A stretch of DNA of 64,000 nucleotides, taken from the NCBI RefSeq assembly GCF_003838195.1, contig NZ_RCBY01000015.1, positions 1 through 64,000 on the forward strand, read 5' to 3'. Under the pieces are notes generated by a model. It saw only the letters and a list, made by a program, of their open reading frames with translations. It was not told where the DNA came from and did no database searches. Shown piece after piece: positions 1 to 64,000 of the stretch. The stretch comes from Okeania hirsuta. Its GTDB lineage: Bacteria; Cyanobacteriota; Cyanobacteriia; Cyanobacteriales; Microcoleaceae. The translations under genes and the position numbers were made by a program. Every line of letters begins with the position of its first letter. Within the stretch, counting starts at the first letter, position 1.

Positions 1-310
1 AGGAGTCAACCCACCCCTCGCCCCTCCCCCTCCCAGGAGGGGAAGGACCGAGTCATAAGTCAGGAGGGAAGAAAGAAGAAGAAACCCCGAGTAGAAGGAG
101 AAAGTTTTTTGGTCGCGTAAAGGTCACGGAGTTCTATCGCGCTCTGATCCGGACATGATATCATACCTCTTTTCACCAACGCCTAATATTTTAATCAGAG
201 TTGACTGTAGATCGAGATAGACAAGTTAATAAATTTCATAATTCTATGCCACCTCACATAAAATTGGTATAATACCCAATACCTAAAACCTAATACCTAA
301 CACCTATTAT
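1..310. repeat. Gene-free edge with half of a CCGGACATGATAT element
   Basis: No gene is visible in this stretch. It begins with a G/C-rich boilerplate seen elsewhere in the window (a similar GGAGTCAACCCACCCC block lies near 42,140 and 55,840). Around 148-172 it carries the right-hand end of the inverted-repeat family C (CCGGACATGATAT). No matching left end is visible, so it is either a solo end or its partner lies outside the window. The sequence before the MscS gene (265-310) is a short run of CCTAATACC-like repeats. Confidence 0.5.
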
Positions 311-325
311 TAGTGAGATAGATTA

Positions 326-1985
326 ATGAAAAAAAGAAAAAAATTGATCTTTAGCCATAAATGGCAAGCATTTTGTCTAATGATAGTTGCTTGTACTCTA
401 ACGCTATGGGTGTCTCCAGTTAGTTCCCAAGAATCACAAATAGAAACTTCAGCCACAATTGCAGCAATTACTACTGAAGAACCAGAAATTCCTGTCGATG
501 AGCTGAAGCTTTTGCTCAAACCTTTGACTCAGGAGGAATTAGAAGTCGAAGCTAAAGCTTGGCAGAATTTGCTAAAAGCTAAAGTTCAGGAAATTAGCGA
601 TGCTGAGATTGCTATCAAACGCAAAAATCGGGAAACCAGAAAATCTGAAGAAGCGGTTGATGCTATAGAAAAAGCTCAGAAATCTCTTGAGGAAGCAGAA
701 GCAAGAAAAAAGAGTGCATCTCCTGGTTCTCCAGAAGCAGAGGAAGCTGAAAAAAATCTAGAAGCGGCACAAAAAGAACTCGCCAAAGCTCAAGAAGCAG
801 TTGAGGAAGCTGTTGAGGTTAAAAAGCAAAGTGAAGGAACTGAGGAAGCTACCGAAAATCTAGAAGTGGTAGCAGAAGCGATCGAAGATGAAGTTAGTAA
901 TACAGATGATATTGATAGTCAACAGGAATTAGTAGAGAAAGAAAAACAGTTAGAAGCATTATCACAAAAACTCGAAGATTCTAGTGAAGTCGCATCGGAA
1001 GTCAAGACTAAATTGGTCGTTGATGTCACTGAACTTCACTCTTGCCGATCGCTTTGATACTGTTTTGGATGAATTTGAGAGTAAAGGAGGCAAAGCTGAA
1101 TCTTTCCGTCAATATGTTGAATCTGTTAGTGGTGTCGAGATTGATGTGAGTGATACTGAAGGTTTGTGGTTAAGGATAGCTGGTTGGCTCAAATCAGAAG
1201 AAGGTGGTTTACGTTGGGGCAAAAATATTGGTATCTTTTCCGCAATTGTGGCTACTTCTGTAATTGTTGCTGCAATTTTAGGCTTTGTGACTAATAGAAG
1301 TCTGCGAATTGTAGGGGGAGTTTCTGACCCTTTGCGTCAATTATTGGTCAGAACTGTGTGGCAAGCAACTGTTGGTGTTGGGGTCTTATTAGCATTGACT
1401 GCTTTGGAAATAAATCTTGCTCCAATTCTCGCCTTAGTTGGTGGTACTAGCTTCATCTTGGCATTTGCTTTGCAAACCAATATTGGAAATTTGGCTAGTG
1501 GTTTAATGATTATGATCTATAGTCCGTTTAATGTAGGGGATGAAGTAGAACTATGTGGAACATCAGGCTACATTGATTCCATCAGTCTCCCTCATACAAA
1601 AATAAAAGGTTGGACTGGTCAGATTATTACAATTCCCAATAACTCTATTTTGAGTAGTGTGGTCGTTAATCATAGTGCTAGAGATACTCGTCGCGTTAGT
1701 TTGCAAATTCGGGTTGGTTATAATGAGAATTTGTCTAAAGTTGAGCAATTACTTTTGGATATTTTTAAATCTCATTCTCTAGTATTAGAGGAACCAAGAC
1801 CAAGTACATTTGCATGGAAATTTGAAGAATACTTCGTCGATCTGTATGTAGGAGGATGGACTAAAACTTCAGATTACTGGCAGGTATATAATGAAACTCT
1901 TCATCAAATTAAGGAAAGATTTGCTCAAGAAGGAATCTCTATTCCTATTCCCCAGAAAGATATTCGTGTTCAAGAGTCTACCTAA
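326..1985 (+). pseudogene. MscS-family mechanosensitive channel, frameshifted
   Basis: This is a small-conductance mechanosensitive channel-like protein of the inner membrane that would release solutes on hypo-osmotic shock. The first frame (326-1057) has a signal peptide-like start (hydrophobic residues about 16-34), then a long Glu/Lys/Ala-rich coiled coil. The second frame (readable from 984 to 1985) has membrane segments, the Gly/Ala-rich pore helix region (ILALVGGTSFILAFALQTN) and the beta domain typical of MscS. The two frames join cleanly if one base is removed near 1037-1043, giving a continuous ...TELHLADRFDTV... reading. So the gene carries a +1 insertion (or a sequencing error), with no overlapping independent start of its own. 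The extracytoplasmic coiled coil before the channel is seen in other cyanobacterial MscS homologues. The family is certain; whether the gene is dead or wrongly sequenced is not. Confidence 0.8.
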
Positions 1986-2017
1986 TTATCTTTGAAACCT
2001 CAAAAAAATAGTATAGC

Positions 2018-2063
2018 AGGGAACAGGGAACAGGGAACAGGGAACAGGGAACAGGGAACAGGG
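2018..2063. repeat. GGGAACA heptamer tandem repeat
   Basis: About six perfect copies of the 7-bp unit GGGAACA lie just downstream of the MscS gene. The same unit or GGCAACA/GGGAATA variants recur near 9,690, 9,725, 19,135, 22,750, 36,425 and 55,745, often inside inverted-repeat elements. Open frames across it are artefacts of the 7-bp period. Confidence 0.85.
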
Positions 2064-2243
2064 GGAAAAACATTTCCCTGTCTGAGGTTCATCATCAGTC
2101 TATGTCCTAATCAACTCTTTCTCTGCTATAGTTCTGTAGGGCAATTAAGTATCAATGGGGATAAAAGTGACACTAAAAGAGGATAACGACTGTATTAGGG
2201 GCAGGTTGAAAATTACAGCAGTTTTCCTGCACGGTAGACCACA

Positions 2244-2271
2244 GTAGGGGCGAATGGCCATTCGCCCCTAC
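2244..2271. repeat. REP-like palindrome
   Basis: A perfect 28-bp palindrome, GTAGGGGCGAAT followed by its mirror. The same design with other cores occurs at 12,683-12,711 (GTAGGGGTGAAT) and in the GTAGGGACGTT series (3,734, 21,743, 21,841, 38,229). It is a dispersed hairpin and could act as a bidirectional mRNA stabiliser or terminator between the convergent MscS and hydrolase genes. Confidence 0.6.
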
Positions 2272-2349
2272 AAAGTTTTGGTTGTGACGATCTGCTTCAG
2301 AGATCGGCAAAAGCGCTGTAACTCAAAACCTACCCCTAAATTAACCAAC

Positions 2350-3294
2350 CTACACTACACCAACTGGAACTTCATCTAACTGTTTCAAGAACTTTTTAAT
2401 TAACCCAATAGTCACTGCCGGAACTTCCAATTGAGGAGTTAAACCCACATCATCTAATGTTTGAAAAATTCGCACAGCTTGAGGATTCAAATCTGCTAAA
2501 CGTTGACCTATTTCTGGACCTGTAAACTCCGACTTTTTACCCCAAATAATTGCCGTCGGAATTGTTAATTGACTCATATATAAAGATAAATCAAAACACA
2601 AATCTCCTCGCACAAAAGATAAAGCAGCATATTCAGCATTAGGTTGAGTTGCTGACTCTAAATATGCCTCTACAATTTCTTCATAAACTAACTTGGAATT
2701 AGCAAATTGTCGGTTTTCTAAAAAAGTTCTAATCCCCCCAGGAGTAGCAACACCACCATTATAAATCAAACGATCTACTACAGGGGTACTCACAAGTTGA
2801 GCGAAAAAACTGCGGGTATAATTTTCCCCGAAGTCAGATAAACCTGCGGGAGTTGTCAATATTAGAGACTTGAATAATTCCGGACGGGCGATCGCTACTC
2901 TCACCATCATTGCTCCAGTCAGGGAAGAGGCGATAACTCTGGTGGGAGGTTGACAAGTTTGTTCTAAAAATTCGATAATTGTGGTGATATAGTCATCTAC
3001 TTTGTAATCTAGCGCCTGATGTTCCGAACGCCCCCATCCGATTAAGTCTGGGGCAAGAATGCGGTATTCTGAGGCAAAGGCGGGATAAACTTTTGACCAT
3101 TCGTAGGCAGATGACCCACCGCCGAAACCGTGAAAAAATACTAGGGTTGGCAAGTCGTCGATGTTGTCGGTGTCAGTTTTCCAAGGTGTTTTTTCGTTGG
3201 CGTAGTAGACCATTCTACCGTGAGAGGTGACGATTGATTTTTGTTCAAAACCTAGAGGAATAAACATAGTAATTTTAGATTTTAGAGTTGGCAT
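2350..3294 (-). CDS. Alpha/beta hydrolase fold protein
   Basis: A 314-residue cytosolic alpha/beta-hydrolase of unknown substrate. The oxyanion-hole motif HGFGGG is at residues 55-60. The nucleophile elbow reads ASSLTG at 122-127, with Ser124 as the likely nucleophile, and a DLIGWGRS segment follows strand 4 as usual. The expected catalytic His near the C-terminus, normally in a GHxPQxExP context, reads GLTPQLEVP, so the His is replaced by Leu. Either another His serves or the protein is not a classical hydrolase; close cyanobacterial relatives may share this. ATG at 3294 is used; a second ATG nine codons in (MFIPLGFEQ) is equally possible. No operon partner. Confidence 0.8.
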   Translation of the reverse strand: MPTLKSKITMFIPLGFEQKSIVTSHGRMVYYANEKTPWKTDTDNIDDLPTLVFFHGFGGGSSAYEWSKVYPAFASEYRILAPDLIGWGRSEHQALDYKVDDYITTIIEFLEQTCQPPTRVIASSLTGAMMVRVAIARPELFKSLILTTPAGLSDFGENYTRSFFAQLVSTPVVDRLIYNGGVATPGGIRTFLENRQFANSKLVYEEIVEAYLESATQPNAEYAALSFVRGDLCFDLSLYMSQLTIPTAIIWGKKSEFTGPEIGQRLADLNPQAVRIFQTLDDVGLTPQLEVPAVTIGLIKKFLKQLDEVPVGVV

Positions 3295-3347
3295 TAATGT
3301 GGAAATATCTTCAGTATAGGATGATTTTTGGGTGATGGTGCATTGTA

Positions 3348-3486
3348 ATATTATGTCCGGTTGAATACTGATAAATAAACGACTTAGGAGTCAGTCCTCA
3401 GGAGTCAGGAGGAAAGAAAGAAGCAAGAAGAAGAGGAGGAAAAGGAGAAAGTTTTTTTGATCACGCTCTTATCCGGATTTGATATT
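3348..3486. mobile_element. MITE-like element, family C, copy 1
   Basis: It is bounded by AATATTATGTCCGG and CCGGATTTGATATT, which are imperfect inverted repeats of the family C end (ATATCATGTCCGG). The interior is purine-rich (AGGAGTCAGGAGG-like) with a conserved ATAAATAAACGAC near the left end. It has no coding capacity. Confidence 0.6.
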
Positions 3487-3515
3487 GCGGCGTTGGTGAA
3501 TCAACATAATAATTA

Positions 3516-3644
3516 ATATCATGTCCGGTTGAACAGTTATAAATAAACGACGAAGGAGTCAGGAGACAGGAGACAGGAGACAGGAGGGTAGAAAGAATGA
3601 AGAAGGAGAAAGTTTTTTTATCACTAATTATCCGGACATGATAT
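3516..3644. mobile_element. MITE-like element, family C, copy 2
   Basis: It has perfect 13-bp terminal inverted repeats: ATATCATGTCCGG at 3516-3528 and CCGGACATGATAT at 3632-3644. The interior resembles copy 1 (ATAAATAAACGAC, then GAGACAGG repeats). It is 129 bp long and non-coding. Confidence 0.75.
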
Positions 3645-3733
3645 AAGATATTTGGACTAAATGTAATCAACATAAGAATTATGAATACCCTTTTCATTAC
3701 TTGCTCCCGAACAACCCGTAAACGAAATGATCT

Positions 3734-3761
3734 GTAGGGATGTTGCATGCAACCTCCCTAC
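3734..3761. repeat. GTAGGGAnGTTGCATGC palindrome
   Basis: A 28-bp near-perfect hairpin with a GCATGC centre, part of the dispersed GTAGGGACGTT...AACGTCCCTAC family. It is followed by several CCTGTTCCCTCCCTA repeats up to about 3,805. Confidence 0.55.
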
Positions 3762-3872
3762 CTGTTCCCTCCCTACCTGTTCCCTCCATACCTATTCCCT
3801 ATTCCCTAAGCACGAAAATCATAGCTAAATTCACTAATGCCGATATTGCTAATGGTTGTTCATCTGATACTA

Positions 3873-4037
3873 ATATCATGTCCGGATGATTAAGTATAAT
3901 AAAAATGTTTTCCTCTCAATGTTGAAGAAATATCCCAAATTTCCACTCCTATCAAGTCTTCCCTGTTAAATTTACACCTATCACCTAACACCTACCACTT
4001 AAAAACTGTATTATCACTAATTAAGCGGACATGATAT
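3873..4037. mobile_element. MITE-like element, family C, copy 3
   Basis: Ends are ATATCATGTCCGG (3873-3885) and GCGGACATGATAT (4025-4037), an inverted pair with one mismatch. The interior differs from copies 1 and 2 but keeps AACACCTA/CCTACC repeats. It has no coding capacity. Confidence 0.7.
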
Positions 4038-4259
4038 AAATCCTGTTTAGAAAGAACCTTTATTATAAAGGTAAGGTAAAGGAAAGAAGGGTTAGAAAAG
4101 AATTTGAAAATGGTACTTTTGATAACCGGATTTGGTGTGAACTATATCTGTTGGGTTCTTGCGAAACCCAACCTACAGAAGTAAAAATGTTGTTAAGATT
4201 AGCAGATTTGAGATTTTTTCTTTTAAGGTAATTATTATTAATGTTATTAGGTCAAACAA

Positions 4260-4745
4260 ATGCAAGTTCAAGAAAATAAGTTTTCCTGGTATGATGTGCC
4301 TGAAGATGTCAAAAGTTTATTGATGTTGGCGGTGGAAAATTGGGAAGATACTGAGACATCGGAAAATTATATTAATCAAGCTTTGGCTAAGACTGAAGGA
4401 AATCTGGATATTTTGATAGGTGCTTATCGTTATTTTTTCTATAAAAATAATATGAAAATGTCTCTACAATTGGCTGATATGGTAATTAATGAAGTGAAAA
4501 AAAGGGAAAATTTACCGGATGATTGGCAGGAGGTAAAAACTATATTAGCTAGTCGAAAAAATGAGCAACAAATTAATCTTTTGATTACAGCTTATGCTGC
4601 TTCGGGATTGATTATTGCGAAGATGGGTGATTTGGCAAAAGCTAAGGCAATAAGTGAGGAAGTTCAAGAAATTGATGATAAAAATGATTTAGCAAAAATC
4701 TTGTTTGATGTGATTACTAGACCGCCAGATGAAGATGAAGATTAA
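4260..4745 (+). CDS. Small TPR-like helical protein
   Basis: A 161-residue acidic protein I do not recognise by name. Its sequence is almost all alpha-helical, with spacing like tetratricopeptide repeats: LLMLAVENWEDTE, INQALAKTEGNLDILIGAYRYFF, LQLADMVINEV, LLITAYAASGLIIAKMGDLAKAKAI. It ends in an acidic tail (PPDEDED). There is no signal peptide or membrane segment, so it is cytosolic and probably a protein-protein adaptor. It stands alone between repeat-filled gaps. Codon use matches its neighbours and the frame is long and clean, so it is probably a real gene. Confidence 0.65.
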   Translation: MQVQENKFSWYDVPEDVKSLLMLAVENWEDTETSENYINQALAKTEGNLDILIGAYRYFFYKNNMKMSLQLADMVINEVKKRENLPDDWQEVKTILASRKNEQQINLLITAYAASGLIIAKMGDLAKAKAISEEVQEIDDKNDLAKILFDVITRPPDEDED

Positions 4746-4827
4746 GGTAATTTACTGGTTAATATTTTGAAGAAAGAAGAAGGTTTTTAGTTATCTAGGA
4801 GAAAAGGAATAAGTGGATAGGGATTGT

Positions 4828-5020
4828 ATTATACCAAATATCAAAAGTATTGCTACATCTCCTTGACAGTAGGAAGTAGGCAGTAGGGAGTAGGGTTCAA
4901 AGATATAATATATCTTGGCTTAATGCCAAAAAATGTGAAAAACATTACTGAAATATTATTATTATTTAATAACTGAAGTCGCATTGGAAGTATAGCATTA
5001 TTTTTGGGAATTGGTATTAT
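4828..5020. mobile_element. MITE-like element, family E, copy 1
   Basis: It runs from a TATTATACCAAAT end to a GGGAATTGGTATTAT end, an inverted pair. Inside are AGTAGGGAGTAGGG repeats and a TATCTTGGCTTAATGCC segment that recurs in inverse orientation in the copy at 35,024-35,250 (GGCATTAAACCAAGATATC). It is non-coding. Confidence 0.65.
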
Positions 5021-5833
5021 ATCGGCGACTTCGTATCTACAAAGCCCAAGTAATTGTAGATACCCTGTAGGCAGGGTCATTTCATTCTAGATTTTGACAA
5101 TGAATTTATTGATTTTCAGAAAGCGAAAGATAAATTTCTTAAAGCGAAAGATAAATTTCCTAAAGCTGTAAATAACGTGGTTTCGTCAATACATAAAATG
5201 GCACAGTTTAGAATGAAACAGCCCTGCCCTGTAGGCGATGAGGTATTAAAATCAAGAAATAATAGCATAAATTTTTTCTCAACCTAAAGTCAGTAATTAA
5301 GTCTGATTTTTTTCTGGTGTATATCCTTTCTAATCATCAGCTATGACCAAAAAAATTAGGTCTCAAACCTCCCCTTTTAAGGGGATAAAAAAGAAAATTC
5401 AGCATCTTCAAAGCTTCCTATTACAAAAGGTAATGATAACTGATAACTTAATTAACATCATCAAGACCAATTATATCTCCTTTAATTCTAATATCATCAG
5501 AGTTTAAAAATTAAAAATAATCCTCCAATTTCATTGCTCTATACCCTAAGTATTAGAAATATCCAAATCAAAAATTTTATGTTTTAATTATAGAATTATA
5601 GTTATTTCAGTTTAGCTTGATACAAGCGCTTCTTACCTTGAAAGAGTTTCATTCTTATTTGAAATGACTATATATCATCCTTGGCTAAACTAAACTGTAG
5701 TAGGGGTTAGGCAACTAAGCTCCTAGAAGCTTTAATTATGATCTATGTTTTTTTCTCCTTCCTTCTTCCCTCTTCCTTCCGATATTGCTATCCTATAAAG
5801 AAGTAACCTAATATTAACTTCCCCTACTTAACT
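5021..5833. other. Long gene-free stretch before ndbB
   Basis: About 810 bp with no supportable gene. It contains a local tandem duplication of AAAGCGAAAGATAAATTTC (near 5118 and 5140). Otherwise it is A/T-rich, degraded-looking sequence with many stops in all frames. Confidence 0.4.
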
Positions 5834-7045
5834 ATGACCGAAAAATCTCAGCGCATTTGTATCCTTGGTGGTGGCTTTGGTGGACTTTATACCGCCCTTC
5901 GCCTAATCCAGTTTCCCTGGCAACCGTCAGAAAAACCAGAAATAATTCTGATAGACCAGCGCGATCGCTTCCTCTTTGCCCCACTATTATATGAACTTGT
6001 GACCGGGGAATTACAAACCTGGGAAATAGCTCCACCATTTGAAGAGTTATTCACCAACACCAACATTCGTTTTTGTCAAGGCGTTATCTCTGAAATTGAT
6101 ATCAACCAACAACAAGTAAAACTAGAAAACGGTCAAGCATTCAGTTACGACCGCCTCGTTTTAGCTATGGGAGGTGAAACGCCAATGGAAATGGCAAAAG
6201 GTGCGGCCGAATATGCAATCCCATTCCGCACCATTGATGATGCTTACCGTCTCCAAGAAAAGTTACGAGTTTTAGAAGCATCAGACCGCGAAAAAATTCG
6301 AGTCGCCATTGCCGGGGGTGGTTATAGCGGGGTAGAATTAGCTTGTAAATTAGCAGATCGTTTGCAATACAAGGGGCGAATTAGATTAGTCGAACGCAGC
6401 GATATGATTCTGCGAACATCCCCAGAATTTAACCGGGAAGCAGCTTCTCAAGCATTGTCTGAAAGAAATATTTGGATTGACTTAGAAACAGAAATTGAGT
6501 CTATTGAAGCTAATCAAATTTCCTTAAAGTACAAAGGGCAAGTTGACACCATTCCTGTAGATATTGTTTTGTGGACAGTGGGTACAAAAGTCGCCCCAGT
6601 AGTAAAGTCATTACCATTGAAAAAAAATCAGCGTGACCAAATCATCACCAGTGCAACTCTACAAGTGCAAGACAATACACAAATCTTTGCTCTCGGAGAT
6701 TTAGCAGACTGCCAAGATGCAGACGGACAAAAAGTACCCACCACTGCTCAAGTAGCGATACAACAATCTGATTATGTTGCCTGGAATATCTGGGCATCTG
6801 TAACTGGGCGACCTTTGTTACCATTCCGCTATCAGCCATTGGGTGAAATGATGGCATTGGGACTTGACAACGCGACTCTTACCAGTTTAGGAATTAAACT
6901 GGATGGTCAGGTAGCACATTTGGCAAGACGTTTAGTTTATTTGTATCGCTTGCCCACATTGGATCATCAAATGAAAGTTGCTTTCAACTGGATAGTTAAT
7001 CCTATTCAAGAGGCACTATCAAGTTTTTCAACAACTAATAATTAA
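5834..7045 (+). CDS. ndbB: Demethylphylloquinone reductase NdbB (type II NAD(P)H dehydrogenase)
   Basis: A 403-residue single-subunit flavoprotein of the NDH-2 type at the thylakoid or plasma membrane. It closely follows the Synechocystis Slr1743/NdbB pattern, an enzyme established as reducing demethylphylloquinone in vitamin K1 (photosystem I quinone) synthesis. Visible motifs are an N-terminal FAD-binding GGGFGGLYTALRL (about residues 12-24), the family-typical RDRFLFAPLLYELVTGELQ, a second dinucleotide fold GGGYSGVELA (about 161-170) for NAD(P)H, and the FAD-contacting FALGDLAD (about 285-292). The C-terminal ARRLVYLYRLPT segment matches the family's membrane-associating region. Length is normal (about 400). 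It is monocistronic. Confidence 0.92.
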   Translation: MTEKSQRICILGGGFGGLYTALRLIQFPWQPSEKPEIILIDQRDRFLFAPLLYELVTGELQTWEIAPPFEELFTNTNIRFCQGVISEIDINQQQVKLENGQAFSYDRLVLAMGGETPMEMAKGAAEYAIPFRTIDDAYRLQEKLRVLEASDREKIRVAIAGGGYSGVELACKLADRLQYKGRIRLVERSDMILRTSPEFNREAASQALSERNIWIDLETEIESIEANQISLKYKGQVDTIPVDIVLWTVGTKVAPVVKSLPLKKNQRDQIITSATLQVQDNTQIFALGDLADCQDADGQKVPTTAQVAIQQSDYVAWNIWASVTGRPLLPFRYQPLGEMMALGLDNATLTSLGIKLDGQVAHLARRLVYLYRLPTLDHQMKVAFNWIVNPIQEALSSFSTTNN

Positions 7046-7326
7046 TCATTAATCATTACCTTTGCTTAAAATCGATAGGATTGGCGAAAAAGATTTTTTG
7101 TCTTTATTTCTTCTTCAAAGAAGAGACTTTAAAGCTTAATTATTCCGTAAAGTTTCCTGATGATTAGTTCTTTTTTTCCTTCTAATCATCTTTACATTCA
7201 TGTTGAACATCACTATCGTGTTTTGTTTATTTGACCCTAAATTTATGATTAAAGACTGGTAGGCAAGGAATATGGAAAAAAAGGTTAAAAAATACTCCCC
7301 ACCTCCCCATCTCTTTTTAAATAGAT

Positions 7327-7414
7327 CAGGACTTACGCAAAATATAAATATACACAATATGTATGGGTTAACGGCAGTGATGACTACTAAATATGGTTAA
7401 ATGCGTAAGTCCTG
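7327..7414. mobile_element. MITE-like element, family H, copy 1
   Basis: It has perfect 13-bp inverted ends: CAGGACTTACGCA (7327-7339) and TGCGTAAGTCCTG (7402-7414). It is 88 bp and non-coding. Another copy is at 38,021-38,172, a variant (GGGACTTACACA) at 8,890-8,993, and a solo end near 25,143. Confidence 0.75.
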
Positions 7415-7497
7415 TAGATATTAAATGGGTTCTATATAGCAACTGCCATGACTACTGTTGACTTATGGAATATCTAAAACAAGAGAATATCAACCTT

Positions 7498-7546
7498 CCT
7501 CTTTCTTCTTTCTTCTTTCTTCTTTCTTCTTTCTTCTTTCTTCTTA
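7498..7546. repeat. TTTCTTC heptamer microsatellite at a gene start
   Basis: Six to seven copies of a 7-bp pyrimidine unit (TTTCTTC) end only a few bases before the ATG at 7550. They replace any recognisable ribosome-binding site. Repeat-number change here would alter the 5' untranslated region but not the reading frame. Confidence 0.8.
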
Positions 7547-7549
7547 AAT

Positions 7550-8254
7550 ATGACTAAAGTTATTTTACTTGATGCTGTAGGCACTTTATTTGGTGTGCGC
7601 GATAGTGTAGGTGAGATTTATCAACAGTTTGCCAGTCAGTGGGGAGTTGATGTTTCGCCTTCTGCTGTAAATGCAGCTTTTTTTGAAAGTTTTAAAATAG
7701 CTCCACCGATGGCATTTCCTGGAGTTGAGTCTACTAAAATACCCGAACAGGAATTTGAGTGGTGGTGCGAAGTCGCTACTGCAACTTACAAAAAACTGGG
7801 AGTATTTGAGCAGTTTTCTGATTTCAGGAGTTTTTTTAGAGAACTTTACAATCATTTTGCTACTGCTGCACCTTGGTTTGTTTATCCTGATGTGAAACCT
7901 GCATTAACTAAGTGGCGCGATCGTGGAATCCAGTTAGCAGTTTTATCTAATTTTGATTCTCGACTTTATCCAGTTTTAGCAGTGTTGAAATTAGCAGATT
8001 TTTTTGATCATGTGACTATTTCTACAGAAGTAGGAGCAGCTAAACCTGATCGAAAAATATTTGTCGCTGCTTTACAAAAATGTGGTTGTGCTATTGAAGA
8101 AGTTGTGCATATTGGAGATAGTTTAACTGCTGATTATAAGGGTGCAATTAATATAGGAATAAAAGCATTTTTATTAAATAGAAACACGGTTTTACAACCA
8201 GAGGAAGATCACTTTGCTACTCTTCTTGATTGTTTTGATTATAGCTTTAGTTAG
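7550..8254 (+). CDS. HAD-superfamily hydrolase (HDHD3/REG-2-like, subclass IA)
   Basis: A 234-residue cytosolic phosphatase-type HAD protein; its substrate cannot be told from sequence. The four HAD motifs are present in order: motif I LLDAVGTLFG near the N-terminus (the DxxGTLF form typical of HDHD3-like members), motif II VLSNFD, motif III Lys in AAKPDRKIF, and motif IV HIGDSLTADYKGA. The first Asp of motif I is present, but the +2 Asp (acid/base) reads Val, as in other members of this subgroup. A helical cap sits between motifs I and II. The start is set by ATG directly after a heptamer repeat, with no Shine-Dalgarno. Confidence 0.85.
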   Translation: MTKVILLDAVGTLFGVRDSVGEIYQQFASQWGVDVSPSAVNAAFFESFKIAPPMAFPGVESTKIPEQEFEWWCEVATATYKKLGVFEQFSDFRSFFRELYNHFATAAPWFVYPDVKPALTKWRDRGIQLAVLSNFDSRLYPVLAVLKLADFFDHVTISTEVGAAKPDRKIFVAALQKCGCAIEEVVHIGDSLTADYKGAINIGIKAFLLNRNTVLQPEEDHFATLLDCFDYSFS

Positions 8255-8339
8255 GTAAATTGAGGGGTCATACCCTCTAATTTAGAACTTTTTCAAGCAA
8301 TTATTATTATAGTTTATTATAAATTAGATAACAATTATT

Positions 8340-8455
8340 AAACTGTTATGATCGAGATACAAAATATTGGTATGATTAAATGCAGGATGGTAGAAACCTC
8401 CAAAAAGTAGATGTTGACAATATAAATCTGCTCAGTTGGGCAGATTTTTTTTGAG
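8340..8455 (+). ncRNA. Candidate small RNA with own terminator
   Basis: A promoter-like TGTTATGAT (extended -10 form, about 8343-8351) is followed by about 70 nt without an open frame and then a strong intrinsic terminator. The segment lies in an otherwise gene-free gap about 100 bp after the HAD gene. This suggests a free-standing transcript of about 95 nt starting near 8358. I cannot assign a known family. The alternative is that only the terminator is real and serves the HAD gene. Confidence 0.35.
8424..8452 (+). terminator. Intrinsic terminator
   Basis: The 8-bp stem AAATCTGC/GCAGATTT with an 8-base loop runs directly into eight or more T residues. This is a textbook Rho-independent terminator for plus-strand transcription. 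Confidence 0.85.
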
Positions 8456-8889
8456 TATTAATACAAGCAAGATAATCTGATATTAAACTTATTTTAAGTA
8501 AAAACTTCAAATTAAGCCCAACAAATAATGGCCTTGCTAAAATCTAATGGTAACTAGCTGAAAGTAAAATTGAAAAACTTATGTTTTTCGTTGATACTTA
8601 ATCTAAAAATCATTACCACTTAGCAATGCCCAAATAATTAGTGAAAATTAGAAGTTTTGCAGCAACTTATTCGATATACTTACAGAGTTACTATAGCTGC
8701 CCTCGGCAAGGTTGTATAAAAATATCTGGCAAAAGGGAAACCGGATCTGGGAACAGTAACTGTTGCAACCCTGCGTTGGCAAAAGATACTCCTGGTACCT
8801 CACTCCTGTCAGGGGATAGGGATAAAAGTTTTAAGCTTTTATCTATTTTTTGACTTTTTACAAATGATTTACGATTGCTATATATATAG

Positions 8890-8993
8890 TGGGACTTACA
8901 CAAAATAGAATAGGCATTTTTAGGGCATTGACGTAATTTCTTTATCTAGACTGACAAGAGCGCCATTTTTTGACCATAAAATGTTTAAGTCCC
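8890..8993. mobile_element. MITE-like element, family H variant
   Basis: Ends are GGGACTTACACA and TTTAAGTCCC, a shorter inverted pair than in the type copies. The same left end (GTGGGACTTACACAAAATA) recurs near 32,986. About 104 bp, non-coding. Confidence 0.5.
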
Positions 8994-9209
8994 AATAGTC
9001 AAACCCCTCAAAGGCTGAAAAATATTAAGTCTGGTAAATTACCTATAAGCTAAGACTAAGAGACATTTTTGTTTTATATTCTCTGTTTCTTCTATTAGTT
9101 AATTGGATATAGCGAATTAATCAAAAGTATAGCATTATTTTTGGTAATTTGTATCAGGTATAGGAGCCATTTATAATTTGCTCAAAGCTGAAAAACAGAA
9201 AAAATAAAC

Positions 9210-9653
9210 ATGAAAATAACACAAAAAAAACAATCAACAAAATCTCAAAACTGGTGTATTGAAAAATTACCAGGCTTAAGTAAACAACACCAAGAATTAC
9301 TAATAGAATATGGCATTACTACTACGAGAAAACTACTAGAAATAACCCACACCCCCCAGGAAAAATTCACCCTAGCAAATCAACTACAAATTCATCTTCA
9401 ATATATCAAGAAATGGGTGGCATTAGCAGACTTAGCTAGAGTTCCTAGTATCGGCTGTCAATACTGTGGACTTCTGCTCCATGCTGGTATTGTTTCAGTT
9501 ACTCAACTAGCTCAAATACCTATCCACAGGTTGCACCAACAAATCCTAAAATTACAGGTATCAACTATGCAAAGACGTGACCTTTGTCCCACTGTCGATC
9601 TGGTTCAAAAATGGATTCAACAAGCTCAATTTTTGGGTGCATATCAATTTTGA
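9210..9653 (+). CDS. DUF4332 (helix-hairpin-helix-like) protein
   Basis: A 147-residue protein of the cyanobacterial DUF4332 group. Two similar halves each resemble a helix-hairpin-helix unit: IEKLPGLSKQHQELLIEYGI with TTRKLLEIT, then LARVPSIGCQYCGLLLHAGI with VSVTQLAQI. The family is thought to bind nucleic acid or act as a scaffold; no activity is assigned. The last five codons and stop (GAYQF-stop) come from the left end of an inserted family B element. Removing the element restores CAA TTT TTA TCG TCT GTT TGA, so the ancestral protein ended QFLSSV. The insertion therefore changed the tail without killing the gene. Confidence 0.75.
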   Translation: MKITQKKQSTKSQNWCIEKLPGLSKQHQELLIEYGITTTRKLLEITHTPQEKFTLANQLQIHLQYIKKWVALADLARVPSIGCQYCGLLLHAGIVSVTQLAQIPIHRLHQQILKLQVSTMQRRDLCPTVDLVQKWIQQAQFLGAYQF

Positions 9654-9841
9654 ATAAAGCCAAAAATTTATCGCTTTTAGGGAATAGGGAACAGGGAATA
9701 GACATCTCCAGAAAAGAGGCAACAGGCAACAGGCAACAGGGAGAAATAATTGATAATTTATGGATAATAATTGATTTTATTTTTGATTTTTACCAGATGT
9801 CTAATAGGAAAAAAGTATTTTTGCAAATATGAGATGCACCC
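9635..9841. mobile_element. MITE-like element, family B, copy 1 (with nested family A)
   Basis: Inverted ends are GGGTGCATATCA (9635) and TGAGATGCACCC read in mirror (ending 9841). It is flanked by a perfect 8-bp direct repeat CAATTTTT (9627-9634 and 9842-9849), the mark of a transposition event. A family A element (9701-9801) sits inside it. Without that nested insert the remaining sequence matches copy 2 at 59,850-59,953 in inverse orientation, including the TTTTTGCAAATATGAGAT end and a GGGAACAGGGAATA core. Confidence 0.88.
9701..9801. mobile_element. MITE-like element, family A, copy 1 (nested)
   Basis: Inverted ends GACATCTCCAGAAAA and TTTTACCAGATGTC are flanked by TA on both sides (9699-9700, 9802-9803). 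It has inserted into the family B copy: deleting it plus one TA regenerates GGGAATAATAGGAAAAAAG, which matches the uninterrupted copy at 59,850-59,953. TA duplication is characteristic of IS630/Tc1-type transposition. Confidence 0.85.
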
Positions 9842-10052
9842 CAATTTTTATCGTCTGTTTGAAGGAGCGGTACCTGCTTTTGGCAAAGGAGTAATATCAA
9901 ATCCTGTTGAATACTTATCATATATTTGGGGGTGGGGAGTACAGGAGTAGGGGAGTAGGGGAGATTGAAGGCTTGAAGTAACTGAAGTAATTATAGAATT
10001 ATAAACATATATTATATAACCTGATTCTATATCAGAAATACCTGATCACGAG

Positions 10053-10787
10053 CTAGAGAAATAGAAGTAGGGGATTTGATAATTGTTTTTTCAAAGCATC
10101 TATTCTAGCTTTATGTTCTTCTATCGTAGTGGGGATAACAAACAAATTTTCTGTATTAGAGGTATCTATTTGAGAATCATTATTTGCTGTTGAATTTTGC
10201 AGTGTTTGAGCTTGGTTAAGATATTTGCTAGCTTTCTGATTATCTCCTAATTGAACATAAATCATAGCTAAAGTTTGAAGAGTTTCTGCTTCAGCTTTTG
10301 TATCATTTTCTGCTATTTGAATTTTCAGGGTTTCATCGAAGGAGTTTTTAGCCTTTTCTATTTCCCCTAAACTAAAGTAAACCATACCAATTTGACGAAG
10401 CATAAAAGCTTGTTGAGTGATATTTTTTAGTTCTCGAAATAGTTGTAATGATTGGTTGAAAGTATCTAGACTTTGTTGTTTTTCTCCAAGGTCAGAGTAA
10501 ACTATGCCAATAGAAGCTAATACATAAGCTTTTCCTTCTTGATGGTTAAGTTTTTCCCTCAAAGAGAGAACTTGCTGATAATATTCTAGAGATTTTTGAT
10601 AGTTACTTAAGGAATAGTAAACTAAGCCAATCATATTAAGAGAATTAGCAGCTTTTACCTCATCACCTGCTATTTGATATAGTTTTGCTGCCTCTTGAAA
10701 TTTTTCTATTGCTTTTTGTTGAGATTCTGCTGTTTGTTGTTTAAAAAGTTGGAGACCTTCTCGATCAGCTTTTTGAGCAGCATCCAA
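10053..10787 (-). CDS. Tetratricopeptide-repeat protein, 5' end uncertain
   Basis: About 244 residues with four to five consecutive TPR units (AAKLYQIAGDEVKAANSLNMI, LEYYQQVLSLREKLNHQEGK, SLDTFNQSLQLFRELKN, AKNSFDETLKIQIAENDT, ASKYLNQAQTLQ). Such arrays are protein-interaction scaffolds, and this one is likely extracytoplasmic. The only usable start in frame is TTG at 10787. Upstream the frame stays open for about 28 codons without an ATG and includes FLLPSSCPLI-like sequence reminiscent of the end of a lipoprotein signal, overlapping a CTTCCTT microsatellite. The true start was probably lost or frameshifted there. It lies downstream of the DUF1800 gene on the same strand, 477 bp away. Confidence 0.7.
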   Translation of the reverse strand: MDAAQKADREGLQLFKQQTAESQQKAIEKFQEAAKLYQIAGDEVKAANSLNMIGLVYYSLSNYQKSLEYYQQVLSLREKLNHQEGKAYVLASIGIVYSDLGEKQQSLDTFNQSLQLFRELKNITQQAFMLRQIGMVYFSLGEIEKAKNSFDETLKIQIAENDTKAEAETLQTLAMIYVQLGDNQKASKYLNQAQTLQNSTANNDSQIDTSNTENLFVIPTTIEEHKARIDALKKQLSNPLLLFL

Positions 10788-11263
10788 ATTTGAGTCTTTT
10801 GTTTCTGTCTTTTGAGTAATTAGGGGGCAGGAAGAAGGAAGAAGGAAGGATAAATTGACTTCCTGTCAAGATAGTTGTCGTAGATAAGGCTAAAGTATTG
10901 TGGTAAATTTGAGCAATTAATTTATGTATTGTTTTTCAATTATACATATTTACCTATTTTACCTATGAGCATAATTTTTCTACTATTGTATCTCAAGAAA
11001 ATTTTTGCTTTCCTAGTTTCGTTTAAAGTAGAGAGCGTAAATATACAGAAAATTCCAACTTTCAAATCTTCTTCCTTCTTCCTTCTTCCCTCTTCCTTCT
11101 TCAATGTCTATGAAGTACAGATATTAACAATTAAATGTTTCCAGTGCGGGCATCTTGCCCGCTATGGGTGTAGCTCCAAGGTGGAATTTGCCCTCTTCCT
11201 TATCAGAAAATATCTACTTTTTCCCTATTCCTTCTTCCCTCTTCCTTCTTCCCTATTCCTTCT

Positions 11264-12628
11264 TCAATACCTCATAAATTCAGGACTACCAAAAATTAAT
11301 GCTGCCCTCAATTCGGGAGAACTATTTTCAATTACTGTGCGAGTTTGAGCAGAAAAGTTATTACCCAAAGTCGCCATTAATTTTTCCGCACTAATAGGTT
11401 TACCTCTACCCAATAAACCACCAGATAAAGGTACGGCTAAACTACTACGTCGAATCATTGTATCTGAACTTAACCATGCTTCTTTCGTATTTTTATAACC
11501 GTCAGGAGTAACACAACCATAAAGAGGCATTCCTAACTGGTCTAAAATCCCATTAATAGGTCGAAAATTATCAACTTCGTTACCAATAGCTCTCATGGCA
11601 GAAGCTACAAAATGATAAGGATTTTTAAACTTACTATTGTGTGTTTCTACTTGCCAAAATTCTGAACTATTGAAGAGAGTTTTTAATACCTCAGAAATAT
11701 CTCCTTCACTCTCTAAAAAAATCTGAGCTAAAGTTTTAACTAAAGATTCTGGCGGTTGGTCTAACACAAAAGTTTGAGCTAATTTATAACTAATATGTTT
11801 AGCTGTGGCAGGATGGTTAGCCAAAATATCTAAAGCAATTTCACCTTCAGCAATACCATTTTCTTTAATTGTTTGTCCGAGAAAAAATTTATCCCCCGGT
11901 TCGTGACGTTTTTCATCAAAGAAAAATCCATCTACATCTTCAGCTCTTTTAGCATTAGGAGGTAAACCCCAACCAGTAAAAATCTTTGCTAAAGCAATAA
12001 TATCATCTTGAGTATAGCCTCCATCCACACCTAAAGTATGTAATTCTAATAATTCTCTAGCATAATTTTCATTGATTTTTCCCTGATGACTCCGCCAATT
12101 ATCCAAATAAATTAACATCGCTGGATGATGAGCAGTAGCACCTAATAATTCTCTAAATTTTCCCAAAACATGAGGTCTAATTGCCTGCTGTTCGTAAGAG
12201 CTAAAATATAAACGATTTAATCCTTGACGACCAAAAACATTAAAGTGATTGTACCAAAAATCTACCATTACTTCTTCTAAGTGACGCGGACTTTCTAGAG
12301 TGCGCAGAAAACGTCCTTTAGTAGCTTGTAAAAATATTTTTTGTTCAAAACGTCCTTTGATTCTATTTAATCCTCTCTGGTCTAATTTTAATTCTTTTCC
12401 CTGTTGCTGAAGTTGTTGTAATTCTGTGATTATTTCACCAGGTTTTAGAGGCAATGTATCGAGATATTCTAGCTTTTTAGTTAATAGTTTTGGGTAGGGA
12501 ATAGAATCAGGTTGTAATTGAGATTGAATATAAGCTTCTACACCAATATTTTTAATCTTTTCAATTTGCCCAGGAGTTGGTCCGAAACTAAGTCGATTAA
12601 TTAGGTGTAAAATTTTAATATCAGTCAT
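11264..12628 (-). CDS. DUF1800 family protein
   Basis: A 454-residue member of the DUF1800 family, recognised by HLINRLSFGPTPGQ at the start, the central MVDFWYNHFNVFG and LIYLDNW segments, the NENYARELLELHTLGVDGGYTQ motif, and the C-terminal GYKNTKEAWLS. The function is unknown; in many bacteria it is paired with a secreted DUF1501 protein, but none is visible here. There is no signal peptide at the chosen ATG. The reading frame is complete and of usual length for the family. It lies 161 bp downstream of the CHAT gene, with a REP-like palindrome between, so it may not be in the same operon. Confidence 0.88.
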   Translation of the reverse strand: MTDIKILHLINRLSFGPTPGQIEKIKNIGVEAYIQSQLQPDSIPYPKLLTKKLEYLDTLPLKPGEIITELQQLQQQGKELKLDQRGLNRIKGRFEQKIFLQATKGRFLRTLESPRHLEEVMVDFWYNHFNVFGRQGLNRLYFSSYEQQAIRPHVLGKFRELLGATAHHPAMLIYLDNWRSHQGKINENYARELLELHTLGVDGGYTQDDIIALAKIFTGWGLPPNAKRAEDVDGFFFDEKRHEPGDKFFLGQTIKENGIAEGEIALDILANHPATAKHISYKLAQTFVLDQPPESLVKTLAQIFLESEGDISEVLKTLFNSSEFWQVETHNSKFKNPYHFVASAMRAIGNEVDNFRPINGILDQLGMPLYGCVTPDGYKNTKEAWLSSDTMIRRSSLAVPLSGGLLGRGKPISAEKLMATLGNNFSAQTRTVIENSSPELRAALIFGSPEFMRY

Positions 12629-12682
12629 TTCAGTTATCAGTTATCAGTGGGGTAATATAATTTCCTTGATTGTCATAAAATG

Positions 12683-12711
12683 CGTAGGGGTGAATAGTCA
12701 TTCACCCCCAC
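12683..12711. repeat. REP-like palindrome
   Basis: A 29-bp hairpin, GTAGGGGTGAAT with its near-perfect mirror, in the gap between the CHAT and DUF1800 genes. It has the same design as 2,244-2,271. Confidence 0.55.
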
Positions 12712-12789
12712 AATATAGACTCTTATCTTTAATACTAAATAATACTGATGCTACCGGATTAGATATAACACACTTATCGGAAAATAATA

Positions 12790-15477
12790 TTATTTAGAAA
12801 TCGAACAATTTAACCCTGCATCTTCAGGTTTTGAATACTTCTCAGGAATAAATACGAAGTTAAACACTTGATTATCACAACGAACAACCTTAACTAACTC
12901 CAGGGGGTGTTTTTTGCGATCGCCAGTCCTCGGTTGAAATGTAATTTCTCCTGTTACCCCATCAACGCGGAAATTTTCACCTGCCAATATCTTCTTAATT
13001 TCCCGACGATGTTTTTCCCCATTTTCCTCAATTCCTTTGATTAGCACCTGAGCAGCATCATAACTCAAAGCTGTACGATCGCTAACAGGACCTCCCCACA
13101 ATTCTTTAGCAGTCTTAGCAAAATTATCTTTGGGATTGTTCAAATGATGCCAATTAACGGTGACCATAAGTTTTTCCAAGAGTTGGGGTTGACCAATCTC
13201 TAGGGTTTTGGGACTGTAAATTGAGGAATCACTAACTATCCAGTTTTGACCATCATTTTCTTCGATGATTTTCAGAGCATGAGCAAAGGAATCAGTCACT
13301 TGCCCATCTGGGACAAGAACAATAGCTGATTTACCATATTTTCTGACTTTTTGGATAGCATTTTTAGCATTAAAATTAGGCCGAGAAATATCAAATGAAT
13401 CAATGAGATATCCTCCTTTTTCTGAGAGTTTTTGTTTAAAATGTTTTTTGTAATCACTAGAATAGGGACTAGCAGGGTTATAAAAAATTGTAGCTTTGTT
13501 TTGATTAATTTTATTCATCAAGACATCAACCATTGCTTCTGCTCGAAGATGATTAGTTGCGATAATTCGGAAGAAAAATTTTCGAGGTTGGTCTGTGAGT
13601 TCAGATGTGGCCGCACCAGGAGAAACTGATACTAATTGATTTTGGTTATATATATCTACAGTTGCCATCGTCATCTCACTAGTCCAAGAAGCAATAACAC
13701 CTAAAATATCTGACCGTTTGACCAGGGTTTGGGCAACCTTCTTCGCCTGAGTCTCTAAGTTAGCATCATTAGCAATGATAATTTTCAAACCTTTTCCATT
13801 CAAGCTTTTCGAGTCTAGAAAATTTGCACCCGGTAAAGTCAAATTAGAGGATTTTTTCTGATTGAATAAACTCAAGTTAACTTCTGTTTGTGCTTGAGCT
13901 ACTCCCCGCAAGAGTTCTTCAGCGATTTCTGCATTACTCACCTGACCCGTTTCATCTTGTAAAACTGGAACTACAACTGCAATAGTATGGTAATCAACAC
14001 CTGTCGCTTCTAAAAGAGCATTATTGAGATATATTAAAGTTTCTGGCTCTCTTCTTTCTGTCTTCCAGCTTTCCTGGAAATTTTGAGCTGCCTCCCAATA
14101 ACTTTTTTTGGTGACAAAACAATCACTCCATTGTTGTCGAATATGACTATACCAAATAGGTAGAAAATGATTCAATGGTTTTTGGCATTCGGCAACTGCA
14201 TCCACACCCCTTTGTTTGTCTCGTGGTTGAAATAGTTTTACCAGAATTTCCTCACCTTTACTGATGTTATCTCCAAGGGTTTCAGGTTGAGGATAAAACC
14301 AACGACAAATTCCCAAAACACCAACGGTCGTCAAGAAAAACAGAATTATGTGCTTGGGTTTTATTGGAGGTTCAGGTTCAGGTTGAGGCCAATATAGTTC
14401 AGGTGTCGCAGGATTTTGGATGAGTACAGGGAGTCTAGATGCTCTTGGATAAAACAATTCATTAGGAATAGCAATTTCCAGTTGTTGCAAACGTGTCCGT
14501 GCTTTTCTAACAGAGGTGTGTAGAGGTTGCCCTTGCGTAAATTCTTCCAGGAAATATTGTAAAAAACGCCGTGCTACTAGATCGGGAACGGGTTCTCGCA
14601 TCACAATCAAATGGGGAATATTAAAATCAGCTAAATATTCAGCAATACCCAGTCCATCACAGGAATTAAAAATTGCCAGCTTTACTTTTGAGGCAGCTTT
14701 CCTCAGAGCTTCTCTCAAAAGATCGATTGATAAATTTAAGGCATGATCGACATGAATAGTCTGACCAGAACTGTGCCCAGCATAAAAAATAATATCCCAA
14801 TTTCCGAGCCAAAGAGTATCAAATAGTTCTTGAGGAGTCAGAGAATTTCCTCTCGCTGGAATAGAGGTAATTCTTGCCCCATATCTATTTAAGTTTTCAA
14901 TCAGTTCCCGATCCTGTTGCAGTTGTAATCCCCCCTCATCGCTACCAAAAATTGCCAGAATGTGAATCGGTTTTTGCAACGTTTCTGTTGGTCGATTATA
15001 TCTAGACAAGAGGGCAAATTCTGCCTGGGGTAAAAAATACGGTTTCTCAAATAAATCCCAATAATCCCAGGATAATTTACGCAGATAATCATTTGATGTA
15101 TCGATGATAACTCGTACTGATTCATTTGTAGTTCTATATTGAAGTTCTCCTATAATTCGCGCTGTTATAGCTCCAAAGATAGGTTGCCCCAACCAATTTC
15201 TGACATTAGATTCTAGGGTCAGAGTAGCATTTTGACACTCTTCTAAAATGCAGACGTTGGTAGTTTGCCCATCTGGTATCTTTATCCCTCGACCTCCCAA
15301 CTTAGTATAAATGTTTCTCCATTCGTCATAAACTCTAGGAAAATCAGGGTTAGGGGGCAATTGAGGACACTTGCCTTCTCTGGCAATGATTCTACCATCT
15401 TGCCAAAACTCCAGGGAAACAGGAAAACCTAATTCAAAACTGCCTTCTTCTATTTTGATAACAACTTTTCTAGTCAT
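12790..15477 (-). CDS. CHAT protease-like domain fused through a membrane helix to a periplasmic ligand-binding domain
   Basis: An 895-residue protein in three parts. Residues 1 to about 165 form an unassigned beta-rich N-terminal region. About 170-365 is a CHAT (caspase-like) domain with the catalytic His in IFYAGHSSG (His235) and Cys in FNSCDGLG (Cys273). A Pro-rich linker is followed by a transmembrane helix at about 375-395. The remaining 500 residues resemble the periplasmic-binding-protein fold of branched-chain amino-acid ABC transporters (IAVVVPVLQD, GVIASWTSEMT, SPGAATSELT, FFFRIIATN, LSYDAAQVLIKGIEENG). This suggests a receptor in which an external ligand controls a cytosolic cysteine protease; the arrangement is visible, the mechanism is inference. 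It lies downstream of sigma-like and DUF1822 genes on the same strand. Confidence 0.85.
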   Translation of the reverse strand: MTRKVVIKIEEGSFELGFPVSLEFWQDGRIIAREGKCPQLPPNPDFPRVYDEWRNIYTKLGGRGIKIPDGQTTNVCILEECQNATLTLESNVRNWLGQPIFGAITARIIGELQYRTTNESVRVIIDTSNDYLRKLSWDYWDLFEKPYFLPQAEFALLSRYNRPTETLQKPIHILAIFGSDEGGLQLQQDRELIENLNRYGARITSIPARGNSLTPQELFDTLWLGNWDIIFYAGHSSGQTIHVDHALNLSIDLLREALRKAASKVKLAIFNSCDGLGIAEYLADFNIPHLIVMREPVPDLVARRFLQYFLEEFTQGQPLHTSVRKARTRLQQLEIAIPNELFYPRASRLPVLIQNPATPELYWPQPEPEPPIKPKHIILFFLTTVGVLGICRWFYPQPETLGDNISKGEEILVKLFQPRDKQRGVDAVAECQKPLNHFLPIWYSHIRQQWSDCFVTKKSYWEAAQNFQESWKTERREPETLIYLNNALLEATGVDYHTIAVVVPVLQDETGQVSNAEIAEELLRGVAQAQTEVNLSLFNQKKSSNLTLPGANFLDSKSLNGKGLKIIIANDANLETQAKKVAQTLVKRSDILGVIASWTSEMTMATVDIYNQNQLVSVSPGAATSELTDQPRKFFFRIIATNHLRAEAMVDVLMNKINQNKATIFYNPASPYSSDYKKHFKQKLSEKGGYLIDSFDISRPNFNAKNAIQKVRKYGKSAIVLVPDGQVTDSFAHALKIIEENDGQNWIVSDSSIYSPKTLEIGQPQLLEKLMVTVNWHHLNNPKDNFAKTAKELWGGPVSDRTALSYDAAQVLIKGIEENGEKHRREIKKILAGENFRVDGVTGEITFQPRTGDRKKHPLELVKVVRCDNQVFNFVFIPEKYSKPEDAGLNCSISK

Positions 15478-15534
15478 TATTCTTAATTCATTGTTATAGT
15501 TTTAATATTATATTCGTTTCAATAGACTTCTCCA

Positions 15535-15785
15535 AAAATTGCTCTTTGTAGGTTGGGTTGAGGAGACGTTAGCGCCAGCTTATCCGTTAGGATAAACCCA
15601 ACACCAAATCTCAATGTCACAAGGATTTTATATTGTCAAACTTCTAAGATTTAGTACTATATTCTTGAAAATTGCTCTTTGTAGGTTGGGTTGAGGAGAC
15701 GTTAGCGCCAGCTTATCCGTTAGGATAAACCCAACACCAAATCTCAATGTCACAAGGATTTTATATTGTCAAACTTCTAAGATTT
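15535..15785. repeat. Tandem duplication, 133-bp period
   Basis: Two copies, 15535-15652 and 15668-15785, are near-identical over about 118 bp. Each contains a hyphenated palindrome built on GGTTGGGTT and AACCCAAC. The block lies directly upstream of the CHAT gene start and separates it from the DUF1822 gene. Confidence 0.88.
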
Positions 15786-15817
15786 GTAGGAGTTCTAGTG
15801 AGGTATAGTCCTGGAAA

Positions 15818-15886
15818 TCCCCCCTAACTCCCCTTGAGAAGGGGGGAACTGGAAGTCCCCCTTTTTAAGGGGGATTTAGGGGGATC
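15818..15886. repeat. CCCCCTAA/TTAGGGGG inverted repeat
   Basis: A composite hairpin of CCCCCCTAACTCCCC, AAGGGGGGAACTGG, AGTCCCCCTTTTT and AAGGGGGATTTAGGGGG, a common cyanobacterial dispersed repeat. Open frames across it are not genes. Confidence 0.55.
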
Positions 15887-16023
15887 ATCTATGTACCTCA
15901 TCAGGCTGAAAACCTCTATAAGTCCTGATTTGCTACTACTATTCTTCTTGCAGACCAATATTTTTAGACATTGTTGTTGGGTTGCGCTACCGCTTAACCC
16001 AACCTACCATATCCTTTATGTAA

Positions 16024-17280
16024 TCAAATTATGAAATCCTTTGTCACCGTGGCAGAATTAAGGCTAACTTGAAGACTAAAGCGATCGCCTGGATCGGCGG
16101 TAAATTTGAACTGAATATAATCATCTCTTTCTCTAGCACGAATTTCAAATAAAGATTCTCCCATTTCATCTAAACCAATGAGTTTTAAATTTGCTGGTAA
16201 AAAACGTTGGTCTTGGAGAGGATAAACTCTAGAAAGAACAGCAAATCTTTGGTTTGGTTTTGGTAAAATTGCTATCATCAATGCCACTGGAACTCCTGCT
16301 AGTTGCATTCCTAGATCGATAGCGCGACGTACACCTGCTGCTGGGTGACTAGGGTCAATTTCCCACAACAATTCGGCAATTTGCCAGCGAGTTTCTTCAT
16401 CTTCTGTTGTTTGTAAAATATTTACTAGAGCTTGATTTACTTCTGTCTCTGAGAGTTCAGGTTGAGATAAATCTGCCTGTGTTTTGTCTCTTTGTTTTTG
16501 AGTCATTTGGAATTGTTTAAGAAATTTTTTAACTACTTTGGGAGATAATTTTTCTGTTGTTTTATCTAAACTGAAAGCCATTTGTATAATCGGTTTACGA
16601 TTTCCTATAAGTTCTTCCACTGGTTGCCAACCTTCTCTCAAAATACCTTCTAACCAACTTGTTAATTTTTCCCAATATTTTGATTCAGTCAAGGTATTTT
16701 CTGGGATTTTAATAGCTACTGGACTCAAATATTTAAGATTTAAAATTAAGTGACTGGAGTCAGAATTTAGTTCAGGCAAAGAAAGTTGATAATTTCCTAT
16801 TTTGTTTTTTTGTAAAGACTGATTTATTAATTTATCATATCGTATAAATCCAATTATAACAGCTTCTTCTTCCTCTACTAAAACCTGTATTACTATATAG
16901 AAATGAGCAGCAAAATCTGGGGAATTAATCATTTTTTCGGGAATTTCAATTCCTTCATTTACTATACTCTCATTTGTCAGTAAGCAAACTTTAAATCCGC
17001 CGACTTGCAGATTACTCATTGGTTCTGAACTGATAATTTGATTAGCTGGCAGAGATTCAATTTGATTATCTAATGTTAAATGCCGATCGCTCAACCTTCT
17101 TTTTAGTGCGAATAAACCCAAAATTTTCAAATAAGCTTGCCATTTTTGGGCTTCATTATTAAATTTACCACTCAAGAGAGTTGCTTGCTGAAAATCTTCA
17201 GGTTCTAAATCAATAGTTTCTGAGTGCAATTGTCGGTAATACTGTCTGTTTGTTTGCCCATAATTAGAACAAATATTCAT
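16024..17280 (-). CDS. DUF1822 family protein
   Basis: A 418-residue cyanobacterial protein of the DUF1822 type: acidic, mainly alpha/beta with no signal peptide or membrane helix. Recognisable parts are the N-terminal QKWQAYLKILGLFALKRRL, the central GFIRYDKL region, and the C-terminal beta-rich RFLPANLKLIGLDEMGE and EIRARERDDYIQFKFTADPGDRF. No biochemical role is known to me. The gene starts 90 bp after the sigma-like gene ends, on the same strand, and is followed after 546 bp by the CHAT receptor gene. That ordering suggests that it links the two as an adaptor or anti-sigma-like component, which is inference only. Confidence 0.8.
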   Translation of the reverse strand: MNICSNYGQTNRQYYRQLHSETIDLEPEDFQQATLLSGKFNNEAQKWQAYLKILGLFALKRRLSDRHLTLDNQIESLPANQIISSEPMSNLQVGGFKVCLLTNESIVNEGIEIPEKMINSPDFAAHFYIVIQVLVEEEEAVIIGFIRYDKLINQSLQKNKIGNYQLSLPELNSDSSHLILNLKYLSPVAIKIPENTLTESKYWEKLTSWLEGILREGWQPVEELIGNRKPIIQMAFSLDKTTEKLSPKVVKKFLKQFQMTQKQRDKTQADLSQPELSETEVNQALVNILQTTEDEETRWQIAELLWEIDPSHPAAGVRRAIDLGMQLAGVPVALMIAILPKPNQRFAVLSRVYPLQDQRFLPANLKLIGLDEMGESLFEIRARERDDYIQFKFTADPGDRFSLQVSLNSATVTKDFII

Positions 17281-17370
17281 ATTTTTCTCCGGTTTGTTGT
17301 TGTAATTTAAAATTTGCTTTTTGTGGAAAATGCAATAATTAATGTAGTTATTTTAATATTTATTATTCTG

Positions 17371-18732
17371 TCAAATAGGCTGACGATATTCAAGATAATA
17401 GCGCATTTTTTGAGCGAATAAACTTGTCATTTTTTGGTATTTCTTTGCTGTAGAAATTTCCTTAGCTGCCTCTAGAAAAACGGTTTCATCTAAATAACGA
17501 CTTAATAGTTCAATTAAAGAATCAAAAGCATTTGGATCTAAAACCCCTTGATTTGAATTTAACTCTGCTTGATTCAACAAAATCTGGAGCAATTGCTCCA
17601 TTACTTGTTCTCGAATTTGCTTCAGCAATTGCTTGAGTTTTAAAATTCGACTAACTTGAGATTGATTATTCATATTTAATTGTTTAGCTACTTCACTTTG
17701 AGATTTCTTTTCACAATAAATTAGTCGTAAACTAGGTAAAAAATGAGGAGCAAATTCACTATACCAAGCACTTTTTTGTAGTTTCTGCAAACGTTGATAA
17801 AGCACTCCCTCAATAGCATCCATAATAGCTCGATCGCGATGTTCGTCTAGAAATTCAAGTTCCATTGCTGAAGCATTAGAGGGTGGTGAAATCTCAGTTG
17901 GATTTAATATTTGTTCCTGTATAAACTGAGCAATAGTTTTCAATTGTTCGAGTAGTTCATCTGAAGAATTATATATAATTCTCCTTTGACAAAGGCGATC
18001 GCGCATTTCCTGAAGTTGAGACTCAGAAGGTTCAGGACATTTGCCCCTTGCACCCTGTTCTCGTCTGTCACGGCGATATACCCCATGAAATGCTTCTACC
18101 ACATCCCGTTCTTGAGGTGAAAGAGTTTCCATTTGGTAACGCTTAATCTCATTTAGTTTTCCCCAAGGAGTAGTTAAAGATAAACCAAATTCCACCCATA
18201 ACGTTCGAGTTAGTTCTGGGTGGCGACGGGTAAGTAAATAAGTCCAATTCCAGAGTCCAGCTTTATCAGGATTGAATGTTCTCAAAATGTGCGCCCAAAA
18301 ATAGGGGTAAGAAGACTGAGAGTTTTCGCTAACTTCCTGAAAGTTCTTGATTTTACCATCATCAGTGAGTACCAGGTACAACAAGTCTAAGTGGGAAAAA
18401 CCATAGCGATCGCCAAATTGTTGAGCTAATTTTTGACAAGCATGAACAATAGCATGGGAAATGTAACAACGCAAACAAAGTCCTGCTCTTATACTCCAGG
18501 AGTTAGAAGAAGCAGAATTTTGAGATAGAAAGTGAGATAGCAAAGTAGCTTGAATTTTTCGGTCATCTTGGGAGGAGACTTCTTTGAGTTCAGCAATAGA
18601 TGGAAACCAGGTTTGAAATTGTTGTTGAACAGGCAATAGTAAGTCCTCTCGATATCCCTTCTGATAACCAGACACATCATAGCTAGTTAAATCAATTTTG
18701 CATAATGTCCAGTAGTTCTTGCTGAGAACCAT
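17371..18732 (-). CDS. Sigma-70-like regulator with C-terminal helix-turn-helix
   Basis: A 453-residue protein of the divergent cyanobacterial sigma-70-like kind. The middle (about 110-215) resembles sigma region 2, with LDLLYLVLTDDG, FWAHILRTFNPDKAGLWNW and TYLLTRRHPEL. The C-terminal third has a sigma region 4-like helix-turn-helix, LRLIYCEKKSQSEVAKQLNM then NNQSQVSRILKLKQLL. It probably directs transcription of its own small regulon. It is the first gene of the sigma/DUF1822/CHAT set. Assignment as a true sigma factor rather than a DNA-binding relative is likely but not certain. Confidence 0.75.
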   Translation of the reverse strand: MVLSKNYWTLCKIDLTSYDVSGYQKGYREDLLLPVQQQFQTWFPSIAELKEVSSQDDRKIQATLLSHFLSQNSASSNSWSIRAGLCLRCYISHAIVHACQKLAQQFGDRYGFSHLDLLYLVLTDDGKIKNFQEVSENSQSSYPYFWAHILRTFNPDKAGLWNWTYLLTRRHPELTRTLWVEFGLSLTTPWGKLNEIKRYQMETLSPQERDVVEAFHGVYRRDRREQGARGKCPEPSESQLQEMRDRLCQRRIIYNSSDELLEQLKTIAQFIQEQILNPTEISPPSNASAMELEFLDEHRDRAIMDAIEGVLYQRLQKLQKSAWYSEFAPHFLPSLRLIYCEKKSQSEVAKQLNMNNQSQVSRILKLKQLLKQIREQVMEQLLQILLNQAELNSNQGVLDPNAFDSLIELLSRYLDETVFLEAAKEISTAKKYQKMTSLFAQKMRYYLEYRQPI

Positions 18733-18840
18733 TTGTCTCCCCCCTATATTCCTCCACAGTATTATTCAAGATTATTGAATCAGTATTTACGCTGATTAGC
18801 ATTCAAAATTCATTCTCCTAAAGGTTCTATTTTACTCTAG

Positions 18841-18955
18841 TCCCTGATGATTTGAACTTATGCACTTTTGAGAAATATTTTACAGAACTTGCATAAGTTC
18901 TCTCTGACAAGATCTAGTAGGTAATGAACAGACCACATAAATTAAGGTAGAACAT
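18841..18955 (+). promoter_or_regulatory. Repeated leader block, copy 1
   Basis: About 115 bp that recurs at 19,832-19,949 and 19,973-20,090. It contains a perfect inverted repeat ACTTATGCA...TGCATAAGT around a 26-base loop and ends in AATTAAGGT, a ribosome-binding-site-like end. Here it leads into ATGATTATGAAAATA of the lipoprotein gene; the second ATG (18964) corresponds to the start in copy 3. Confidence 0.7.
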
Positions 18956-18963
18956 AAATGATT

Positions 18964-19582
18964 ATGAAAATAAACTTGCCAAAAACCAAACCTAGACTTT
19001 CAATTAGTAGATTTTTGCCAATACCTATTTTCCGCTTGGGAATAATTTCACTGATTTTTTTCCCTTTTTTATTACTGAGTAGTTGTGGAATGATAAGTAC
19101 CCTGGAAGATGTAATAGACATCTCCAGAAAAGAGGGAACAGGGAACAGGGAACAGGGAACAGGGGGGAGTAATTGATAATTTATGGATAAGAATTGATTT
19201 GATTTTTCATTTTTGGAGAAGTCTAATGGAATTATCAGAAGTTCTCAGCAAAAATTATCCAGGAGGAGCTGGTGTATCTTTTAATATTAGAAGCAGTAAT
19301 CACTTAGGTGTTGATTTGACAAATGACGTTAACTATATCAGAAGTTTAGAAATCACTTTTACTGATAAAAGTTGGGATAATTTGACAGAACAAAAACTTC
19401 AAAATATTGCTGAAAATACAGTTAAGTTAGTTAATCAAGAATATCCCAAACTAGCTGATGCAGATTATATATATGTAATCTTTATGTATCAAGACCAAAA
19501 CTCTAATGTAAATCCTATTATTTATAGTAGTTTTACATTTCAAAAAGCAGAAAATTGTTTTCAAATAAAGAAGACCAAATAA
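18964..19582 (+). pseudogene. Lipoprotein gene broken by a family A element
   Basis: The first part (18964-19116) encodes a lipoprotein signal: basic N-terminus, hydrophobic ISLIFFPFLLL, then the lipobox LSSC. The second part (from about 19226) continues in another frame as MELSEVLSKNYPGGAGVSFN through a small alpha/beta domain to 19582. Between them is a 107-bp element flanked by TA. Removing the element and one TA restores ACC CTG GAA GAT GTA ATA ATG GAA TTA in one frame, giving an intact lipoprotein of about 170 residues. The family is not recognised. The 3' part might still be translated from an internal start but would lack export. Confidence 0.85.
19117..19223. mobile_element. MITE-like element, family A, copy 2
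   Basis: Ends GACATCTCCAGAAAA and TTTTTGGAGAAGTC are flanked by TA (19115-19116, 19224-19225). The interior has GGGAACA heptamers and GTAATTGATAATTTATGGAT, nearly identical to the nested copy at 9701-9801. The 109-bp gain explains the frame change in the host gene. Confidence 0.9.
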
Positions 19583-19831
19583 AGCTAGATATAATAATTG
19601 AAATAAAAATATTCAAGTTTCCAAATGGGAGAGTGATGTTTAATTGTCACAGCTATAAACAAAATAGTTAGTTTTATTGTGAATCTACTTGCCAATGGTT
19701 AATTTTTTGGCAAACTTTTCGTTTAATAAATTATTGATTTGATAGTCTAACGATTGATAAATAGTTGTGTTCGATTGATTCATAAGATTTAAAATTTAAA
19801 GCTTCATCAACTAACTTCATTTTTATTATAG
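19583..19831. other. Gene-free A/T-rich gap
   Basis: About 250 bp between the broken lipoprotein gene and the repeated leader blocks. Apart from the CTAACTTCATTTTTATTATAG segment, which is itself duplicated at about 19,952, nothing is recognised. Confidence 0.4.
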
Positions 19832-19949
19832 TCTCTGATGATTTGAACTTATGCACTTTTGAGAAATATTTTACAGAACTTGCATAAGTTCTCTCTGACA
19901 AGATCTAGTAGGTAATGAACAGACCACATCAATTAAGGTGAAACACGAT
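19832..19949 (+). promoter_or_regulatory. Repeated leader block, copy 2 (orphan)
   Basis: Nearly identical to copy 3 (offset 141 bp) but followed by no gene of its own. It ends AAGGTGAAACACGAT and runs straight into the next copy, so it is a tandem duplication of the leader of the 20,092 gene. Confidence 0.75.
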
Positions 19950-19972
19950 AACTAACTTCATTTTTATTATAG

Positions 19973-20090
19973 TCTCTGATGATTTGAACTTATGTACTTT
20001 TGAGAAATATTTTACAGAACTTGCATAAGTTCTCTCTGACAAGAGCTAGTAGTTAATGAACAGACCACATCAATTAAGGTGAAACACGAT
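19973..20090 (+). promoter_or_regulatory. Repeated leader block, copy 3
   Basis: It contains the ACTTATG-type inverted repeat (one change from copies 1 and 2, ACTTATGTA) and ends AAGGTGAAACACGATT just before ATG at 20092. The shared AAGGTG at 9-14 bases before the ATG is the likely ribosome-binding site. Confidence 0.7.
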
Positions 20091-20091
20091 T

Positions 20092-20289
20092 ATGAAAATA
20101 GGTGAAATTTTAATCCGAAGACAATTAATTTCGCAAGTTCAACTAAACCAAGCAATAGACATTCAGACTTCATTGCATATGAAACTAGGAGAACTTTTAA
20201 TGTTCCAAGGTTGGATCCAACCACAAAATTTAGAAGAAGCTTTAAATGAACAATATTGGAGGGAAAATGGTTATTGGATAATTGACTAA
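20092..20289 (+). CDS. Stand-alone MshEN-like mini-protein
   Basis: 65 residues made of two copies of the short motif found in the N-terminal domain of GspE/PilB/MshE ATPases: IGEILIRRQLISQVQLNQAI and LGELLMFQGWIQPQNLEEAL followed by NEQ. In MshE this type of motif binds cyclic di-GMP. Here it stands without an ATPase domain, so it may be a small c-di-GMP-responsive adaptor or just a motif relic. The start is fixed by the leader block with AAGGTG. It lies 174 bp before the DUF2207 gene on the same strand. Its first three codons (ATG AAA ATA) are shared with the lipoprotein gene behind leader copy 1. Confidence 0.6.
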   Translation: MKIGEILIRRQLISQVQLNQAIDIQTSLHMKLGELLMFQGWIQPQNLEEALNEQYWRENGYWIID

Positions 20290-20463
20290 GCATCAATTTA
20301 AGATTAACAATTTCTCTACTTATCAAGGAATAATTATGATTTTTCAGACTTATTGATCTCTGAAATATTGTATTTATGCAAATATTGTGGAGATCAATAC
20401 ACTGAATTTTATTTTGTCTTGATTTGCAACCAAAGTTTTCACTTCGACTCAGGAAAAGAAAAA

Positions 20464-21513
20464 ATGAATGAATTACCAGTTTTGATTGAACCATACTCTC
20501 AAAAAAAATCCCGATTTAAACTACGAAAAATATTAACTTTTTTGGTAGCAATATTGATTGGTTTATCTCCAGCATTACAAACCATTGCTCAGGGAACTTC
20601 TCCTTTTTACTGGGATTTTATCAATGTTGAAATAGATGTGCAAAAAAATGGAGATATGCTGGTCAGCGAAACCCAGAAATATGTATTCACCCAACCCCAT
20701 ACAAACCAACGATATCGATATATTCCACTCGATAAAGTAGATAAAATTACTGATGTTACAGTTTGGGAAAATCAGGAACAGATTCCTAGCAAAACTGGAA
20801 TCAAAAATAACCAGATATGGATTAAATGGCAACATCAACTCAATGCTCCTGAAGCACATACTTTTGTATTGAAATATCGAGTAATTGGTGGTTTACATAT
20901 TAATGAGAGTGGAGATAAGGTTTACTGGAAAGCAATATTTGCTAACCGGAGTGCTGTGATTAAGAATGCCAAAATAATAGTCCGACTGCCGGAGGTTTTA
21001 TCAGAAAAAATTGAAACATATAAAAGTTTTGGAGTGCCAACTAACGCTAAAAAAATCAATTCAACAACTGTAGAATTTGTAGCTCAAAAACCGATTCCAC
21101 CACAAGAAGAAATAGAAGTTATGGTCCTATTTCCTCATAATATTCTTGATGTTTCAAAAGCAAATTGGCAGGGCACTCAACTACATTTGCAGGGCACTCA
21201 ACTAATTAGTTTTCCTTTTTCAGTATTATTAGGAGGCGTAATATCTGTATTATTAGGCATAATATTTGAGCTGCCTCCACTATTGATAGTGATAATGTTT
21301 TTATTGCTCGTCGTGGGTCTTGTTAATAGTAGTAGTAGTAGTGGAAGAGGTAGCATCACTCGCGGTGGCGGTGGCGGCGCTAGTGGCCCTGGTGGCCCTG
21401 GTGGCCCTGGTGGCGGTGGCTGTGGTGGTGGCGGCGGTGGCGGCGGCGGTGGTGGCGGTGGCGGTGGCTGCGGTGGCGGTGGTGGTGGTTGTGGTGGCGG
21501 TGGTGGTGGATAG
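20464..21513 (+). CDS. DUF2207 membrane protein with Gly-rich tail
   Basis: About 350 residues. The N-terminus is a signal or anchor (RKILTFLVAILIGLSPALQ). An extracytoplasmic domain follows with the DUF2207 opening FYWDFINVEIDVQKNGDMLVSE and YRVIGGLHINESGDKVYWK. One or two membrane helices (LLGGVISVLLGIIFELPPLL, IVIMFLLLVVGLV) come next, and then a tail of about 60 residues that is almost pure Gly with scattered Cys, Ser and Pro. The family is usually around 550-650 residues with a larger cytosolic part before the Gly tail, so this is a short form. ATG at 20464 with AGGAAAAG upstream is preferred over an upstream TTG at 20353. Function is unknown. Confidence 0.8.
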   Translation: MNELPVLIEPYSQKKSRFKLRKILTFLVAILIGLSPALQTIAQGTSPFYWDFINVEIDVQKNGDMLVSETQKYVFTQPHTNQRYRYIPLDKVDKITDVTVWENQEQIPSKTGIKNNQIWIKWQHQLNAPEAHTFVLKYRVIGGLHINESGDKVYWKAIFANRSAVIKNAKIIVRLPEVLSEKIETYKSFGVPTNAKKINSTTVEFVAQKPIPPQEEIEVMVLFPHNILDVSKANWQGTQLHLQGTQLISFPFSVLLGGVISVLLGIIFELPPLLIVIMFLLLVVGLVNSSSSSGRGSITRGGGGGASGPGGPGGPGGGGCGGGGGGGGGGGGGGGCGGGGGGCGGGGGG

Positions 21514-21716
21514 TATCAGTTGAACAATTAGGACTACTACCCATTAACCTCACTATATAACGAAATGTTGATGTACCTCATACCCTTGAGATTGCTTACT
21601 TCCACTCCGTTCCAGTCGCAATGACGTAGTTGTAAATTTTCCCACTACTGAACCATTCTCAATATGGCCATAACCACCACCCCCCACTAATACTAAATCC
21701 GCTTACCATAATTAAA

Positions 21717-21909
21717 CTTTTGTAAATCTTCTCCTAAAAAGACTGTAGGGACGTTCCATGGAACGTCCCTACAATGGTTTGACAAAAAGCTGATAATTGC
21801 TGGAATTATCCGCTTTTTGTAAATCTTCTCCTAAAAAGACTGTAGGGACGTTCCATGGAACGTCCCTACAATGGTTTGACAAAAAGCTGATAATTGCTGG
21901 AATTATCCA
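21717..21909. repeat. Tandem duplication, 98-bp period, with GTAGGGACGTT palindromes
   Basis: Two copies of about 94 bp (21717-21811, 21815-21909). Each includes the perfect palindrome GTAGGGACGTTCCATGG and its mirror, followed by AATGGTTTGACAAAAAGCTG. The two copies are practically identical, so the duplication is recent. Confidence 0.88.
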
Positions 21910-21992
21910 ATACTTAAAATTTATAGTAGTCACCAGAGCGGTTAGGACTTTCTCGCACTTCTCAAATTTAGTTCGTGCTGCAAGTTTAACTT

Positions 21993-22613
21993 CTAACTTC
22001 TAACTTCTGCTAAAACACCATTCAGGAAAATATCAGCTAACCCCTCTGCCATTTCCTGCATTGCTTGAGGGGTAGCATCAGGATCTAATAACGTTTTTTG
22101 ACTAAAACCAGCGATCGCAAACATTCCTAAAAATACCCGCGCTACAATTTTCGGATTCATTTGTCGATATACACCCCGCTCCATTGCTGTTGTAAAAAAA
22201 GCCTCCGTTACGTCAGTCATTTTCTCAATAACTTCCGATTGAATTTTATCTCTCAATTCTGGATGAAACTGCGCTTCTAAGAAACAGACTTTCATCATAT
22301 CTGCATTGTGATTAATATTTAACATCCGGCGACGCATCACTTGTGCCACAGCTTTATAACTAGACATCTCACTTAATTCTGTCAATAAATCTGTGAGAAT
22401 TTCAACCCAACCTTCCGTAGCTAACTCAATCAAAATCGCTTTTTTATTAGTAAAATGACGAAACAAAGTACCCTCTGCAACTCCTGCCTTCTTTGCCAAA
22501 TCGCGAATTGTAGTACCATCATATCCAGATTTAGCAAACAACTTTTGAGCTGCTTGTAATATCTTAGTTCGTGTCTGTATTTCCGAAGTTGGTAACTTAG
22601 TTAAAACTTTCAT
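21993..22613 (-). CDS. TetR/AcrR family transcriptional regulator
   Basis: A 206-residue one-component repressor. The N-terminal DNA-binding domain is typical: ILQAAQKLFAKSGYDGTTIR, DLAKKAGVAEGTLFRHF, then NKKAILIELA. The all-helical C-terminal half (residues about 80-200) should bind a small ligand and dimerise; the ligand is not predictable. No transporter or enzyme gene lies divergently next to it: the neighbour across its promoter is a family A element and repeats. ATG at 22613. Confidence 0.9.
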   Translation of the reverse strand: MKVLTKLPTSEIQTRTKILQAAQKLFAKSGYDGTTIRDLAKKAGVAEGTLFRHFTNKKAILIELATEGWVEILTDLLTELSEMSSYKAVAQVMRRRMLNINHNADMMKVCFLEAQFHPELRDKIQSEVIEKMTDVTEAFFTTAMERGVYRQMNPKIVARVFLGMFAIAGFSQKTLLDPDATPQAMQEMAEGLADIFLNGVLAEVRS

Positions 22614-22709
22614 AATAGTTAAAATTTTTATTTTACTTTAATCAGTTGTAGCGTTATGATTTAGCAATTTAAGCATTAATTAACAAAGATTTTAGGTAGT
22701 GGTGCATTA

Positions 22710-22871
22710 GACCTCTGGTGAAAAAGATATAGATTTTTTGCAGGAGTAGGCAACAGACAACAGGCAACAGGCAACAGGTAAGATATTTTTACGAAAAAGG
22801 ATTTTTTATGGTAAATTTTTCTTTCCTTAGCTGATCTAATTAAAAGGTTTCTTTATTTTCCACCAGATGTC
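22710..22871. mobile_element. MITE-like element, family A, copy 3
   Basis: Ends GACCTCTGGTGAAAA and TTTTCCACCAGATGTC are flanked by TA (22708-22709, 22872-22873). At 162 bp it is longer than copies 1 and 2 but shares the GGCAACA heptamers near the left end. Confidence 0.75.
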
Positions 22872-23016
22872 TATTGTAATGGTATAGCTAGTGGGAGCAT
22901 CTTGCTCCCGTTCTAGGTGTTGCTTGTCTCCACTTACCATTACGACTGCTGGACTACCAGATTTTATACATATTTAGGAAAAAAAAGATTTACAGCAGAT
23001 TTCATCAGGCGTGAGG

Positions 23017-23145
23017 TATAGCAATGAGCGCTGGTATATTTACAAATTGCAGGAGAGGCCAAATAGCTAAAAGTCTTATATTATCGGCAATTTCTTCCCC
23101 CTGTTGCCTGTTGCCTGTTGCCTGTTGCCTGCGCACAGCGCTATA
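23017..23145. mobile_element. MITE-like element, family D, copy 1
   Basis: It begins TATAGCAATGAGCGCTGG and ends GCGCACAGCGCTATA. The interior TAGCTAAAAGTCTTATATTATCGG and TTGCCTG heptamers are shared with copies at 34,682-34,812 and 36,388-36,539 (the latter inverted). Confidence 0.75.
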
Positions 23146-23468
23146 TACCCTTCGCGGGCAAGATCCCGCACTGGGAACATTCCGTCGTTAATATTTTTAC
23201 CTCATATACGACCGAATCTGCTGTAATTTTAATTTCACGAGTATAATCGAAAAACTTGCATCCCACACCAATATTCCTAAAATCTCATACTTGAGAATAT
23301 AATTCTAATTGTCACCTAATCATAAATTCAATTAGTTAATGGATTTTACCTATGCAGATATGTCCAAATAACATTGCTATGCGGAGGTCAAAATTTCAAA
23401 TACTTAGAGGTAAGCTCATACCAACAATAGAACTATTTACAGAATTAAATTTTTATTTCCAAATATTT

Positions 23469-25070
23469 ATGCAAACTTTCTTACCAGCTTGGTGTAAAAA
23501 AATAATTAGTGCTAGCTTTGAATTGGCCAAACTAAAAAAACGATCGCTCAACTTATGTGTTTGCTTAATTACCATAAGTTTGTTTTGGTTTGGTTTTCCC
23601 GCAAATACGGCCTTAGCACGGGAATCTACTCCCGACCAAAAAATATCAATTAAGCCTTACCTAGACCGAGTAATTAAAAAAGTAACAGAATTTCGCCTCG
23701 ACAATGGCATGAAATTCATCGTATTGGAAAGACATAATGCCCCCGTTATATCTTTTTCTATTTATGCTGATGTTGGTGGGGCGAACGAACCAGACGGTCA
23801 AACAGGTGTGGCCCATTACCTAGAACATCTAGCTTTTAAAGGCACAAAAAAAATCGGTACAAAAGATTATCAAGCTGAAAAACAAACTTTAGAGAAACTA
23901 GATAAGATATTTGCAGAAATTCAAACAGCTAGTGCTAATCAAAAAACCGAACAAGTCACTCAACTTTTAGCAAAATTTGAGGCAACTCAAAAGCAGGCAT
24001 CTGAATATGTAAATCAAAATGAATTCTCCAAAATAGTCAAACAAGCAGGAGGAGTAGGAATGAATGCTGCCACCTCAGCAGACTACACCCTATACTTCTA
24101 CAGTTTACCTGCCAATAAACTAGAATTATGGATGTCTCTGGAGTCAGAAAGATTTCTGGAACCAGTATTTAGAGAATTTTATAAAGAAAAACAAGTAATT
24201 CTGGAAGAGAGGCGATCGCGCACAGAAAATTCACCCGTTGCCCAACTGTTGGAAAAATTTTTAAGTAAAGCTTTCCAAGTTCATCCTTACCGTCGCCCTG
24301 TCATTGGTTATCAAGAAGATATCGAAAATTTAAGCAGAGAAAACGTGCGCGACTTTTTTGATACACATTATGTTCCCAGTAACTTAACAGTAGGGATAGT
24401 TGGAGATGTCGATCCCAAAGAAGTCAAAAAATTAGCAAAAATTTATTTCGGTCGCTACGAAACTAAAGAAAAACCACCACAACTTAATATTGTCGAACCT
24501 CCCCAAACTGAACCAGGGGAAGTAACAATGAAATTGCAATCCCAACCTTGGTATATAGAAGGTTATCACCGACCTGCAACGAATCATCCCGACAATGTAA
24601 TTTATCAAATGATAACTAGCATCTTGAGTGATGGTCGTACTTCTCGCCTCTATCAGTCATTAGTTGAGAAACAGCGAATAGCTCTCGTAGCAAGAGGAGC
24701 TGGTAGTTATCCAGGAGATAAATATCCACATCTGATGCTATTTTATGCTATGACTGCTCCCAATAGTAATGTAGATGAAGTCGGAGCAGCTTTGCAGACA
24801 GAAATTGAAAAATTGAAAACAGAACCAGTTTCTCAGCAAGAATTAGAAAGGGTGAAAACTCAAGCGCGGGCAGGTTTATTGCGCTCTCTTGACTCTAATA
24901 CAGGAATGGTTTCTGCTCTCTTGAGCTACGAAGTTAAAACTGGTTCGTGGCAAAATCTATTTAAAGAATTAGATGCCATTAATGCAGTAACTACAGAAGA
25001 TATTCTGCGTGTAGCTCAAAAAACTTTCGTTGCCGAAAACCGTACTATTGGTAGACTGCTTCCCAAGTGA
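23469..25070 (+). CDS. M16 family zinc metallopeptidase, active subunit
   Basis: A secreted or periplasmic M16B-type peptidase. A signal-like segment (LNLCVCLITISLFWFGFPA) ends in an ALA motif. The inverted zinc motif HYLEH is present in GVAHYLEHLAFKGT, and the third ligand Glu lies in the downstream EKQVILEERRSR segment. The C-terminal half has the usual M16 substrate-gating domain (DGRTSRLYQSLVE, AGLLRSLDSNTGM). A charged helical insertion follows the active-site helix. ATG at 23469 is preferred; the frame is open back to an ATG at 23352, giving 572 residues. It is followed 292 bp later by a catalytically silent M16 relative, the usual partner arrangement for a heterodimer. Confidence 0.88.
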   Translation: MQTFLPAWCKKIISASFELAKLKKRSLNLCVCLITISLFWFGFPANTALARESTPDQKISIKPYLDRVIKKVTEFRLDNGMKFIVLERHNAPVISFSIYADVGGANEPDGQTGVAHYLEHLAFKGTKKIGTKDYQAEKQTLEKLDKIFAEIQTASANQKTEQVTQLLAKFEATQKQASEYVNQNEFSKIVKQAGGVGMNAATSADYTLYFYSLPANKLELWMSLESERFLEPVFREFYKEKQVILEERRSRTENSPVAQLLEKFLSKAFQVHPYRRPVIGYQEDIENLSRENVRDFFDTHYVPSNLTVGIVGDVDPKEVKKLAKIYFGRYETKEKPPQLNIVEPPQTEPGEVTMKLQSQPWYIEGYHRPATNHPDNVIYQMITSILSDGRTSRLYQSLVEKQRIALVARGAGSYPGDKYPHLMLFYAMTAPNSNVDEVGAALQTEIEKLKTEPVSQQELERVKTQARAGLLRSLDSNTGMVSALLSYEVKTGSWQNLFKELDAINAVTTEDILRVAQKTFVAENRTIGRLLPK

Positions 25071-25362
25071 AGTCAAAATTCAAAATTCAAAAGTCAAAAG
25101 TGAAGTCAAAAATTAAAAGTCAAAAGTCAAAAGTTAAAAGTTCAGGACTTACGCAAAGGCACTATATATAGAGTCTTGGTGTGTTACGCTAGCGCTAACA
25201 CACCCTACTAGACTGACACGCCTAAAAATGTAGGTTGGGTTGAACGGCAGTGAAACCCAACGTAAGCAAGCTTTTGTTGGGTTTCGGTTCCTCAACCCTA
25301 CCTACGTCTGTTCCCTGTTCCCTGTTCCCTATTCCCTATTCCCTTTCATACCAAAACAAACA

Positions 25363-26850
25363 ATGTTTTCTAACTACAAAAGGAAAATTACTAGATCCAA
25401 AATTTTCATCACAGCATTTTTAGCCGTAGTAATGCTGTTAGCTATTTTAGGGCAAATACCAGCCATAGCTCTAACTCCAGCCAAACATTATACCGAACTG
25501 GAATTTCCCCCACTACCAGAATTAGAAATACCAGAGTACACTCGCTTTCAACTTGATAATGGCATCGTTGTCTATCTCATGGAAGACCATGAATTACCCC
25601 TCATAGGTGGTAGAGCAATATTCCGGACAGGTTCAAGATTTGAACCAGAAAATAAAGCAGGGTTAGCAGACTTAACTGGTACTGTTATGCGTACAGGTGG
25701 TACAAGTAAACATTCCCCTGACAAAATAAATCAAATACTCGAACAAAAAGCAGCAGTAGTAGAAACAAGTATCGGCGGTACTGCTGGTAGTGCCAGATTT
25801 AGTTGTCTCACTGAAGACTTGACAGAAGTATTTGGATTATTTACCGAAGTAATTCGCGAACCCGTATTTGCTCCAGCAAAGCTAGAGTTTTACAAACAAC
25901 AATGGCAAGGTGCAATTGCTCGTCGGAATGACGACCCTGAATCTATTGTTGGTCGTGAGTTCCAAAAATTGATTTATGGAGCACAAAGTCCTTATGCTCG
26001 AAACGTTGAATATGAAACCCTCAACAACATTTCCCAGGAAGATTTAATTGATTTCTATGCTAAATATTTCCATCCTGAGAATATAATTTTGGGAGTAGTA
26101 GGAGATTTTCAGACAAAACAGATGCGATCGCTCATTACAGAAAAATTTGGCAATTGGCAACCAAGCATTAAAGCAGTGAAACCTCCCCTACCAAATGTTA
26201 GTCAAGCTCAAGTCGGTGATATGTTTTTTATTGACCAACCTCAGCTAACTCAAAGTTATGTACAAATGGGTCACTTAGGCGGAAAATTAGATAATCCTGA
26301 TTATACAGCTTTGAGTGTAATGAATGAGGTACTTAATGGTTTGGGGGGACGCTTGTTTAATAATATTCGATCGCGTCAAGGTTTAGCTTATTCAGTTTCT
26401 GCTTATTGGAGTCCTAACTATGATTATCCAGGAGTATTTATAGCTGGGGGTGAAACACGTTCGGATGCAACTGTACCATTTATCAAATCTGTTAATGAAG
26501 AAATTGAACGTATTCGCACTCAACCTATTACAAAAGAAGAACTGACCCATGCTAAAGATTCAACTCTCAACTCATTTATTTTCAACTTTCAAGATCCAGC
26601 TCAAACTTTATCCCGTTTGATGAGATATGAATATTATGATTATCCTAAAGATTTTATTTTCCGTTATCGTCAGGAAATAGAAAATATTACCGTTGAGGAT
26701 GTGCAAAGAGTAGCTCAAAAATATTTGCAACCAGACAAAATTGTAACTTTAGTGGTTGGTAATAAAGAAGCAATTCAACCACCTCTGAGTAGTCTCGGAA
26801 ACGATCTTAAAATTACTTCAATAGATATCACAATTCCAGAACCTAGTTAA
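25363..26850 (+). CDS. M16 family protein, inactive partner subunit
   Basis: About 496 residues. A signal peptide (RSKIFITAFLAVVMLLAILG, ending AIA) precedes an M16 fold with TRFQLDNGIVVYLMEDHELP near the start. Where the zinc motif HxxEH is expected it reads GLADLTGTVMRTGGT, so the metal ligands are absent. The C-terminal part keeps the conserved GGRLFNNIRSRQGLAYSVSA. By analogy with known M16B pairs, this is the non-catalytic half that closes over substrate with the preceding gene product. The start at 25363 follows a GTTCCCTATTCCC repeat and has no clear Shine-Dalgarno; an upstream in-frame start at 25240 runs through repeats and is unlikely. Confidence 0.87.
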   Translation: MFSNYKRKITRSKIFITAFLAVVMLLAILGQIPAIALTPAKHYTELEFPPLPELEIPEYTRFQLDNGIVVYLMEDHELPLIGGRAIFRTGSRFEPENKAGLADLTGTVMRTGGTSKHSPDKINQILEQKAAVVETSIGGTAGSARFSCLTEDLTEVFGLFTEVIREPVFAPAKLEFYKQQWQGAIARRNDDPESIVGREFQKLIYGAQSPYARNVEYETLNNISQEDLIDFYAKYFHPENIILGVVGDFQTKQMRSLITEKFGNWQPSIKAVKPPLPNVSQAQVGDMFFIDQPQLTQSYVQMGHLGGKLDNPDYTALSVMNEVLNGLGGRLFNNIRSRQGLAYSVSAYWSPNYDYPGVFIAGGETRSDATVPFIKSVNEEIERIRTQPITKEELTHAKDSTLNSFIFNFQDPAQTLSRLMRYEYYDYPKDFIFRYRQEIENITVEDVQRVAQKYLQPDKIVTLVVGNKEAIQPPLSSLGNDLKITSIDITIPEPS

Positions 26851-26880
26851 TTGAAGTAGGGAGTTGAGACTCAACCCCAT

Positions 26881-27180
26881 CCTCTGTCAGACACTGATGA
26901 TGCCACGGCAGACACTGATGATGCCACGGATACAGGGATAAAAAAGATGATGTCACGGATGTCAGACACTGGTGATGCCACAGATACAGGGATAAAGATG
27001 ATGCCACGGATGCCAGACACTGATGATGCCACGGATACAGGGATAAAAAAGATGATGTCACGGATGTCAGACACTGGTGATGCCACAGATACAGGGATAA
27101 AGATGATGCCACGGATGCCAGACACTGATGATGCCACAGATACAGGGATAAAGATGATGCCACGGATACACGGATCTAAA
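26881..27180. repeat. Minisatellite, 105-bp period
   Basis: About 2.6 copies of a 105-bp unit starting GACACTGATGATGCCACGG at 26,911, 27,016 and 27,121. Each unit is itself made of two related halves (GCCACGGATACAGGGATAAA and GTCACGGATGTCAGACACT). Because 105 is a multiple of three, several long open frames cross it on both strands; they are artefacts. It grew from the left arm of the inverted repeat around the GxxExxY gene. Confidence 0.92.
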
Positions 27181-27874
27181 GATTGGCTAATCTGTATATC
27201 CGTGGCCAAATCCTGGTCTAGCTATAGGGGTTGGAGGTTATGCCAAAATAGTTTTAGATTTTTTTCTTGATCTGAAGGTGCAAATATGAGAGGTAGAGTC
27301 AAAGCAGTACATGAGGATTTAACCTATAAGATTATTGGGGCAGCTATGACTGTTCATAATAAGTTGGGGCCTGGTTATCGGGAAGAAATTTATCAGCGAT
27401 CGCTTGAACAACAGTTAACAAATGAGGGAGTTGGTTTTAAACCTCAAGAAAAATTGCCTATTTATGAATCGGATAATTTGTTGGGCTTTTATATTCCTGA
27501 TTTCATTGTTGAGGAAGAGGTTATTTTAGAAATCAAGGCTTTTGCAACTTTGCATCAAAAGTATTTAGGCCAAGTGATTACTTATCTCAATCACACAGGT
27601 TTGTCTATTGGTTTATTGATTAATTTTGGCGATCGGAGTTTGCGGTTTCGGCGGGTATTTCCCTCTCCTTCCGCTCTCAAGTATCCTCGCAATTATCAAT
27701 GGATTTATGTCCCTGACTGGTTGAAGGCACAAAAGCAGCAACAGCAGTGGGATGATCTTCCTTTTTAAGGTGTCACTGCCATCCCCATTGCTAGACCAGG
27801 ATTTGGCCACAGATGTACGGATTCACCAATCTTTATCCGTTCTTTATCCGTGTATCCGTGCCATAATCAGTGTC
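27152..27874. mobile_element. Inverted-repeat cassette carrying a GxxExxY gene
   Basis: The left arm (27152-27230) and right arm (27783-27874) are imperfect mirror images over about 80-90 bp. They share GCCACGGATACACGGAT, AAAGATTGG, and GGCCAAATCCTGGTCTAGC read in opposite directions. The only gene between them is the GxxExxY protein. The layout is that of a small mobile cassette without its own transposase. Confidence 0.75.
27286..27768 (+). CDS. GxxExxY protein
   Basis: A 160-residue protein of the GxxExxY family: the defining motif is GPGYREEIYQ (about residues 28-37), followed by LLGFYIPDFIVEEEVILEIKA. The latter, with D and ExK spacing, resembles a PD-(D/E)xK nuclease core. The biochemical role is not established. 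The gene is bounded on both sides by an inverted repeat rich in ATCCGTG, a context in which I believe such genes often occur. ATG at 27286 has GAAGG ten bases upstream. A C-terminal Gln-rich stretch (KAQKQQQQW) precedes the stop. Confidence 0.88.
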   Translation: MRGRVKAVHEDLTYKIIGAAMTVHNKLGPGYREEIYQRSLEQQLTNEGVGFKPQEKLPIYESDNLLGFYIPDFIVEEEVILEIKAFATLHQKYLGQVITYLNHTGLSIGLLINFGDRSLRFRRVFPSPSALKYPRNYQWIYVPDWLKAQKQQQQWDDLPF

Positions 27875-27896
27875 TGGCAATGGTTGAAATTTGCTC

Positions 27897-27978
27897 CCCA
27901 CACCTCCCACACCTCCCACACCTCCCACACCTCCCACACCTCCTACACCTCCCACACCTCCCACACCTCCCACACTCT
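27897..27978. repeat. ACCTCCCAC 9-bp tandem repeat
   Basis: Nine or so copies of the nonamer ACCTCCCAC with one variant (CCTACACC) lie downstream of the GxxExxY cassette. They are too short and without spacers, so this is not a CRISPR array. Confidence 0.9.
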
Positions 27979-28021
27979 CCCTCTATTTTTAAATAGATCC
28001 CATAAGGGTTCTATACAGTGT

Positions 28022-28852
28022 TTACAATTGCTTAGGGTTTGAGTCCCCATCCACTTCTTCCTTCTTCAACAAAGCGCGAGCGATCGCTTCTTCAGACAAT
28101 TCTTCAATATTACTCAAAACCACCTTTGCCCCTGCCTCCAATAGTTTTGCACTATAAGTCTCTCGCCTTGTCTGACTTTCCTGCACATGGGGAGGCAACA
28201 CACCCACCCCTATCCAATTTCTCGACGGCATCGCTAGACGAGCATTCTCCACCGTATACATATCTCCCACTGTATCGCCAGCATAAATCACAGGTAGATT
28301 TTCAGCTAAACCATTCTGTTTTTCCAATGTCTCCAATACTGCAAATAACCCCGTGGGGTCAGGTTTTCCTGGTCCATCCTCCATCGCCACTACTACAGGA
28401 GAACTCAACCCTAACTTACCTTCCAAAACATAAGCAGCTTCTGCGCGCATTGCCCCACTAAAAAATCCCCAAAAAAATCCTGCTGCTGTCAATCTCTGAA
28501 AATAATCAGAACTCACTAACAACGGTTCCGTACAAATATAACCAGTCCAATTATCTTCATGTGGACCTCGATAACGAGACTGAAAAAAAGCCACTAACTT
28601 TTGATAATCTAAACCAACATCCTCTCTTTTTTGACCTTGGCCTTCAAAATACCGATAAATTAACTCTCGCGAAGCCTCCCAGTCATTATTCCAAACTCCC
28701 TCAGATTTTAGTTGGTCAATATCTGTCAAAGTGGGGCAAAAAGCGCCGGATGTAAAATGCTCTACCGTATCCGCGATCGCCCGTCGATAAGACCCTCCAA
28801 CATTCCGAATTACACCATCAATATCAAAAACTAAAATTGCTTTGTCCATCAC
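28022..28852 (-). CDS. TIGR01548-type HAD hydrolase
   Basis: A 276-residue cytosolic HAD-family phosphatase of the cyanobacterial/plant TIGR01548 kind. Motif I is LVFDIDGVIRNV (both Asp residues present) at residues 7-18. Motif II is in FFSGAMR, with the Lys of motif III in GPGKPDPTGL and motif IV in IYAGDTVGDMYTV. The substrate is unknown. The start ATG at 28852 is doubled (MMDK). It is convergent with the GxxExxY gene and divergent from the PSRP-3 gene, with only 71 bp between the starts, so the two probably share a promoter region. Confidence 0.88.
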   Translation of the reverse strand: MMDKAILVFDIDGVIRNVGGSYRRAIADTVEHFTSGAFCPTLTDIDQLKSEGVWNNDWEASRELIYRYFEGQGQKREDVGLDYQKLVAFFQSRYRGPHEDNWTGYICTEPLLVSSDYFQRLTAAGFFWGFFSGAMRAEAAYVLEGKLGLSSPVVVAMEDGPGKPDPTGLFAVLETLEKQNGLAENLPVIYAGDTVGDMYTVENARLAMPSRNWIGVGVLPPHVQESQTRRETYSAKLLEAGAKVVLSNIEELSEEAIARALLKKEEVDGDSNPKQL

Positions 28853-28923
28853 TCAATTTCCGTGGTAAGATTAAATATTGTGCAAAGTTTTGAAATAAGC
28901 CTAATATTGGCTCTGGAGGTAAA

Positions 28924-29223
28924 TTGTCCAAATTTATACTTAAAGTAGTTTGGTTAGAAGATAATGTAGCACTTGCGGTAGATCAAGTGGTAGGAAATGG
29001 TACTAGCCCCTTAACTTGTTACTTTTTCTGGCCTCGTAATGATGCTTGGGAAGAATTAAGAAAAGAAATAGAAGCCAAACATTGGATTAATGAATCAGAC
29101 CGGGTCGATCTTCTCAATCAAGCTACTGAGATAATTAACTACTGGCAAGAAGAGGGAAGAAGACGGCCAATGACAGAAGTTCAATCAAAATTTCCAGAAA
29201 TAGTTTTTACAGGGACTAATTAG
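28924..29223 (+). CDS. 30S ribosomal protein PSRP-3 (Ycf65)
   Basis: A 99-residue ribosome-associated protein of the small subunit found in cyanobacteria and plastids. The diagnostic segments are all present: [31 protein letters not shown]-like [30 protein letters not shown] and [12 protein letters not shown]. The start is TTG at 28924, supported by a strong GGAGG five bases upstream and by alignment of [11 protein letters not shown] with the family's normal N-terminus; no ATG is available. Confidence 0.92.
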
Positions 29224-29331
29224 AAGTTAAAAGTAAAAATTAACTTCAGACTTCCTTCTTCAACAATAGTTAGTTGATGTCAATAATATTATACTAAACT
29301 GTCAAAAAATTAATTAAAGCAGAATCTGCTG

Positions 29332-30405
29332 ATGAACCAGGAACAGACATTATTCATAAGTGACCAACTGCCACTTGTAACTTCTCCAGCTATTCTCAAA
29401 AAAGCTGTTATATATAAGCTTGATAGCTATATTTCAGGAGGTGGTGAGTTGGCATTTCCATGTCTGCCTGGTATGCTTGAGCATTACATAAATATTGTAG
29501 AAAGCTTATTTTCTCACCTGGGTAGACCAATGCCCAAGGAAAGACAACTACAATTGCGTCAAATGATAGAAAGGAAGTTGGCAGAGGGGTTTAATATTTC
29601 TACAAGTTCAATATTAGTTATTCAGTATGAATTAGTGAAGCCTCCCAAAAAAGGTATGGCTTGCCAAGTAACTGTTCGTAGCCCAACTTTAGAGGAACAG
29701 TACAAGTCTTGGGTAGAGAAGAGAAAGCCTCCCTTGTTTGGTTCTCACCCTGATGCTAGAGTATTAGCAACTGTGGCAGAATTTCGTAAAAACACTTCAT
29801 TAAAAATATTAGATGTGGGTGGGGGAACGGGTAGGAATGCTTTACCTTTGGCACGAAAAGGTCATTCTGTAGATGTTTTAGAGTTAACGCCTGCTTTTAT
29901 TGAACAGTTGCAAACAGCGATCGCTACAGAAAATTTATCTATGAATGTGGTTAAGGGAGATATTCTCGACCCACTGACACGAATGCAGCCAGCTTTTTAT
30001 CAGTTGTCGATCGCCACAGAAGTAGTATCTCATTTTCGCGATGTAGAGCAACTGCGGTTATTTCTAGCAAAAATGTCTGATTTTATTTGTCCTGGTGGTA
30101 TGCTTCTGTTCAATATATTTTTAACCGTAGATGGGTATGTACCGGATGAGTTAGTCCGAGAGATGGCACAGTTATCTTGGTCGAGTTTGTTCACTGCTAA
30201 GGAGTTTGCCACAGCGATGCATGGTTTACCCTTAGCGATCGTTTCTAATGAGTTAGTTATAGAATATGAACGTCAACATCTGCCTCAAACAGCTTGGCCT
30301 CCTACAAGTTGGTTTGAAAGTTGGGCGACTGGTAGAGATATATTTCCTCTAGCTAATGCTAGACCACCTGTAGAGTTGAGGTGGATATTATGTCGGCGAA
30401 TGTAG
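29332..30405 (+). CDS. SAM-dependent class I methyltransferase with N-terminal helical domain
   Basis: A 357-residue cytosolic enzyme. Residues about 1-130 form a helical domain of unknown role. The Rossmann methyltransferase domain follows with motif I ILDVGGGTGRNALPLARKG (about residues 161-179), the acidic loop VDVLELTPAF and a post-motif VVKGDILDP. The substrate is not predictable; the N-terminal domain suggests a specific small molecule or protein partner. ATG at 29332. Confidence 0.82.
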   Translation: MNQEQTLFISDQLPLVTSPAILKKAVIYKLDSYISGGGELAFPCLPGMLEHYINIVESLFSHLGRPMPKERQLQLRQMIERKLAEGFNISTSSILVIQYELVKPPKKGMACQVTVRSPTLEEQYKSWVEKRKPPLFGSHPDARVLATVAEFRKNTSLKILDVGGGTGRNALPLARKGHSVDVLELTPAFIEQLQTAIATENLSMNVVKGDILDPLTRMQPAFYQLSIATEVVSHFRDVEQLRLFLAKMSDFICPGGMLLFNIFLTVDGYVPDELVREMAQLSWSSLFTAKEFATAMHGLPLAIVSNELVIEYERQHLPQTAWPPTSWFESWATGRDIFPLANARPPVELRWILCRRM

Positions 30406-31096
30406 TCATTTCAGTTATCAGTTATCAGTTATCAGCACCTTCTGTAATAAGGAGGCTTGAAAATATGGAATCTTCTTTTCTCTTGGTCTGATGGATATGG
30501 CTCCCAGACCTCGCCATCCCACCCTACGGGAAGCTCCGAAGATCGACCGCTTTTTATCCTCTGAAAAGGGGAAGCTTTAGACCACAATTTTTCGGTAAGC
30601 GAAACTGTACAAATACTTACTACCAAAATCAATAGGACTTGATCTAAATAAAGTATTTCAGGGTATCAAAAAAAATAGCTTCCTCAAGTAGAAGAAGCTG
30701 AAACTAATTACAACACACAAACCAATAAAATAATCATTAACGAACAAGTTAATACTTAATTTATCCATCTATAACATTAGCAGCTATTTCAGTTTTTTTA
30801 TGTGAAGATCCGATGAAGATACTGAACAGTTTTATGAAGATTTTGTAAAGACACAGCAGATATATCACTTTTGTCCTGAAAAGAATGCCAAATGTAATAA
30901 AGTGATGTGACAATAGTCAAGATTTCAAAGAGGGTTTTCAAATAGATAGACTACAGTTGTCAAAGCATTCTCCTACTGCCTACTCTGTAAGGACATTTTG
31001 AAAGTCTGCTGTTCCCTGTTCCCTATTCCCTATTTCCTAGCGCGTAGCCCTGTAATTGCTATATATTTAAAATTGCAATCTGCAACAGATGAACCT
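30406..31096. other. Gene-free stretch
   Basis: About 690 bp without a supportable gene. It contains an AGTTATCAGTTATCAG repeat directly after the methyltransferase. A G/C-richer 120-bp patch (30,490-30,600) could be a structured RNA or a mobile-element end, but no family is recognised. GTTCCCTATTCCC repeats lie just before the next gene. Confidence 0.4.
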
Positions 31097-31744
31097 ATGT
31101 TTCAACAAACAGTCTGGATAGCAAGGCACGGAAACCGCATCGACTTCGTAAACCCCGAATGGTTTAACACTGCTGAAAGACCATACGATCCTCATCTGTC
31201 GGATGATGGTGTCATTCAAGCCAAACAACTGGCAAACCGTTTAGTTGGGGAAAATATCACTCAAATTTTTTCCTCTCCCTTTCTGCGAACCGTACAAACT
31301 GCCAATGAAGTAGCAGAAGTTCTTGATTTACCTATTAAACTAGATTGGGGCTTGTGTGAATGGTTAAATCCAGAATGGATGCCTGCTATGCCAGAAACTC
31401 TATCCCTAGAAATAATGGCCAAAGCTTACAAAAGAATAGATCTTTCTTACAATGCAGGCACTCCCCAATATCCTGAAACTTGGGAAGCTTGTATGAAGCG
31501 CACTGGAGAAACTTCTCAAGGTCTAGTGGCACAGTTTCCCACAGAAAATATTTTATTACTGGGGCACGGAGCTTCAGTTATTGGCACTGCTGCAGGATTA
31601 GTAGGTGAAATTGCTAAGATGGAAATCAAAGCCTCTGTTTGTTGTTTAGTTAAAATTGTTCGTGAAAAACAACAATGGGTCATGGAATTAAGTGGGGATA
31701 CTTCTCATCTAGATAATATAGAAACCAATGTCAGGTTTGTTTAG
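31097..31744 (+). CDS. Histidine phosphatase family protein
   Basis: A 215-residue member of the phosphoglycerate-mutase-like (histidine phosphatase) superfamily. The phosphoacceptor motif is ARHGNRIDF at residues 8-16, with the second catalytic His in LLLGHGASVIG. FSSPFLRTVQTA carries the conserved Arg. It resembles the UBASH3/Tup1-like branch by length and by the WLNPEWMP segment; substrate unknown. Upstream ATG-less frame is repeat sequence, so ATG at 31097 (MFQQTVWIARHG) is taken as start. Confidence 0.87.
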   Translation: MFQQTVWIARHGNRIDFVNPEWFNTAERPYDPHLSDDGVIQAKQLANRLVGENITQIFSSPFLRTVQTANEVAEVLDLPIKLDWGLCEWLNPEWMPAMPETLSLEIMAKAYKRIDLSYNAGTPQYPETWEACMKRTGETSQGLVAQFPTENILLLGHGASVIGTAAGLVGEIAKMEIKASVCCLVKIVREKQQWVMELSGDTSHLDNIETNVRFV

Positions 31745-31898
31745 CCTAACTCATAGTTGAGTTTTGAGGAAAGCCATAAAAAGCGTTAAAATATAATTTC
31801 GATAGAAGTTTGATAACTATTGTACCAGGATTTTTATGCCTGTGAATAGTTATCAACATTAGTGATGAAAATGTATTTTTTTTACGCTATTTGATTTT

Positions 31899-32660
31899 AT
31901 GGCAGGACACAGTAAATGGGCGAATATTAAACGCCAAAAAGCTAGAGTTGATGCCGTTAAAGGCAAAGTGTTCGCTAAAATTTCTCGCCAGATCATTGTT
32001 GCTGCCCGTAGTGGGGCTGATCCGGCTGGTAATTTTCAGTTGCGTACAGCGATAGATAAGGCAAAGGTGGCAGGTATTCCCAATGATAATATCGAGCGGG
32101 CGATCGCTAAAGGTTCTGGTCAGTTCAATGATGGTAATGAACTTGAGGAAATTCGTTATGAAGGTTATGGGCCAGGTGGGATAGCGATTCTGATTGAGGG
32201 ACTTACAGATAATCGTAACCGTACAGCAGCAGACCTCAGAAGTGCATTTACTAAAAATGGAGGTAATTTAGGTGAGACTGGTTGCGTAAGTTGGATGTTT
32301 AACCACAAGGGTGTGGTGACTATTACAGGGTCTGTTGATGAGGATGAATTATTGGAAGCATCTGTTGAAGGAGAAGCGGAATATTATGAAATGATTTCTG
32401 AAGAAGATTTTCAGGGTGCAGAGGTATTTACTGAAACTACTAATTTGGAAAATCTTAGTCAGATGCTACGAGGTAAAGGTTTTGATGTGAGTGAAGTTGA
32501 GTTTCGATGGATTGCTAGTAATACTGTTGAGGTGACAGAATCAGACCAGGCACGATCACTCCTCAAGTTAATGGATGCTCTTGACGATCTTGATGATGTG
32601 CAGAATGTGACAGCTAATTTTGATATAGCAAATGAACTTATTTCTGCTGCTTTAGTTTAG
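31899..32660 (+). CDS. yebC: YebC/PmpR family protein
   Basis: A 253-residue cytosolic protein of the near-universal YebC/PmpR (TACO1-like) family. The N-terminus MAGHSKWANIKRQKARVDA is diagnostic, followed by KAKVAGIPNDNIERAI, GPGGIAILIEGLTDNRNRTA and FTKNGGNLGETGCVSWMF. Members have been described as DNA-binding regulators and as factors that help ribosomes through proline stretches; which applies here cannot be told. Standard length, no partner gene. Confidence 0.95.
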   Translation: MAGHSKWANIKRQKARVDAVKGKVFAKISRQIIVAARSGADPAGNFQLRTAIDKAKVAGIPNDNIERAIAKGSGQFNDGNELEEIRYEGYGPGGIAILIEGLTDNRNRTAADLRSAFTKNGGNLGETGCVSWMFNHKGVVTITGSVDEDELLEASVEGEAEYYEMISEEDFQGAEVFTETTNLENLSQMLRGKGFDVSEVEFRWIASNTVEVTESDQARSLLKLMDALDDLDDVQNVTANFDIANELISAALV

Positions 32661-33388
32661 ATTATTTTTTCCCAGATAATTCTGGGAACAATCTAACTAT
32701 AATTAAAAGCATAAACTCTCATGGAAATAAAGATGGTTTTTCAACTGGAATCTCAAAAGCACTCAACTGTGTTGGATATCAACTATCCATCAGCACAGTC
32801 TTAAATGGTAATTTTTTATTATTTACCGCACATAAAATCATTGATTCCAGATGATCTATTTTTGTTTTTTTATCAGTATCTGGGTCATAAATTCGATAAT
32901 CTATGAGCCAAAATTGTTCGATTTTTAGATTGAAATATATACAATTTACTATTCCTAAGATCTGCAGTGGAATTATTTATACAATGTGGGACTTACACAA
33001 AATAAAGCGGCGTTGCTGAATCAAGGTATGAAAATAAAAACTGAAGAATCTCAAATATTTGTCATTAATATAGTTTAGCAATCGCCAAAAAATACAAATC
33101 ATACCCCAAGTCAGCAACGCTACTAAAGCCACAAAATTGGCTCAAATATAGATAGGCAGAGGCTTTTACCTCAAAAAGGCATAAATCCTGAATAAGCACG
33201 GGTTCTAGCCATTTTTAAGGCATCGACGTAATTCCCTTTATAGTTAAACAAGCCATTAAAAATTGGCCAATTTTAGTTAGGTTTAAGTAAGCTTCTTTGT
33301 ACGGTTTTTGTACACATTTCCATATTTTTTCATCTGTCTAGTAAAGAAAGAAGGTTGAAAAGTTGTAAACTCGTTATTTTAAATTATA
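32661..33388. other. Gene-free stretch before tRNA-Gly
   Basis: About 730 bp. It opens with an 8-bp hairpin (TTCCCAGA/TCTGGGAA at 32,675-32,694) that has no T-run on the plus strand. It also carries a GTGGGACTTACACAAAAT end (32,986) of the family H variant and a CGGCGTTGCTGAATCAAGG...GTCAGCAACGC hyphenated inverted repeat (33,008-33,119). No gene is seen. Confidence 0.45.
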
Positions 33389-33459
33389 AGCGGGTAGGGG
33401 GAATCGAACCCCCATCATTAGCTTGGAAGGCTAAGGTTTTACCACTAAACTACACCCGC
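33389..33459 (-). tRNA. tRNA-Gly (anticodon UCC)
   Basis: The reverse complement folds into a complete cloverleaf. The acceptor stem is GCGGGTG/TACCCGC, the D-arm contains TTTAGTGGTAAAAC, and the anticodon stem TTAGC/GCTAA encloses the loop CTTCCAA with anticodon TCC. The T-arm is GGGGGTTCGATTCCCCC. The discriminator base is U and CCA is not encoded. Reads GGA (and probably GGG) codons. It stands alone. Confidence 0.96.
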
Positions 33460-33548
33460 AGTTGTTTCTTTACTATAACACACTTTTCTAGAATTGCAAC
33501 AAGTCCAGAAGAAAAAATTTTTAGATCATATTTACTGCCATCTGAGCT

Positions 33549-34110
33549 TTAAGTTATAGAGTCTCGACTAACTACAAAACCTAAAACCTCTTGATCTATA
33601 CCTTTCAACTTCAGATACCCAGACTTTTTCACCTCTCGACTATCCACATAGTTAGCAACAGTCTGCGATACCAAAATTGTATTTGGCTCTGCAGCTTCCT
33701 GTAGCCGAGCTGCAATATTTACCGATGGGCCAATAGCTGTATAATCAGACCGCTCTGCACCACTAAACATTCCCACTACAGCATTACCCTGATGAATACC
33801 ACAACGAAACCTCACTGGTGAAGCCCCATTCGGGCCAATTAACACCAGATTTTGTCACCTCTCATTTAATTTATCCAATAATTTATCCAAAGCTTTTAAC
33901 ATGGCCCTAGCTGAAGCCACTGCTCATTGCACCTGCTCATCTGCTGTCAACTCTTCAGGTGAACCATAAATTGCCATCACAGCATCTCCCACAAACTTAT
34001 CCACAGTAACACCATTAGCAAAAATGGCTTTTGTCATCTCTGCTAAATATTCATTTAACAACTCACCTATTCTACGAGCTTGCAAAATATTCGACCAGTG
34101 TGATAATTTG
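33549..34110 (-). pseudogene. Adenylate/guanylate cyclase catalytic domain, decayed
   Basis: On the minus strand a class III nucleotide cyclase domain can be read: VTVDKFVGDAVMAIYG, then ASARAMLKALDKLLDKL, FRCGIHQGNAVVGMFSG, YTAIGPSVNIAARLQ and a C-terminal KGIDQEVLGFVV. At least two in-frame stops interrupt it (after TADEQVQ and after DKLNER). Only the last 98 codons remain open. It is probably the C-terminal effector domain of the hybrid sensor whose remains lie at 35,260-36,131, separated from it by a transposase remnant and repeats. Confidence 0.8.
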
Positions 34111-34139
34111 ACACCATGTTAGCGGAGCTTTGGGTTAGC

Positions 34140-34600
34140 AAAATTCCCGGTCTCCAATCATCACAAGTTGATCTTTTTTCAATCAACGTCAAACTGGCCA
34201 AATAACTGCCTTCTGTTGTCCTAAATTACTACTACCTTTTTTTTCTCAAACTTGCCAATAAATAGATGAGGCTCGTTTTTGGTAGATAACTCCTATGACA
34301 AATATATTCTGATCTGTCCATTGTGTTCTATCTATAGTTAGAATTAATCGACTACCATCAGAAAATTTTCTACTGATAATCATTGTAATCATAGGGAACC
34401 AAAACAAGGCAAGACTTCAGGAAAATAATCTTAAAAATCTTTGTATATGTTTTCGACGGCTTTCAGATTTAATGGGCCAAGGAAAACAAGCTGCCAGCCT
34501 TTCTATTTTGACAGTTTTTTGGACAGTAATTAACCTGGGCGAAAATTTTTCAAGTTGGAAGTTGAGTATTGGTCAAAGATTGTGGAAAATATGATTCATA
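34140..34600 (-). pseudogene. IS4-family transposase remnant
   Basis: Minus-strand fragments VQKTVKIERLAACFPWPI, ESRRKHIQRFLRLF, LILTIDRTQW (catalytic-Asp region of a DDE transposase) and the following VIYQKRASSIYWQV, SSNLGQQKAVIWPV, LVMIGDREF match the N-terminal half and first two catalytic regions of IS4-type transposases. Several stop codons and the missing C-terminal part show that it is dead. It sits between the cyclase and kinase remnants. Confidence 0.75.
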
Positions 34601-34681
34601 CAATGATAAAAATTGCATTTGGGTCGGTCTCTGTGTGTAAGTGGACCGACTTTTTGAGCATAAAATGTGGCTGATGGCTAC

Positions 34682-34812
34682 TATAGCAATGTGCGCTGGC
34701 ATATTGACAAATTACAATAACTGTCCAATAGCTAGAAGTCTTATATTATCGGTTTTTTATTCCCCCTTCCGGAGCTGTTGCCTTCCGGAACTGTTGCCTG
34801 CGCATAGCGCTA
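34682..34812. mobile_element. MITE-like element, family D, copy 2
   Basis: It begins TATAGCAATGTGCGCTGG and ends GCGCATAGCGCTA. The interior TAGCTAGAAGTCTTATATTATCGG matches copy 1; the heptamer block here contains CTTCCGGA variants. Confidence 0.72.
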
Positions 34813-35023
34813 GATCAATAATTGACATAAAAATCAACTCAAATTAGGGAACAAGGGTGAGGTACGGGAAGTGTACCTCACCCTTCTCTACAAATGATGA
34901 TCATGATCAAACAGGAAAAATCTTTTTGATACAGAGTTTTAATAGTTGAAACCCTTATATCACAATAGTTTTGAGGTGCTTTTCACCCCGTGAGCCACAA
35001 TATTGTCACAGAAAGCTACGAGA

Positions 35024-35250
35024 TTATACCAATTCCCATGCATTAATGCTATATTTCCGATGAACTTCAGTTATTAAGTAATAATAATCGTTTAGTAATG
35101 TTTATAACGATTATCGGCATTAAACCAAGATATCTTATCTCTTTTCACCCTACTCCCTACTCCTTTTTCCCCTCCACGGTCGGGGTTAGGGGTGGGTCCC
35201 TACTCCCTACTCTCAAAAAGATGTAGCAATACTTTTGAGTTTGATATTAC
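35024..35250. mobile_element. MITE-like element, family E, copy 2
   Basis: Ends TTATACCAATTCCC and AGTTTGATATTAC, with an interior inverted relative to copy 1 (TTATTAAGTAATAATAATCG, GGCATTAAACCAAGATATC, CTACTCCCTACTC). About 227 bp, non-coding. Confidence 0.6.
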
Positions 35251-35259
35251 AGGGTTGAA

Positions 35260-36131
35260 AAGAAGGCTGCATTCTTCCAGCATCAAGTCTTTGCAAATCT
35301 AATAATTGATTAACTAATCTCAAGAGACGACGAGAATTACGCAGTGCAATCGCACCTCGATCTAGAGGTAAATCTCTGCTGGAATTAACTGCTTCTTCTC
35401 ACAAACCGATCGTTAAAGTTAAAGGTGTACGAAATTCATGGGAGATATTTTGGAAAAATTCTTTTTGAGGCGGTATGCTTCTATTAGTCGTTCAACTTGT
35501 TGTCTGGTTGTTTGGTATAGACTGGATTGTTGCACGGCGATCGCTGCTTGGGAAGCTACTGCTTCCGCTAGTTCAATTTCAGAAGCTTGCCATTGGTGTC
35601 TGTCGTCATTGTGACGTAGAGAAATACTACCAATAATTTTACCATTGACAGTTAGGGGTACTACCATCAAAGCGCGAGTATTAGAGCGTAAGGGTAGTTA
35701 ATATTCGTTAAATTCCGGATTGATCTTCAGATCGCAAATTGCTATTGTTTTTTTTGTTTTTAGCAATTCCATTAAAACAGGATTACTACGAATGGGAGCA
35801 AATGACTGAGGTAATTCTATTGCAGTTGATGATCGATCGTTATCAGGAATTTCTCTATATCAGTGAATCCAGTTAAAACAATTCGAATAGTATTAGGGTA
35901 TTGGTTGGCAGTTAAACTCAAGAATTCTGTACCACTCATTTTGGGCATTCGCTGGTCTGAAATAATTACAGCTACTTCCTCAGATGTTTCTAGAATTTTT
36001 AGAGCTTCCAGTCCACTTTGGGATCCCAACACCTTGTATTCTCTGTGGAAAGTACGGTAAAGAAGGTCTAGATTGTCTAATTCGTCATCGACAACCAAAA
36101 TTTTCGGTTTAAGTTTTTTTCTAGAACTCAT
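35260..36131 (-). pseudogene. Response regulator-GAF-histidine kinase remnant
   Basis: Read on the minus strand from 36131. A receiver domain (KILVVDDELDNLDLLYRTF, phosphoacceptor region VIISDQRMPKMSG) breaks off after FTDIEKFL. Next is a GAF domain (LPQSFAPIRSNPVLMELL, then a TAA stop, then ALMVVPLTVNGKIIGSISL and AVASQAAIAVQQS), followed by a HisKA box (ISHEFRTPLTLTIGL, a TGA stop, then ALRNSRRLLRLVNQLLDLQ). The ATPase domain is gone. This was a two-component sensor system, probably once joined to the cyclase domain at 33,549. All parts carry stops or frame changes. Confidence 0.82.
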
Positions 36132-36387
36132 GCACCGCTCTCCGTGCTTTCAAGTCAGTAATGATAAATTATGATTTAGCAAGTTACAGTTATAGATGGG
36201 ACTCTATTGTGCTGGACAACCGAATGCTAGATGTCCATTTACATCTGTAATAATCAACCAAAAAGCAAATCACCAACTTTGGTACTTGCTTCACTGAAAA
36301 AAGGTGCTTCAATCACAGTGATTATTATCAATAATTTATTCATTATCAAGTTAATTAAATTTAATTAAGTGAATAATCTTGATCTTG
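36132..36387. other. Gene-free gap
   Basis: About 255 bp upstream of the decayed regulator; nothing recognised. Confidence 0.4.
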
Positions 36388-36539
36388 TATAGCGCTTTCC
36401 TACGGAATGCTGGCGCAAATGCGCAGGCAACAGGCAACAGGCAACAGGTAATAAGGGAAATAAAAAGCTGATAATATCAGACTTTTAGCTATTGGACAGT
36501 TCCTGTAATTTGTAAATATACCAGCACGCACTGCTATAG
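36388..36539. mobile_element. MITE-like element, family D, copy 3 (inverted)
   Basis: The same element as at 23,017 in opposite orientation. It begins TATAGCGC and ends CCAGCACGCACTGCTATA. Internal GCAACAGGCAACAGGCAACAG heptamers and GATAATATCAGACTTTTAGCTA are the mirror of copy 1. Confidence 0.75.
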
Positions 36540-36965
36540 TTGATATTCAATAATATACAGTTGCTTAAAATGTTATAATTAGTGATTTTGATTCAGGATC
36601 AAAACAATTTTTACCTACAATAGAAAGTTTTCTGAATTTAAGAAAATTTTAATTATTTGGACTTTTGCTTCTTGTTATACATACTAAATTGTTAGTGGCC
36701 TTTCAACCTATCAACTAGTGCCCTGATTAGTATATATACTAAAAGCTGTAGTAGGCTGCTCAATATCATTTTTTAATCTAAAATCACTTTGCCTACAAAA
36801 ATGACAAGATTTGTCAAAAATTCTAAAATATATTAGCTTTAAACTTTTAATCCTATTGCCTAATTAAGCAGTTGCCTTTTTTCAGATTTTTACACAACCT
36901 CAAGATGGCTACTACAGATATTCTAGCCTTTTATATAGAATTTAGATATAGTTAGTAAATTTATT
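36540..36965. other. Gene-free gap before the GNAT gene
   Basis: About 425 bp of A/T-rich sequence with no open frame of note and no recognised repeat. It should contain the promoter of the acetyltransferase gene, but no clear -35/-10 pair stands out. Confidence 0.35.
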
Positions 36966-37637
36966 GTGAACCCTCTATTTTGTTTATCAAAGTTTCTAGA
37001 ACCTCAAGCAAAAAAAAAATTGTCTAATGAATTTAGTTTTTTCATCCGGATTGCTCAACCAAAAGATATCAACAGTATTACCGAAGTTTTGACTAATAGT
37101 TTTTACTCCTGTCAAGGAATTATGGGTTATGTTCGTCCTTTTTTACGACTAGGTATTTACGAAGATTTACGCAATCGCATTCGTTCAAAAACTGAGCATT
37201 ATTTATGTCTTGTTGCTATGGTTGTCGAAAATACTGAGTCTACCAGGGATGTATCTAATACTAGAAAACAAGATTTGGTAGGAACTGTGGAAATTGATGT
37301 GCGTTCGCGAGGTGGGATGGATGTCCTCTTATTCAACTCTTGGCAATTAGATAATTTAGATAATTTTGAGTATGCTTATTTATCAAATTTAGCTGTTGAT
37401 GCTAACTATAGAAAATTAGGAGTTGCTCAAAAATTGTTAAGTTATTGTGAGCATAAGGTATTAGGATGGGGTTTTTGTGAGTTATACCTTCATGTATTAG
37501 AAAATAATTATACTGCTCGAAGACTTTACGATAAAGCTGGTTATCAATTACAAGAAGTTGAGTGGACTTTCGGTTCCCTACTATTTGGGCAACCTCGAAA
37601 GTTACTTTTGCGTAAATCTTTTTCGAGTAACATTTAA
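36966..37637 (+). CDS. GNAT family N-acetyltransferase
   Basis: A 223-residue cytosolic acetyltransferase; acceptor unknown. The GNAT core is clear: FFIRIAQPKDINSITEVL (strand 1/helix 1), LVGTVEIDVR (strand 4), YAYLSNLAVDANYRKLGVAQ with the acetyl-CoA pyrophosphate loop in RKLGVAQKLL, and LYLHVLENNYTARRLYDKAGYQ. The start is GTG at 36966; no ATG in frame precedes the fold. It is long compared with minimal GNATs because of an extra segment (LRNRIRSKTEHYLCLVAMVV) seen in cyanobacterial and plastid members. Confidence 0.85.
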   Translation: MNPLFCLSKFLEPQAKKKLSNEFSFFIRIAQPKDINSITEVLTNSFYSCQGIMGYVRPFLRLGIYEDLRNRIRSKTEHYLCLVAMVVENTESTRDVSNTRKQDLVGTVEIDVRSRGGMDVLLFNSWQLDNLDNFEYAYLSNLAVDANYRKLGVAQKLLSYCEHKVLGWGFCELYLHVLENNYTARRLYDKAGYQLQEVEWTFGSLLFGQPRKLLLRKSFSSNI

Positions 37638-38020
37638 GTCTCAAGAATAAGATTTAATATCAAGTCCGGTAGCATCAGTATTGTCAAGAAGAAGCAAGAG
37701 GGAAGAAGCAAGAGGGAAGAGGTAGAAAGACTTATAGCAGTTTTCATGTTTCATAGAATACAGAAATTTTTGCTTAAAGGCAGAAGCGGTGCGACCCCGC
37801 GTCGGCAGCAGACGCAAGTGGTCTGACCCCGCGACGAGGACAGCTCGCTTGCGGAATGCTGACTCCTGTGAGGGAATGCGCACTAAGAGAGGCACTTATG
37901 CTGAGGGCAGAAGTTTTGTAGTCAACATGAGTGAAAACCGCTATAAAAGTCTGAAAAAAACTTCAATTTCCTCTGTCACTCAATTTTTCTGCCCTTATCT
38001 GCTAAAAATCCTCACATTTT
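37638..38020. repeat. Repeat-rich gap with a G/C-rich insert
   Basis: About 380 bp. It includes an AGTCCGGTAGCATCAGT segment whose mirror, ACTGATGCTACCGGATT, lies at 12,746. A G/C-rich patch (37,785-37,860: GCGACCCCGCG, GACCCCGCGACG, CTCGCTTGCGG) resembles the block inserted in tnpB near 52,850. The open frame across it is composition-driven, not a gene. Confidence 0.45.
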
Positions 38021-38172
38021 AGGACTTACGCATGAACACTATTGGTGGGGTGTGTTTTGCTGTCGCATAACTCCGTTAACGCTCCGCGACATGTTTGCGG
38101 AGCATGACCATAGGAAAAAGCGGTAGCGTAACTGAGCAAAACCCTATATCTATATTTCAGTGCGTAAGTCCT
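38021..38172. mobile_element. MITE-like element, family H, copy 2
   Basis: Ends are AGGACTTACGCA (38021-38032) and TGCGTAAGTCCT (38161-38172), perfect over 12 bp. The interior contains GGGGTGTGTTTTGC and a CCGCGACATGTTTGCGG hairpin. 152 bp, non-coding. Confidence 0.72.
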
Positions 38173-38228
38173 GATGTTTAACCGATCAATTATCGCGCAA
38201 AAATCATCAATTCTTTCCCCCTACTCTG

Positions 38229-38256
38229 TAGGGACGTTGCATGCAACGTCCCTACC
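38229..38256. repeat. GTAGGGACGTTGCATGC palindrome
   Basis: A perfect 28-bp palindrome abutting the 3' end of cofG, part of the dispersed GTAGGGACGTT series. It could form the end-of-transcript hairpin for cofG. Confidence 0.6.
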
Positions 38257-39241
38257 TACTCCCTACTTCCTCTTTTCCGGAGAGGTCTATTAACAATCTC
38301 ATACGCCATTTACTCACAACATTACCTAAATTTGTTGGCAACCAAGCATCATATTGAGAATAAACAGGTAATCTTTTGATTAGTTGCCATCTTCGCGATT
38401 GCAACACTTTTGCTAAACCTTGATAATGGGGATGAGGATAATCAGGGTTGACTTCATCGTGGAGTCCAATTCCTCCTAAGTCACTCGCACCAGTTTCTAC
38501 ACAAGCTAATAATATTTCCGGTTTTGTAACTAAATTAGGAGGAATTTGTAACGCAATGGTTGAGGGCAAAATTTTACGAGCGATCGCTACAATATCTGGC
38601 AACAAATTGATGTCGAAAGCTTCACTATTCCATATTTGTCGCTCACCAGGACTGTAGGGTTGTAAAATAACTTCTTGAATATGACCCCATTTTTTATGAA
38701 CATTAGCGATCGCTATTAATGTTTCTTTCCAGTCAGTTACAGTCTCTCCAACTCCTAATAATAAACCAGTAGTAAATGGAATTCTTAGTTCGCCAGCTAA
38801 TTCTAATTGTTGTAAGCGTAAATGTGGTATTTTACTAGGAGCATTTTTATGAACTGTTTGTAGTAATTTAGGTGTCATCTGCTCCAACATTAGTCCCATT
38901 GACACATTAACTTGTTTTAACTCCTTCATTTCTGCTCTACTAAGTGGCCCAACATTAGTATGAGGTAAAAATCCTAAAGATAGAGCTAGTTTGCATAAAT
39001 CATAGATTAATTGGAACCAAGTTGGTCTATTTTGGCTGTTTGGATGTACTTCACCACTCAGAATTAAAATTTCAATTACACCTTGATTTTTTAGGGACAG
39101 TAATTTTGCTTCTGCTTCTGATAGACTAAGCCATGAACTTTTACTTGGTTCTGAGCGAAAATTACAATAGGTGCAATGATTAAAGCATTCATAGGTAGGA
39201 ACTATTGTATAAGCAGGACTATATGTAACAATTCTAGACAT
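38252..39241 (-). CDS. cofG: 7,8-didemethyl-8-hydroxy-5-deazariboflavin synthase subunit CofG
   Basis: A 329-residue radical-SAM enzyme. With CofH it makes FO, the deazaflavin chromophore used in cyanobacteria by DNA photolyase. The [4Fe-4S]/SAM motif CFNHCTYC (CxxxCxxC) is at residues 19-26. IEILILSGEVHPN, GPLSRAEMKELK, GLMLEQMT and GLLLGVGET follow the CofG pattern. ILQPYSPGERQIW and GASDLGGIGLHDEVNPDYP are typical of the C-terminal half. Full length. cofH is not in the window. The last few codons overlap a GTAGGGACGTT palindrome, so the C-terminal VGSR tail may have been altered by that repeat. Confidence 0.93.
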   Translation of the reverse strand: MSRIVTYSPAYTIVPTYECFNHCTYCNFRSEPSKSSWLSLSEAEAKLLSLKNQGVIEILILSGEVHPNSQNRPTWFQLIYDLCKLALSLGFLPHTNVGPLSRAEMKELKQVNVSMGLMLEQMTPKLLQTVHKNAPSKIPHLRLQQLELAGELRIPFTTGLLLGVGETVTDWKETLIAIANVHKKWGHIQEVILQPYSPGERQIWNSEAFDINLLPDIVAIARKILPSTIALQIPPNLVTKPEILLACVETGASDLGGIGLHDEVNPDYPHPHYQGLAKVLQSRRWQLIKRLPVYSQYDAWLPTNLGNVVSKWRMRLLIDLSGKEEVGSR

Positions 39242-39329
39242 GGGTGAAGTATTAAATTTAATTAGTCAAATCTATATTAGAGAGACGAAAAAATTAGTGC
39301 GGTTGGAATAATTATTTCATAGAGGAAAT

Positions 39330-39734
39330 ACCTTTGTGGCAAGTTGTCAAAGAGGCTAAAACTAGCAATATGAGTAGTTGCTTGGGAAATTACCCAGAAG
39401 CAGTATATCGTCATATTTTTCAAATAATTCTAGAGCTAATTTTTGAAATTGTTCTGGTTTTAATAGTTCTTTTTTTCCTCTTTTTCCTTTTTGAAGGTTG
39501 CGTTTACCATTTTTGACTCCAACTTCACCTAATTGATTGTATTTTTTGATTATTTCTCAGGCATAATCATCATTAATACCTATAGCGATCTCACTATTTT
39601 TCACTGTCCAACCTCATGATACTTTCCACAATAAATGCCACTTTCACAGACTCTACTGGTTCTACAGTTTTTTTATACCTTTGTTTGAGTTCAGATGAAC
39701 TCAAATAATTTGCTAAATATACTTTTCTTGGCAT
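39330..39734 (-). pseudogene. IS630-family transposase N-terminal remnant
   Basis: On the minus strand from ATG at 39734: MPRKVYLANYLSSSELKQRY and the following helix-turn-helix region of a winged IS630-type transposase (NSEIAIGINDDYA, IIKKYNQLGEVGVKNGKRN). It is spread over at least two frames with a TAG after LDSEK. No catalytic domain follows, only A/T-rich sequence. Confidence 0.7.
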
Positions 39735-39755
39735 TTCATTAATCCTATAGTAATC

Positions 39756-40105
39756 CTAAATAGGTTCTGGCAAAATTCCATACTGAAAAAGCTTTGGGAA
39801 ATCGAATATTTGACCATATGCAAAAAACTTAAATAGCCACTTAACTACTTTAAAAGAATTGCAAAAATGATCATATTTTATGATGAAATTTTTGCCTGGT
39901 AACCAAATATCTTCAACAGGATTTTGCTCCGGAGCATTTGGAGCCAACTTTGTACCATGTATCAACCATTCTTATATGCGATAAATTTTGATTAATTAAC
40001 ATCAAATATTCTCGAAATTCTTGAGATTTATGGTAAGTTGCTCCCTCCCAAAATATTGCCAATCTTTTACCCGGTTTTCGCGCTTTGCAAATATTTGATA
40101 AATTG
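39756..40105 (-). pseudogene. IS630-family transposase C-terminal remnant
   Basis: On the minus strand: KRLAIFWEGATYHKSQEFRE, then after a frame change TKLAPNAPEQNPVEDIW (with the catalytic Glu region of DDE transposases) and FNSFKVVKWLF-like residues. It lies upstream of the N-terminal remnant in reading direction, so the two come from different copies or a rearranged one. Its outer edge is cut by a family I element. Confidence 0.72.
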
Positions 40106-40301
40106 TAAGCATTCAGCAGTCAGCTATCAGCTTTATTACCTTTAAAGGAGAAAAAAGCAATTTTATCAAAGCTCTCAGAGTACGAATTTCTGGTTGAGAA
40201 TTTAGTAGAACTTAAACGAATGCTTGCTTCATTCATTAAAAAGCTGAAGTCCGCAGTTCCGACTATAGGAGGATAGCTGACCGCTAATAGCTGAATGCTT
40301 A
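40106..40301. mobile_element. MITE-like element, family I
   Basis: Ends TAAGCATTCAGC and GCTGAATGCTTA are perfect 12-bp inverted repeats, with further partial complementarity inward (AGTCAGCTATCAG against GATAGCTGACCGCTAATAG). It is 196 bp and adjoins the IS630 remnant. A degraded fragment (TGCTGATAGCTGAGTGC) lies near 40,682. Confidence 0.72.
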
Positions 40302-40454
40302 CGAAGTAAAAGAGGTAGATATCCATGAAAATATAGATAGCACCTTAATGATTTTACAAACTCGTTTAAAAAGAAAACCTAATTATCCATAAAAATTCAA
40401 TAGTTTAAGTTCCCAGCTATATTAATAGTGTTGTGGGTGTTAATGGGAGGTGTT

Positions 40455-40626
40455 ATATCAAATCCGGTTATACAGTTATTGCACTTTCTACTTCCATTCA
40501 ATGCAGACATAAAATGCTGGAATATCCCCAAATAATTCCCACTTTCTTCCTACTGACTCCTGACTCCTAACTCCGCACTCTTAACTCCGCCGATTATTAC
40601 GATAACTAATGATCCGGATACTATAT
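40455..40626. mobile_element. MITE-like element, family C, copy 4
   Basis: Ends ATATCAAATCCGG and CCGGATACTATAT. The interior has a TGACTCCTAACTCC repeat run and a CAGTTATTG segment shared with copy 5 (49,509). 172 bp, about 180 bp upstream of the psbA promoter. Confidence 0.65.
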
Positions 40627-40808
40627 CAATGTCCAATTGTAAATCTTGAAAAGCTGATAATGCAGCTCCTCTGTAATAGGCTTGCTGATAGCTGAGTGCT
40701 ACTTCAAATAAGTTATTTTTTATTGACTTTTAAACATAAATATGATACCTTATTAACATGATAAACAAAACTTATAACTTAGTTAAACAACACTATCCTT
40801 AACACCCC

Positions 40809-40837
40809 TTTACAAAACGAAATAAACTAGCTATATT
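40809..40837 (+). promoter_or_regulatory. psbA promoter
   Basis: A -35 box TTTACA (40809-40814) and a -10 box TATATT (40832-40837) are separated by exactly 17 bp, predicting a start near 40844 and a 78-nt leader. The TTTACAAA at the -35 box, with CTTAACAC eight to ten bases upstream, resembles the HLR1 direct-repeat site bound by RpaB at high-light genes; that reading is inference. Confidence 0.7.
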
Positions 40838-40843
40838 ATTAAT

Positions 40844-40880
40844 AACGGAGCAGGAAACAAAAAAACACCTGCACCGCCGT
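40844..40880 (+). promoter_or_regulatory. psbA 5' leader hairpin
   Basis: ACGG and GCAGG pair with CCTGC and CCGT around an A-rich loop, starting at the predicted transcript 5' end. Such 5' hairpins can set psbA mRNA stability. No Shine-Dalgarno is visible just before the ATG at 40922. Confidence 0.5.
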
Positions 40881-40921
40881 ACCTCGAAAATTTCATACAT
40901 ATATAACAGCAATCATACATT

Positions 40922-41983
40922 ATGACAACTACCTTACAACAGCGTGAAAACGCCAACGTATGGGAAAAGTTCTGTAGCTGGATCACCAGCACAGACAATC
41001 GTTTATACATCGGTTGGTTCGGTGTATTAATGATCCCCACCCTTCTCACAGCTACTATCTGCTACATCATCGCATTTGTAGCAGCTCCTCCAGTAGACAT
41101 TGATGGTATCCGCGAACCCGTCGCTGGTTCCTTAATGTTCGGAAACAACATCATTTCCGGTGCAGTAGTACCTTCCTCCAACGCTATCGGTCTACACTTC
41201 TACCCCATCTGGGAAGCAGCAAGTTTGGATGAGTGGCTATACAACGGTGGCCCATACCAGCTAGTAATCTTCCACTTCCTCATTGGCGTATTCTGCTACA
41301 TGGGTCGTGAGTGGGAATTATCCTACCGCTTAGGTATGCGTCCTTGGATCTGTGTTGCATACTCTGCTCCAGTAGCAGCAGCAACAGCAGTATTCTTAAT
41401 CTATCCAATCGGACAAGGAAGCTTCTCTGATGGAATGCCTTTAGGAATTTCCGGAACATTCAACTTCATGTTAGTGTTCCAAGCAGAGCACAACATCTTA
41501 ATGCACCCATTCCATATGTTAGGTGTAGCAGGTGTATTCGGTGGTTCATTGTTCAGTGCAATGCACGGTTCTTTGGTAACATCCAGCTTAGTACGTGAGA
41601 CAACAGAAACTGAGTCTCAGAACTACGGTTACAAGTTCGGTCAAGAAGAAGAAACTTATAACATCGTAGCAGCTCACGGCTACTTCGGTCGTTTAATCTT
41701 CCAATATGCATCATTCAACAACAGCCGTTCCTTACACTTCTTCTTAGGAGCATGGCCAGTAGTAGGAATTTGGTTCACAGCATTAGGTGTGTCCACAATG
41801 GCCTTCAACTTGAATGGTTTCAACTTCAACCAGTCGATCATCGATTCTAGTGGTCGTGTGGTAAATACTTGGGCAGACATCATTAACCGGGCTAACTTAG
41901 GAATGGAAGTAATGCACGAGCGTAATGCTCACAACTTCCCTCTAGATTTGGCTGCTGTAGAAGCTCCTTCTATCAATGGTTAA
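40922..41983 (+). CDS. psbA: Photosystem II reaction-centre protein D1
   Basis: 353 residues, thylakoid membrane, five transmembrane helices. It binds P680 chlorophylls, pheophytin, QB and the Mn4CaO5 cluster. The cluster ligands at the C-terminus are all present: His332, Glu333, His337, Asp342 and the Ala344 carboxylate, in [14 protein letters not shown]. Residue 130 (MGRE) is Glu, the form associated with high-light D1 variants, rather than Gln. After the processing site at Ala344 the extension is only nine residues (AVEAPSING), not the roughly sixteen common in cyanobacteria, so CtpA would remove a plastid-like tail. Codon use is strongly biased (highly expressed). It has its own promoter and terminator. 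Confidence 0.98.
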
Positions 41984-42016
41984 TTTCTAGTTGATTGATT
42001 GAATTTTTAATTACTC

Positions 42017-42048
42017 AAAAAAACCCTCCCTTTGGAGGGTTTTTTTTA
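42017..42048 (+). terminator. psbA intrinsic terminator
   Basis: The stem AAAAACCCTCC/GGAGGGTTTTT with a four-base loop is followed by a T-run, 34 bases after the psbA stop. Confidence 0.93.
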
Positions 42049-42086
42049 TTTCTTTTGTGATACAACTTGAAGTACCGAATGTGGGT

Positions 42087-42315
42087 TATACCAAATTAAT
42101 AAATATTTGCTACAAATAGCTAGGATATTTCTTAGGAGTCAACCCACCCCTAACCCCTCCCAGGAGGGTAACTCAGTCGGACTGAGTCAGAATCAATAGC
42201 TTCAATACCATTTTTCAGGTCGTAAATCATTCTTTTTGTCAAAGGACATATCATGCATTTGTCTTTTTATTCCTCTTACTATTCGTAACATTATTTTTTC
42301 ACGCTTGGTATTAGA
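42087..42315. mobile_element. MITE-like element, family E, copy 3
   Basis: It runs from TTATACCAAATT to GCTTGGTATTA. It shares TTTGCTACAAATAGCTAGG, GAATAGCTTC/AATCAATAGCTTC and TTGTCAAAGG(G)ACAT with copy 4 at 42,970-43,199. It ends three bases before the ATG-containing context of the next small gene. Confidence 0.75.
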
Positions 42316-42318
42316 TAA

Positions 42319-42703
42319 AATGAAAATTACTAATACAATTACAAAGCCAATATTTGTTAGTTGGGCAGCTCTGGCATTAATATTTGGGTCTTTCACTAAA
42401 GAACTAAATACACAAAATGTAACATCAGCTCCAGGAGGTAGCACAGGTTGGGAGCCTGTTTCTACTACAAATTAGTCAAATTGTGCAGCTAAAGCAGTAC
42501 AGAAAATGAGCAGTTTAGTAGCAACAGGACTAATCAAAACTGTTACTGGTTCTTCTTCACGGTATGCAAGAGGGAATGCTGTTTTTAATATTGTCTGTCA
42601 TAAGAATGGTAAGTATGTTAGGGTTGATATTATATGTTTTATTACTTGTCTGAATGATACTTATGACATTCGTTCCCAGATAGATAAAATGATGAAATGG
42701 TAA
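42319..42703 (+). pseudogene. Small secreted protein gene interrupted by TAG
   Basis: From ATG at 42319 the frame gives a signal-like start (TKPIFVSWAALALIFGSF), then ELNTQNVTSAPGG and a TAG stop at 42473. The same frame continues open after the stop (CAAKAVQKMSSLVATG, then YARGNAVFNIVCHKNGKYVRVDI, to TAA at 42703). Shared frame and composition suggest one gene of about 128 codons with a premature amber stop. No family is recognised. Two independent short genes are possible: an internal ATG at 42506 exists. Confidence 0.45.
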
Positions 42704-42841
42704 ATTCAACCTTCATCTAAATTATTCAAAAAATCAAATTTTTTTAGAATTTAGTTTTTCCAAGGCTTCAAGTATTCTTGCTTTTAAATAACATATAAAT
42801 AAGACTTAAACAAAAACACTATATGTAGTTAGTAATAAATT

Positions 42842-43253
42842 AAAACTATAACGTCTTATATATGTAGTGTCTAGAACTCAAAAATGGTTAAATCATGTGT
42901 ACATAGGTTTTCATGTGGGTAGACCAAAGTAGCAACGTTCCATGGAATGTCCCTACTGGATTTTAGCTGTTATACCAATTTGATCAATGTTTGCTACAAA
43001 TAGCTAGGGGATTTTTTCGGAGTCAGTGGTAGGGGCAAAAGGCCGTTTGCCCGTACAGGTAGGGGAGCTTTTGGTAAGGCAATGTATAGAATGAATAGCT
43101 TCGATGCCATTTCTTAGTTTATAACTTATCTTATTAGTCAAAGGGACATCTTATCGCCCTTATTATTTGTAACATTCTTTTTTCAAATTGGTATTACTTG
43201 AGGTCATCTTTGAGTTCTAGACACTACATATCTATAACGTTATAGTTTTTCAA
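42842..43253. mobile_element. Long inverted-repeat element (family F) enclosing a family E copy
   Basis: The left arm (about 42842-42886) and right arm (about 43206-43253) are inverted over some 43 bp: AAAACTATAACG, TATGTAGTGTCTAGAACTCAAA and their mirror. The enclosed 320 bp contain a GTTCCATGGAA palindrome remnant and a complete family E element (42,970-43,199). This suggests that E inserted into F. Confidence 0.75.
42970..43199. mobile_element. MITE-like element, family E, copy 4 (nested)
   Basis: Ends TTATACCAATTTGA and TCAAATTGGTATTA are inverted over about 12 bp. The interior is colinear with copy 3 and carries a TAGGGGCAAAAGGCCGTTTGCCCGTAC hairpin. 230 bp, non-coding. Confidence 0.75.
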
Positions 43254-43355
43254 CATAGAAATCTATGAAGAAACCAGGTTTTCGGGTTCTCCTACTGAAG
43301 TCCTGATTCAGTTTATGATAAAAAATAAAATATTAAATATATAGGCTGAATTTTT

Positions 43356-44339
43356 ATGGAATCTGCTGTCAATATTCCCACTGAAGTAAAGACACCAGAA
43401 AAATTGCCAGTGATAGAAACTAATAATTTAGGTAAATTTTACCGCACTGGTTTTTGGATGAATCAAAAAATAGAATCTCTTAAAAACTGTACTTTGACAG
43501 TTTATCAAGGAGAAACTTTTGGACTTTTGGGACAAAATGGTGCAGGAAAAACTACCCTACTTAAAACTTTATTAGGAATTGTATGCCCTACATCTGGATC
43601 GGGAGTTTTATTAGGGCAGCCAATAGGCGATCGAGTAATTAAAGAAAAAATTGGTTACTTGCCAGAAAATCCCTACTTTTATGAATATTTAACTGGATGG
43701 GAATTTCTAGAATTTGTAGCAGGATTATTTCAAATACCAACATCAATACAAAGACAAAGAATTCCAGAATTACTTGACCTAGTGGGATTGTCTAAATCAA
43801 CAGCTATTAGAAAGCAACTACGTCAATATTCTAAAGGAATGTTGCAAAGAGTTGGTATGGCGCAAACTTTGATTAATGACCCTGAGTTAGTATTTTTAGA
43901 TGAACCTATGTCAGGTTTAGATCCAATGGGACGTTATCAAATCAGAGAAATTATTATCTCGCTCAAAAAACAAGGGAAGACTATTTTTTTTAATAGTCAT
44001 GTTTTGTCTGATGTGGAGAAAATATGTGATCGCATTGCTATTCTTGCACAAGGAGAATTAATTTGTATTGGTACTTTAGATGAAGTATTAGGAACTAATG
44101 AAAGTTATTATGTTAAGGGTAAAAGTGGTAATCTTAAGATTCTTAAACAATGGATACCAGATTTAGAATTTGAGCATAATTTTTGGCAAGGTCATTTGCG
44201 GGGAGACCCTAAAGAATTTTTAGTTAGTTTGGGATTAATGAAAGCTACACTGATGAAAATGAATATAGAAAGGCTTAGTCTAGAAGAGTATTTTATGCAG
44301 CAATTACGAGAAAAGGGAATTTTTTCTAGTAGAGAATAG
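43356..44339 (+). CDS. ABC transporter ATP-binding protein
   Basis: 327 residues, cytosolic ATPase subunit of an ABC-2 type exporter. Walker A GLLGQNGAGKTTLL (about residues 59-72), Q-loop region YLPENPYFYEYLTG, signature YSKGMLQRVGMAQ, Walker B PELVFLDEPMSGLDP and the switch His in FFNSHVLSDVEKI are all intact. The C-terminal 90 residues form the domain usual in NatA/CcmA-like exporters of drugs or polysaccharide-type substrates. No permease gene adjoins; the next genes are on the other strand, so the partner is elsewhere. It lies directly downstream of a nested repeat block. Confidence 0.9.
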   Translation: MESAVNIPTEVKTPEKLPVIETNNLGKFYRTGFWMNQKIESLKNCTLTVYQGETFGLLGQNGAGKTTLLKTLLGIVCPTSGSGVLLGQPIGDRVIKEKIGYLPENPYFYEYLTGWEFLEFVAGLFQIPTSIQRQRIPELLDLVGLSKSTAIRKQLRQYSKGMLQRVGMAQTLINDPELVFLDEPMSGLDPMGRYQIREIIISLKKQGKTIFFNSHVLSDVEKICDRIAILAQGELICIGTLDEVLGTNESYYVKGKSGNLKILKQWIPDLEFEHNFWQGHLRGDPKEFLVSLGLMKATLMKMNIERLSLEEYFMQQLREKGIFSSRE

Positions 44340-44341
44340 GG

Positions 44342-44574
44342 TAATATGATGTGTCCCTCCGAGGGAGCTACGCTATAGGTTAAATACTTATAAATAACTT
44401 AGTGAGGAATGAGGAGCCGCCGGATCGGTGACGTACAGGAGTCAGGAATTAGAAGAGTAGAAAGGAGATCAAGTAAACATGATTCAAATATTTATTCGGT
44501 ACTGTCAATTCTTAAATGTTATTTATAGCTGATTATCTGATAGCCTAGCTCCCCCGGAGAGGCACATCATATTA
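44342..44574. mobile_element. MITE-like element, family J
   Basis: Ends TAATATGATGTGTCCCTCC and the mirror of GGAGAGGCACATCATATTA give an inverted repeat of about 28 bp with few mismatches, continuing into GAGGGAGCT/AGCTCCCCC. 233 bp, non-coding. It starts two bases after the ABC gene stop codon. Confidence 0.8.
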
Positions 44575-44877
44575 AGTATGCAGCCCTATTTTTAATATTA
44601 TTGTTAATGCTTTGTATTGTTGGTAATAATTATGTTTTTCATAACCAATTGAAAATTATAAAGTTGTCATAAAACCTATGATTTATAATTATTGAAGTTG
44701 GAATAATTCGCTTATACTTATAGAGCCGGTGATTATTTTTAAGTGTTTCATCAACAACTATTGATACTAAATTTAGTATGAATTTGGAACCTATATAATT
44801 TTACATAAAACTGTTCTATTCTCTATAAAAATAGTTTCGTAATATTCTTTTATCTTCATTGCTATATAAATATAAAA
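44575..44877. other. Gene-free A/T-rich gap between convergent genes
   Basis: About 300 bp, no gene and no clear terminator. Confidence 0.4.
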
Positions 44878-45816
44878 TTAATTAATCAAAACTTTTTTGA
44901 TTAAATTTTTATTGTCTTTTTTCATTCTTCTAGCAATAGTAACTTCTAAAAAAATTTGCCAGGCTTTCAGAGAAAAAAATGCTGGTAATAATATATTGAT
45001 AGCTGTTAATAATTGTTTTTGTTTGAAAGCAACTATACCCCAATGTAAATTTATGTATTGCCGTATATCTTCAAGTTCTGGAATTAGATTATAATACTTT
45101 TTATGAACTTTAGTATATATTTTTTCTTTTATTAAAATATTAGTATTACAACGTTTTTTCAAAGGAATTTTCCTGTCATATCCTCCTATCCAAATAGTAC
45201 GATAAACTAAACATTGGTTGAGAAAAATAGCATCACCAAACTCAGTAATTCTAATCCAAGAATCAATATCATCGCAACTCCTTAAATTAGTATCCCATCC
45301 TCCAGATTCTAAAAAAGCATCCCGACGAAAAGCAACTTGAATAGGAGTACCAAATGGCAATGATTCTAGTAACATCCCATAGTGAATATCTTCTTGGGAA
45401 ATATAAAATGCTGTTCCAGGTCCTCTTTTATAAGTACGACTAATTTCTACCTGATGACAATCAACTTGTGCTGCCTGACAAGAAAGAATCACTGCTTGAG
45501 AATGAAGAATAATTGCTTTAGTCATTTCCTCTATACAATTAGCTGCCATATAATCATCATCATCTAAAGGTTTTATCCAATCTCCCTGAGCATTTTGCAC
45601 CCCTAAATTCATTGTTGCTGCATGACCTTGGTTAGAAGAAGTACAATAGTAAATTACACGATCTCCTAAGCTATTGACATATTTTTTTGTACCATCTATT
45701 GAACAGTCATCAACTACTATTATTTCACATTCAACCGTTTGTTCTAATGCCGAATTAATTGCCCGTTTTAATAAATCTAAGCGATTATAAGTTGTAATTA
45801 CGATACTAAATTTCAT
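44878..45816 (-). CDS. Family 2 glycosyltransferase
   Basis: A 312-residue GT-A fold enzyme at the cytosolic face, likely making surface polysaccharide. It opens with FSIVITTYNRLDLLKRAINS, then IIVVDDCSIDGT for nucleotide-sugar binding, and the metal-binding DDDDY (in WIKPLDDDDYMA). The acceptor-side acidic motif is in LRSCDDIDSWIRI. The C-terminal 100 residues are basic and partly hydrophobic (INILLPAFFSLKAWQIFLEV), consistent with membrane association. ATG at 45816 is chosen over a TTG two codons upstream. No polysaccharide cluster around it. Confidence 0.88.
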   Translation of the reverse strand: MKFSIVITTYNRLDLLKRAINSALEQTVECEIIVVDDCSIDGTKKYVNSLGDRVIYYCTSSNQGHAATMNLGVQNAQGDWIKPLDDDDYMAANCIEEMTKAIILHSQAVILSCQAAQVDCHQVEISRTYKRGPGTAFYISQEDIHYGMLLESLPFGTPIQVAFRRDAFLESGGWDTNLRSCDDIDSWIRITEFGDAIFLNQCLVYRTIWIGGYDRKIPLKKRCNTNILIKEKIYTKVHKKYYNLIPELEDIRQYINLHWGIVAFKQKQLLTAINILLPAFFSLKAWQIFLEVTIARRMKKDNKNLIKKVLIN

Positions 45817-45827
45817 TAGCAACTTTT

Positions 45828-46065
45828 CCTCTACAATTGCATTAATAATATCAGAAGATAAACTGTCATTTATATTAAAATCATAGTTGCAAATTTTACA
45901 ATTTTTATTTATATTATAGCGAAAAAAACTACTGCTACACCAATTCTTCCTCTACAATTGCATTAATAATATCAGAAGATAAACTGTCATTTATATTAAA
46001 ATCATAGTTGCAAATTTTACAATTTTTATTTATATTATAGCGAAAAAAAACTACTGCTACACCAA
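45828..46065. repeat. Tandem duplication, 121-bp period
   Basis: Two nearly perfect copies (from CCTCTACAATTGCATTAATAA to CTACTGCTACACCAAT) lie immediately upstream of the glycosyltransferase start. The duplicated segment should contain its promoter, so the gene has two tandem copies of its upstream region. Confidence 0.88.
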
Positions 46066-46960
46066 TGAATTTACCTATATAAAGATATGCTGTTTGTAAT
46101 TTGTCTACTGTTAATTATAACTGAATTAGTAATATTGCTTCCTCTGCTTGTAATTATCTTCAGTCTAACTACGTTCCTGTAGATAATTACAATATATTTT
46201 TATCTCTGCTGAATTCAATAAAGTTTGTAGTAAGTTTTCAAATAATTATGCTTTTACAGAATTGTAAAGTATTAAATTTAAAATAACGGTTATAGTTATA
46301 TTTGAATATTGAAAGATTATTTTCATCCCATTCTCATAGTTTCAATATCAAAGATATATATCTAGAAGTTATTTTTGATTGTTCATCAGTCATCCGTTAA
46401 TATTTTAAACAGGTTCGTTGAAGACCCTCACGCCTCTGGTTAAAAAACTTATAGTATATATTGATGGCAGGTTGCTCATTTCCATCACACATTTGTTAAC
46501 ACAGTTCCTCCACAGGAGGCTAACTATTCACTTTTGACGGATTAAAATTACTCTTGTACAAATAACTTAACGTATGTCAACTGCCCCTGATAATTAGTTA
46601 GTTTTCCGTAGAAAATAAGATTGCTAGTTTTAAAATCTAGCTTACTTAAATCTACATCTACTAATATCTCAACATTATAAATATCTAAATAAATATCTAA
46701 GTTTGATATTGCAATCTTAGTTGATAATTATGTTATAAAATTGTATCAAATAGTTTAGTCGTCAAAATTTATGATTGATAAATCATAATTAACAGTGTTT
46801 TTATGAAATTTTAGATATTACTGAACCTATGCCACTAATAAAATGCGATTAACCCAAATATGTACAGTGACGATATGGCTAACCCCACGCTCCGCGAACC
46901 CTAAAAAAGCATCACGGGCAAGCAGAAATACGCTCCCATCGTACAACTAGACGACGATAT
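46066..46960. other. Gene-free stretch
   Basis: About 900 bp without a gene or clear element. It is A/T-rich with scattered short palindromes (for example CTGTAGATAATTACA near 46,180). Confidence 0.4.
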
Positions 46961-47257
46961 TTAAGTTGATACCACCCACGCGCAACGCTCTTGTTGAAAA
47001 CTAGGTACAGAAATTTTGATCGGTCGTCCACGTTTCTTTTTGCCTTTCCAAAGTCCCTTAGGAAGTTGAGGTCTAATCCCTCTTACTAGATTAAATATTT
47101 TTTGATCAACAGTAGTAAATTCAGACATGGTATCTTTAACGAAGTCAGAAGTGATTTTTGTAACGGGGATTTTGAGCAACCCTACAAAAATATTTCGCCT
47201 TAAAAGGCGGGGTTTTAGACCAATTATTTTGATAAAAGTGTGATACTTTTTATACAT
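46961..47257 (-). pseudogene. Unrecognised basic fragment, probably transposon-derived
   Basis: A 98-codon open frame. Its middle, MSEFTTVDQKIFNLVRGIRP followed by QLPKGLWKGKKKRGRPIK, looks like the N-terminus of a short, basic DNA-binding protein, possibly of transposase origin. The upstream codons cross a CGCCTTAAAAGGCGGGGTTTTAGAC block that recurs at 55,904, so they are repeat sequence. It could be a fragment rather than a functional gene. Confidence 0.3.
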
Positions 47258-47809
47258 TTAATGATACCCCTATCATGTTGGTTTTTCTGGCCTGATAGGG
47301 AGATTTAGACAAAGTCTAGCTATTGTAGGTGATTGAGATAAAACATATATATATATATACATAGACTTCGCTACAGTTTGAGGAATAGGAAATAAAGACT
47401 GTCTATCAGGGCTTACAAAAAAACACTTATAATATAGAACTTAAAAACTAGAGTGCTCCACTATATATGGAGTTTATAACTGAAAAATTTGTAAATCCTA
47501 TCTATAAGTGTATATTTTTTTATATCGTTAAATGATTGTAAAAGATAGTTAAGAATTAACTGTTTTTGCTAGTGCAAGCGAGTATGATAAAGTATAAAGC
47601 CAAACTAAAGTTAACAAAAATTAGTAAGCTCTTGGATGAAATTAACACCCAGGGGTAAAGAAGCGAATAAGTTAAACTATCGAAGGATTTACAGCAGCAA
47701 GAAAAAAAGTTATTGTCAAAAACATTATTGTCACAAAATGTATTGATATTCATAACTTGTGACTTAATTTAAAAAGTAATTTTAACTTTAAATTGAGGAG
47801 AAAAAATTA
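47258..47809. other. Gap upstream of the SSADH gene
   Basis: About 550 bp, no gene. It contains an alternating TATATATATATACATAG stretch near 47,348. GAGGAG at 47,795-47,800 precedes the ATG at 47,810 and is its ribosome-binding site. Confidence 0.5.
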
Positions 47810-49177
47810 ATGGCGATCGCTACAATTAATCCAGCAACAGGAGAAACACTAAAAACTTTTGAACCAATCACAGATGCAGAGATTGAAACAAAACTAGAAT
47901 TAGCAATCACAACTTTTGGTCAATATCGTCAAATTTCCATGACTCAACGTGGGGAATGGCTATTAGCAGCAGCCGATATTTTAGAGAAAAATGCTGAAAA
48001 ATTTGCCAAAATAATGACCCTAGAAATGGGTAAAACTCTGAGTGGAGCTATCGCTGAAGCTAAAAAATGTGCCCTAGTCTGTCGCTACTATGCAGAAAAT
48101 GCAGCAAAATTTCTCGCTGACGTACCAGCACAAACTGACGCAAGTAAATCTTTTGTCCGTTATCAACCATTAGGCCCAGTGCTAGCTGTTATGCCTTGGA
48201 ATTTTCCCTTTTGGCAAGTTTTCAGATTTGCAGCACCAGCTTTAATGGCAGGAAATGTAGGTTTATTAAAACACGCCTCTAATGTTCCCCAATGTGCCTT
48301 GGCCATTGAAGAAATATTTAAAGAAGCAGGTTTCCCAGAAGGAGCATTTCAAACCCTATTGATAGGTTCCAATAAAGTAGCAGGCATCATGGCAGATGAC
48401 CGAGTAAAAGCAGGAACTTTAACTGGAAGTGAACCAGCAGGAATGGCTTTAGCAGCAATAGCAGGTCAATCAATCAAAAAAACTGTTTTGGAATTGGGAG
48501 GTAGCGATCCATTTATAGTATTAGAAAGTGCTAATTTAGAACAAGCTGTGTCTACTGCTGTTACAGCTCGGATGTTGAATAATGGCCAATCTTGTATTGC
48601 AGCCAAACGCTTCATATTAGCAGAAACTATTGCTGAAGAATTTCAACAGCGTCTAGTAGAAAAATTTGAGGCTTTGAAGGTAGGAGACCCTATGTTGCCA
48701 GATACTGATATTGGTCCTTTGGCAACTCCATCTATTCTTCAAGAGTTAAATGCTCAAGTAGAAGCTTCTGTTGAGAAAGGAGCAAAAGTTCTGACTGGTG
48801 GTCATCTTTTATCTGACAGTCCGGGAAATTTTTACCCTCCTACTATTTTGGCGGAGATTCCAGTAGATTCCCCTGCTTATAAAGAGGAATTTTTTGGTCC
48901 TGTTGCCTTGATATTTCGGGTTACTAATATTGATGAAGCAATAGAACTGGCCAATAACTCTCCTTTCGGATTAGGTGCAAGTGCATGGACTACAGATACA
49001 GCCCAGACAGATAGGTTAATATCAGAACTAGAAGCAGGTGCAGTTTTTATCAATGGTTTAGTCAAGTCTGACCCACGTCTGCCTTTTGGTGGGATTAAAC
49101 GTTCTGGCTATGGCCGAGAACTTAGCAAAGAAGGAATTCTGGAATTTGTCAATATTAAGACAGTTTGGGTGAAATAA
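47810..49177 (+). CDS. NADP-dependent succinic-semialdehyde dehydrogenase
   Basis: A 455-residue aldehyde dehydrogenase oxidising succinic semialdehyde to succinate in the cytosol. It is recognised by the family's [20 protein letters not shown], the general base Glu in [10 protein letters not shown], and the catalytic Cys in [16 protein letters not shown]-type ends read [11 protein letters not shown] and [15 protein letters not shown]. It matches the cyanobacterial enzyme that works with 2-oxoglutarate decarboxylase to bypass the missing 2-oxoglutarate dehydrogenase. That partner is the next plus-strand gene, 992 bp downstream; the gap and its repeats argue against a single transcript. Confidence 0.9.
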
Positions 49178-49388
49178 CTAAGTATCTGGCGATAAATAAA
49201 GTTAATCTTGTCTACCTACTTAATAGCTGTTAGGAGTTATAGCAATTACTTAAAATATTGTCATACTTAGATTTGATATTTATCAATCCTAGAAGTTGAA
49301 TTGAGTGCTTAGTATGTAATAATTCTGATTATTTTCAGAGTGATTTTTACACCCCAATCAAATATAGTGTTGCTTTTAAAAGTGGGTA

Positions 49389-49501
49389 TAATACCAAATC
49401 CGGTTTTGAAAAGCTCCTTTTAAAACATTGACTAAATCTTTAATTAGAGCAAGGATTTAGGCTATAAAAATAAGAGATGTATGAAAACCGGATTTGGTAT
49501 T
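49389..49501. mobile_element. MITE-like element, family C-related
   Basis: Perfect 19-bp inverted ends TAATACCAAATCCGGTTTT at both sides. 113 bp, non-coding. Its ends share the AAATCCGG core with family C, but the outer bases differ. Confidence 0.8.
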
Positions 49502-49508
49502 AGATGTG

Positions 49509-49678
49509 ATATCAAATCCGTTTGTACAGTTATCGAAAAACTTTCTTCTATATGTGAAGTAGTAGGGATGCTCCATAGAAAGTCCCTACATATTCCCACT
49601 ATGGAATCCTAACTTCTAACCCCTAACTCTTAACTCTTGACTTCTAAGTTATCAAATAACTAATTATCCGGATTTGAT
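49509..49678. mobile_element. MITE-like element, family C, copy 5
   Basis: Ends ATATCAAATCCG and CGGATTTGAT, starting only eight bases after the preceding element. It contains a degenerate GTAGGGATGCTCC palindrome and TAACTCTTAACTC repeats. Confidence 0.65.
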
Positions 49679-50169
49679 GTGAGGTATTATAGGATGTTTA
49701 GCAAGTATAGTTTTTGTATCTAAAATAATTCCGAATCTACCTTTAACGCTTTCCCTATTTCAGGAGGATTAACTGGAGATTAGACAACTTTACCCACTAA
49801 CAACTTTGAAAGCATCATCTTAGATTAAATCTAACAATAGGCAAGAAAAATAATTTTTATATCTACTACTCAGGTATATTTTTTACTGCCTGTGAGCTGC
49901 TTTAACCAAATGTTAAATTGATTTCGCACAGATACTTAATTACCTGGGAAAAAAAGTTAAATAGAGGTTTAATTTATCTTGATTCCGGAAAAGAAAAAAA
50001 ATAATCATTTATAGAATTTGTGTTTTAAAATTAAGCATTATATTTCAGCCTGTAATTTTAGATAAATAGTCGAAATTACTTTTCGTTGTACCCGTAAATT
50101 TATCTGAATTTAAAGTTAAAACTTTCGATTTAGTTTTCTACCACCTTTGATCAAAGGAGAAAAATAGAG
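49679..50169. other. Upstream region of the 2-OGDC gene
   Basis: About 490 bp with no gene. AAGGAG (50,154-50,159) lies ten bases before the ATG at 50,170 and is a clear ribosome-binding site; no convincing -35/-10 pair was found. Confidence 0.45.
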
Positions 50170-51807
50170 ATGAACACTGCAGAATTATTGGTAAAATGCC
50201 TCGAAAATGAAGGAGTCAAATATGTATTTGGACTCCCTGGAGAAGAGAATCTGAATATCTTGGAAGCTCTCAAAGATTCTCCAATTCAATTTATAACTAC
50301 CCGACATGAACAAGGTGCCGCTTTTATGGCAGATGTCTATGGTCGTTTAACAGGAAAAGCAGGAGTTTGTTTATCAACATTAGGCCCTGGAGCGACTAAT
50401 TTAATGACAGGTGTTGCTGATGCTAATTTAGATGGCGCACCTTTAGTAGCAATTACAGGTCAAGTTGGTACAGATAGAATGCACATTGAATCTCACCAAT
50501 ATTTAGATTTAGTGGCAATGTTTGAGCCAGTAACTAAATGGAATGCTCAAATTGTTCGTCCTAGTAATACACCAGAAATTGTCCGCAAAGCATTTAAAGT
50601 AGCTCAACAAGAAAAGCCTGGCGCAGTACATATTGATTTACCTGAAAATATTGCGGCAATGTCTGTAGAAGGGCAACCTTTGAATCGTGATAAGCAAGAA
50701 AAATCTTATTCTGCTTATCAAAGTATGACTGCAGCAGCAGTAGCAATTTCTAAAGCAAAAAACCCTGTAATTTTAGTGGGAAATGGAGCGATTCGGGCTA
50801 ATGCAAGTGAAGCTTTAACAGAGTTTGCAACACAATTAAATATTCCTGTTGCTAATACTTTTATGGGTAAAGGTGTGATGCCTTATACTCTTCCTCTGTC
50901 TTTATGGACTACAGGATTACAACAACGGGATTATATTACTTGTGCTTTTGATGAAACAGATTTGGTTATTGCAGTTGGTTATGATTTGATTGAATATTCA
51001 CCAAAAAAATGGAATCCTCAAGGTGAAATTCCGATTATTCATATTGGAGCAAAATATGCGGAGATTGATAGTAGTTATATTCCGATAGCTGAAATAGTTG
51101 GAGATATTTCAGATTCTTTGAATGAAATTTTACGACGTTCTGAGCGAATGAATCAAGTAAGTCCGACTGTATCAGAAATTAGAACAAATCTTCGCTCTGA
51201 ATATGAGGGATATAGTAAAGATAATGACTTTCCAATTAAGCCTCAAAAACTAATTTATGATTTACGTCAAGTAATGGGCCCAGAAGATATTGTTATTTCT
51301 GATGTTGGTGCTCATAAAATGTGGATTGCTAGACATTATCATTGTGACCGTCCTAATACTTGTTTGATTTCTAATGGATTTGCTGCAATGGGTATTGCTA
51401 TTCCTGGAGCGATCGCTGCTAAATTAGTCCATCCTGACCGTAAGGTAATAGCTGCAACAGGGGATGGTGGGTTTATGATGAATTGTCAAGAGTTGGAAAC
51501 TGCTTTACGAGTGGGTACTGCTTTTGTAACTTTAATTTTTAATGATGGTGGTTATGGTTTGATTGAATGGAAGCAGGAAGACCATTTCGGTAAGTCATCT
51601 TTTATTAAGTTTGGCAATCCAGATTTTGTTAAGTTTGCTGAAAGTTTTGGTTTGAAAGGTTATCGAGTTGAGTCTGCTACTGATTTAATTCCTACTCTGA
51701 AAGAGGCTCTTGCTCAAGATGTTCCCGCTGTAATTGATTGTCCTGTTGATTATCGAGAAAATGCTCGTTTTACTCAAAAATCAGGTGGTTTAAGTTGTTC
51801 TATTTAG
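50170..51807 (+). CDS. 2-oxoglutarate decarboxylase (acetolactate synthase-like ThDP enzyme)
   Basis: A 545-residue thiamine-diphosphate enzyme, easily annotated as acetolactate synthase large subunit. Its position beside succinic-semialdehyde dehydrogenase fits the cyanobacterial 2-oxoglutarate decarboxylase described in Synechococcus PCC 7002, which makes succinic semialdehyde and closes the TCA cycle. Motifs are the N-terminal FGLPGEENLNIL, the activating Glu in TTRHEQGAAFMA, and the ThDP motif GDGGFMMNCQELETALRVG with a downstream FNDGGYGLI. No acetolactate synthase small subunit is near. The functional call rests on gene context plus family resemblance. Confidence 0.85.
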   Translation: MNTAELLVKCLENEGVKYVFGLPGEENLNILEALKDSPIQFITTRHEQGAAFMADVYGRLTGKAGVCLSTLGPGATNLMTGVADANLDGAPLVAITGQVGTDRMHIESHQYLDLVAMFEPVTKWNAQIVRPSNTPEIVRKAFKVAQQEKPGAVHIDLPENIAAMSVEGQPLNRDKQEKSYSAYQSMTAAAVAISKAKNPVILVGNGAIRANASEALTEFATQLNIPVANTFMGKGVMPYTLPLSLWTTGLQQRDYITCAFDETDLVIAVGYDLIEYSPKKWNPQGEIPIIHIGAKYAEIDSSYIPIAEIVGDISDSLNEILRRSERMNQVSPTVSEIRTNLRSEYEGYSKDNDFPIKPQKLIYDLRQVMGPEDIVISDVGAHKMWIARHYHCDRPNTCLISNGFAAMGIAIPGAIAAKLVHPDRKVIAATGDGGFMMNCQELETALRVGTAFVTLIFNDGGYGLIEWKQEDHFGKSSFIKFGNPDFVKFAESFGLKGYRVESATDLIPTLKEALAQDVPAVIDCPVDYRENARFTQKSGGLSCSI

Positions 51808-52133
51808 CTAGTAGTAGTTCGTAGTAGGTTTGAGTAGGAGATTTTTCAGCAATTTATGATTGGTTATTGCTTGGTTGCTGAAAAATAATCCAGAGTAGGA
51901 AAGTTTCTGTATTTTCAGGAGTTCAGTAGGGTGGGAAATACAAATTTTTCAGCCACCAATGAGAAAATAACTAGGGAAAACTTACGATGAAATACGAAAA
52001 TTTTTTCTATAGTTTAGCTATCAGAGAATGTTTAAAGAGTTCGAGCCACTATAATTTTTAATTTAGCGGTGAGATGAATTTCAACCAGTAAATTAATTGC
52101 ACAATTATGAAACAAGTTTTGTGTTAGGATTAA
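51808..52133. other. Gap before the TnpB remnant
   Basis: About 325 bp, no gene. It probably contains the left boundary of the IS200/IS605-type element, but no clear end hairpin was identified. Confidence 0.35.
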
Positions 52134-53399
52134 ATGGTATTTAGAAATAAGTTGAATCACCAAATTGATTACTTTAACTTACCAGTACAAGCTGAACCAA
52201 CTCAGCATCAATAGGCAGAAATTAATCACATTCTTGATGTCTGTAAAAGTGTATATAACTATGCTTTAAGAGGGCATAAAGATTGGTTAAGTTCAAGGAA
52301 GTCACCAATCAATATTTGTTCGATTATTTCTGAATATATTATCCCTGGTGATACCCCTTACCCTAATTACAATTATCAGGCAAAAAATCTAACAACAGCC
52401 AAGAAAACTAATCCTAAGTTAAAATCAGTTAATGCTCAAGTTTTACAACAAACTTTAAAACAATTAGACAGGGCATTTTCTGAAATGAAATCTCTGGGTA
52501 AAGGCTTTCCTAGATTTAAGAAAAGGATGAGAAGCTTTGTTTTTCCTGCCATGCTGAAAAATTATCTAGGTTGCGGTAGATTCAAGTTGCCTCAACTGGG
52601 GTGGATTAAAATTAGGCAAAGTAGACCATATCCAGAAGTTATGGTAGCTAAACAAGCTAGGATAGTAAAAAAAGCTACGGGTTATTATTTGATGGTTAGT
52701 TTTACTTCATCAAAGTCAGTGCCAGATAATTTAGTAGGGAAAACATCATTAGGTATAGATGCAGGGATAGAAAGTTTTGTCGCTACTTCTACAGGAAAAT
52801 TAATCAAGGCCCCTAAGTTTTTATCAGGTCAACTACGCAAGCTTAAATTGGCGAGCGACCCCGCGCCGCCTCCAGGCGCAAGGGAACGCGCGAGCTTGCT
52901 GCAAAGAAGGTTAAAACATAAAAATAAAGGGTCGAGTAATTGGTCAAAACTCCAGAATAGAATAGCTAGATTGGATGAGAAAATCTCTAATACAAGACGT
53001 GATTGGCATTTCAACATAGCTCATCAACTTTGTGATTTAGCAGACAATATTTTTGTCGAATATGTTAACTTTAATTCCTGGTCTAAAGGCATTGTCAGGA
53101 AACAATCTTTAGATAGTGGTATAGGTCAGTTTATTAACGAAATCTTACCTTATGTTTGTTGGAAACGAGGTAAGTATTATGCCAAAGTTGATAAGAATTA
53201 TACATCTCAAGAATATCCTTTATGTGGGCATAGACAGAAAAAGAAACTCTCTGATAGAAAGCATAATTGTAGCAACTGTAGTTATCAAATAAATCGTGAT
53301 GTAGCTGCTGCAAAAATAATCAGAAATAGAGGATTAATAGCCGTGGGGCACACGGCAAAAGAAAAGCGCACCGCCTGCGCTGAGGTTCCCTCAGCGTAA
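52134..53399 (+). pseudogene. tnpB: IS200/IS605-family TnpB, inactivated
   Basis: An RNA-guided nuclease of the TnpB type, ancestor-like to Cas12. From ATG at 52134 the frame is broken by TAG at 52212 (27th codon, in EPTQHQ-stop-AEINHILDVCKSV) and stays open afterwards to 53399, with an internal ATG at 52485. RuvC residues are visible: Asp in LGIDAGIESF, Glu in IFVEYVNFNSW, Asp in NRDVAAAKII. The zinc ribbon reads SQEYPLCGH where SQxCPxCGH is expected, so its first Cys is Tyr. An in-frame G/C-rich insert (about 52,851-52,898) adds some 16 residues, and the C-terminus is rewritten by a second insert. No TnpA is present. The guide-RNA region would be expected near or after the 3' end; it is not resolved. 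Confidence 0.85.
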
Positions 53400-53632
53400 A
53401 GACGGAGCAAGAAAGCTTGTGGAGATGGTCTGACGGGGGTACAACTCAACTTGTTTGATTTGTTATCTAGCTAAGAATCTGTGATACAAGAATCTTCTGT
53501 TATAATCTCCGATTTAACGGGCGAGTGTCAATATAAAACTCTGGTATTTGACTTTGACAGAGAAAAATTATGGTAATTAAATTAAGGTGTGATTAGAAAG
53601 AAAGTTTTTGGTTACAAAAAATAGCTTATTTT
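53400..53632. other. Region between tnpB and the dndD tail duplication
   Basis: About 230 bp. It contains the continuation of the ancestral tnpB C-terminal codons (AGAAAGCTTGTGGAGATGG) after the G/C-rich insert, then CGATTTAACGGGCGAGTG, plausibly the right end of the element. dndE, normally expected here after dndD on the minus strand, is not seen. Confidence 0.45.
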
Positions 53633-53815
53633 CAGATTAGTTTGATTTTTTTGAGCATCATATTTGAGTAAATATTCACATTGGTAGAGAAATTTTCTAC
53701 CCCTCTGTGAGTAACTTCAGTTGAAGTGACAGAGGGAAAAAAATTTGCTTACCAAAAATATCCTCTTTCCAGATTAGTTTGATTTTTTTGAGCATCATAT
53801 TTGAGTAAATATTCG
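53633..53815. repeat. Duplicated 3' end of dndD around a hairpin
   Basis: A 46-bp segment at 53,633-53,678 repeats the last coding part of dndD (53,770-53,815) with an offset of 137 bp. Between them is a long hairpin (CCCTCTGTGAGTAACTTCA against TGAAGTGACAGAGGG, 53,701-53,736). The duplication lies just after the dndD stop codon. Confidence 0.75.
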
Positions 53816-55731
53816 TGAGCGATCGCCTCTAAGTTACGGAGATTTTCTACTTCTGATTTACAAATCTCAGTATCGGTAGATAAAAGAATAACTTGATGAC
53901 TAGCAGAAGGGAAATAACGTTCTACTAAATTCTGACGGTGGGATGAATCTAATCTACCCAAAGGTGTATCAATAGCGACGGGTAAATGTCTACCAGAAAC
54001 CTTTGCCAAACCCCACAAAAACGAAATTGCCAAAAGCTGTTTTTCTCCAGCAGAAATGCGATTTTTAGGAACAACTTGCCCTTGATTATCGTAGAGAGAA
54101 AGAGCAAAATTATTATTATCAATAGCCACGCGATGCACCAAGTCTGATTTATGCAAAAGATAGCGGAAACATTCAGTAACTTCCATCTCTAGTTTATTCA
54201 ACTTTTTCAGGGTTAACTTCTCCTTAAATAGCTGCAAAGTTTTCTTCACTTTACCAGAAGATTCAATGATATTTTGAATATTGTGACGTTCGATAGTTTC
54301 ATCAGTATAGCTAAATAATTCCTTCTTAGTTTTAGTAATAGCATCCTCCAATTTTTTACGCTCGCGTTTACTATTTTCACAAGCAATCTGTATCCTAGCT
54401 AACTCAGTTTGTGCCTCCTGTAAAGCAGCTTCCAAAATTTTATAAGCTTCCGGAGATGCTGCACTTACTAGCTGCTTTTCTAGAACATTAATTTCCACTT
54501 CTAAATCCTTGAGACTGGTTAAACTTTCCCGAGCATTTTTTCGACAATTTTCAATCTCATAGCGCAACAAATTTTCTAGTAAAGTTAGCGCCTCTTCATC
54601 TGCTAATAACCAAGGTTCATCAATTTGATTAATATCCTCTTCAATCATCAGATTTTCTCGATCGAGAAACCTTTGAATTTTACTAATTTTGCCAGCAGGA
54701 ATAGACAACTCATTCAGATAATTAACTAAACGTTGGTCTCTTTCCTGAAAAGCATCTAAAGCTATTTCTGCCTCATGGCGTAAAATCTCTACATCACCTT
54801 GAGAACTTGCTTGTTCCAAAAGAGGAGAAATTAAAGCCAGAGGTAAAGCTCCCGCAGCAAGTTCAACCATTTCCTGACGAGCATTTTCCATCTCTAATTC
54901 GACATCTTGAAATTCTTGTTTTAACTGACTTCTTTCAGCAGCAATTTTTCCCCCTTCCGAGACAAATTTTCTCATAGCTTTTTCTTGCTTTTGTTGAGCT
55001 TTTTTTAATTGCTTTTCCAAATCTACCAATTTTTCTGTAGCAACTTCAAAATCTTTTTTTTGCTGATGGAGTTTTTGTTCAATTTCCTCTAAATTTGCTA
55101 TTTCTTTAGTCTTGGCAAATTGCTTCTTTTTCCGAGTCACCAAAATATCCAAATCTGCCGCGAGACGTTCGGCTAATTCTAATCCTAATAATGACTGAAT
55201 TGCATCTACTACTAAAGGTGGTGGTGTTTCTAGTTCAGCTAATTCTTTTACTTGTTCTCCATCAAATAGAAATAAGTTAGAAATTCCTAAAGGTAAGAGA
55301 TTTTCTATATATTCATCCCAGGCATTTGCTAAGTAAGAATCAGGCCATTCGCCATCAAGAATTCCTAAACTATCTTTGCCATCTTTAGGATTTTTTTCCC
55401 AGGTACGAACTACGCGATATTCTACAAGTTGGTCGTCTTGAATATGTTCAAAAGCTAATTCAATGCGAGTTTTTTCTGTAGGGGGAGTATTACGATTTAC
55501 GCATTGAGAAAGAAAGTCGCTATAAGTTAAGTTTCCTCTAGTTGAACATTGGGTGCGATGACCGTAAAGTGCGAGGCGAATGGCATCTAAAAGAGTAGTT
55601 TTTCCTCCTCCATTCATACCTCCAAATAAGATGATGGGGCGAGGGCGATCGGTAAGGGTAGGGCGGAGGTTTATTGTTTGTTTACCGGAGTAGGGTCCGA
55701 AATTTTGTAAGACGAGTTCTAGGAAAATCAT
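53749..55731 (-). CDS. dndD: DNA phosphorothioation ATPase DndD
   Basis: A 660-residue SMC/RecN-like ATPase of the Dnd pathway, which swaps a non-bridging oxygen in the DNA backbone for sulfur. Walker A is GGMNGGGKTT at 37-46. A coiled coil of about 300 residues fills the middle (IEQKLHQQKKDFEVATEKLV and onwards), with an ISAGEKQLLAISFLWGLAKV signature helix and Walker B LPVAIDTPLGRLDSSH near the C-terminus. Length is normal for DndD. It is the last dnd gene on the minus strand; dndC lies upstream but about 1.07 kb away across tandem repeats, whereas in known operons the two nearly touch. No dndE follows. Confidence 0.92.
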   Translation of the reverse strand: MIFLELVLQNFGPYSGKQTINLRPTLTDRPRPIILFGGMNGGGKTTLLDAIRLALYGHRTQCSTRGNLTYSDFLSQCVNRNTPPTEKTRIELAFEHIQDDQLVEYRVVRTWEKNPKDGKDSLGILDGEWPDSYLANAWDEYIENLLPLGISNLFLFDGEQVKELAELETPPPLVVDAIQSLLGLELAERLAADLDILVTRKKKQFAKTKEIANLEEIEQKLHQQKKDFEVATEKLVDLEKQLKKAQQKQEKAMRKFVSEGGKIAAERSQLKQEFQDVELEMENARQEMVELAAGALPLALISPLLEQASSQGDVEILRHEAEIALDAFQERDQRLVNYLNELSIPAGKISKIQRFLDRENLMIEEDINQIDEPWLLADEEALTLLENLLRYEIENCRKNARESLTSLKDLEVEINVLEKQLVSAASPEAYKILEAALQEAQTELARIQIACENSKRERKKLEDAITKTKKELFSYTDETIERHNIQNIIESSGKVKKTLQLFKEKLTLKKLNKLEMEVTECFRYLLHKSDLVHRVAIDNNNFALSLYDNQGQVVPKNRISAGEKQLLAISFLWGLAKVSGRHLPVAIDTPLGRLDSSHRQNLVERYFPSASHQVILLSTDTEICKSEVENLRNLEAIAHEYLLKYDAQKNQTNLERGYFW

Positions 55732-55738
55732 TTTTTAG

Positions 55739-55800
55739 GGAATAGGGAATAGGGAATAGGGAATAGGGAATAGGGAGTAGGGAGTAGGGGGAAAGGTAGT
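55739..55800. repeat. GGGAATA heptamer repeat
   Basis: Five or more copies of GGGAATA, drifting into GGGAGTA, start right after the dndD start codon region. They occupy the place where its ribosome-binding site would be on the minus strand (read there as TATTCCC). Confidence 0.85.
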
Positions 55801-55939
55801 GGGTTAACGAAGTCAGAAGTCAGAAGTCAGAAGTTAACCCACCCCTCGCCCCTCCCCCTCCCAGGAGGGGAAGTAGGGGATTTCAGCTCCGCTCCAAAAA
55901 TCTTGCGCCTTAAAAGGCGGGGTTTTAGACCCATATTAT

Positions 55940-56800
55940 TTTGATAATTAACTTGATTTTTTTATTCTTAGAATTTACCTTTTTTCGGTAGGAGATAAGT
56001 TTGACAAATCCAATTTTCTTGTCAACCAACGCCCGAATTTTTGCCTTTGACTTAGACTGAGAAAAACAGAGGTTTCCCGCAGATGAGTTTTCCAGAGAAA
56101 TTTTCATAACTTTCTAGTCATTGTTGAATTTTCCCAGTAGAAGGTAAATCTGACAAATCCAATTTTCTTGTAATTTTTGCCTTTGACTTAGACTGAGAAA
56201 AACAGAGGTTTTCCACAAATGAGTTTTCCAAAGAAAATTTCATAACTTTCTAGTCATTGTTGAATTTTTCCCAGTAGGAGGTAAATCTGACAAAGAGAAT
56301 TTTCTTGTTAACCAACGCCCGAATTTTTGCCTTTGACTTAGACTGAGAAAAACAGAGGTTTCCCGCAGATGAGTTTTCCAGAGAAATTTTCATAACTTTC
56401 TAGTCATTGTTGAATTTTCCCAGTAGAAGGTAAATCTGACAAATCCAATTTTTTTGTAATTTTTGCCTTTGACTTAGACTGGGAAAAAGAGAGGTTTTCC
56501 AGAGATGAGTTTGTCAGAAAAATTTTCATCAACAGATAATTTTTGCCTTTGATCTAAGACTGGGAAAATAGAGTTTTACTAGAGATGAGTTTGCCAGAAA
56601 AATTTTTATAAATTCCTAGTCACTATTGAATGTTTCCTGTAGGAAGTAAGTCTAACAAATAGAGTTTTACTGTCAACCAACGCCCGAATTTTTGTCTTTG
56701 ACCTAGATTGGGAAAATAGAGTTTTACAAAAGATAAATTTTCTGGAGAAAGTTTCATATTTTTATTTCTCCCCTGCTCCCCTATTCTCCTGCTTTCCCAC
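55940..56800 (-). repeat. Degenerate tandem repeat array between dndC and dndD
   Basis: About five to six diverged units of 110-150 bp. On the minus strand each unit starts ATGAAAATTTCTCTGG-like and contains TCAGTCTAAGTCAAAGGCAAAAATT, then (in longer units) CGGGCGTTGGTTGACAAG, and ends near CTTCTACTGGGAAAATTCAACAATG. Each unit encodes its own short peptide of 25-45 residues (MKISLENSSAGNLCFSQSKS type; the unit nearest dndC reads MKLSPENLSFVKLYFPNLGQ), but no two peptides end alike. Whether any is translated is unclear. The array interrupts what should be a dndC-dndD operon. Confidence 0.8.
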
Positions 56801-56804
56801 TCCC

Positions 56805-58361
56805 TTACTCGATATCTGCCGAATTTTGACGAGAAAATTTCATGTTTGCCCAACTTAATTGTTTAATTTTCTCTGAAACTTTTCCTTGCTCGACAGCTTC
56901 TTTAAGGTCTCTTTTATTATGAGCGTTTTGAATAGCTTCTTCCTTGGAACGAGAACTTGTTTCAAAACATTGTTCGAGACTTTCATAAATCTTATATCGG
57001 TGAGACTTAATATAATATTGCCGCTCTGTATCTAACAGTTTTGCCATAAGTTCAAGGTGCATCTCATCCCCATTACATATTTCTTCTAATACTGACCATT
57101 CATCACTACCTAAAAGACTTATTCCTGCACCAGGACGACAGTCTTTAAATTTCTCTCCTGTTACTTCTTTATATATACGAGGTAAACTATCATCAAACTC
57201 GTGTTTTTCCTCTAACCAAATGCGTCTAATTTCACTCAGTTCTTCCAGAGAAATCAGAGTAATATCTCGCATATTTTCTGGAGCAGTTTCACGAATTTGT
57301 GTTTGAGCTTCTAACAGTTTTCTCAGTAAAGTATCTCGCCATTCTTTTTTATATGGACCAGGAATTGGTTCTACAGAAACTTCACCATCTATATTCCGTT
57401 CAAATAGTTGAACTGTACCCCAAATTCGCCGAAAATCTCTTTTATCTCTGTCCGAAATATCTAGTTCCCGACGCAAATCTATCAGAGGTTGTAACCATTC
57501 TTTTTCCTCATCATTTTGAATCATTGCTGACATAGATTTATCACTATCTACTAAGGTGCAAACCCAGCACCCAAAACGAGAACTTCCACAACTAGGAGTT
57601 GAAGTATCAACTACTAACGGACATTCATTATCTTCCGTCGCACCTCGATACATTGCTAGTAAATCTTTATTACTATTTCCCCAAGGATTTTCCCACTGCA
57701 TTAAATATAGCCAAACTTCATCAGTTCGCCAGTCCTCAATAGGGGAATAAATTAAAGAATTAAGTAAATTGGCATTAGGACTAAGGCGTTCCCGTACTCG
57801 TTTTTCTTCTAATCTTTTCATTGTTCTAGCGCGGTTAACACTTTCAGCTTTACGAGTACCTAAAACTAGGATAACTTCTCCATTAGTTCGTACAGCATTA
57901 CGAATAAAAAGATTAGATGGTTCAATTTTTAAACGTCCCGTACACCATCTAAATTTTAGACGGGGTGCGGGATAACCTTTGCCAATTAAACCTACCCAAT
58001 ATGTATATTGAATATCTGGTTGTAGAAGGTGAGTTTCTATTGGCATTTTCTGTTCTTGGGCAACTCTCTCAATGTTTTTTAGAGATTGTTTTACCCAAGC
58101 AGAAACATAAGGATTTTCTACTCGTGTATCAGTAGTAATTACATAAATTTTTTTAGTTCTTTTTTCTACTGGCAAAGTAGCGATCGCATTCCATATAAGT
58201 TGCAAAACTGCGGTACTATCTTTTCCTCCAGAATATCCAACAATTAAGGGGATTTCATCAAGGCAATATAATTCTTGAATTTCTATAGTTAGCTTTTCTA
58301 TATCTTTGATTAGTTCAGCAGTTGTTCGCTCTGGAAAAAGAGATTTTTGTATTCCTACCAT
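56805..58361 (-). CDS. dndC: DNA phosphorothioation sulfurtransferase-like protein DndC
   Basis: A 518-residue PAPS-reductase/ATP-pyrophosphatase-like iron-sulfur protein that activates the DNA backbone for sulfur incorporation. The pyrophosphatase P-loop SGGKDS is at residues 44-49. YVITTDTRVENP, PRLKFRWCTGRLKIEP and LGTRKAESVNRA follow. The four cluster cysteines are in RWCTG, CPLV and SCGSSRFGCWVCTLV. Length is at the normal value for DndC. It begins 42 bp after the HNH gene ends, so the two are likely co-transcribed. Confidence 0.93.
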   Translation of the reverse strand: MVGIQKSLFPERTTAELIKDIEKLTIEIQELYCLDEIPLIVGYSGGKDSTAVLQLIWNAIATLPVEKRTKKIYVITTDTRVENPYVSAWVKQSLKNIERVAQEQKMPIETHLLQPDIQYTYWVGLIGKGYPAPRLKFRWCTGRLKIEPSNLFIRNAVRTNGEVILVLGTRKAESVNRARTMKRLEEKRVRERLSPNANLLNSLIYSPIEDWRTDEVWLYLMQWENPWGNSNKDLLAMYRGATEDNECPLVVDTSTPSCGSSRFGCWVCTLVDSDKSMSAMIQNDEEKEWLQPLIDLRRELDISDRDKRDFRRIWGTVQLFERNIDGEVSVEPIPGPYKKEWRDTLLRKLLEAQTQIRETAPENMRDITLISLEELSEIRRIWLEEKHEFDDSLPRIYKEVTGEKFKDCRPGAGISLLGSDEWSVLEEICNGDEMHLELMAKLLDTERQYYIKSHRYKIYESLEQCFETSSRSKEEAIQNAHNKRDLKEAVEQGKVSEKIKQLSWANMKFSRQNSADIE

Positions 58362-58403
58362 TTTTCAATACTCCTAAAATTTTTTTTAATTTATTCTGCA
58401 TTT

Positions 58404-59375
58404 TTATGAGATAAATATATTTTGGCGATGCCATTGTAAAGCTTCTATTCTGGGGAAAGATTCTTTTTCATTTGGCAACCAAAGCTGATTACTATTAAAT
58501 TCCTTCATTGGTTTAGAATTGGGTGATTCTTCTAAGAAATTATTGGAAACGATGATTTTATAATCATCAGTTATGGTAAATAAACCTTTATCGAATGCCC
58601 AATGATGATTTTTACACAGTGATATGCCGTTATCTATTCTATTGTCATAAAATTTGGCAAATGGTTTGATCTGGGCTCCATCTACAATATTTTGGTTTAT
58701 TGACATACTGAGTTTCATTCCACAAAAAGCACATTTATAGTTATAGGTATGTACAACTGCTTTACGAAAGATACTATCTCTAACTACAGATTTTTTGAAA
58801 TATGATTTAGGTTGTTTTTGCTGTTGGTTTGATAAATTAATTGAACTTTCTTTCTCATTATTGTCTTTTGGGAATCTTTCATTAATTACGATAAGTTCTT
58901 TAATTTTTTTTTGATTAGCTGAAAACCAAGTTGCAATGAGTACGTCTATTAATTCTTTTCTAGAACTTTGCTCTTGTAGTAGTTCAAAAAGTTCTGGGTC
59001 TAAACTGGCATACTCAACGACCTGTTTTAACTGTTTAACAGAACTTGGCTGCTTTAAAGAATTAATTTTAGACTCAAGATGCCAGAATCTTTCACTCTTT
59101 AGAAAATAAAAAGGAAGGTGTAAACGATTTTTACCTTTATAAATACCAGATGATAAAATATCCCAATGTTTATTGAAGGTACTAATTAGTTCTTCAGATA
59201 CAGAAATATGATTATTATTGATTACACAAGGTTTAATCAAATCAATCACAGATAAAATCAAGATTGGTTTATATTCGGCTTTAGGACTAAGCTTTTGACT
59301 TGTCTTAAGTTCGGTAAAATATTGACAGTAGTATGCTAATTTTTTTTCCCTTTTTAATTCTTGATTTTTGCTCAT
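58404..59375 (-). CDS. HNH endonuclease with N-terminal sulfur-binding-like domain
   Basis: 323 residues in two domains. The N-terminal ~110 residues (YKPILILSVIDLI, then HLPFYFLKSERFWHL) resemble the SBD module of phosphorothioate-dependent McrA-type restriction enzymes. The C-terminal domain is HNH: CAFCGMKL (Cys215, Cys218), then VDGAQIKPFAKFYDNRIDNG and ISLCKNHHWAFDKGLFTI. The position usually holding the general-base His (AHI) is Gln in DGAQI, which may weaken or abolish cutting. It precedes dndC by 42 bp on the same strand. A nuclease that cut phosphorothioated DNA would be harmful to a host that makes it, so it is more likely a regulated or modification-inhibited restriction partner; this is inference. 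Confidence 0.82.
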   Translation of the reverse strand: MSKNQELKREKKLAYYCQYFTELKTSQKLSPKAEYKPILILSVIDLIKPCVINNNHISVSEELISTFNKHWDILSSGIYKGKNRLHLPFYFLKSERFWHLESKINSLKQPSSVKQLKQVVEYASLDPELFELLQEQSSRKELIDVLIATWFSANQKKIKELIVINERFPKDNNEKESSINLSNQQQKQPKSYFKKSVVRDSIFRKAVVHTYNYKCAFCGMKLSMSINQNIVDGAQIKPFAKFYDNRIDNGISLCKNHHWAFDKGLFTITDDYKIIVSNNFLEESPNSKPMKEFNSNQLWLPNEKESFPRIEALQWHRQNIFIS

Positions 59376-59849
59376 TTATAGCCCCAGGCAAAACATCTAT
59401 ATTTTCAGTATTTATTTGTCATAAACTCGCAGATTAACTAAATAAATATGCCAAATTAAATCTCAAATAACTACCAGAACTAAATTTACTATAACTATTC
59501 TCATTCCTCCTTTTTAAAATTACAAAGTTAACTTGATTAGTTTCTCAGCAATACCTGTCACTGTAATGTTGTACTTTGAAAAAATCAATAAATTTTTCAC
59601 CACTCCTCTTTACATAGAGAAATAAATTATGGTAATCAAGAATGATTTATGAGAAATGATATTAAATTTTCTTATAAATCAAGTAATACAGCAATCAATC
59701 TCTCACATCTGACACCTGATTGCTATATTTATTATAGCGATGCTAAATTGGTTGTAAAAATTTTTATAACAGTTAATTTTCAAGCAAAACCTTTAATATT
59801 CTGATTCTTAACTATCACCAAAATATTACAACTTAAATTGGATTTATAT
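59376..59849. other. Divergent upstream region of the HNH-dndC genes
   Basis: About 470 bp between the HNH start and the family B element; A/T-rich, no gene. It should hold the promoter of the HNH-dndC unit and is a candidate site for control by the divergent dndB product. Confidence 0.4.
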
Positions 59850-59953
59850 GGGTGTATCTCATATTTGCAAAAATACTTTTTTCCTATATATTCCCTGTTC
59901 CCTGTTCCCTAAAGCAATAAATTTTTGGCTTTATTCAAAATTGAGAGACACCC
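59850..59953. mobile_element. MITE-like element, family B, copy 2
   Basis: Ends GGGTGTATCTCA (59850) and TGAGAGACACCC (to 59953) are inverted. Flanking 8-mers ATTTATAT (59842-59849) and ATTTCTAT (59954-59961) differ by one base and are the likely target duplication. It is the uninterrupted form (104 bp) of the element at 9,635-9,841. Confidence 0.85.
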
Positions 59954-60136
59954 ATTTCTATAGATGTTATTTCTATTTTAAGTAAGAATGCAATCACGAT
60001 ATTAAATATTAAAATCTATTAATACCAATTCACTTTAAAAATGTCATAAATAGTTTTAAACTTTAAATTTGAAATAATTTCCTGAAATTACTGAGCGTGT
60101 CTTTCATATCGCCCATAGAAAAGTTTTTAGGAAAGA

Positions 60137-60280
60137 ATGAAACCGAACAGCTTACTTCAATATCTAAAAAAAGTGCTTGAGAATTTAGGAACAAAATATG
60201 TCATTAATTTTGCTTATGCACTTACTGCTGAGTTTGAAGCAATTTTCAGTGTCAAAAATCTCAAAGTATCCTTATTTTAA
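60137..60280 (+). CDS. Possible 47-residue protein
   Basis: An open frame of 47 codons, MKPNSLLQYLKKVLENLGT onwards to KNLKVSLF, with AGGA at 60129-60132 about four bases before ATG. No family recognised. It lies between the HNH gene and dndB on the dndB strand, 194 bp before dndB. It may be a real small gene or a remnant. Confidence 0.25.
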   Translation: MKPNSLLQYLKKVLENLGTKYVINFAYALTAEFEAIFSVKNLKVSLF

Positions 60281-60474
60281 GAGTAAAAAAAGACATTAAT
60301 ATTCACCCCTTGTGTTTCATTGGTTAATATTGACATAATAAATTGTATATGATATAAAAATAACTTACAATTAACAATCATATCAATCAAATAGTTTTTA
60401 AAAACATTTGTTAACAAAAATTTATATATACATATTTTTTTAAAAATCGTTAAAAATATTTCCCAAAATCAGCG

Positions 60475-62076
60475 ATGAAAAAAACCAATAAACCCACCTC
60501 AGAAATAGCAAAAGAAATTTTAGAAAACGATAATCGAGAAAGAGAAGCGATCGCTATCCTTTTAGACAAACATATAGGCAAAGATGACAGACTTTTAGTA
60601 CAAAAAACCATGATGGGAAAAACGGAAGCTTACATCGGTTCTGTCACTCTAGAATGGTTAGATAGTCGTGTACGTTTTGCCTCTCAACTACCATTATTTC
60701 GACAAAAATTTGATGTAGAAACAGACAATATAATTCGGGATGCAGAAACAATAGATGAAATTCAACAACGTCCCCTAGATTGGTCTCGTCAAGCTCCATT
60801 AACTCTATATTTAGCAACAAGAAAAGCTCATAAATTTCCAGCAGTATTAGTAGTAATTAGCCCTAGTTGGGTAGATAATCCTAAAGCAGAAGAATGGAAT
60901 AAAAATGGAAAAGCAAATAAATCTGCTACTGATTTTTTACCCCTAGATTCAGAGGGAAAAGTAGGATTATTAGACCTACGTTTAGAAGTAGCAGTATTTG
61001 CCTTAGATGGTCAACATCGACTGATGGGAATTCAAGGTTTAATGGAATTAACAAAAACAGGTAGGTTGCCTAGATATAACAAACAAAAAAAACCAGTAGG
61101 TGCAGCTATTAATATTGATGATTTAGCAGAAACCCATAATATTGAATTACCAGAACTACAAAAATTAGCTTACGAACAAATAGGTATAGAATTTATTCCG
61201 GCAGTAGTAAAAGGAGAAAGTAGAGCACAAGCACGACGGAGAGTTAGGTCAGTTTTTGCTCATGTAAATTTGACTGCTGTGAAATTAAGTAAAGGGCAGT
61301 TGGCATTATTAAATGAGGATGATGGGTTTGCCATTGTGGCTAGAAAAGTAGCAATTTATCATCCTTTATTAAAGGAGAAAGATAATAGAAATCCACGAGT
61401 GAATTGGGATAGTGCTACTGTAGCAACTAAGTCTACTGTTTTAACAACTCTTCAGGCAATTCAAGAAATGTCTGAAAGATATTTAAAACCTCGTTATCCT
61501 CATTGGAAACCTTCAGATAAAGGTTTAATTCCAATGCGTCCCGAAGAAGAGGAATTAGAAGAGGGACTAGAGGAATTTATGTTGTTTTGGAATTATTTAT
61601 CTAATTTACCTAGTTATTCAAGATTAGAAAATGGTGCCGAAACTCCAGAATTGAGAAGATTTAGTTTTGAAATAAAACCAGGAGAAGGTCATGTTTTATT
61701 CCGACCTGTTGGGCAAATTGCTTTTTCTGAAGCTCTAGGAATTTTAATATATAAAAAAGGCTTTTTTTTGGAGGAGGTTTTTCAGAAATTAAATAAGTAT
61801 GATGTGGATGGTGGTTTGAGTGGAATAGAATCTCCTGACTCAATTTGGTATGGGGTTTTATATGATTTTAATCGCAAACGAATGTCAGTAGCTGGGAGAG
61901 ACTTAGCGATGAGATTGTTTATCTATATATTAGGTGGAGTTTCTGACAAAATGGAACGAGCAGAAATTCGTCGAGAGTTGGCAGAAGCAAGGAGAGTTGG
62001 GGATAATCAAGCTGTAGATTTTCAAGGTAAGTTTGTGGAATTAAAAAAGGTAGGGTTGCCGAAAATTTTGTCTTAA
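60475..62076 (+). CDS. dndB: DndB-like DGQHR-domain protein
   Basis: A 533-residue protein with the defining motif FALDGQHRLMGIQGL (DGQHR at residues 178-182) of the DndB/DGQHR family. RAQARRRVRSVFAHVNLTAV and the downstream KLSKGQLALLNEDDG match the DndB core. DndB of Streptomyces acts as a repressor of the dnd operon and influences modification site choice. This one is longer than the classical DndB (about 370) by a C-terminal extension (from about residue 320), so it belongs to the larger DGQHR subgroup. It is transcribed away from HNH-dndC, with 1.1 kb between. The divergent placement suits a regulator. Confidence 0.82.
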   Translation: MKKTNKPTSEIAKEILENDNREREAIAILLDKHIGKDDRLLVQKTMMGKTEAYIGSVTLEWLDSRVRFASQLPLFRQKFDVETDNIIRDAETIDEIQQRPLDWSRQAPLTLYLATRKAHKFPAVLVVISPSWVDNPKAEEWNKNGKANKSATDFLPLDSEGKVGLLDLRLEVAVFALDGQHRLMGIQGLMELTKTGRLPRYNKQKKPVGAAINIDDLAETHNIELPELQKLAYEQIGIEFIPAVVKGESRAQARRRVRSVFAHVNLTAVKLSKGQLALLNEDDGFAIVARKVAIYHPLLKEKDNRNPRVNWDSATVATKSTVLTTLQAIQEMSERYLKPRYPHWKPSDKGLIPMRPEEEELEEGLEEFMLFWNYLSNLPSYSRLENGAETPELRRFSFEIKPGEGHVLFRPVGQIAFSEALGILIYKKGFFLEEVFQKLNKYDVDGGLSGIESPDSIWYGVLYDFNRKRMSVAGRDLAMRLFIYILGGVSDKMERAEIRRELAEARRVGDNQAVDFQGKFVELKKVGLPKILS

Positions 62077-62407
62077 AGTGTTAGAAAAAAGTTAAGTTAA
62101 ACAATTAATAATTAATTATTAACAATTACCTCTTCTTTTCAAGGGTAGGATTGACTCAAAAGAAAATTTTTTCTTGTTTCTCCTTTAAAGGAGAGGCTTT
62201 AAACCTTAATTATTCGGTAAGGAAGAGTTGATTGATGTTTTGAATTTTTTCAAATTATTGAGACTAGCTTTAGTGCAATAAACTGCAAAAATTTATCTGC
62301 AATGAAAGCTATTTTAGAAGTTTGTAGAGTCAAAAAAAATAAGTCTGCGCTTACAATAATTTCATCGCAATTTTTATTCAGTAATACTACACTACAGAAT
62401 ATTATTT
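62077..62407. repeat. Gap with a CTTTAAAGGAG-type repeat
   Basis: About 330 bp. The segment 62,130-62,222 (AGGATTG, then TCTCCTTTAAAGGAGAGGCTTTAAACC, TTAATTATTCGGTAAGG) closely matches the region just after ndbB (7,075-7,150: AGGATTGGCG, CTTCTTCAAAGAAGAGACTTTAAAGC, TTAATTATTCCGTAAAG). It is therefore a dispersed repeat with a hairpin. Confidence 0.55.
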
Positions 62408-62668
62408 TTAACTATTACTCAATAAATATTTTTCTAAATACTGCCAATGTTGATGCCCGTATTCTTCTCGTAGTAAATCTTTCATATCAGCATTAATAAC
62501 TAATTCTCCATCTTGATTATCTTGGAATAGTAGTCCATGGTCAAGTACCTCTTGTAGATCGGTGAGAGTATCTATTAAATTGGCGATCGAATAATGTTCT
62601 TCTACCCATTCAACAGGACTAGGTATTTCAGAATTAATATTTATTGGATTATTAGTATTAACTTCCAT
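62408..62668 (-). CDS. Small acidic protein, unrecognised
   Basis: 86 residues, acidic, with EWVEEHYSIANLIDTLTDLQ and ELVINADMKDLLREEYGHQH; soluble, helical. No family recognised and no Shine-Dalgarno. The sequence has good codon structure and a natural amino-acid mix, so it is more likely real than the antisense frame over it. It is not DndE by sequence pattern. Confidence 0.4.
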   Translation of the reverse strand: MEVNTNNPININSEIPSPVEWVEEHYSIANLIDTLTDLQEVLDHGLLFQDNQDGELVINADMKDLLREEYGHQHWQYLEKYLLSNS

Positions 62669-63127
62669 AATTTAATATCAGTAAAAATCCTGAATTTTAA
62701 TCAATTGTTCAATCTTAATATATCATCTGATTATTCATGCCGTAATTTCAGTGAGGCTAGTCAAAGTGTTATTGTGAAAAATTTTTATGTCTTTTGCGAT
62801 CTAGATCAATGGTATAGTGTTACCTCTTGTGGATCTACGGATGTTGAAGAAAATAATTGGAGCTATATATAGAGATAGGTGGCTTTTAGTATGGAAGAAG
62901 CTCTTTCTAGGCGTAATTTTCAAATTTCCTTTTTGTTGTGGCATTCTTTTTTATCGTTGATACAATATCAAATTGGATTTAGCTTGTAATTTTTATAAAA
63001 AAGTAAAAAAAGTCAAAGTTTTTGCTTAAAGTAGGATTTGAGTATTTAAATAACTGGATTCTGATTTGTTCTATCTAAAGTAGTAATAGTTTAAACAACA
63101 TAATTAAGATGGCTATAAACAAATTTT
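62669..63127. other. Gene-free gap
   Basis: About 460 bp between the small acidic protein and the terminal glycosyltransferase; no gene or element recognised. Confidence 0.4.
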
Positions 63128-64000
63128 ATGGATAGTATTTTTATTCAAATAGTTGCCTATCGCGATTTAGAATTAGTCCCAACAGTAGAAGAAGCGATCG
63201 CCCATGCCACTCATCCTGAACGCCTCACTTTTGGCATTTGTTGGCAGTATGGTACGGATGAGGAAAAGGACTATATCAGCAAACTTAAAGGTATTAAAGA
63301 TTGTCGTATTATTGCAGTGCCTGCTTCTGAAGCTCGTGGCGTAGGTTGGGCGAGGTCTTTGGTACAAAAGTTGTGGCAAAAGGAACGTTATACTCTACAA
63401 ATTGATGCCCACATGAGATTTTTACCTGGCTGGGACATAGAATTGATTAAAATGCTGGAAATGTGTCCCAGTGAAAAACCTCTTTTGAGTACCTATCCTC
63501 CTGCTTACAGACCTCCCAGGGAATTGGTTGGGGATACGCCAAGTCGGTTAGAGGCAAAGGAGTTTGGAGATCCTGGTATTTTAAGTTTGAGAGCAATAGG
63601 CGATTTGAGTAAATGTAGTATTCCACAACTAGGAGCTTTTGTTGCTGCTGGGTTTATTTTTGCAGATGGGTTAATTATTGAGGAAGTACCCTACGACCCA
63701 GATATTTATTTTACTGGAGAAGAGGTGTTATTTGCTGCGAAAGCTTGGACGAGGGGATGGGATATTTATCATCCAAATCTTAGTGTTTGTTGGCATTTTT
63801 ATAATACTGGTAAAAAACGGGTTGTACATTGGGAAGATCATCAAGATTGGTGGGTACAAAATAAGATATCTGAATCTCGTTTTCGTCAGGTTTTGGGAAT
63901 GGAAACTGCTACGGAAGATTTTGGGATTTATGGTTTAGGAAATGTCAGAAGTTTGGCAGAGTATGAAGCATTAGCAGGTGTGAGTTTTCAGGAACGTTGG
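63128..64000 (+). CDS. GlcNAc-transferase-like glycosyltransferase, cut by window end
   Basis: From ATG at 63128 at least 291 codons, running off the window. IFIQIVAYRDLELVPTVEEA, WARSLVQKLWQKERYTLQID, AHMRFLPGWDIELIKML and GEEVLFAAKAWTRGWDIYHP match the GlcNAc-transferase family related to the Skp1-hydroxyproline GlcNAc-transferase (GT60). DAH in the TLQIDAHMRF segment is the likely metal/nucleotide motif. Substrate unknown. Confidence 0.85.
   Translation, partial: MDSIFIQIVAYRDLELVPTVEEAIAHATHPERLTFGICWQYGTDEEKDYISKLKGIKDCRIIAVPASEARGVGWARSLVQKLWQKERYTLQIDAHMRFLPGWDIELIKMLEMCPSEKPLLSTYPPAYRPPRELVGDTPSRLEAKEFGDPGILSLRAIGDLSKCSIPQLGAFVAAGFIFADGLIIEEVPYDPDIYFTGEEVLFAAKAWTRGWDIYHPNLSVCWHFYNTGKKRVVHWEDHQDWWVQNKISESRFRQVLGMETATEDFGIYGLGNVRSLAEYEALAGVSFQERW

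Follow-up and report, generated by a model that had tools for sequence, protein, structure and literature searches.

Gene content of the dnd locus

The window, that is the whole stretch of 64,000 nucleotides of Okeania hirsuta DNA analysed here, carries a dnd locus of four genes: dndD, dndC, an HNH nuclease gene and a divergent DGQHR (DndB-like) gene. All four had been proposed in the original prediction and are real according to the profile scores given with the features:

53749..55731, minus strand: dndD, ABC ATPase (TIGR03185 688.6 bits, above the cut-off of 245.85)
56805..58361, minus strand: dndC, PT sulfurtransferase subunit (TIGR03183 691.6 bits, above the cut-off of 290.4)
57732..58091, minus strand: DndC residues 91-210, segment co-exchanged with the SBD in cyanobacteria (co-variation tests)
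57945..57977, minus strand: DndC specificity loop, residues 129-139, GYPAPRLKFRW (loop as defined in PMC12193691)
58404..59375, minus strand: SBD-HNH nuclease gene, 323 aa (Pfam HNH_2 4e-9; NF045808 114.5 bits; fold search)
58881..59375, minus strand: SBD part of the nuclease, residues 1-165, putative PT-reader module co-varying with DndC (fold search and co-variation)
58404..58790, minus strand: HNH nuclease half, residues 196-323 including the stop (Pfam, alignment and fold search)
58671..58673, minus strand: nuclease codon 235, CAG (Gln) at the catalytic His position (alignment; equivalent to His229 of TagI, PMC6212794)
60475..62076, plus strand: dndB-like DGQHR gene, divergent (Pfam DndB 1e-12; TIGR03187 190.5 bits)

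The coordinates confirm that the HNH gene lies 42 bp upstream of dndC on the same strand. DndC and DndD both exceed their TIGR cut-offs in the window. The dndD product was assigned by PADLOC to PbeC (934 bits) and then to DndD (781 bits), the DGQHR product reached 18 bits only on the canonical DndB profile TIGR03233, and the dndC product was the sole match to this protein in a search of its own genome.

The locus had been described as a reduced island without dndE. The genome does contain one dndE (C201:43281-43592, TIGR03184 134.7 bits), unlinked and on another contig, so that there is no loss of this gene; dndE and dndC are on separate contigs in G001-G004, of the same genus, too. A reduced, recently acquired island is unsupported: dndC is above its cut-off in 52 of 59 relatives, own genome included. 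The DndA profile TIGR03235 gave five matches in the genome, none above the cut-off of 480 (best 459.8), and an IscS-type cysteine desulfurase could serve in place of DndA. A Pbe-type helicase and a CxC ATPase are present on a third contig.

DptH/DndH (TIGR03238) gave no match in this genome or in 14 control genomes; across 386 genomes of the phylum the profile gave 0 matches above the cut-off and 3 weak ones, its sensitivity being unproven given the silent controls. A 2021 survey reported that dndFGH and phosphorothioate (PT) restriction are absent from cyanobacteria, and inferred an antioxidant origin for the modification (PMC8569181). The orphan dnd genes of that survey belong to the same phylum and are scattered, as here, and they lack DndFGH, as may hold here too; what distinguishes the present locus is its linked SBD-HNH gene, a candidate cognate nuclease.

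Fold and present state of the nuclease

On the SBD-HNH family profile NF045808 ("phosphorothioated DNA-binding restriction endonuclease") the window nuclease scores 114.5 bits, under the strict cut-off of 180 bits; four relatives score 106-126 bits, a range that also holds the window copy. The predicted structure has an N-terminal SBD, as had been proposed, with SBDHga on top (VIA Z 18.7; PDB 8h0l, from Hahella) and Z values of 12.9 for SprMcrA and 12.7 for ScoMcrA, so that an SBD fold of the modelled domain is supported; TagI reached 13.9. SBDHga reportedly binds PT promiscuously. EcoWI, SprMcrA, Ksp11411I and SBDHga (8h0l) resemble the window nuclease in combining an N-terminal SBD of the same fold with an HNH domain, without SRA. 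Pfam recognized HNH_2 alone in the 323 residues, and no NTPase, SAD/SRA or DUF262-DUF1524 architecture.

The sulfur pocket was placed by motif/profile alignment, with Pro165, Arg/Lys117, His116 and Ala168 of ScoMcrA as references. P88 and K36 are present, but Y35 takes the place of the His and F91 that of the Ala. In the alignment used (A2, 48 of 74 full-length rows plus the window nuclease) the H116-equivalent is His in 13 of 48 rows only, and the R117-equivalent is Gln in 9 of 48; R117Q of ScoMcrA weakens binding, according to the available text of PMC6224610.

The HNH catalytic residues of the window copy are not intact. Residue 235 is Gln, against His in all 48 other rows of A2 (H235Q). 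The window copy has probably lost its water-activating histidine and, with it, catalysis; this substitution would abolish cutting, and the nuclease looks disabled in this genome. Among ten close kin the HNH gene is broken or gone in nine, with dndB, dndC and dndD open. In G001, G002, G011, G016, G021 and G025 it is disrupted by insertions, stop codons or sizeable deletions; it is reduced to a 24-residue remnant in G004, gives no match in G010 and G028, and is intact in G003, Okeania sp. SIO2C9, whose copy keeps the His. The alignments of dndB, dndC and dndD are free of stops and gaps in all 11 genomes. In two of the ruined copies codon 235 is also altered, being missing in G016 and TAT in G025.

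Gross decay of the window gene is not shown by conservation: the protein deviates in 6 of 83 conserved columns (H235Q and 5 of the 82 others), where the median is 2 and the highest count 10. The argument for decay is drawn from H235Q, the substitution pattern of the HNH half and the state of the kin copies. Compared with G003, the HNH half has accumulated 19.5 nonsynonymous and 3.5 synonymous substitutions and the SBD half has a dN/dS of 0.24, a ratio that recombination may shape since synonymous distance differs 12-fold between the halves. Codon 235 was taken from the assembled sequence, and CAG there may be a sequencing error.

Linkage to dndC and co-exchange of SBD and DndC segments

The HNH-dndC pair was sought in other genomes, as the original prediction had suggested. 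In cyanobacteria the nuclease belongs regularly to dnd loci: of 471 stretches matched, the best 80 were taken, and at 76 of these loci a same-strand dndC lies downstream of the HNH gene. The distance is within 400 bp in 35 of these 76 cases, an inverted dndB lies in between in 37, and the gap is larger in 4. Co-transcription of HNH and dndC, previously held to be the key to the locus, is weakened as an explanation and is not general, because of the inverted dndB at 37 of the 76 loci (best 80 of 471). As for the four loci without dndC in this set, the contig stops within about 1.5 kb of the HNH gene in L125, L138 and L155, and L177 shows 5 kb without dndC. In the loci retrieved as HNH matches, dndC adjoins the HNH gene in 19 of 20 (exception L047).

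In the phylum sample of 386 genomes, dndC is present in 36 of the 39 with a strong HNH match (best E < 1e-60; the gene is not always intact) compared to 58 of the 347 others (Fisher p 1e-21). Two genomes with a strong match but no dndC carry damaged nuclease genes: in G066 the HNH is N-truncated, with transposase-looking genes nearby and no dnd match in 18 kb, and in G179 it is broken and accompanied by a dndD fragment. In G215 the full-length HNH frame is intact although just a C-terminal fragment of dndC is left, with dndD and dndE present, which is awkward for a nuclease that would be toxic when unprotected.

We then compared SBD distances with those of DndC, in 30-residue windows and controlling for the HNH half and DndB, on the 56 of 80 loci (best 80 of 471) that passed coverage filters on HNH, DndC and DndB. 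The four windows at 91-210 gave partial r of 0.41, 0.57, 0.42 and 0.57, with 0/500 permutations each. With the rest of DndC also controlled, the whole segment gave r 0.60 (0/500), against -0.12 for the rest of DndC when the segment was controlled (n=56 in both cases). A weaker signal is seen at DndC 451-480 (0.28, 0/500), and some windows of r about 0.12 show low permutation counts (6/500 at 301-330). When the window was added (n=57), the partial correlation within the majority SBD class was 0.22 only, and in the minority class (n=13) it is -0.48, a value reached by 495 of 500 permutations.

Two-state SBD and loop classes were set after the association had been seen, unlike the correlations, and with them the tree of DndC 91-210 needs a single change of SBD class, versus 7, 10, 8, 12, 12 and 12 on six control-segment trees (n=57, the same 56 of 80 loci plus the window). 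Another tree of the segment (n=72, 71 of the 80 loci plus the window; L176, without the SBD motif stretch, was scored class 0) required 3 changes. On the rest-of-locus tree of the same 72 loci, 12 independent pairs changed loop class in the same direction as the SBD in 10.3 cases on average and in the opposite direction in 0 (sign test, median p 0.002). One SBD/loop pairing is followed by 69 of the 72 loci; L127 is an Oscillatoriales MAG whose label Microcoleus was assigned in this analysis.

The exchange is visible in the DNA. Between L134 and L152, identity is 61-66% in the SBD, 87-94% over the next 2.3 kb and then 60-76% in a stretch of dndC. The computation thus shows that the SBD and DndC residues around 91-210 have been exchanged together, the intervening DNA being conserved. 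DndE does not follow the exchange, as G002 and G004 have DndE 99% alike for 62% in DndC 91-210. The DndC segment of G001 does not fit this pattern well, being 74-78% like both Okeania types although its SBD resembles one type. We found no description of this co-exchange in the literature searched; it is what is new here, linkage and general model being already in print in the available portion of PMC10853773.

A restriction-modification reading and its alternatives

Co-exchange across related species suggests a matched defence system, and it fits a PT restriction-modification system in which the specificities of reader and writer are swapped together. Our best explanation, to which we give as a whole a probability of roughly 0.55, is a cyanobacterial cassette of this kind, the window copy being probably modification-only. 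Together with DndE, encoded elsewhere in the genome, and probably with a cysteine desulfurase of housekeeping function, DndC-DndD would put sulfur into a short motif picked by DndC residues ~91-210, which hold the specificity loop, and the adjacent HNH nuclease would read the same motif through its SBD. PT at the motif would most likely mark self and block the nuclease, unmodified invader DNA being restricted; that one motif is shared, and that PT protects rather than licenses, is what we infer. When the motif changes in a lineage, recombination would swap the SBD and the DndC segment together, leaving in place the HNH half, DndB and the remaining parts of DndC. The window locus would now probably be a modification-only remnant, like relatives with a broken or absent nuclease gene. 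The narrower proposal of a two-protein system, in which a type-IV-like reader has turned cognate enzyme and the SBD and DndC 91-210 are matched modules swapped some ten independent times, has in our opinion an even chance. A modification-gated restriction enzyme, as originally predicted, is the best-supported reading for the family, given the co-variation of the SBD with the DndC specificity segment; it probably does not hold for the window copy, where H235Q is likely to have cost catalysis.

Other readings of the same data were weighed. If the SBD bound host PT as in SspE, so that the nuclease was switched on and damaged phage DNA, reader and writer would have to match, in agreement with their co-variation; G215, with an intact HNH frame and a broken dndC, is what one would expect of a nuclease that does no harm when PT is absent, and SspE offers a precedent (PMC11662687, in its available part). 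However, SspE and DndI couple an NTPase to a DUF1524-type HNH, and Pfam recognizes no NTPase domain in the 323 residues here, so that the switch would need to differ, and we regard licensing as unlikely. An ordinary type IV enzyme, attacking foreign PT-DNA of other motifs, seems quite improbable to us. Its closest characterised relatives do cleave PT-DNA (available texts of PMC7461809 and PMC6224610), the SBD fold and pocket proline are retained, the HNH gene is frequently lost in Okeania kin, and the two-class pairing with DndC could also come from a PT-cutting enzyme having to avoid the host's own motif. But PT-dependent enzymes are near dnd in <3.6% of cases in the available text of PMC7461809, compared to 76 of 80 loci here (best 80 of 471), and avoidance permits many SBD/DndC combinations where 69 of 72 loci share one pairing and 0 independent pairs run opposite.

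That the Pbe-type helicase/CxC ATPase is the effective restriction partner, and the SBD-HNH a dispensable accessory or regulator, is possible though doubtful. TIGR04095 (the helicase) is found in 89 of 94 dndC genomes against 36 of 94 for a strong HNH match, a more faithful company by which the HNH may be the accessory; both Pbe genes are present in the window genome, and the HNH gene was lost repeatedly. This leaves the exchange of the SBD together with DndC 91-210 unexplained, and the helicase frame falls short of 560 aa both in the window genome and in 91 of the 97 matches across the phylum, a length that leaves no room for the nuclease part of PbeA. We consider it very improbable that Q235 reflects repurposing into a cutting-dead SBD protein retained beside dndC as a PT-reading regulator: the 323-codon frame is open and the SBD half has a dN/dS of 0.24 against G003, yet the 12-fold synonymous difference means that recombination may shape this ratio, and close kin carry plain pseudogenes.

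The preferred restriction-modification cassette can be placed among known systems. SBD-HNH PT-dependent endonucleases attack PT-DNA and seldom adjoin dnd (PMC7461809, available text), whereas the window type lies inside a dnd locus and co-varies with DndC. IscS-DndBCDE-DndI and SspABCD-SspE likewise associate PT modification with a single HNH-type nuclease instead of DndFGH, but DndI and SspE combine DUF262 with DUF1524 and have NTPase activity (PMC11662687, available part), unlike the SBD-HNH of the window with no recognised NTPase domain. The wHTH(SBD)+SAD+HNH nucleases of Dnd loci, proposed in the available portion of PMC10853773 as a restriction component telling self from non-self, share a PT-reading winged helix but differ by their SAD, as Pfam finds no SAD/SRA domain here. 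For the predicted Dnd restriction architecture other than DndFGH, the nuclease-dndC link is upheld (76 of the best 80 of 471), and the idea of SBD/wHTH-HNH nucleases standing in for DndFGH had already been published in that same portion.

At the loci examined the SBD reader co-varies with the DndC writer, which implies that the SBD, a domain known from the attack on PT-DNA, may recognise self in this setting. PMC8569181 argues for no restriction in cyanobacteria, yet over a third of dndC genomes (36 of 94) have a strong SBD-HNH match. If the proposal is true, DndC rather than DndE would be the main source of motif choice, whereas PMC10853773, in its available portion, puts target diversity in DndE. 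Natural mosaics whose differences lie mostly in the SBD and DndC 91-210 can serve as chimeras for asking which Dnd subunit picks the PT motif. The specificity loop had been placed inside this segment by another route (PMC12193691), and co-variation extends beyond it to about 120 DndC residues. Cyanobacterial loop triplets RHG, RHT and RNG fit none of the three patterns of that paper; in the window loop, Arg-Xxx-Lys matches its pattern for GpsGCC.

The locus and its nuclease

The four genes of the original prediction were all found where they had been placed:

53749-55731, minus strand: dndD
56805-58361, minus strand: dndC
58404-59375, minus strand: nuclease gene, a sulfur-binding domain (SBD, a putative phosphorothioate (PT) reader) fused to HNH
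60475-62076, plus strand: dndB-like gene (DGQHR protein)

As predicted, 42 bp separate the end of the HNH gene from the start of dndC on the same strand; dndB is divergently oriented. dndC and dndD lie about 40 bp apart in relatives (e.g. loci L035 and L042); in the window, degenerate direct repeats of 54-286 nt (55912-56758) occupy much of the space between them. An IS605 OrfB/TnpB-type gene (52485-53399) lies close to the end of dndD.

In the nuclease (323 residues) a linker joins the SBD to an HNH domain. Searched against the PDB, a profile built from 15 homologues matched SBDHga (8h0l, 7.8e-27), TagI (8e-7), VcaM4I (6yex, 2e-4) and, weakly, ScoMcrA (0.016). The anticipated SBD-like nature of the N-terminal domain was borne out by an AlphaFold2 model built from 49 rows (pLDDT 78.2, pTM 0.77): with VIA-align this predicted structure aligned with SBDHga at Z 18.7 (141 residues, 2.4 A), SprMcrA at 12.9 and ScoMcrA at 12.7, and its HNH part with TagI at 13.9 and VcaM4I at 12.1. 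Among the 48 other rows of the nuclease alignment, the pocket proline P88 is conserved in 47, and position K36 is K in 39 and Gln in the remaining 9. Codon 235 (58671-58673) is CAG (Gln) in the window where all 48 other rows have His, at the position that aligns with His229 of TagI, the catalytic histidine (PMC6212794); the window copy has therefore probably lost its activity, barring a sequencing error at this base.

Co-exchange of the SBD and a DndC segment

Pairs of loci with a near-identical HNH half (the nuclease beyond residue 165) and strongly different SBDs also differ in DndC, mainly at about residues 81-210. Identity per 40 DndC residues is 97, 85, 57, 68, 43, 82 and 88 for the Nostoc pair L134/L152, and 93, 95, 78, 70, 55, 92 and 98 for L121/L150; in L107/L109, a control pair whose SBDs are alike, values remain within 90-100 over these seven blocks. 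L127/L167 shows a similar pattern, with further differences in the DndC N-terminus and the HNH half. At the DNA level, L134/L152 share 61-66% in the SBD, 87-94% in the 2.3 kb that follow (HNH half, dndB and the start of dndC) and 60-76% in some 480 bp of dndC. Hitch-hiking on a single recombination tract can thus be excluded for these two loci.

Once HNH-half and DndB distances were controlled for (n=56), SBD distance correlated with DndC windows 91-120, 121-150, 151-180 and 181-210 (r 0.41, 0.57, 0.42 and 0.57; 0/500 permutations reached r in each). The other windows gave r of -0.10 to 0.13, with permutation counts as low as 6/500, except residues 451-480 (r 0.28, 0/500). Holding the rest of DndC constant as well, the correlation with segment 91-210 was 0.60; that with the rest of DndC, the segment being held constant, was -0.12.

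Two-state classes, picked after inspection of the data, were then compared: for the SBD, a small residue plus L/I ahead of the PF motif or not; for the DndC specificity loop, R[NQKR]R or not. They agree in 69 of 72 loci (52, 2, 1, 17; p 2e-13, phylogeny not controlled for). The SBD class changes 14 times and the loop class 15 times on the backbone tree, and about 10.3 of 12 independent pairs go in the same direction, none in the opposite one. The tree of DndC 91-210 requires 3 changes of SBD class; in single-segment FastTree trees (n=57) the class changes once for this segment, and six control segments require 7 to 12 changes each. Counted against co-exchange are a negative correlation within the minority class alone (-0.48, n=13) and a weak one within the majority class (0.22, 0/500).

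Among Okeania and its kin, an alternative form of DndC 91-210 is present in genomes G002, G025, G010 and G028 (90-92% mutual identity, 62-65% to six others); G001 is 74-78% identical to both groups. G002, the only one of these four carriers with a readable SBD, has a divergent one (55-62% to others), its HNH half being at 83-91% (the ruined G025 gene left out). G002 and G004 share 62% in DndC 91-210, yet 99% in DndE and 96% in DndD, so in this pair DndE has not changed along with the segment.

The specificity loop, proposed from predicted structures and mutants in PMC12193691, corresponds in the window to residues 129-139 (GYPAPRLKFRW), within the co-varying segment. Its Arg-Xxx-Lys triplet agrees with the GpsGCC pattern of that source, from which GGCC is predicted as the motif of this genome. 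As R-X-K/R triplets occur in both SBD classes, the triplet rule, as given there, looks too coarse for cyanobacterial sequences.

Linkage, dispersal and possible roles

The pairing of HNH with dndC recurs in other genomes. Among 471 matches in public genomes, the best 80, each titled as a cyanobacterium, were examined, and dndC lies downstream on the same strand in 76 of them: less than 400 bp away in 35, behind an inverted dndB in 37 and across a larger gap in 4. In 386 phylum genomes, dndC is present in 36 of the 39 with a strong HNH match versus 58 of the 347 others. Published work already describes SBD/wHTH-HNH nucleases in Dnd loci and proposes a role in restriction for them (PMC10853773), puts linkage below 3.6% for the PT-dependent enzymes studied (PMC7461809), and states that cyanobacteria lack PT restriction systems (PMC8569181). 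For co-exchange of SBD and DndC segments, no paper was found in the open-licence library searched. Of the same best 80 loci, 20 have a second DndD-like ATPase (21-24% to window DndD) upstream of the SBD-HNH gene (e.g. L107:1207-3195; PADLOC shows PbeC for L107 only). Short SBD-only genes (181 and 190 aa) adjoin the SBD-HNH gene in two distant cyanobacteria (L182:9867-10412, L183:9969-10541).

The genome itself (8.79 Mb, 716 contigs; the window is C57:1-64000) contains no DndC match other than the window's own. The dndE gene, predicted to be absent, was placed on contig C201. None of five cysteine-desulfurase-like stretches passes the DndA cut-off. DptH gave no match in this genome and, in the 386 phylum genomes, only 3 weak ones below the cut-off; 14 control genomes gave no match either, which leaves the sensitivity of this search unproven. 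A third contig, C124, carries a helicase above the TIGR04095 'dnd_restrict_1' cut-off and a PbeC/CxC ATPase (L203:9019-10407 and 14046-16112), the Pbe type of PT-linked system; PT-related genes are thus spread over at least three contigs. This helicase matches PbeA models only from about position 245 onward. In the phylum, 91 of 97 TIGR04095 matches lie within open frames below 560 aa and 6 in frames above 700.

Some well assembled relatives do have dndE far from dndC. In G043, a genome in one contig, the two genes lie at 3,974,850 and 634,070; in G046 and G047 a single contig holds both, at distances of 772 kb and 270 kb. This is contrary to the obligate pair of DndD/CxC and DndE described in PMC10853773, where absent members are ascribed mainly to poor assemblies.

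That the reader co-varies with the writer and stays next to it is best explained if both recognise the same motif. In a living cell, PT on self must then not set off self-cutting, and on this ground we favour PT-protected restriction. Its rivals are a nuclease whose action is licensed by PT, a type IV enzyme that avoids self, and a leading role for the Pbe system, whose TIGR04095 helicase co-occurs with dndC in 89 of 94 dndC genomes of the phylum sample.

Decay of the nuclease gene

Eleven genomes with dndC, from the genus and its nearest kin, were compared.

State of the HNH gene
G003: intact
Window: H235Q
G001: insertion of 130 bp at about codon 302
G011: insertion of 134 bp at about codon 254
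G021: stop codon at position 213
G002: stop codon at position 128; indels, among them a deletion of 24 bp
G016: stop codons; deletion of 292 bp
G025: ruined
G004: remnant, matching 24 C-terminal residues
G010, G028: no match to HNH

DndB, DndC and DndD showed no stops or gaps in the alignments of all eleven (dndD of G010 reaches a contig end). Between the window and G003, dN/dS was 1.26 for nuclease residues 166-323 against 0.24 for the SBD half; dndC, dndD and dndB gave 0.11, 0.13 and 0.09. These ratios are only indicative, since a 12-fold difference in synonymous distance between the halves of the nuclease gene marks the locus as mosaic. In G016, tandem partial copies of the 3' ends of dndB and dndD flank the locus (L048:5987-6879 and 15039-16254).
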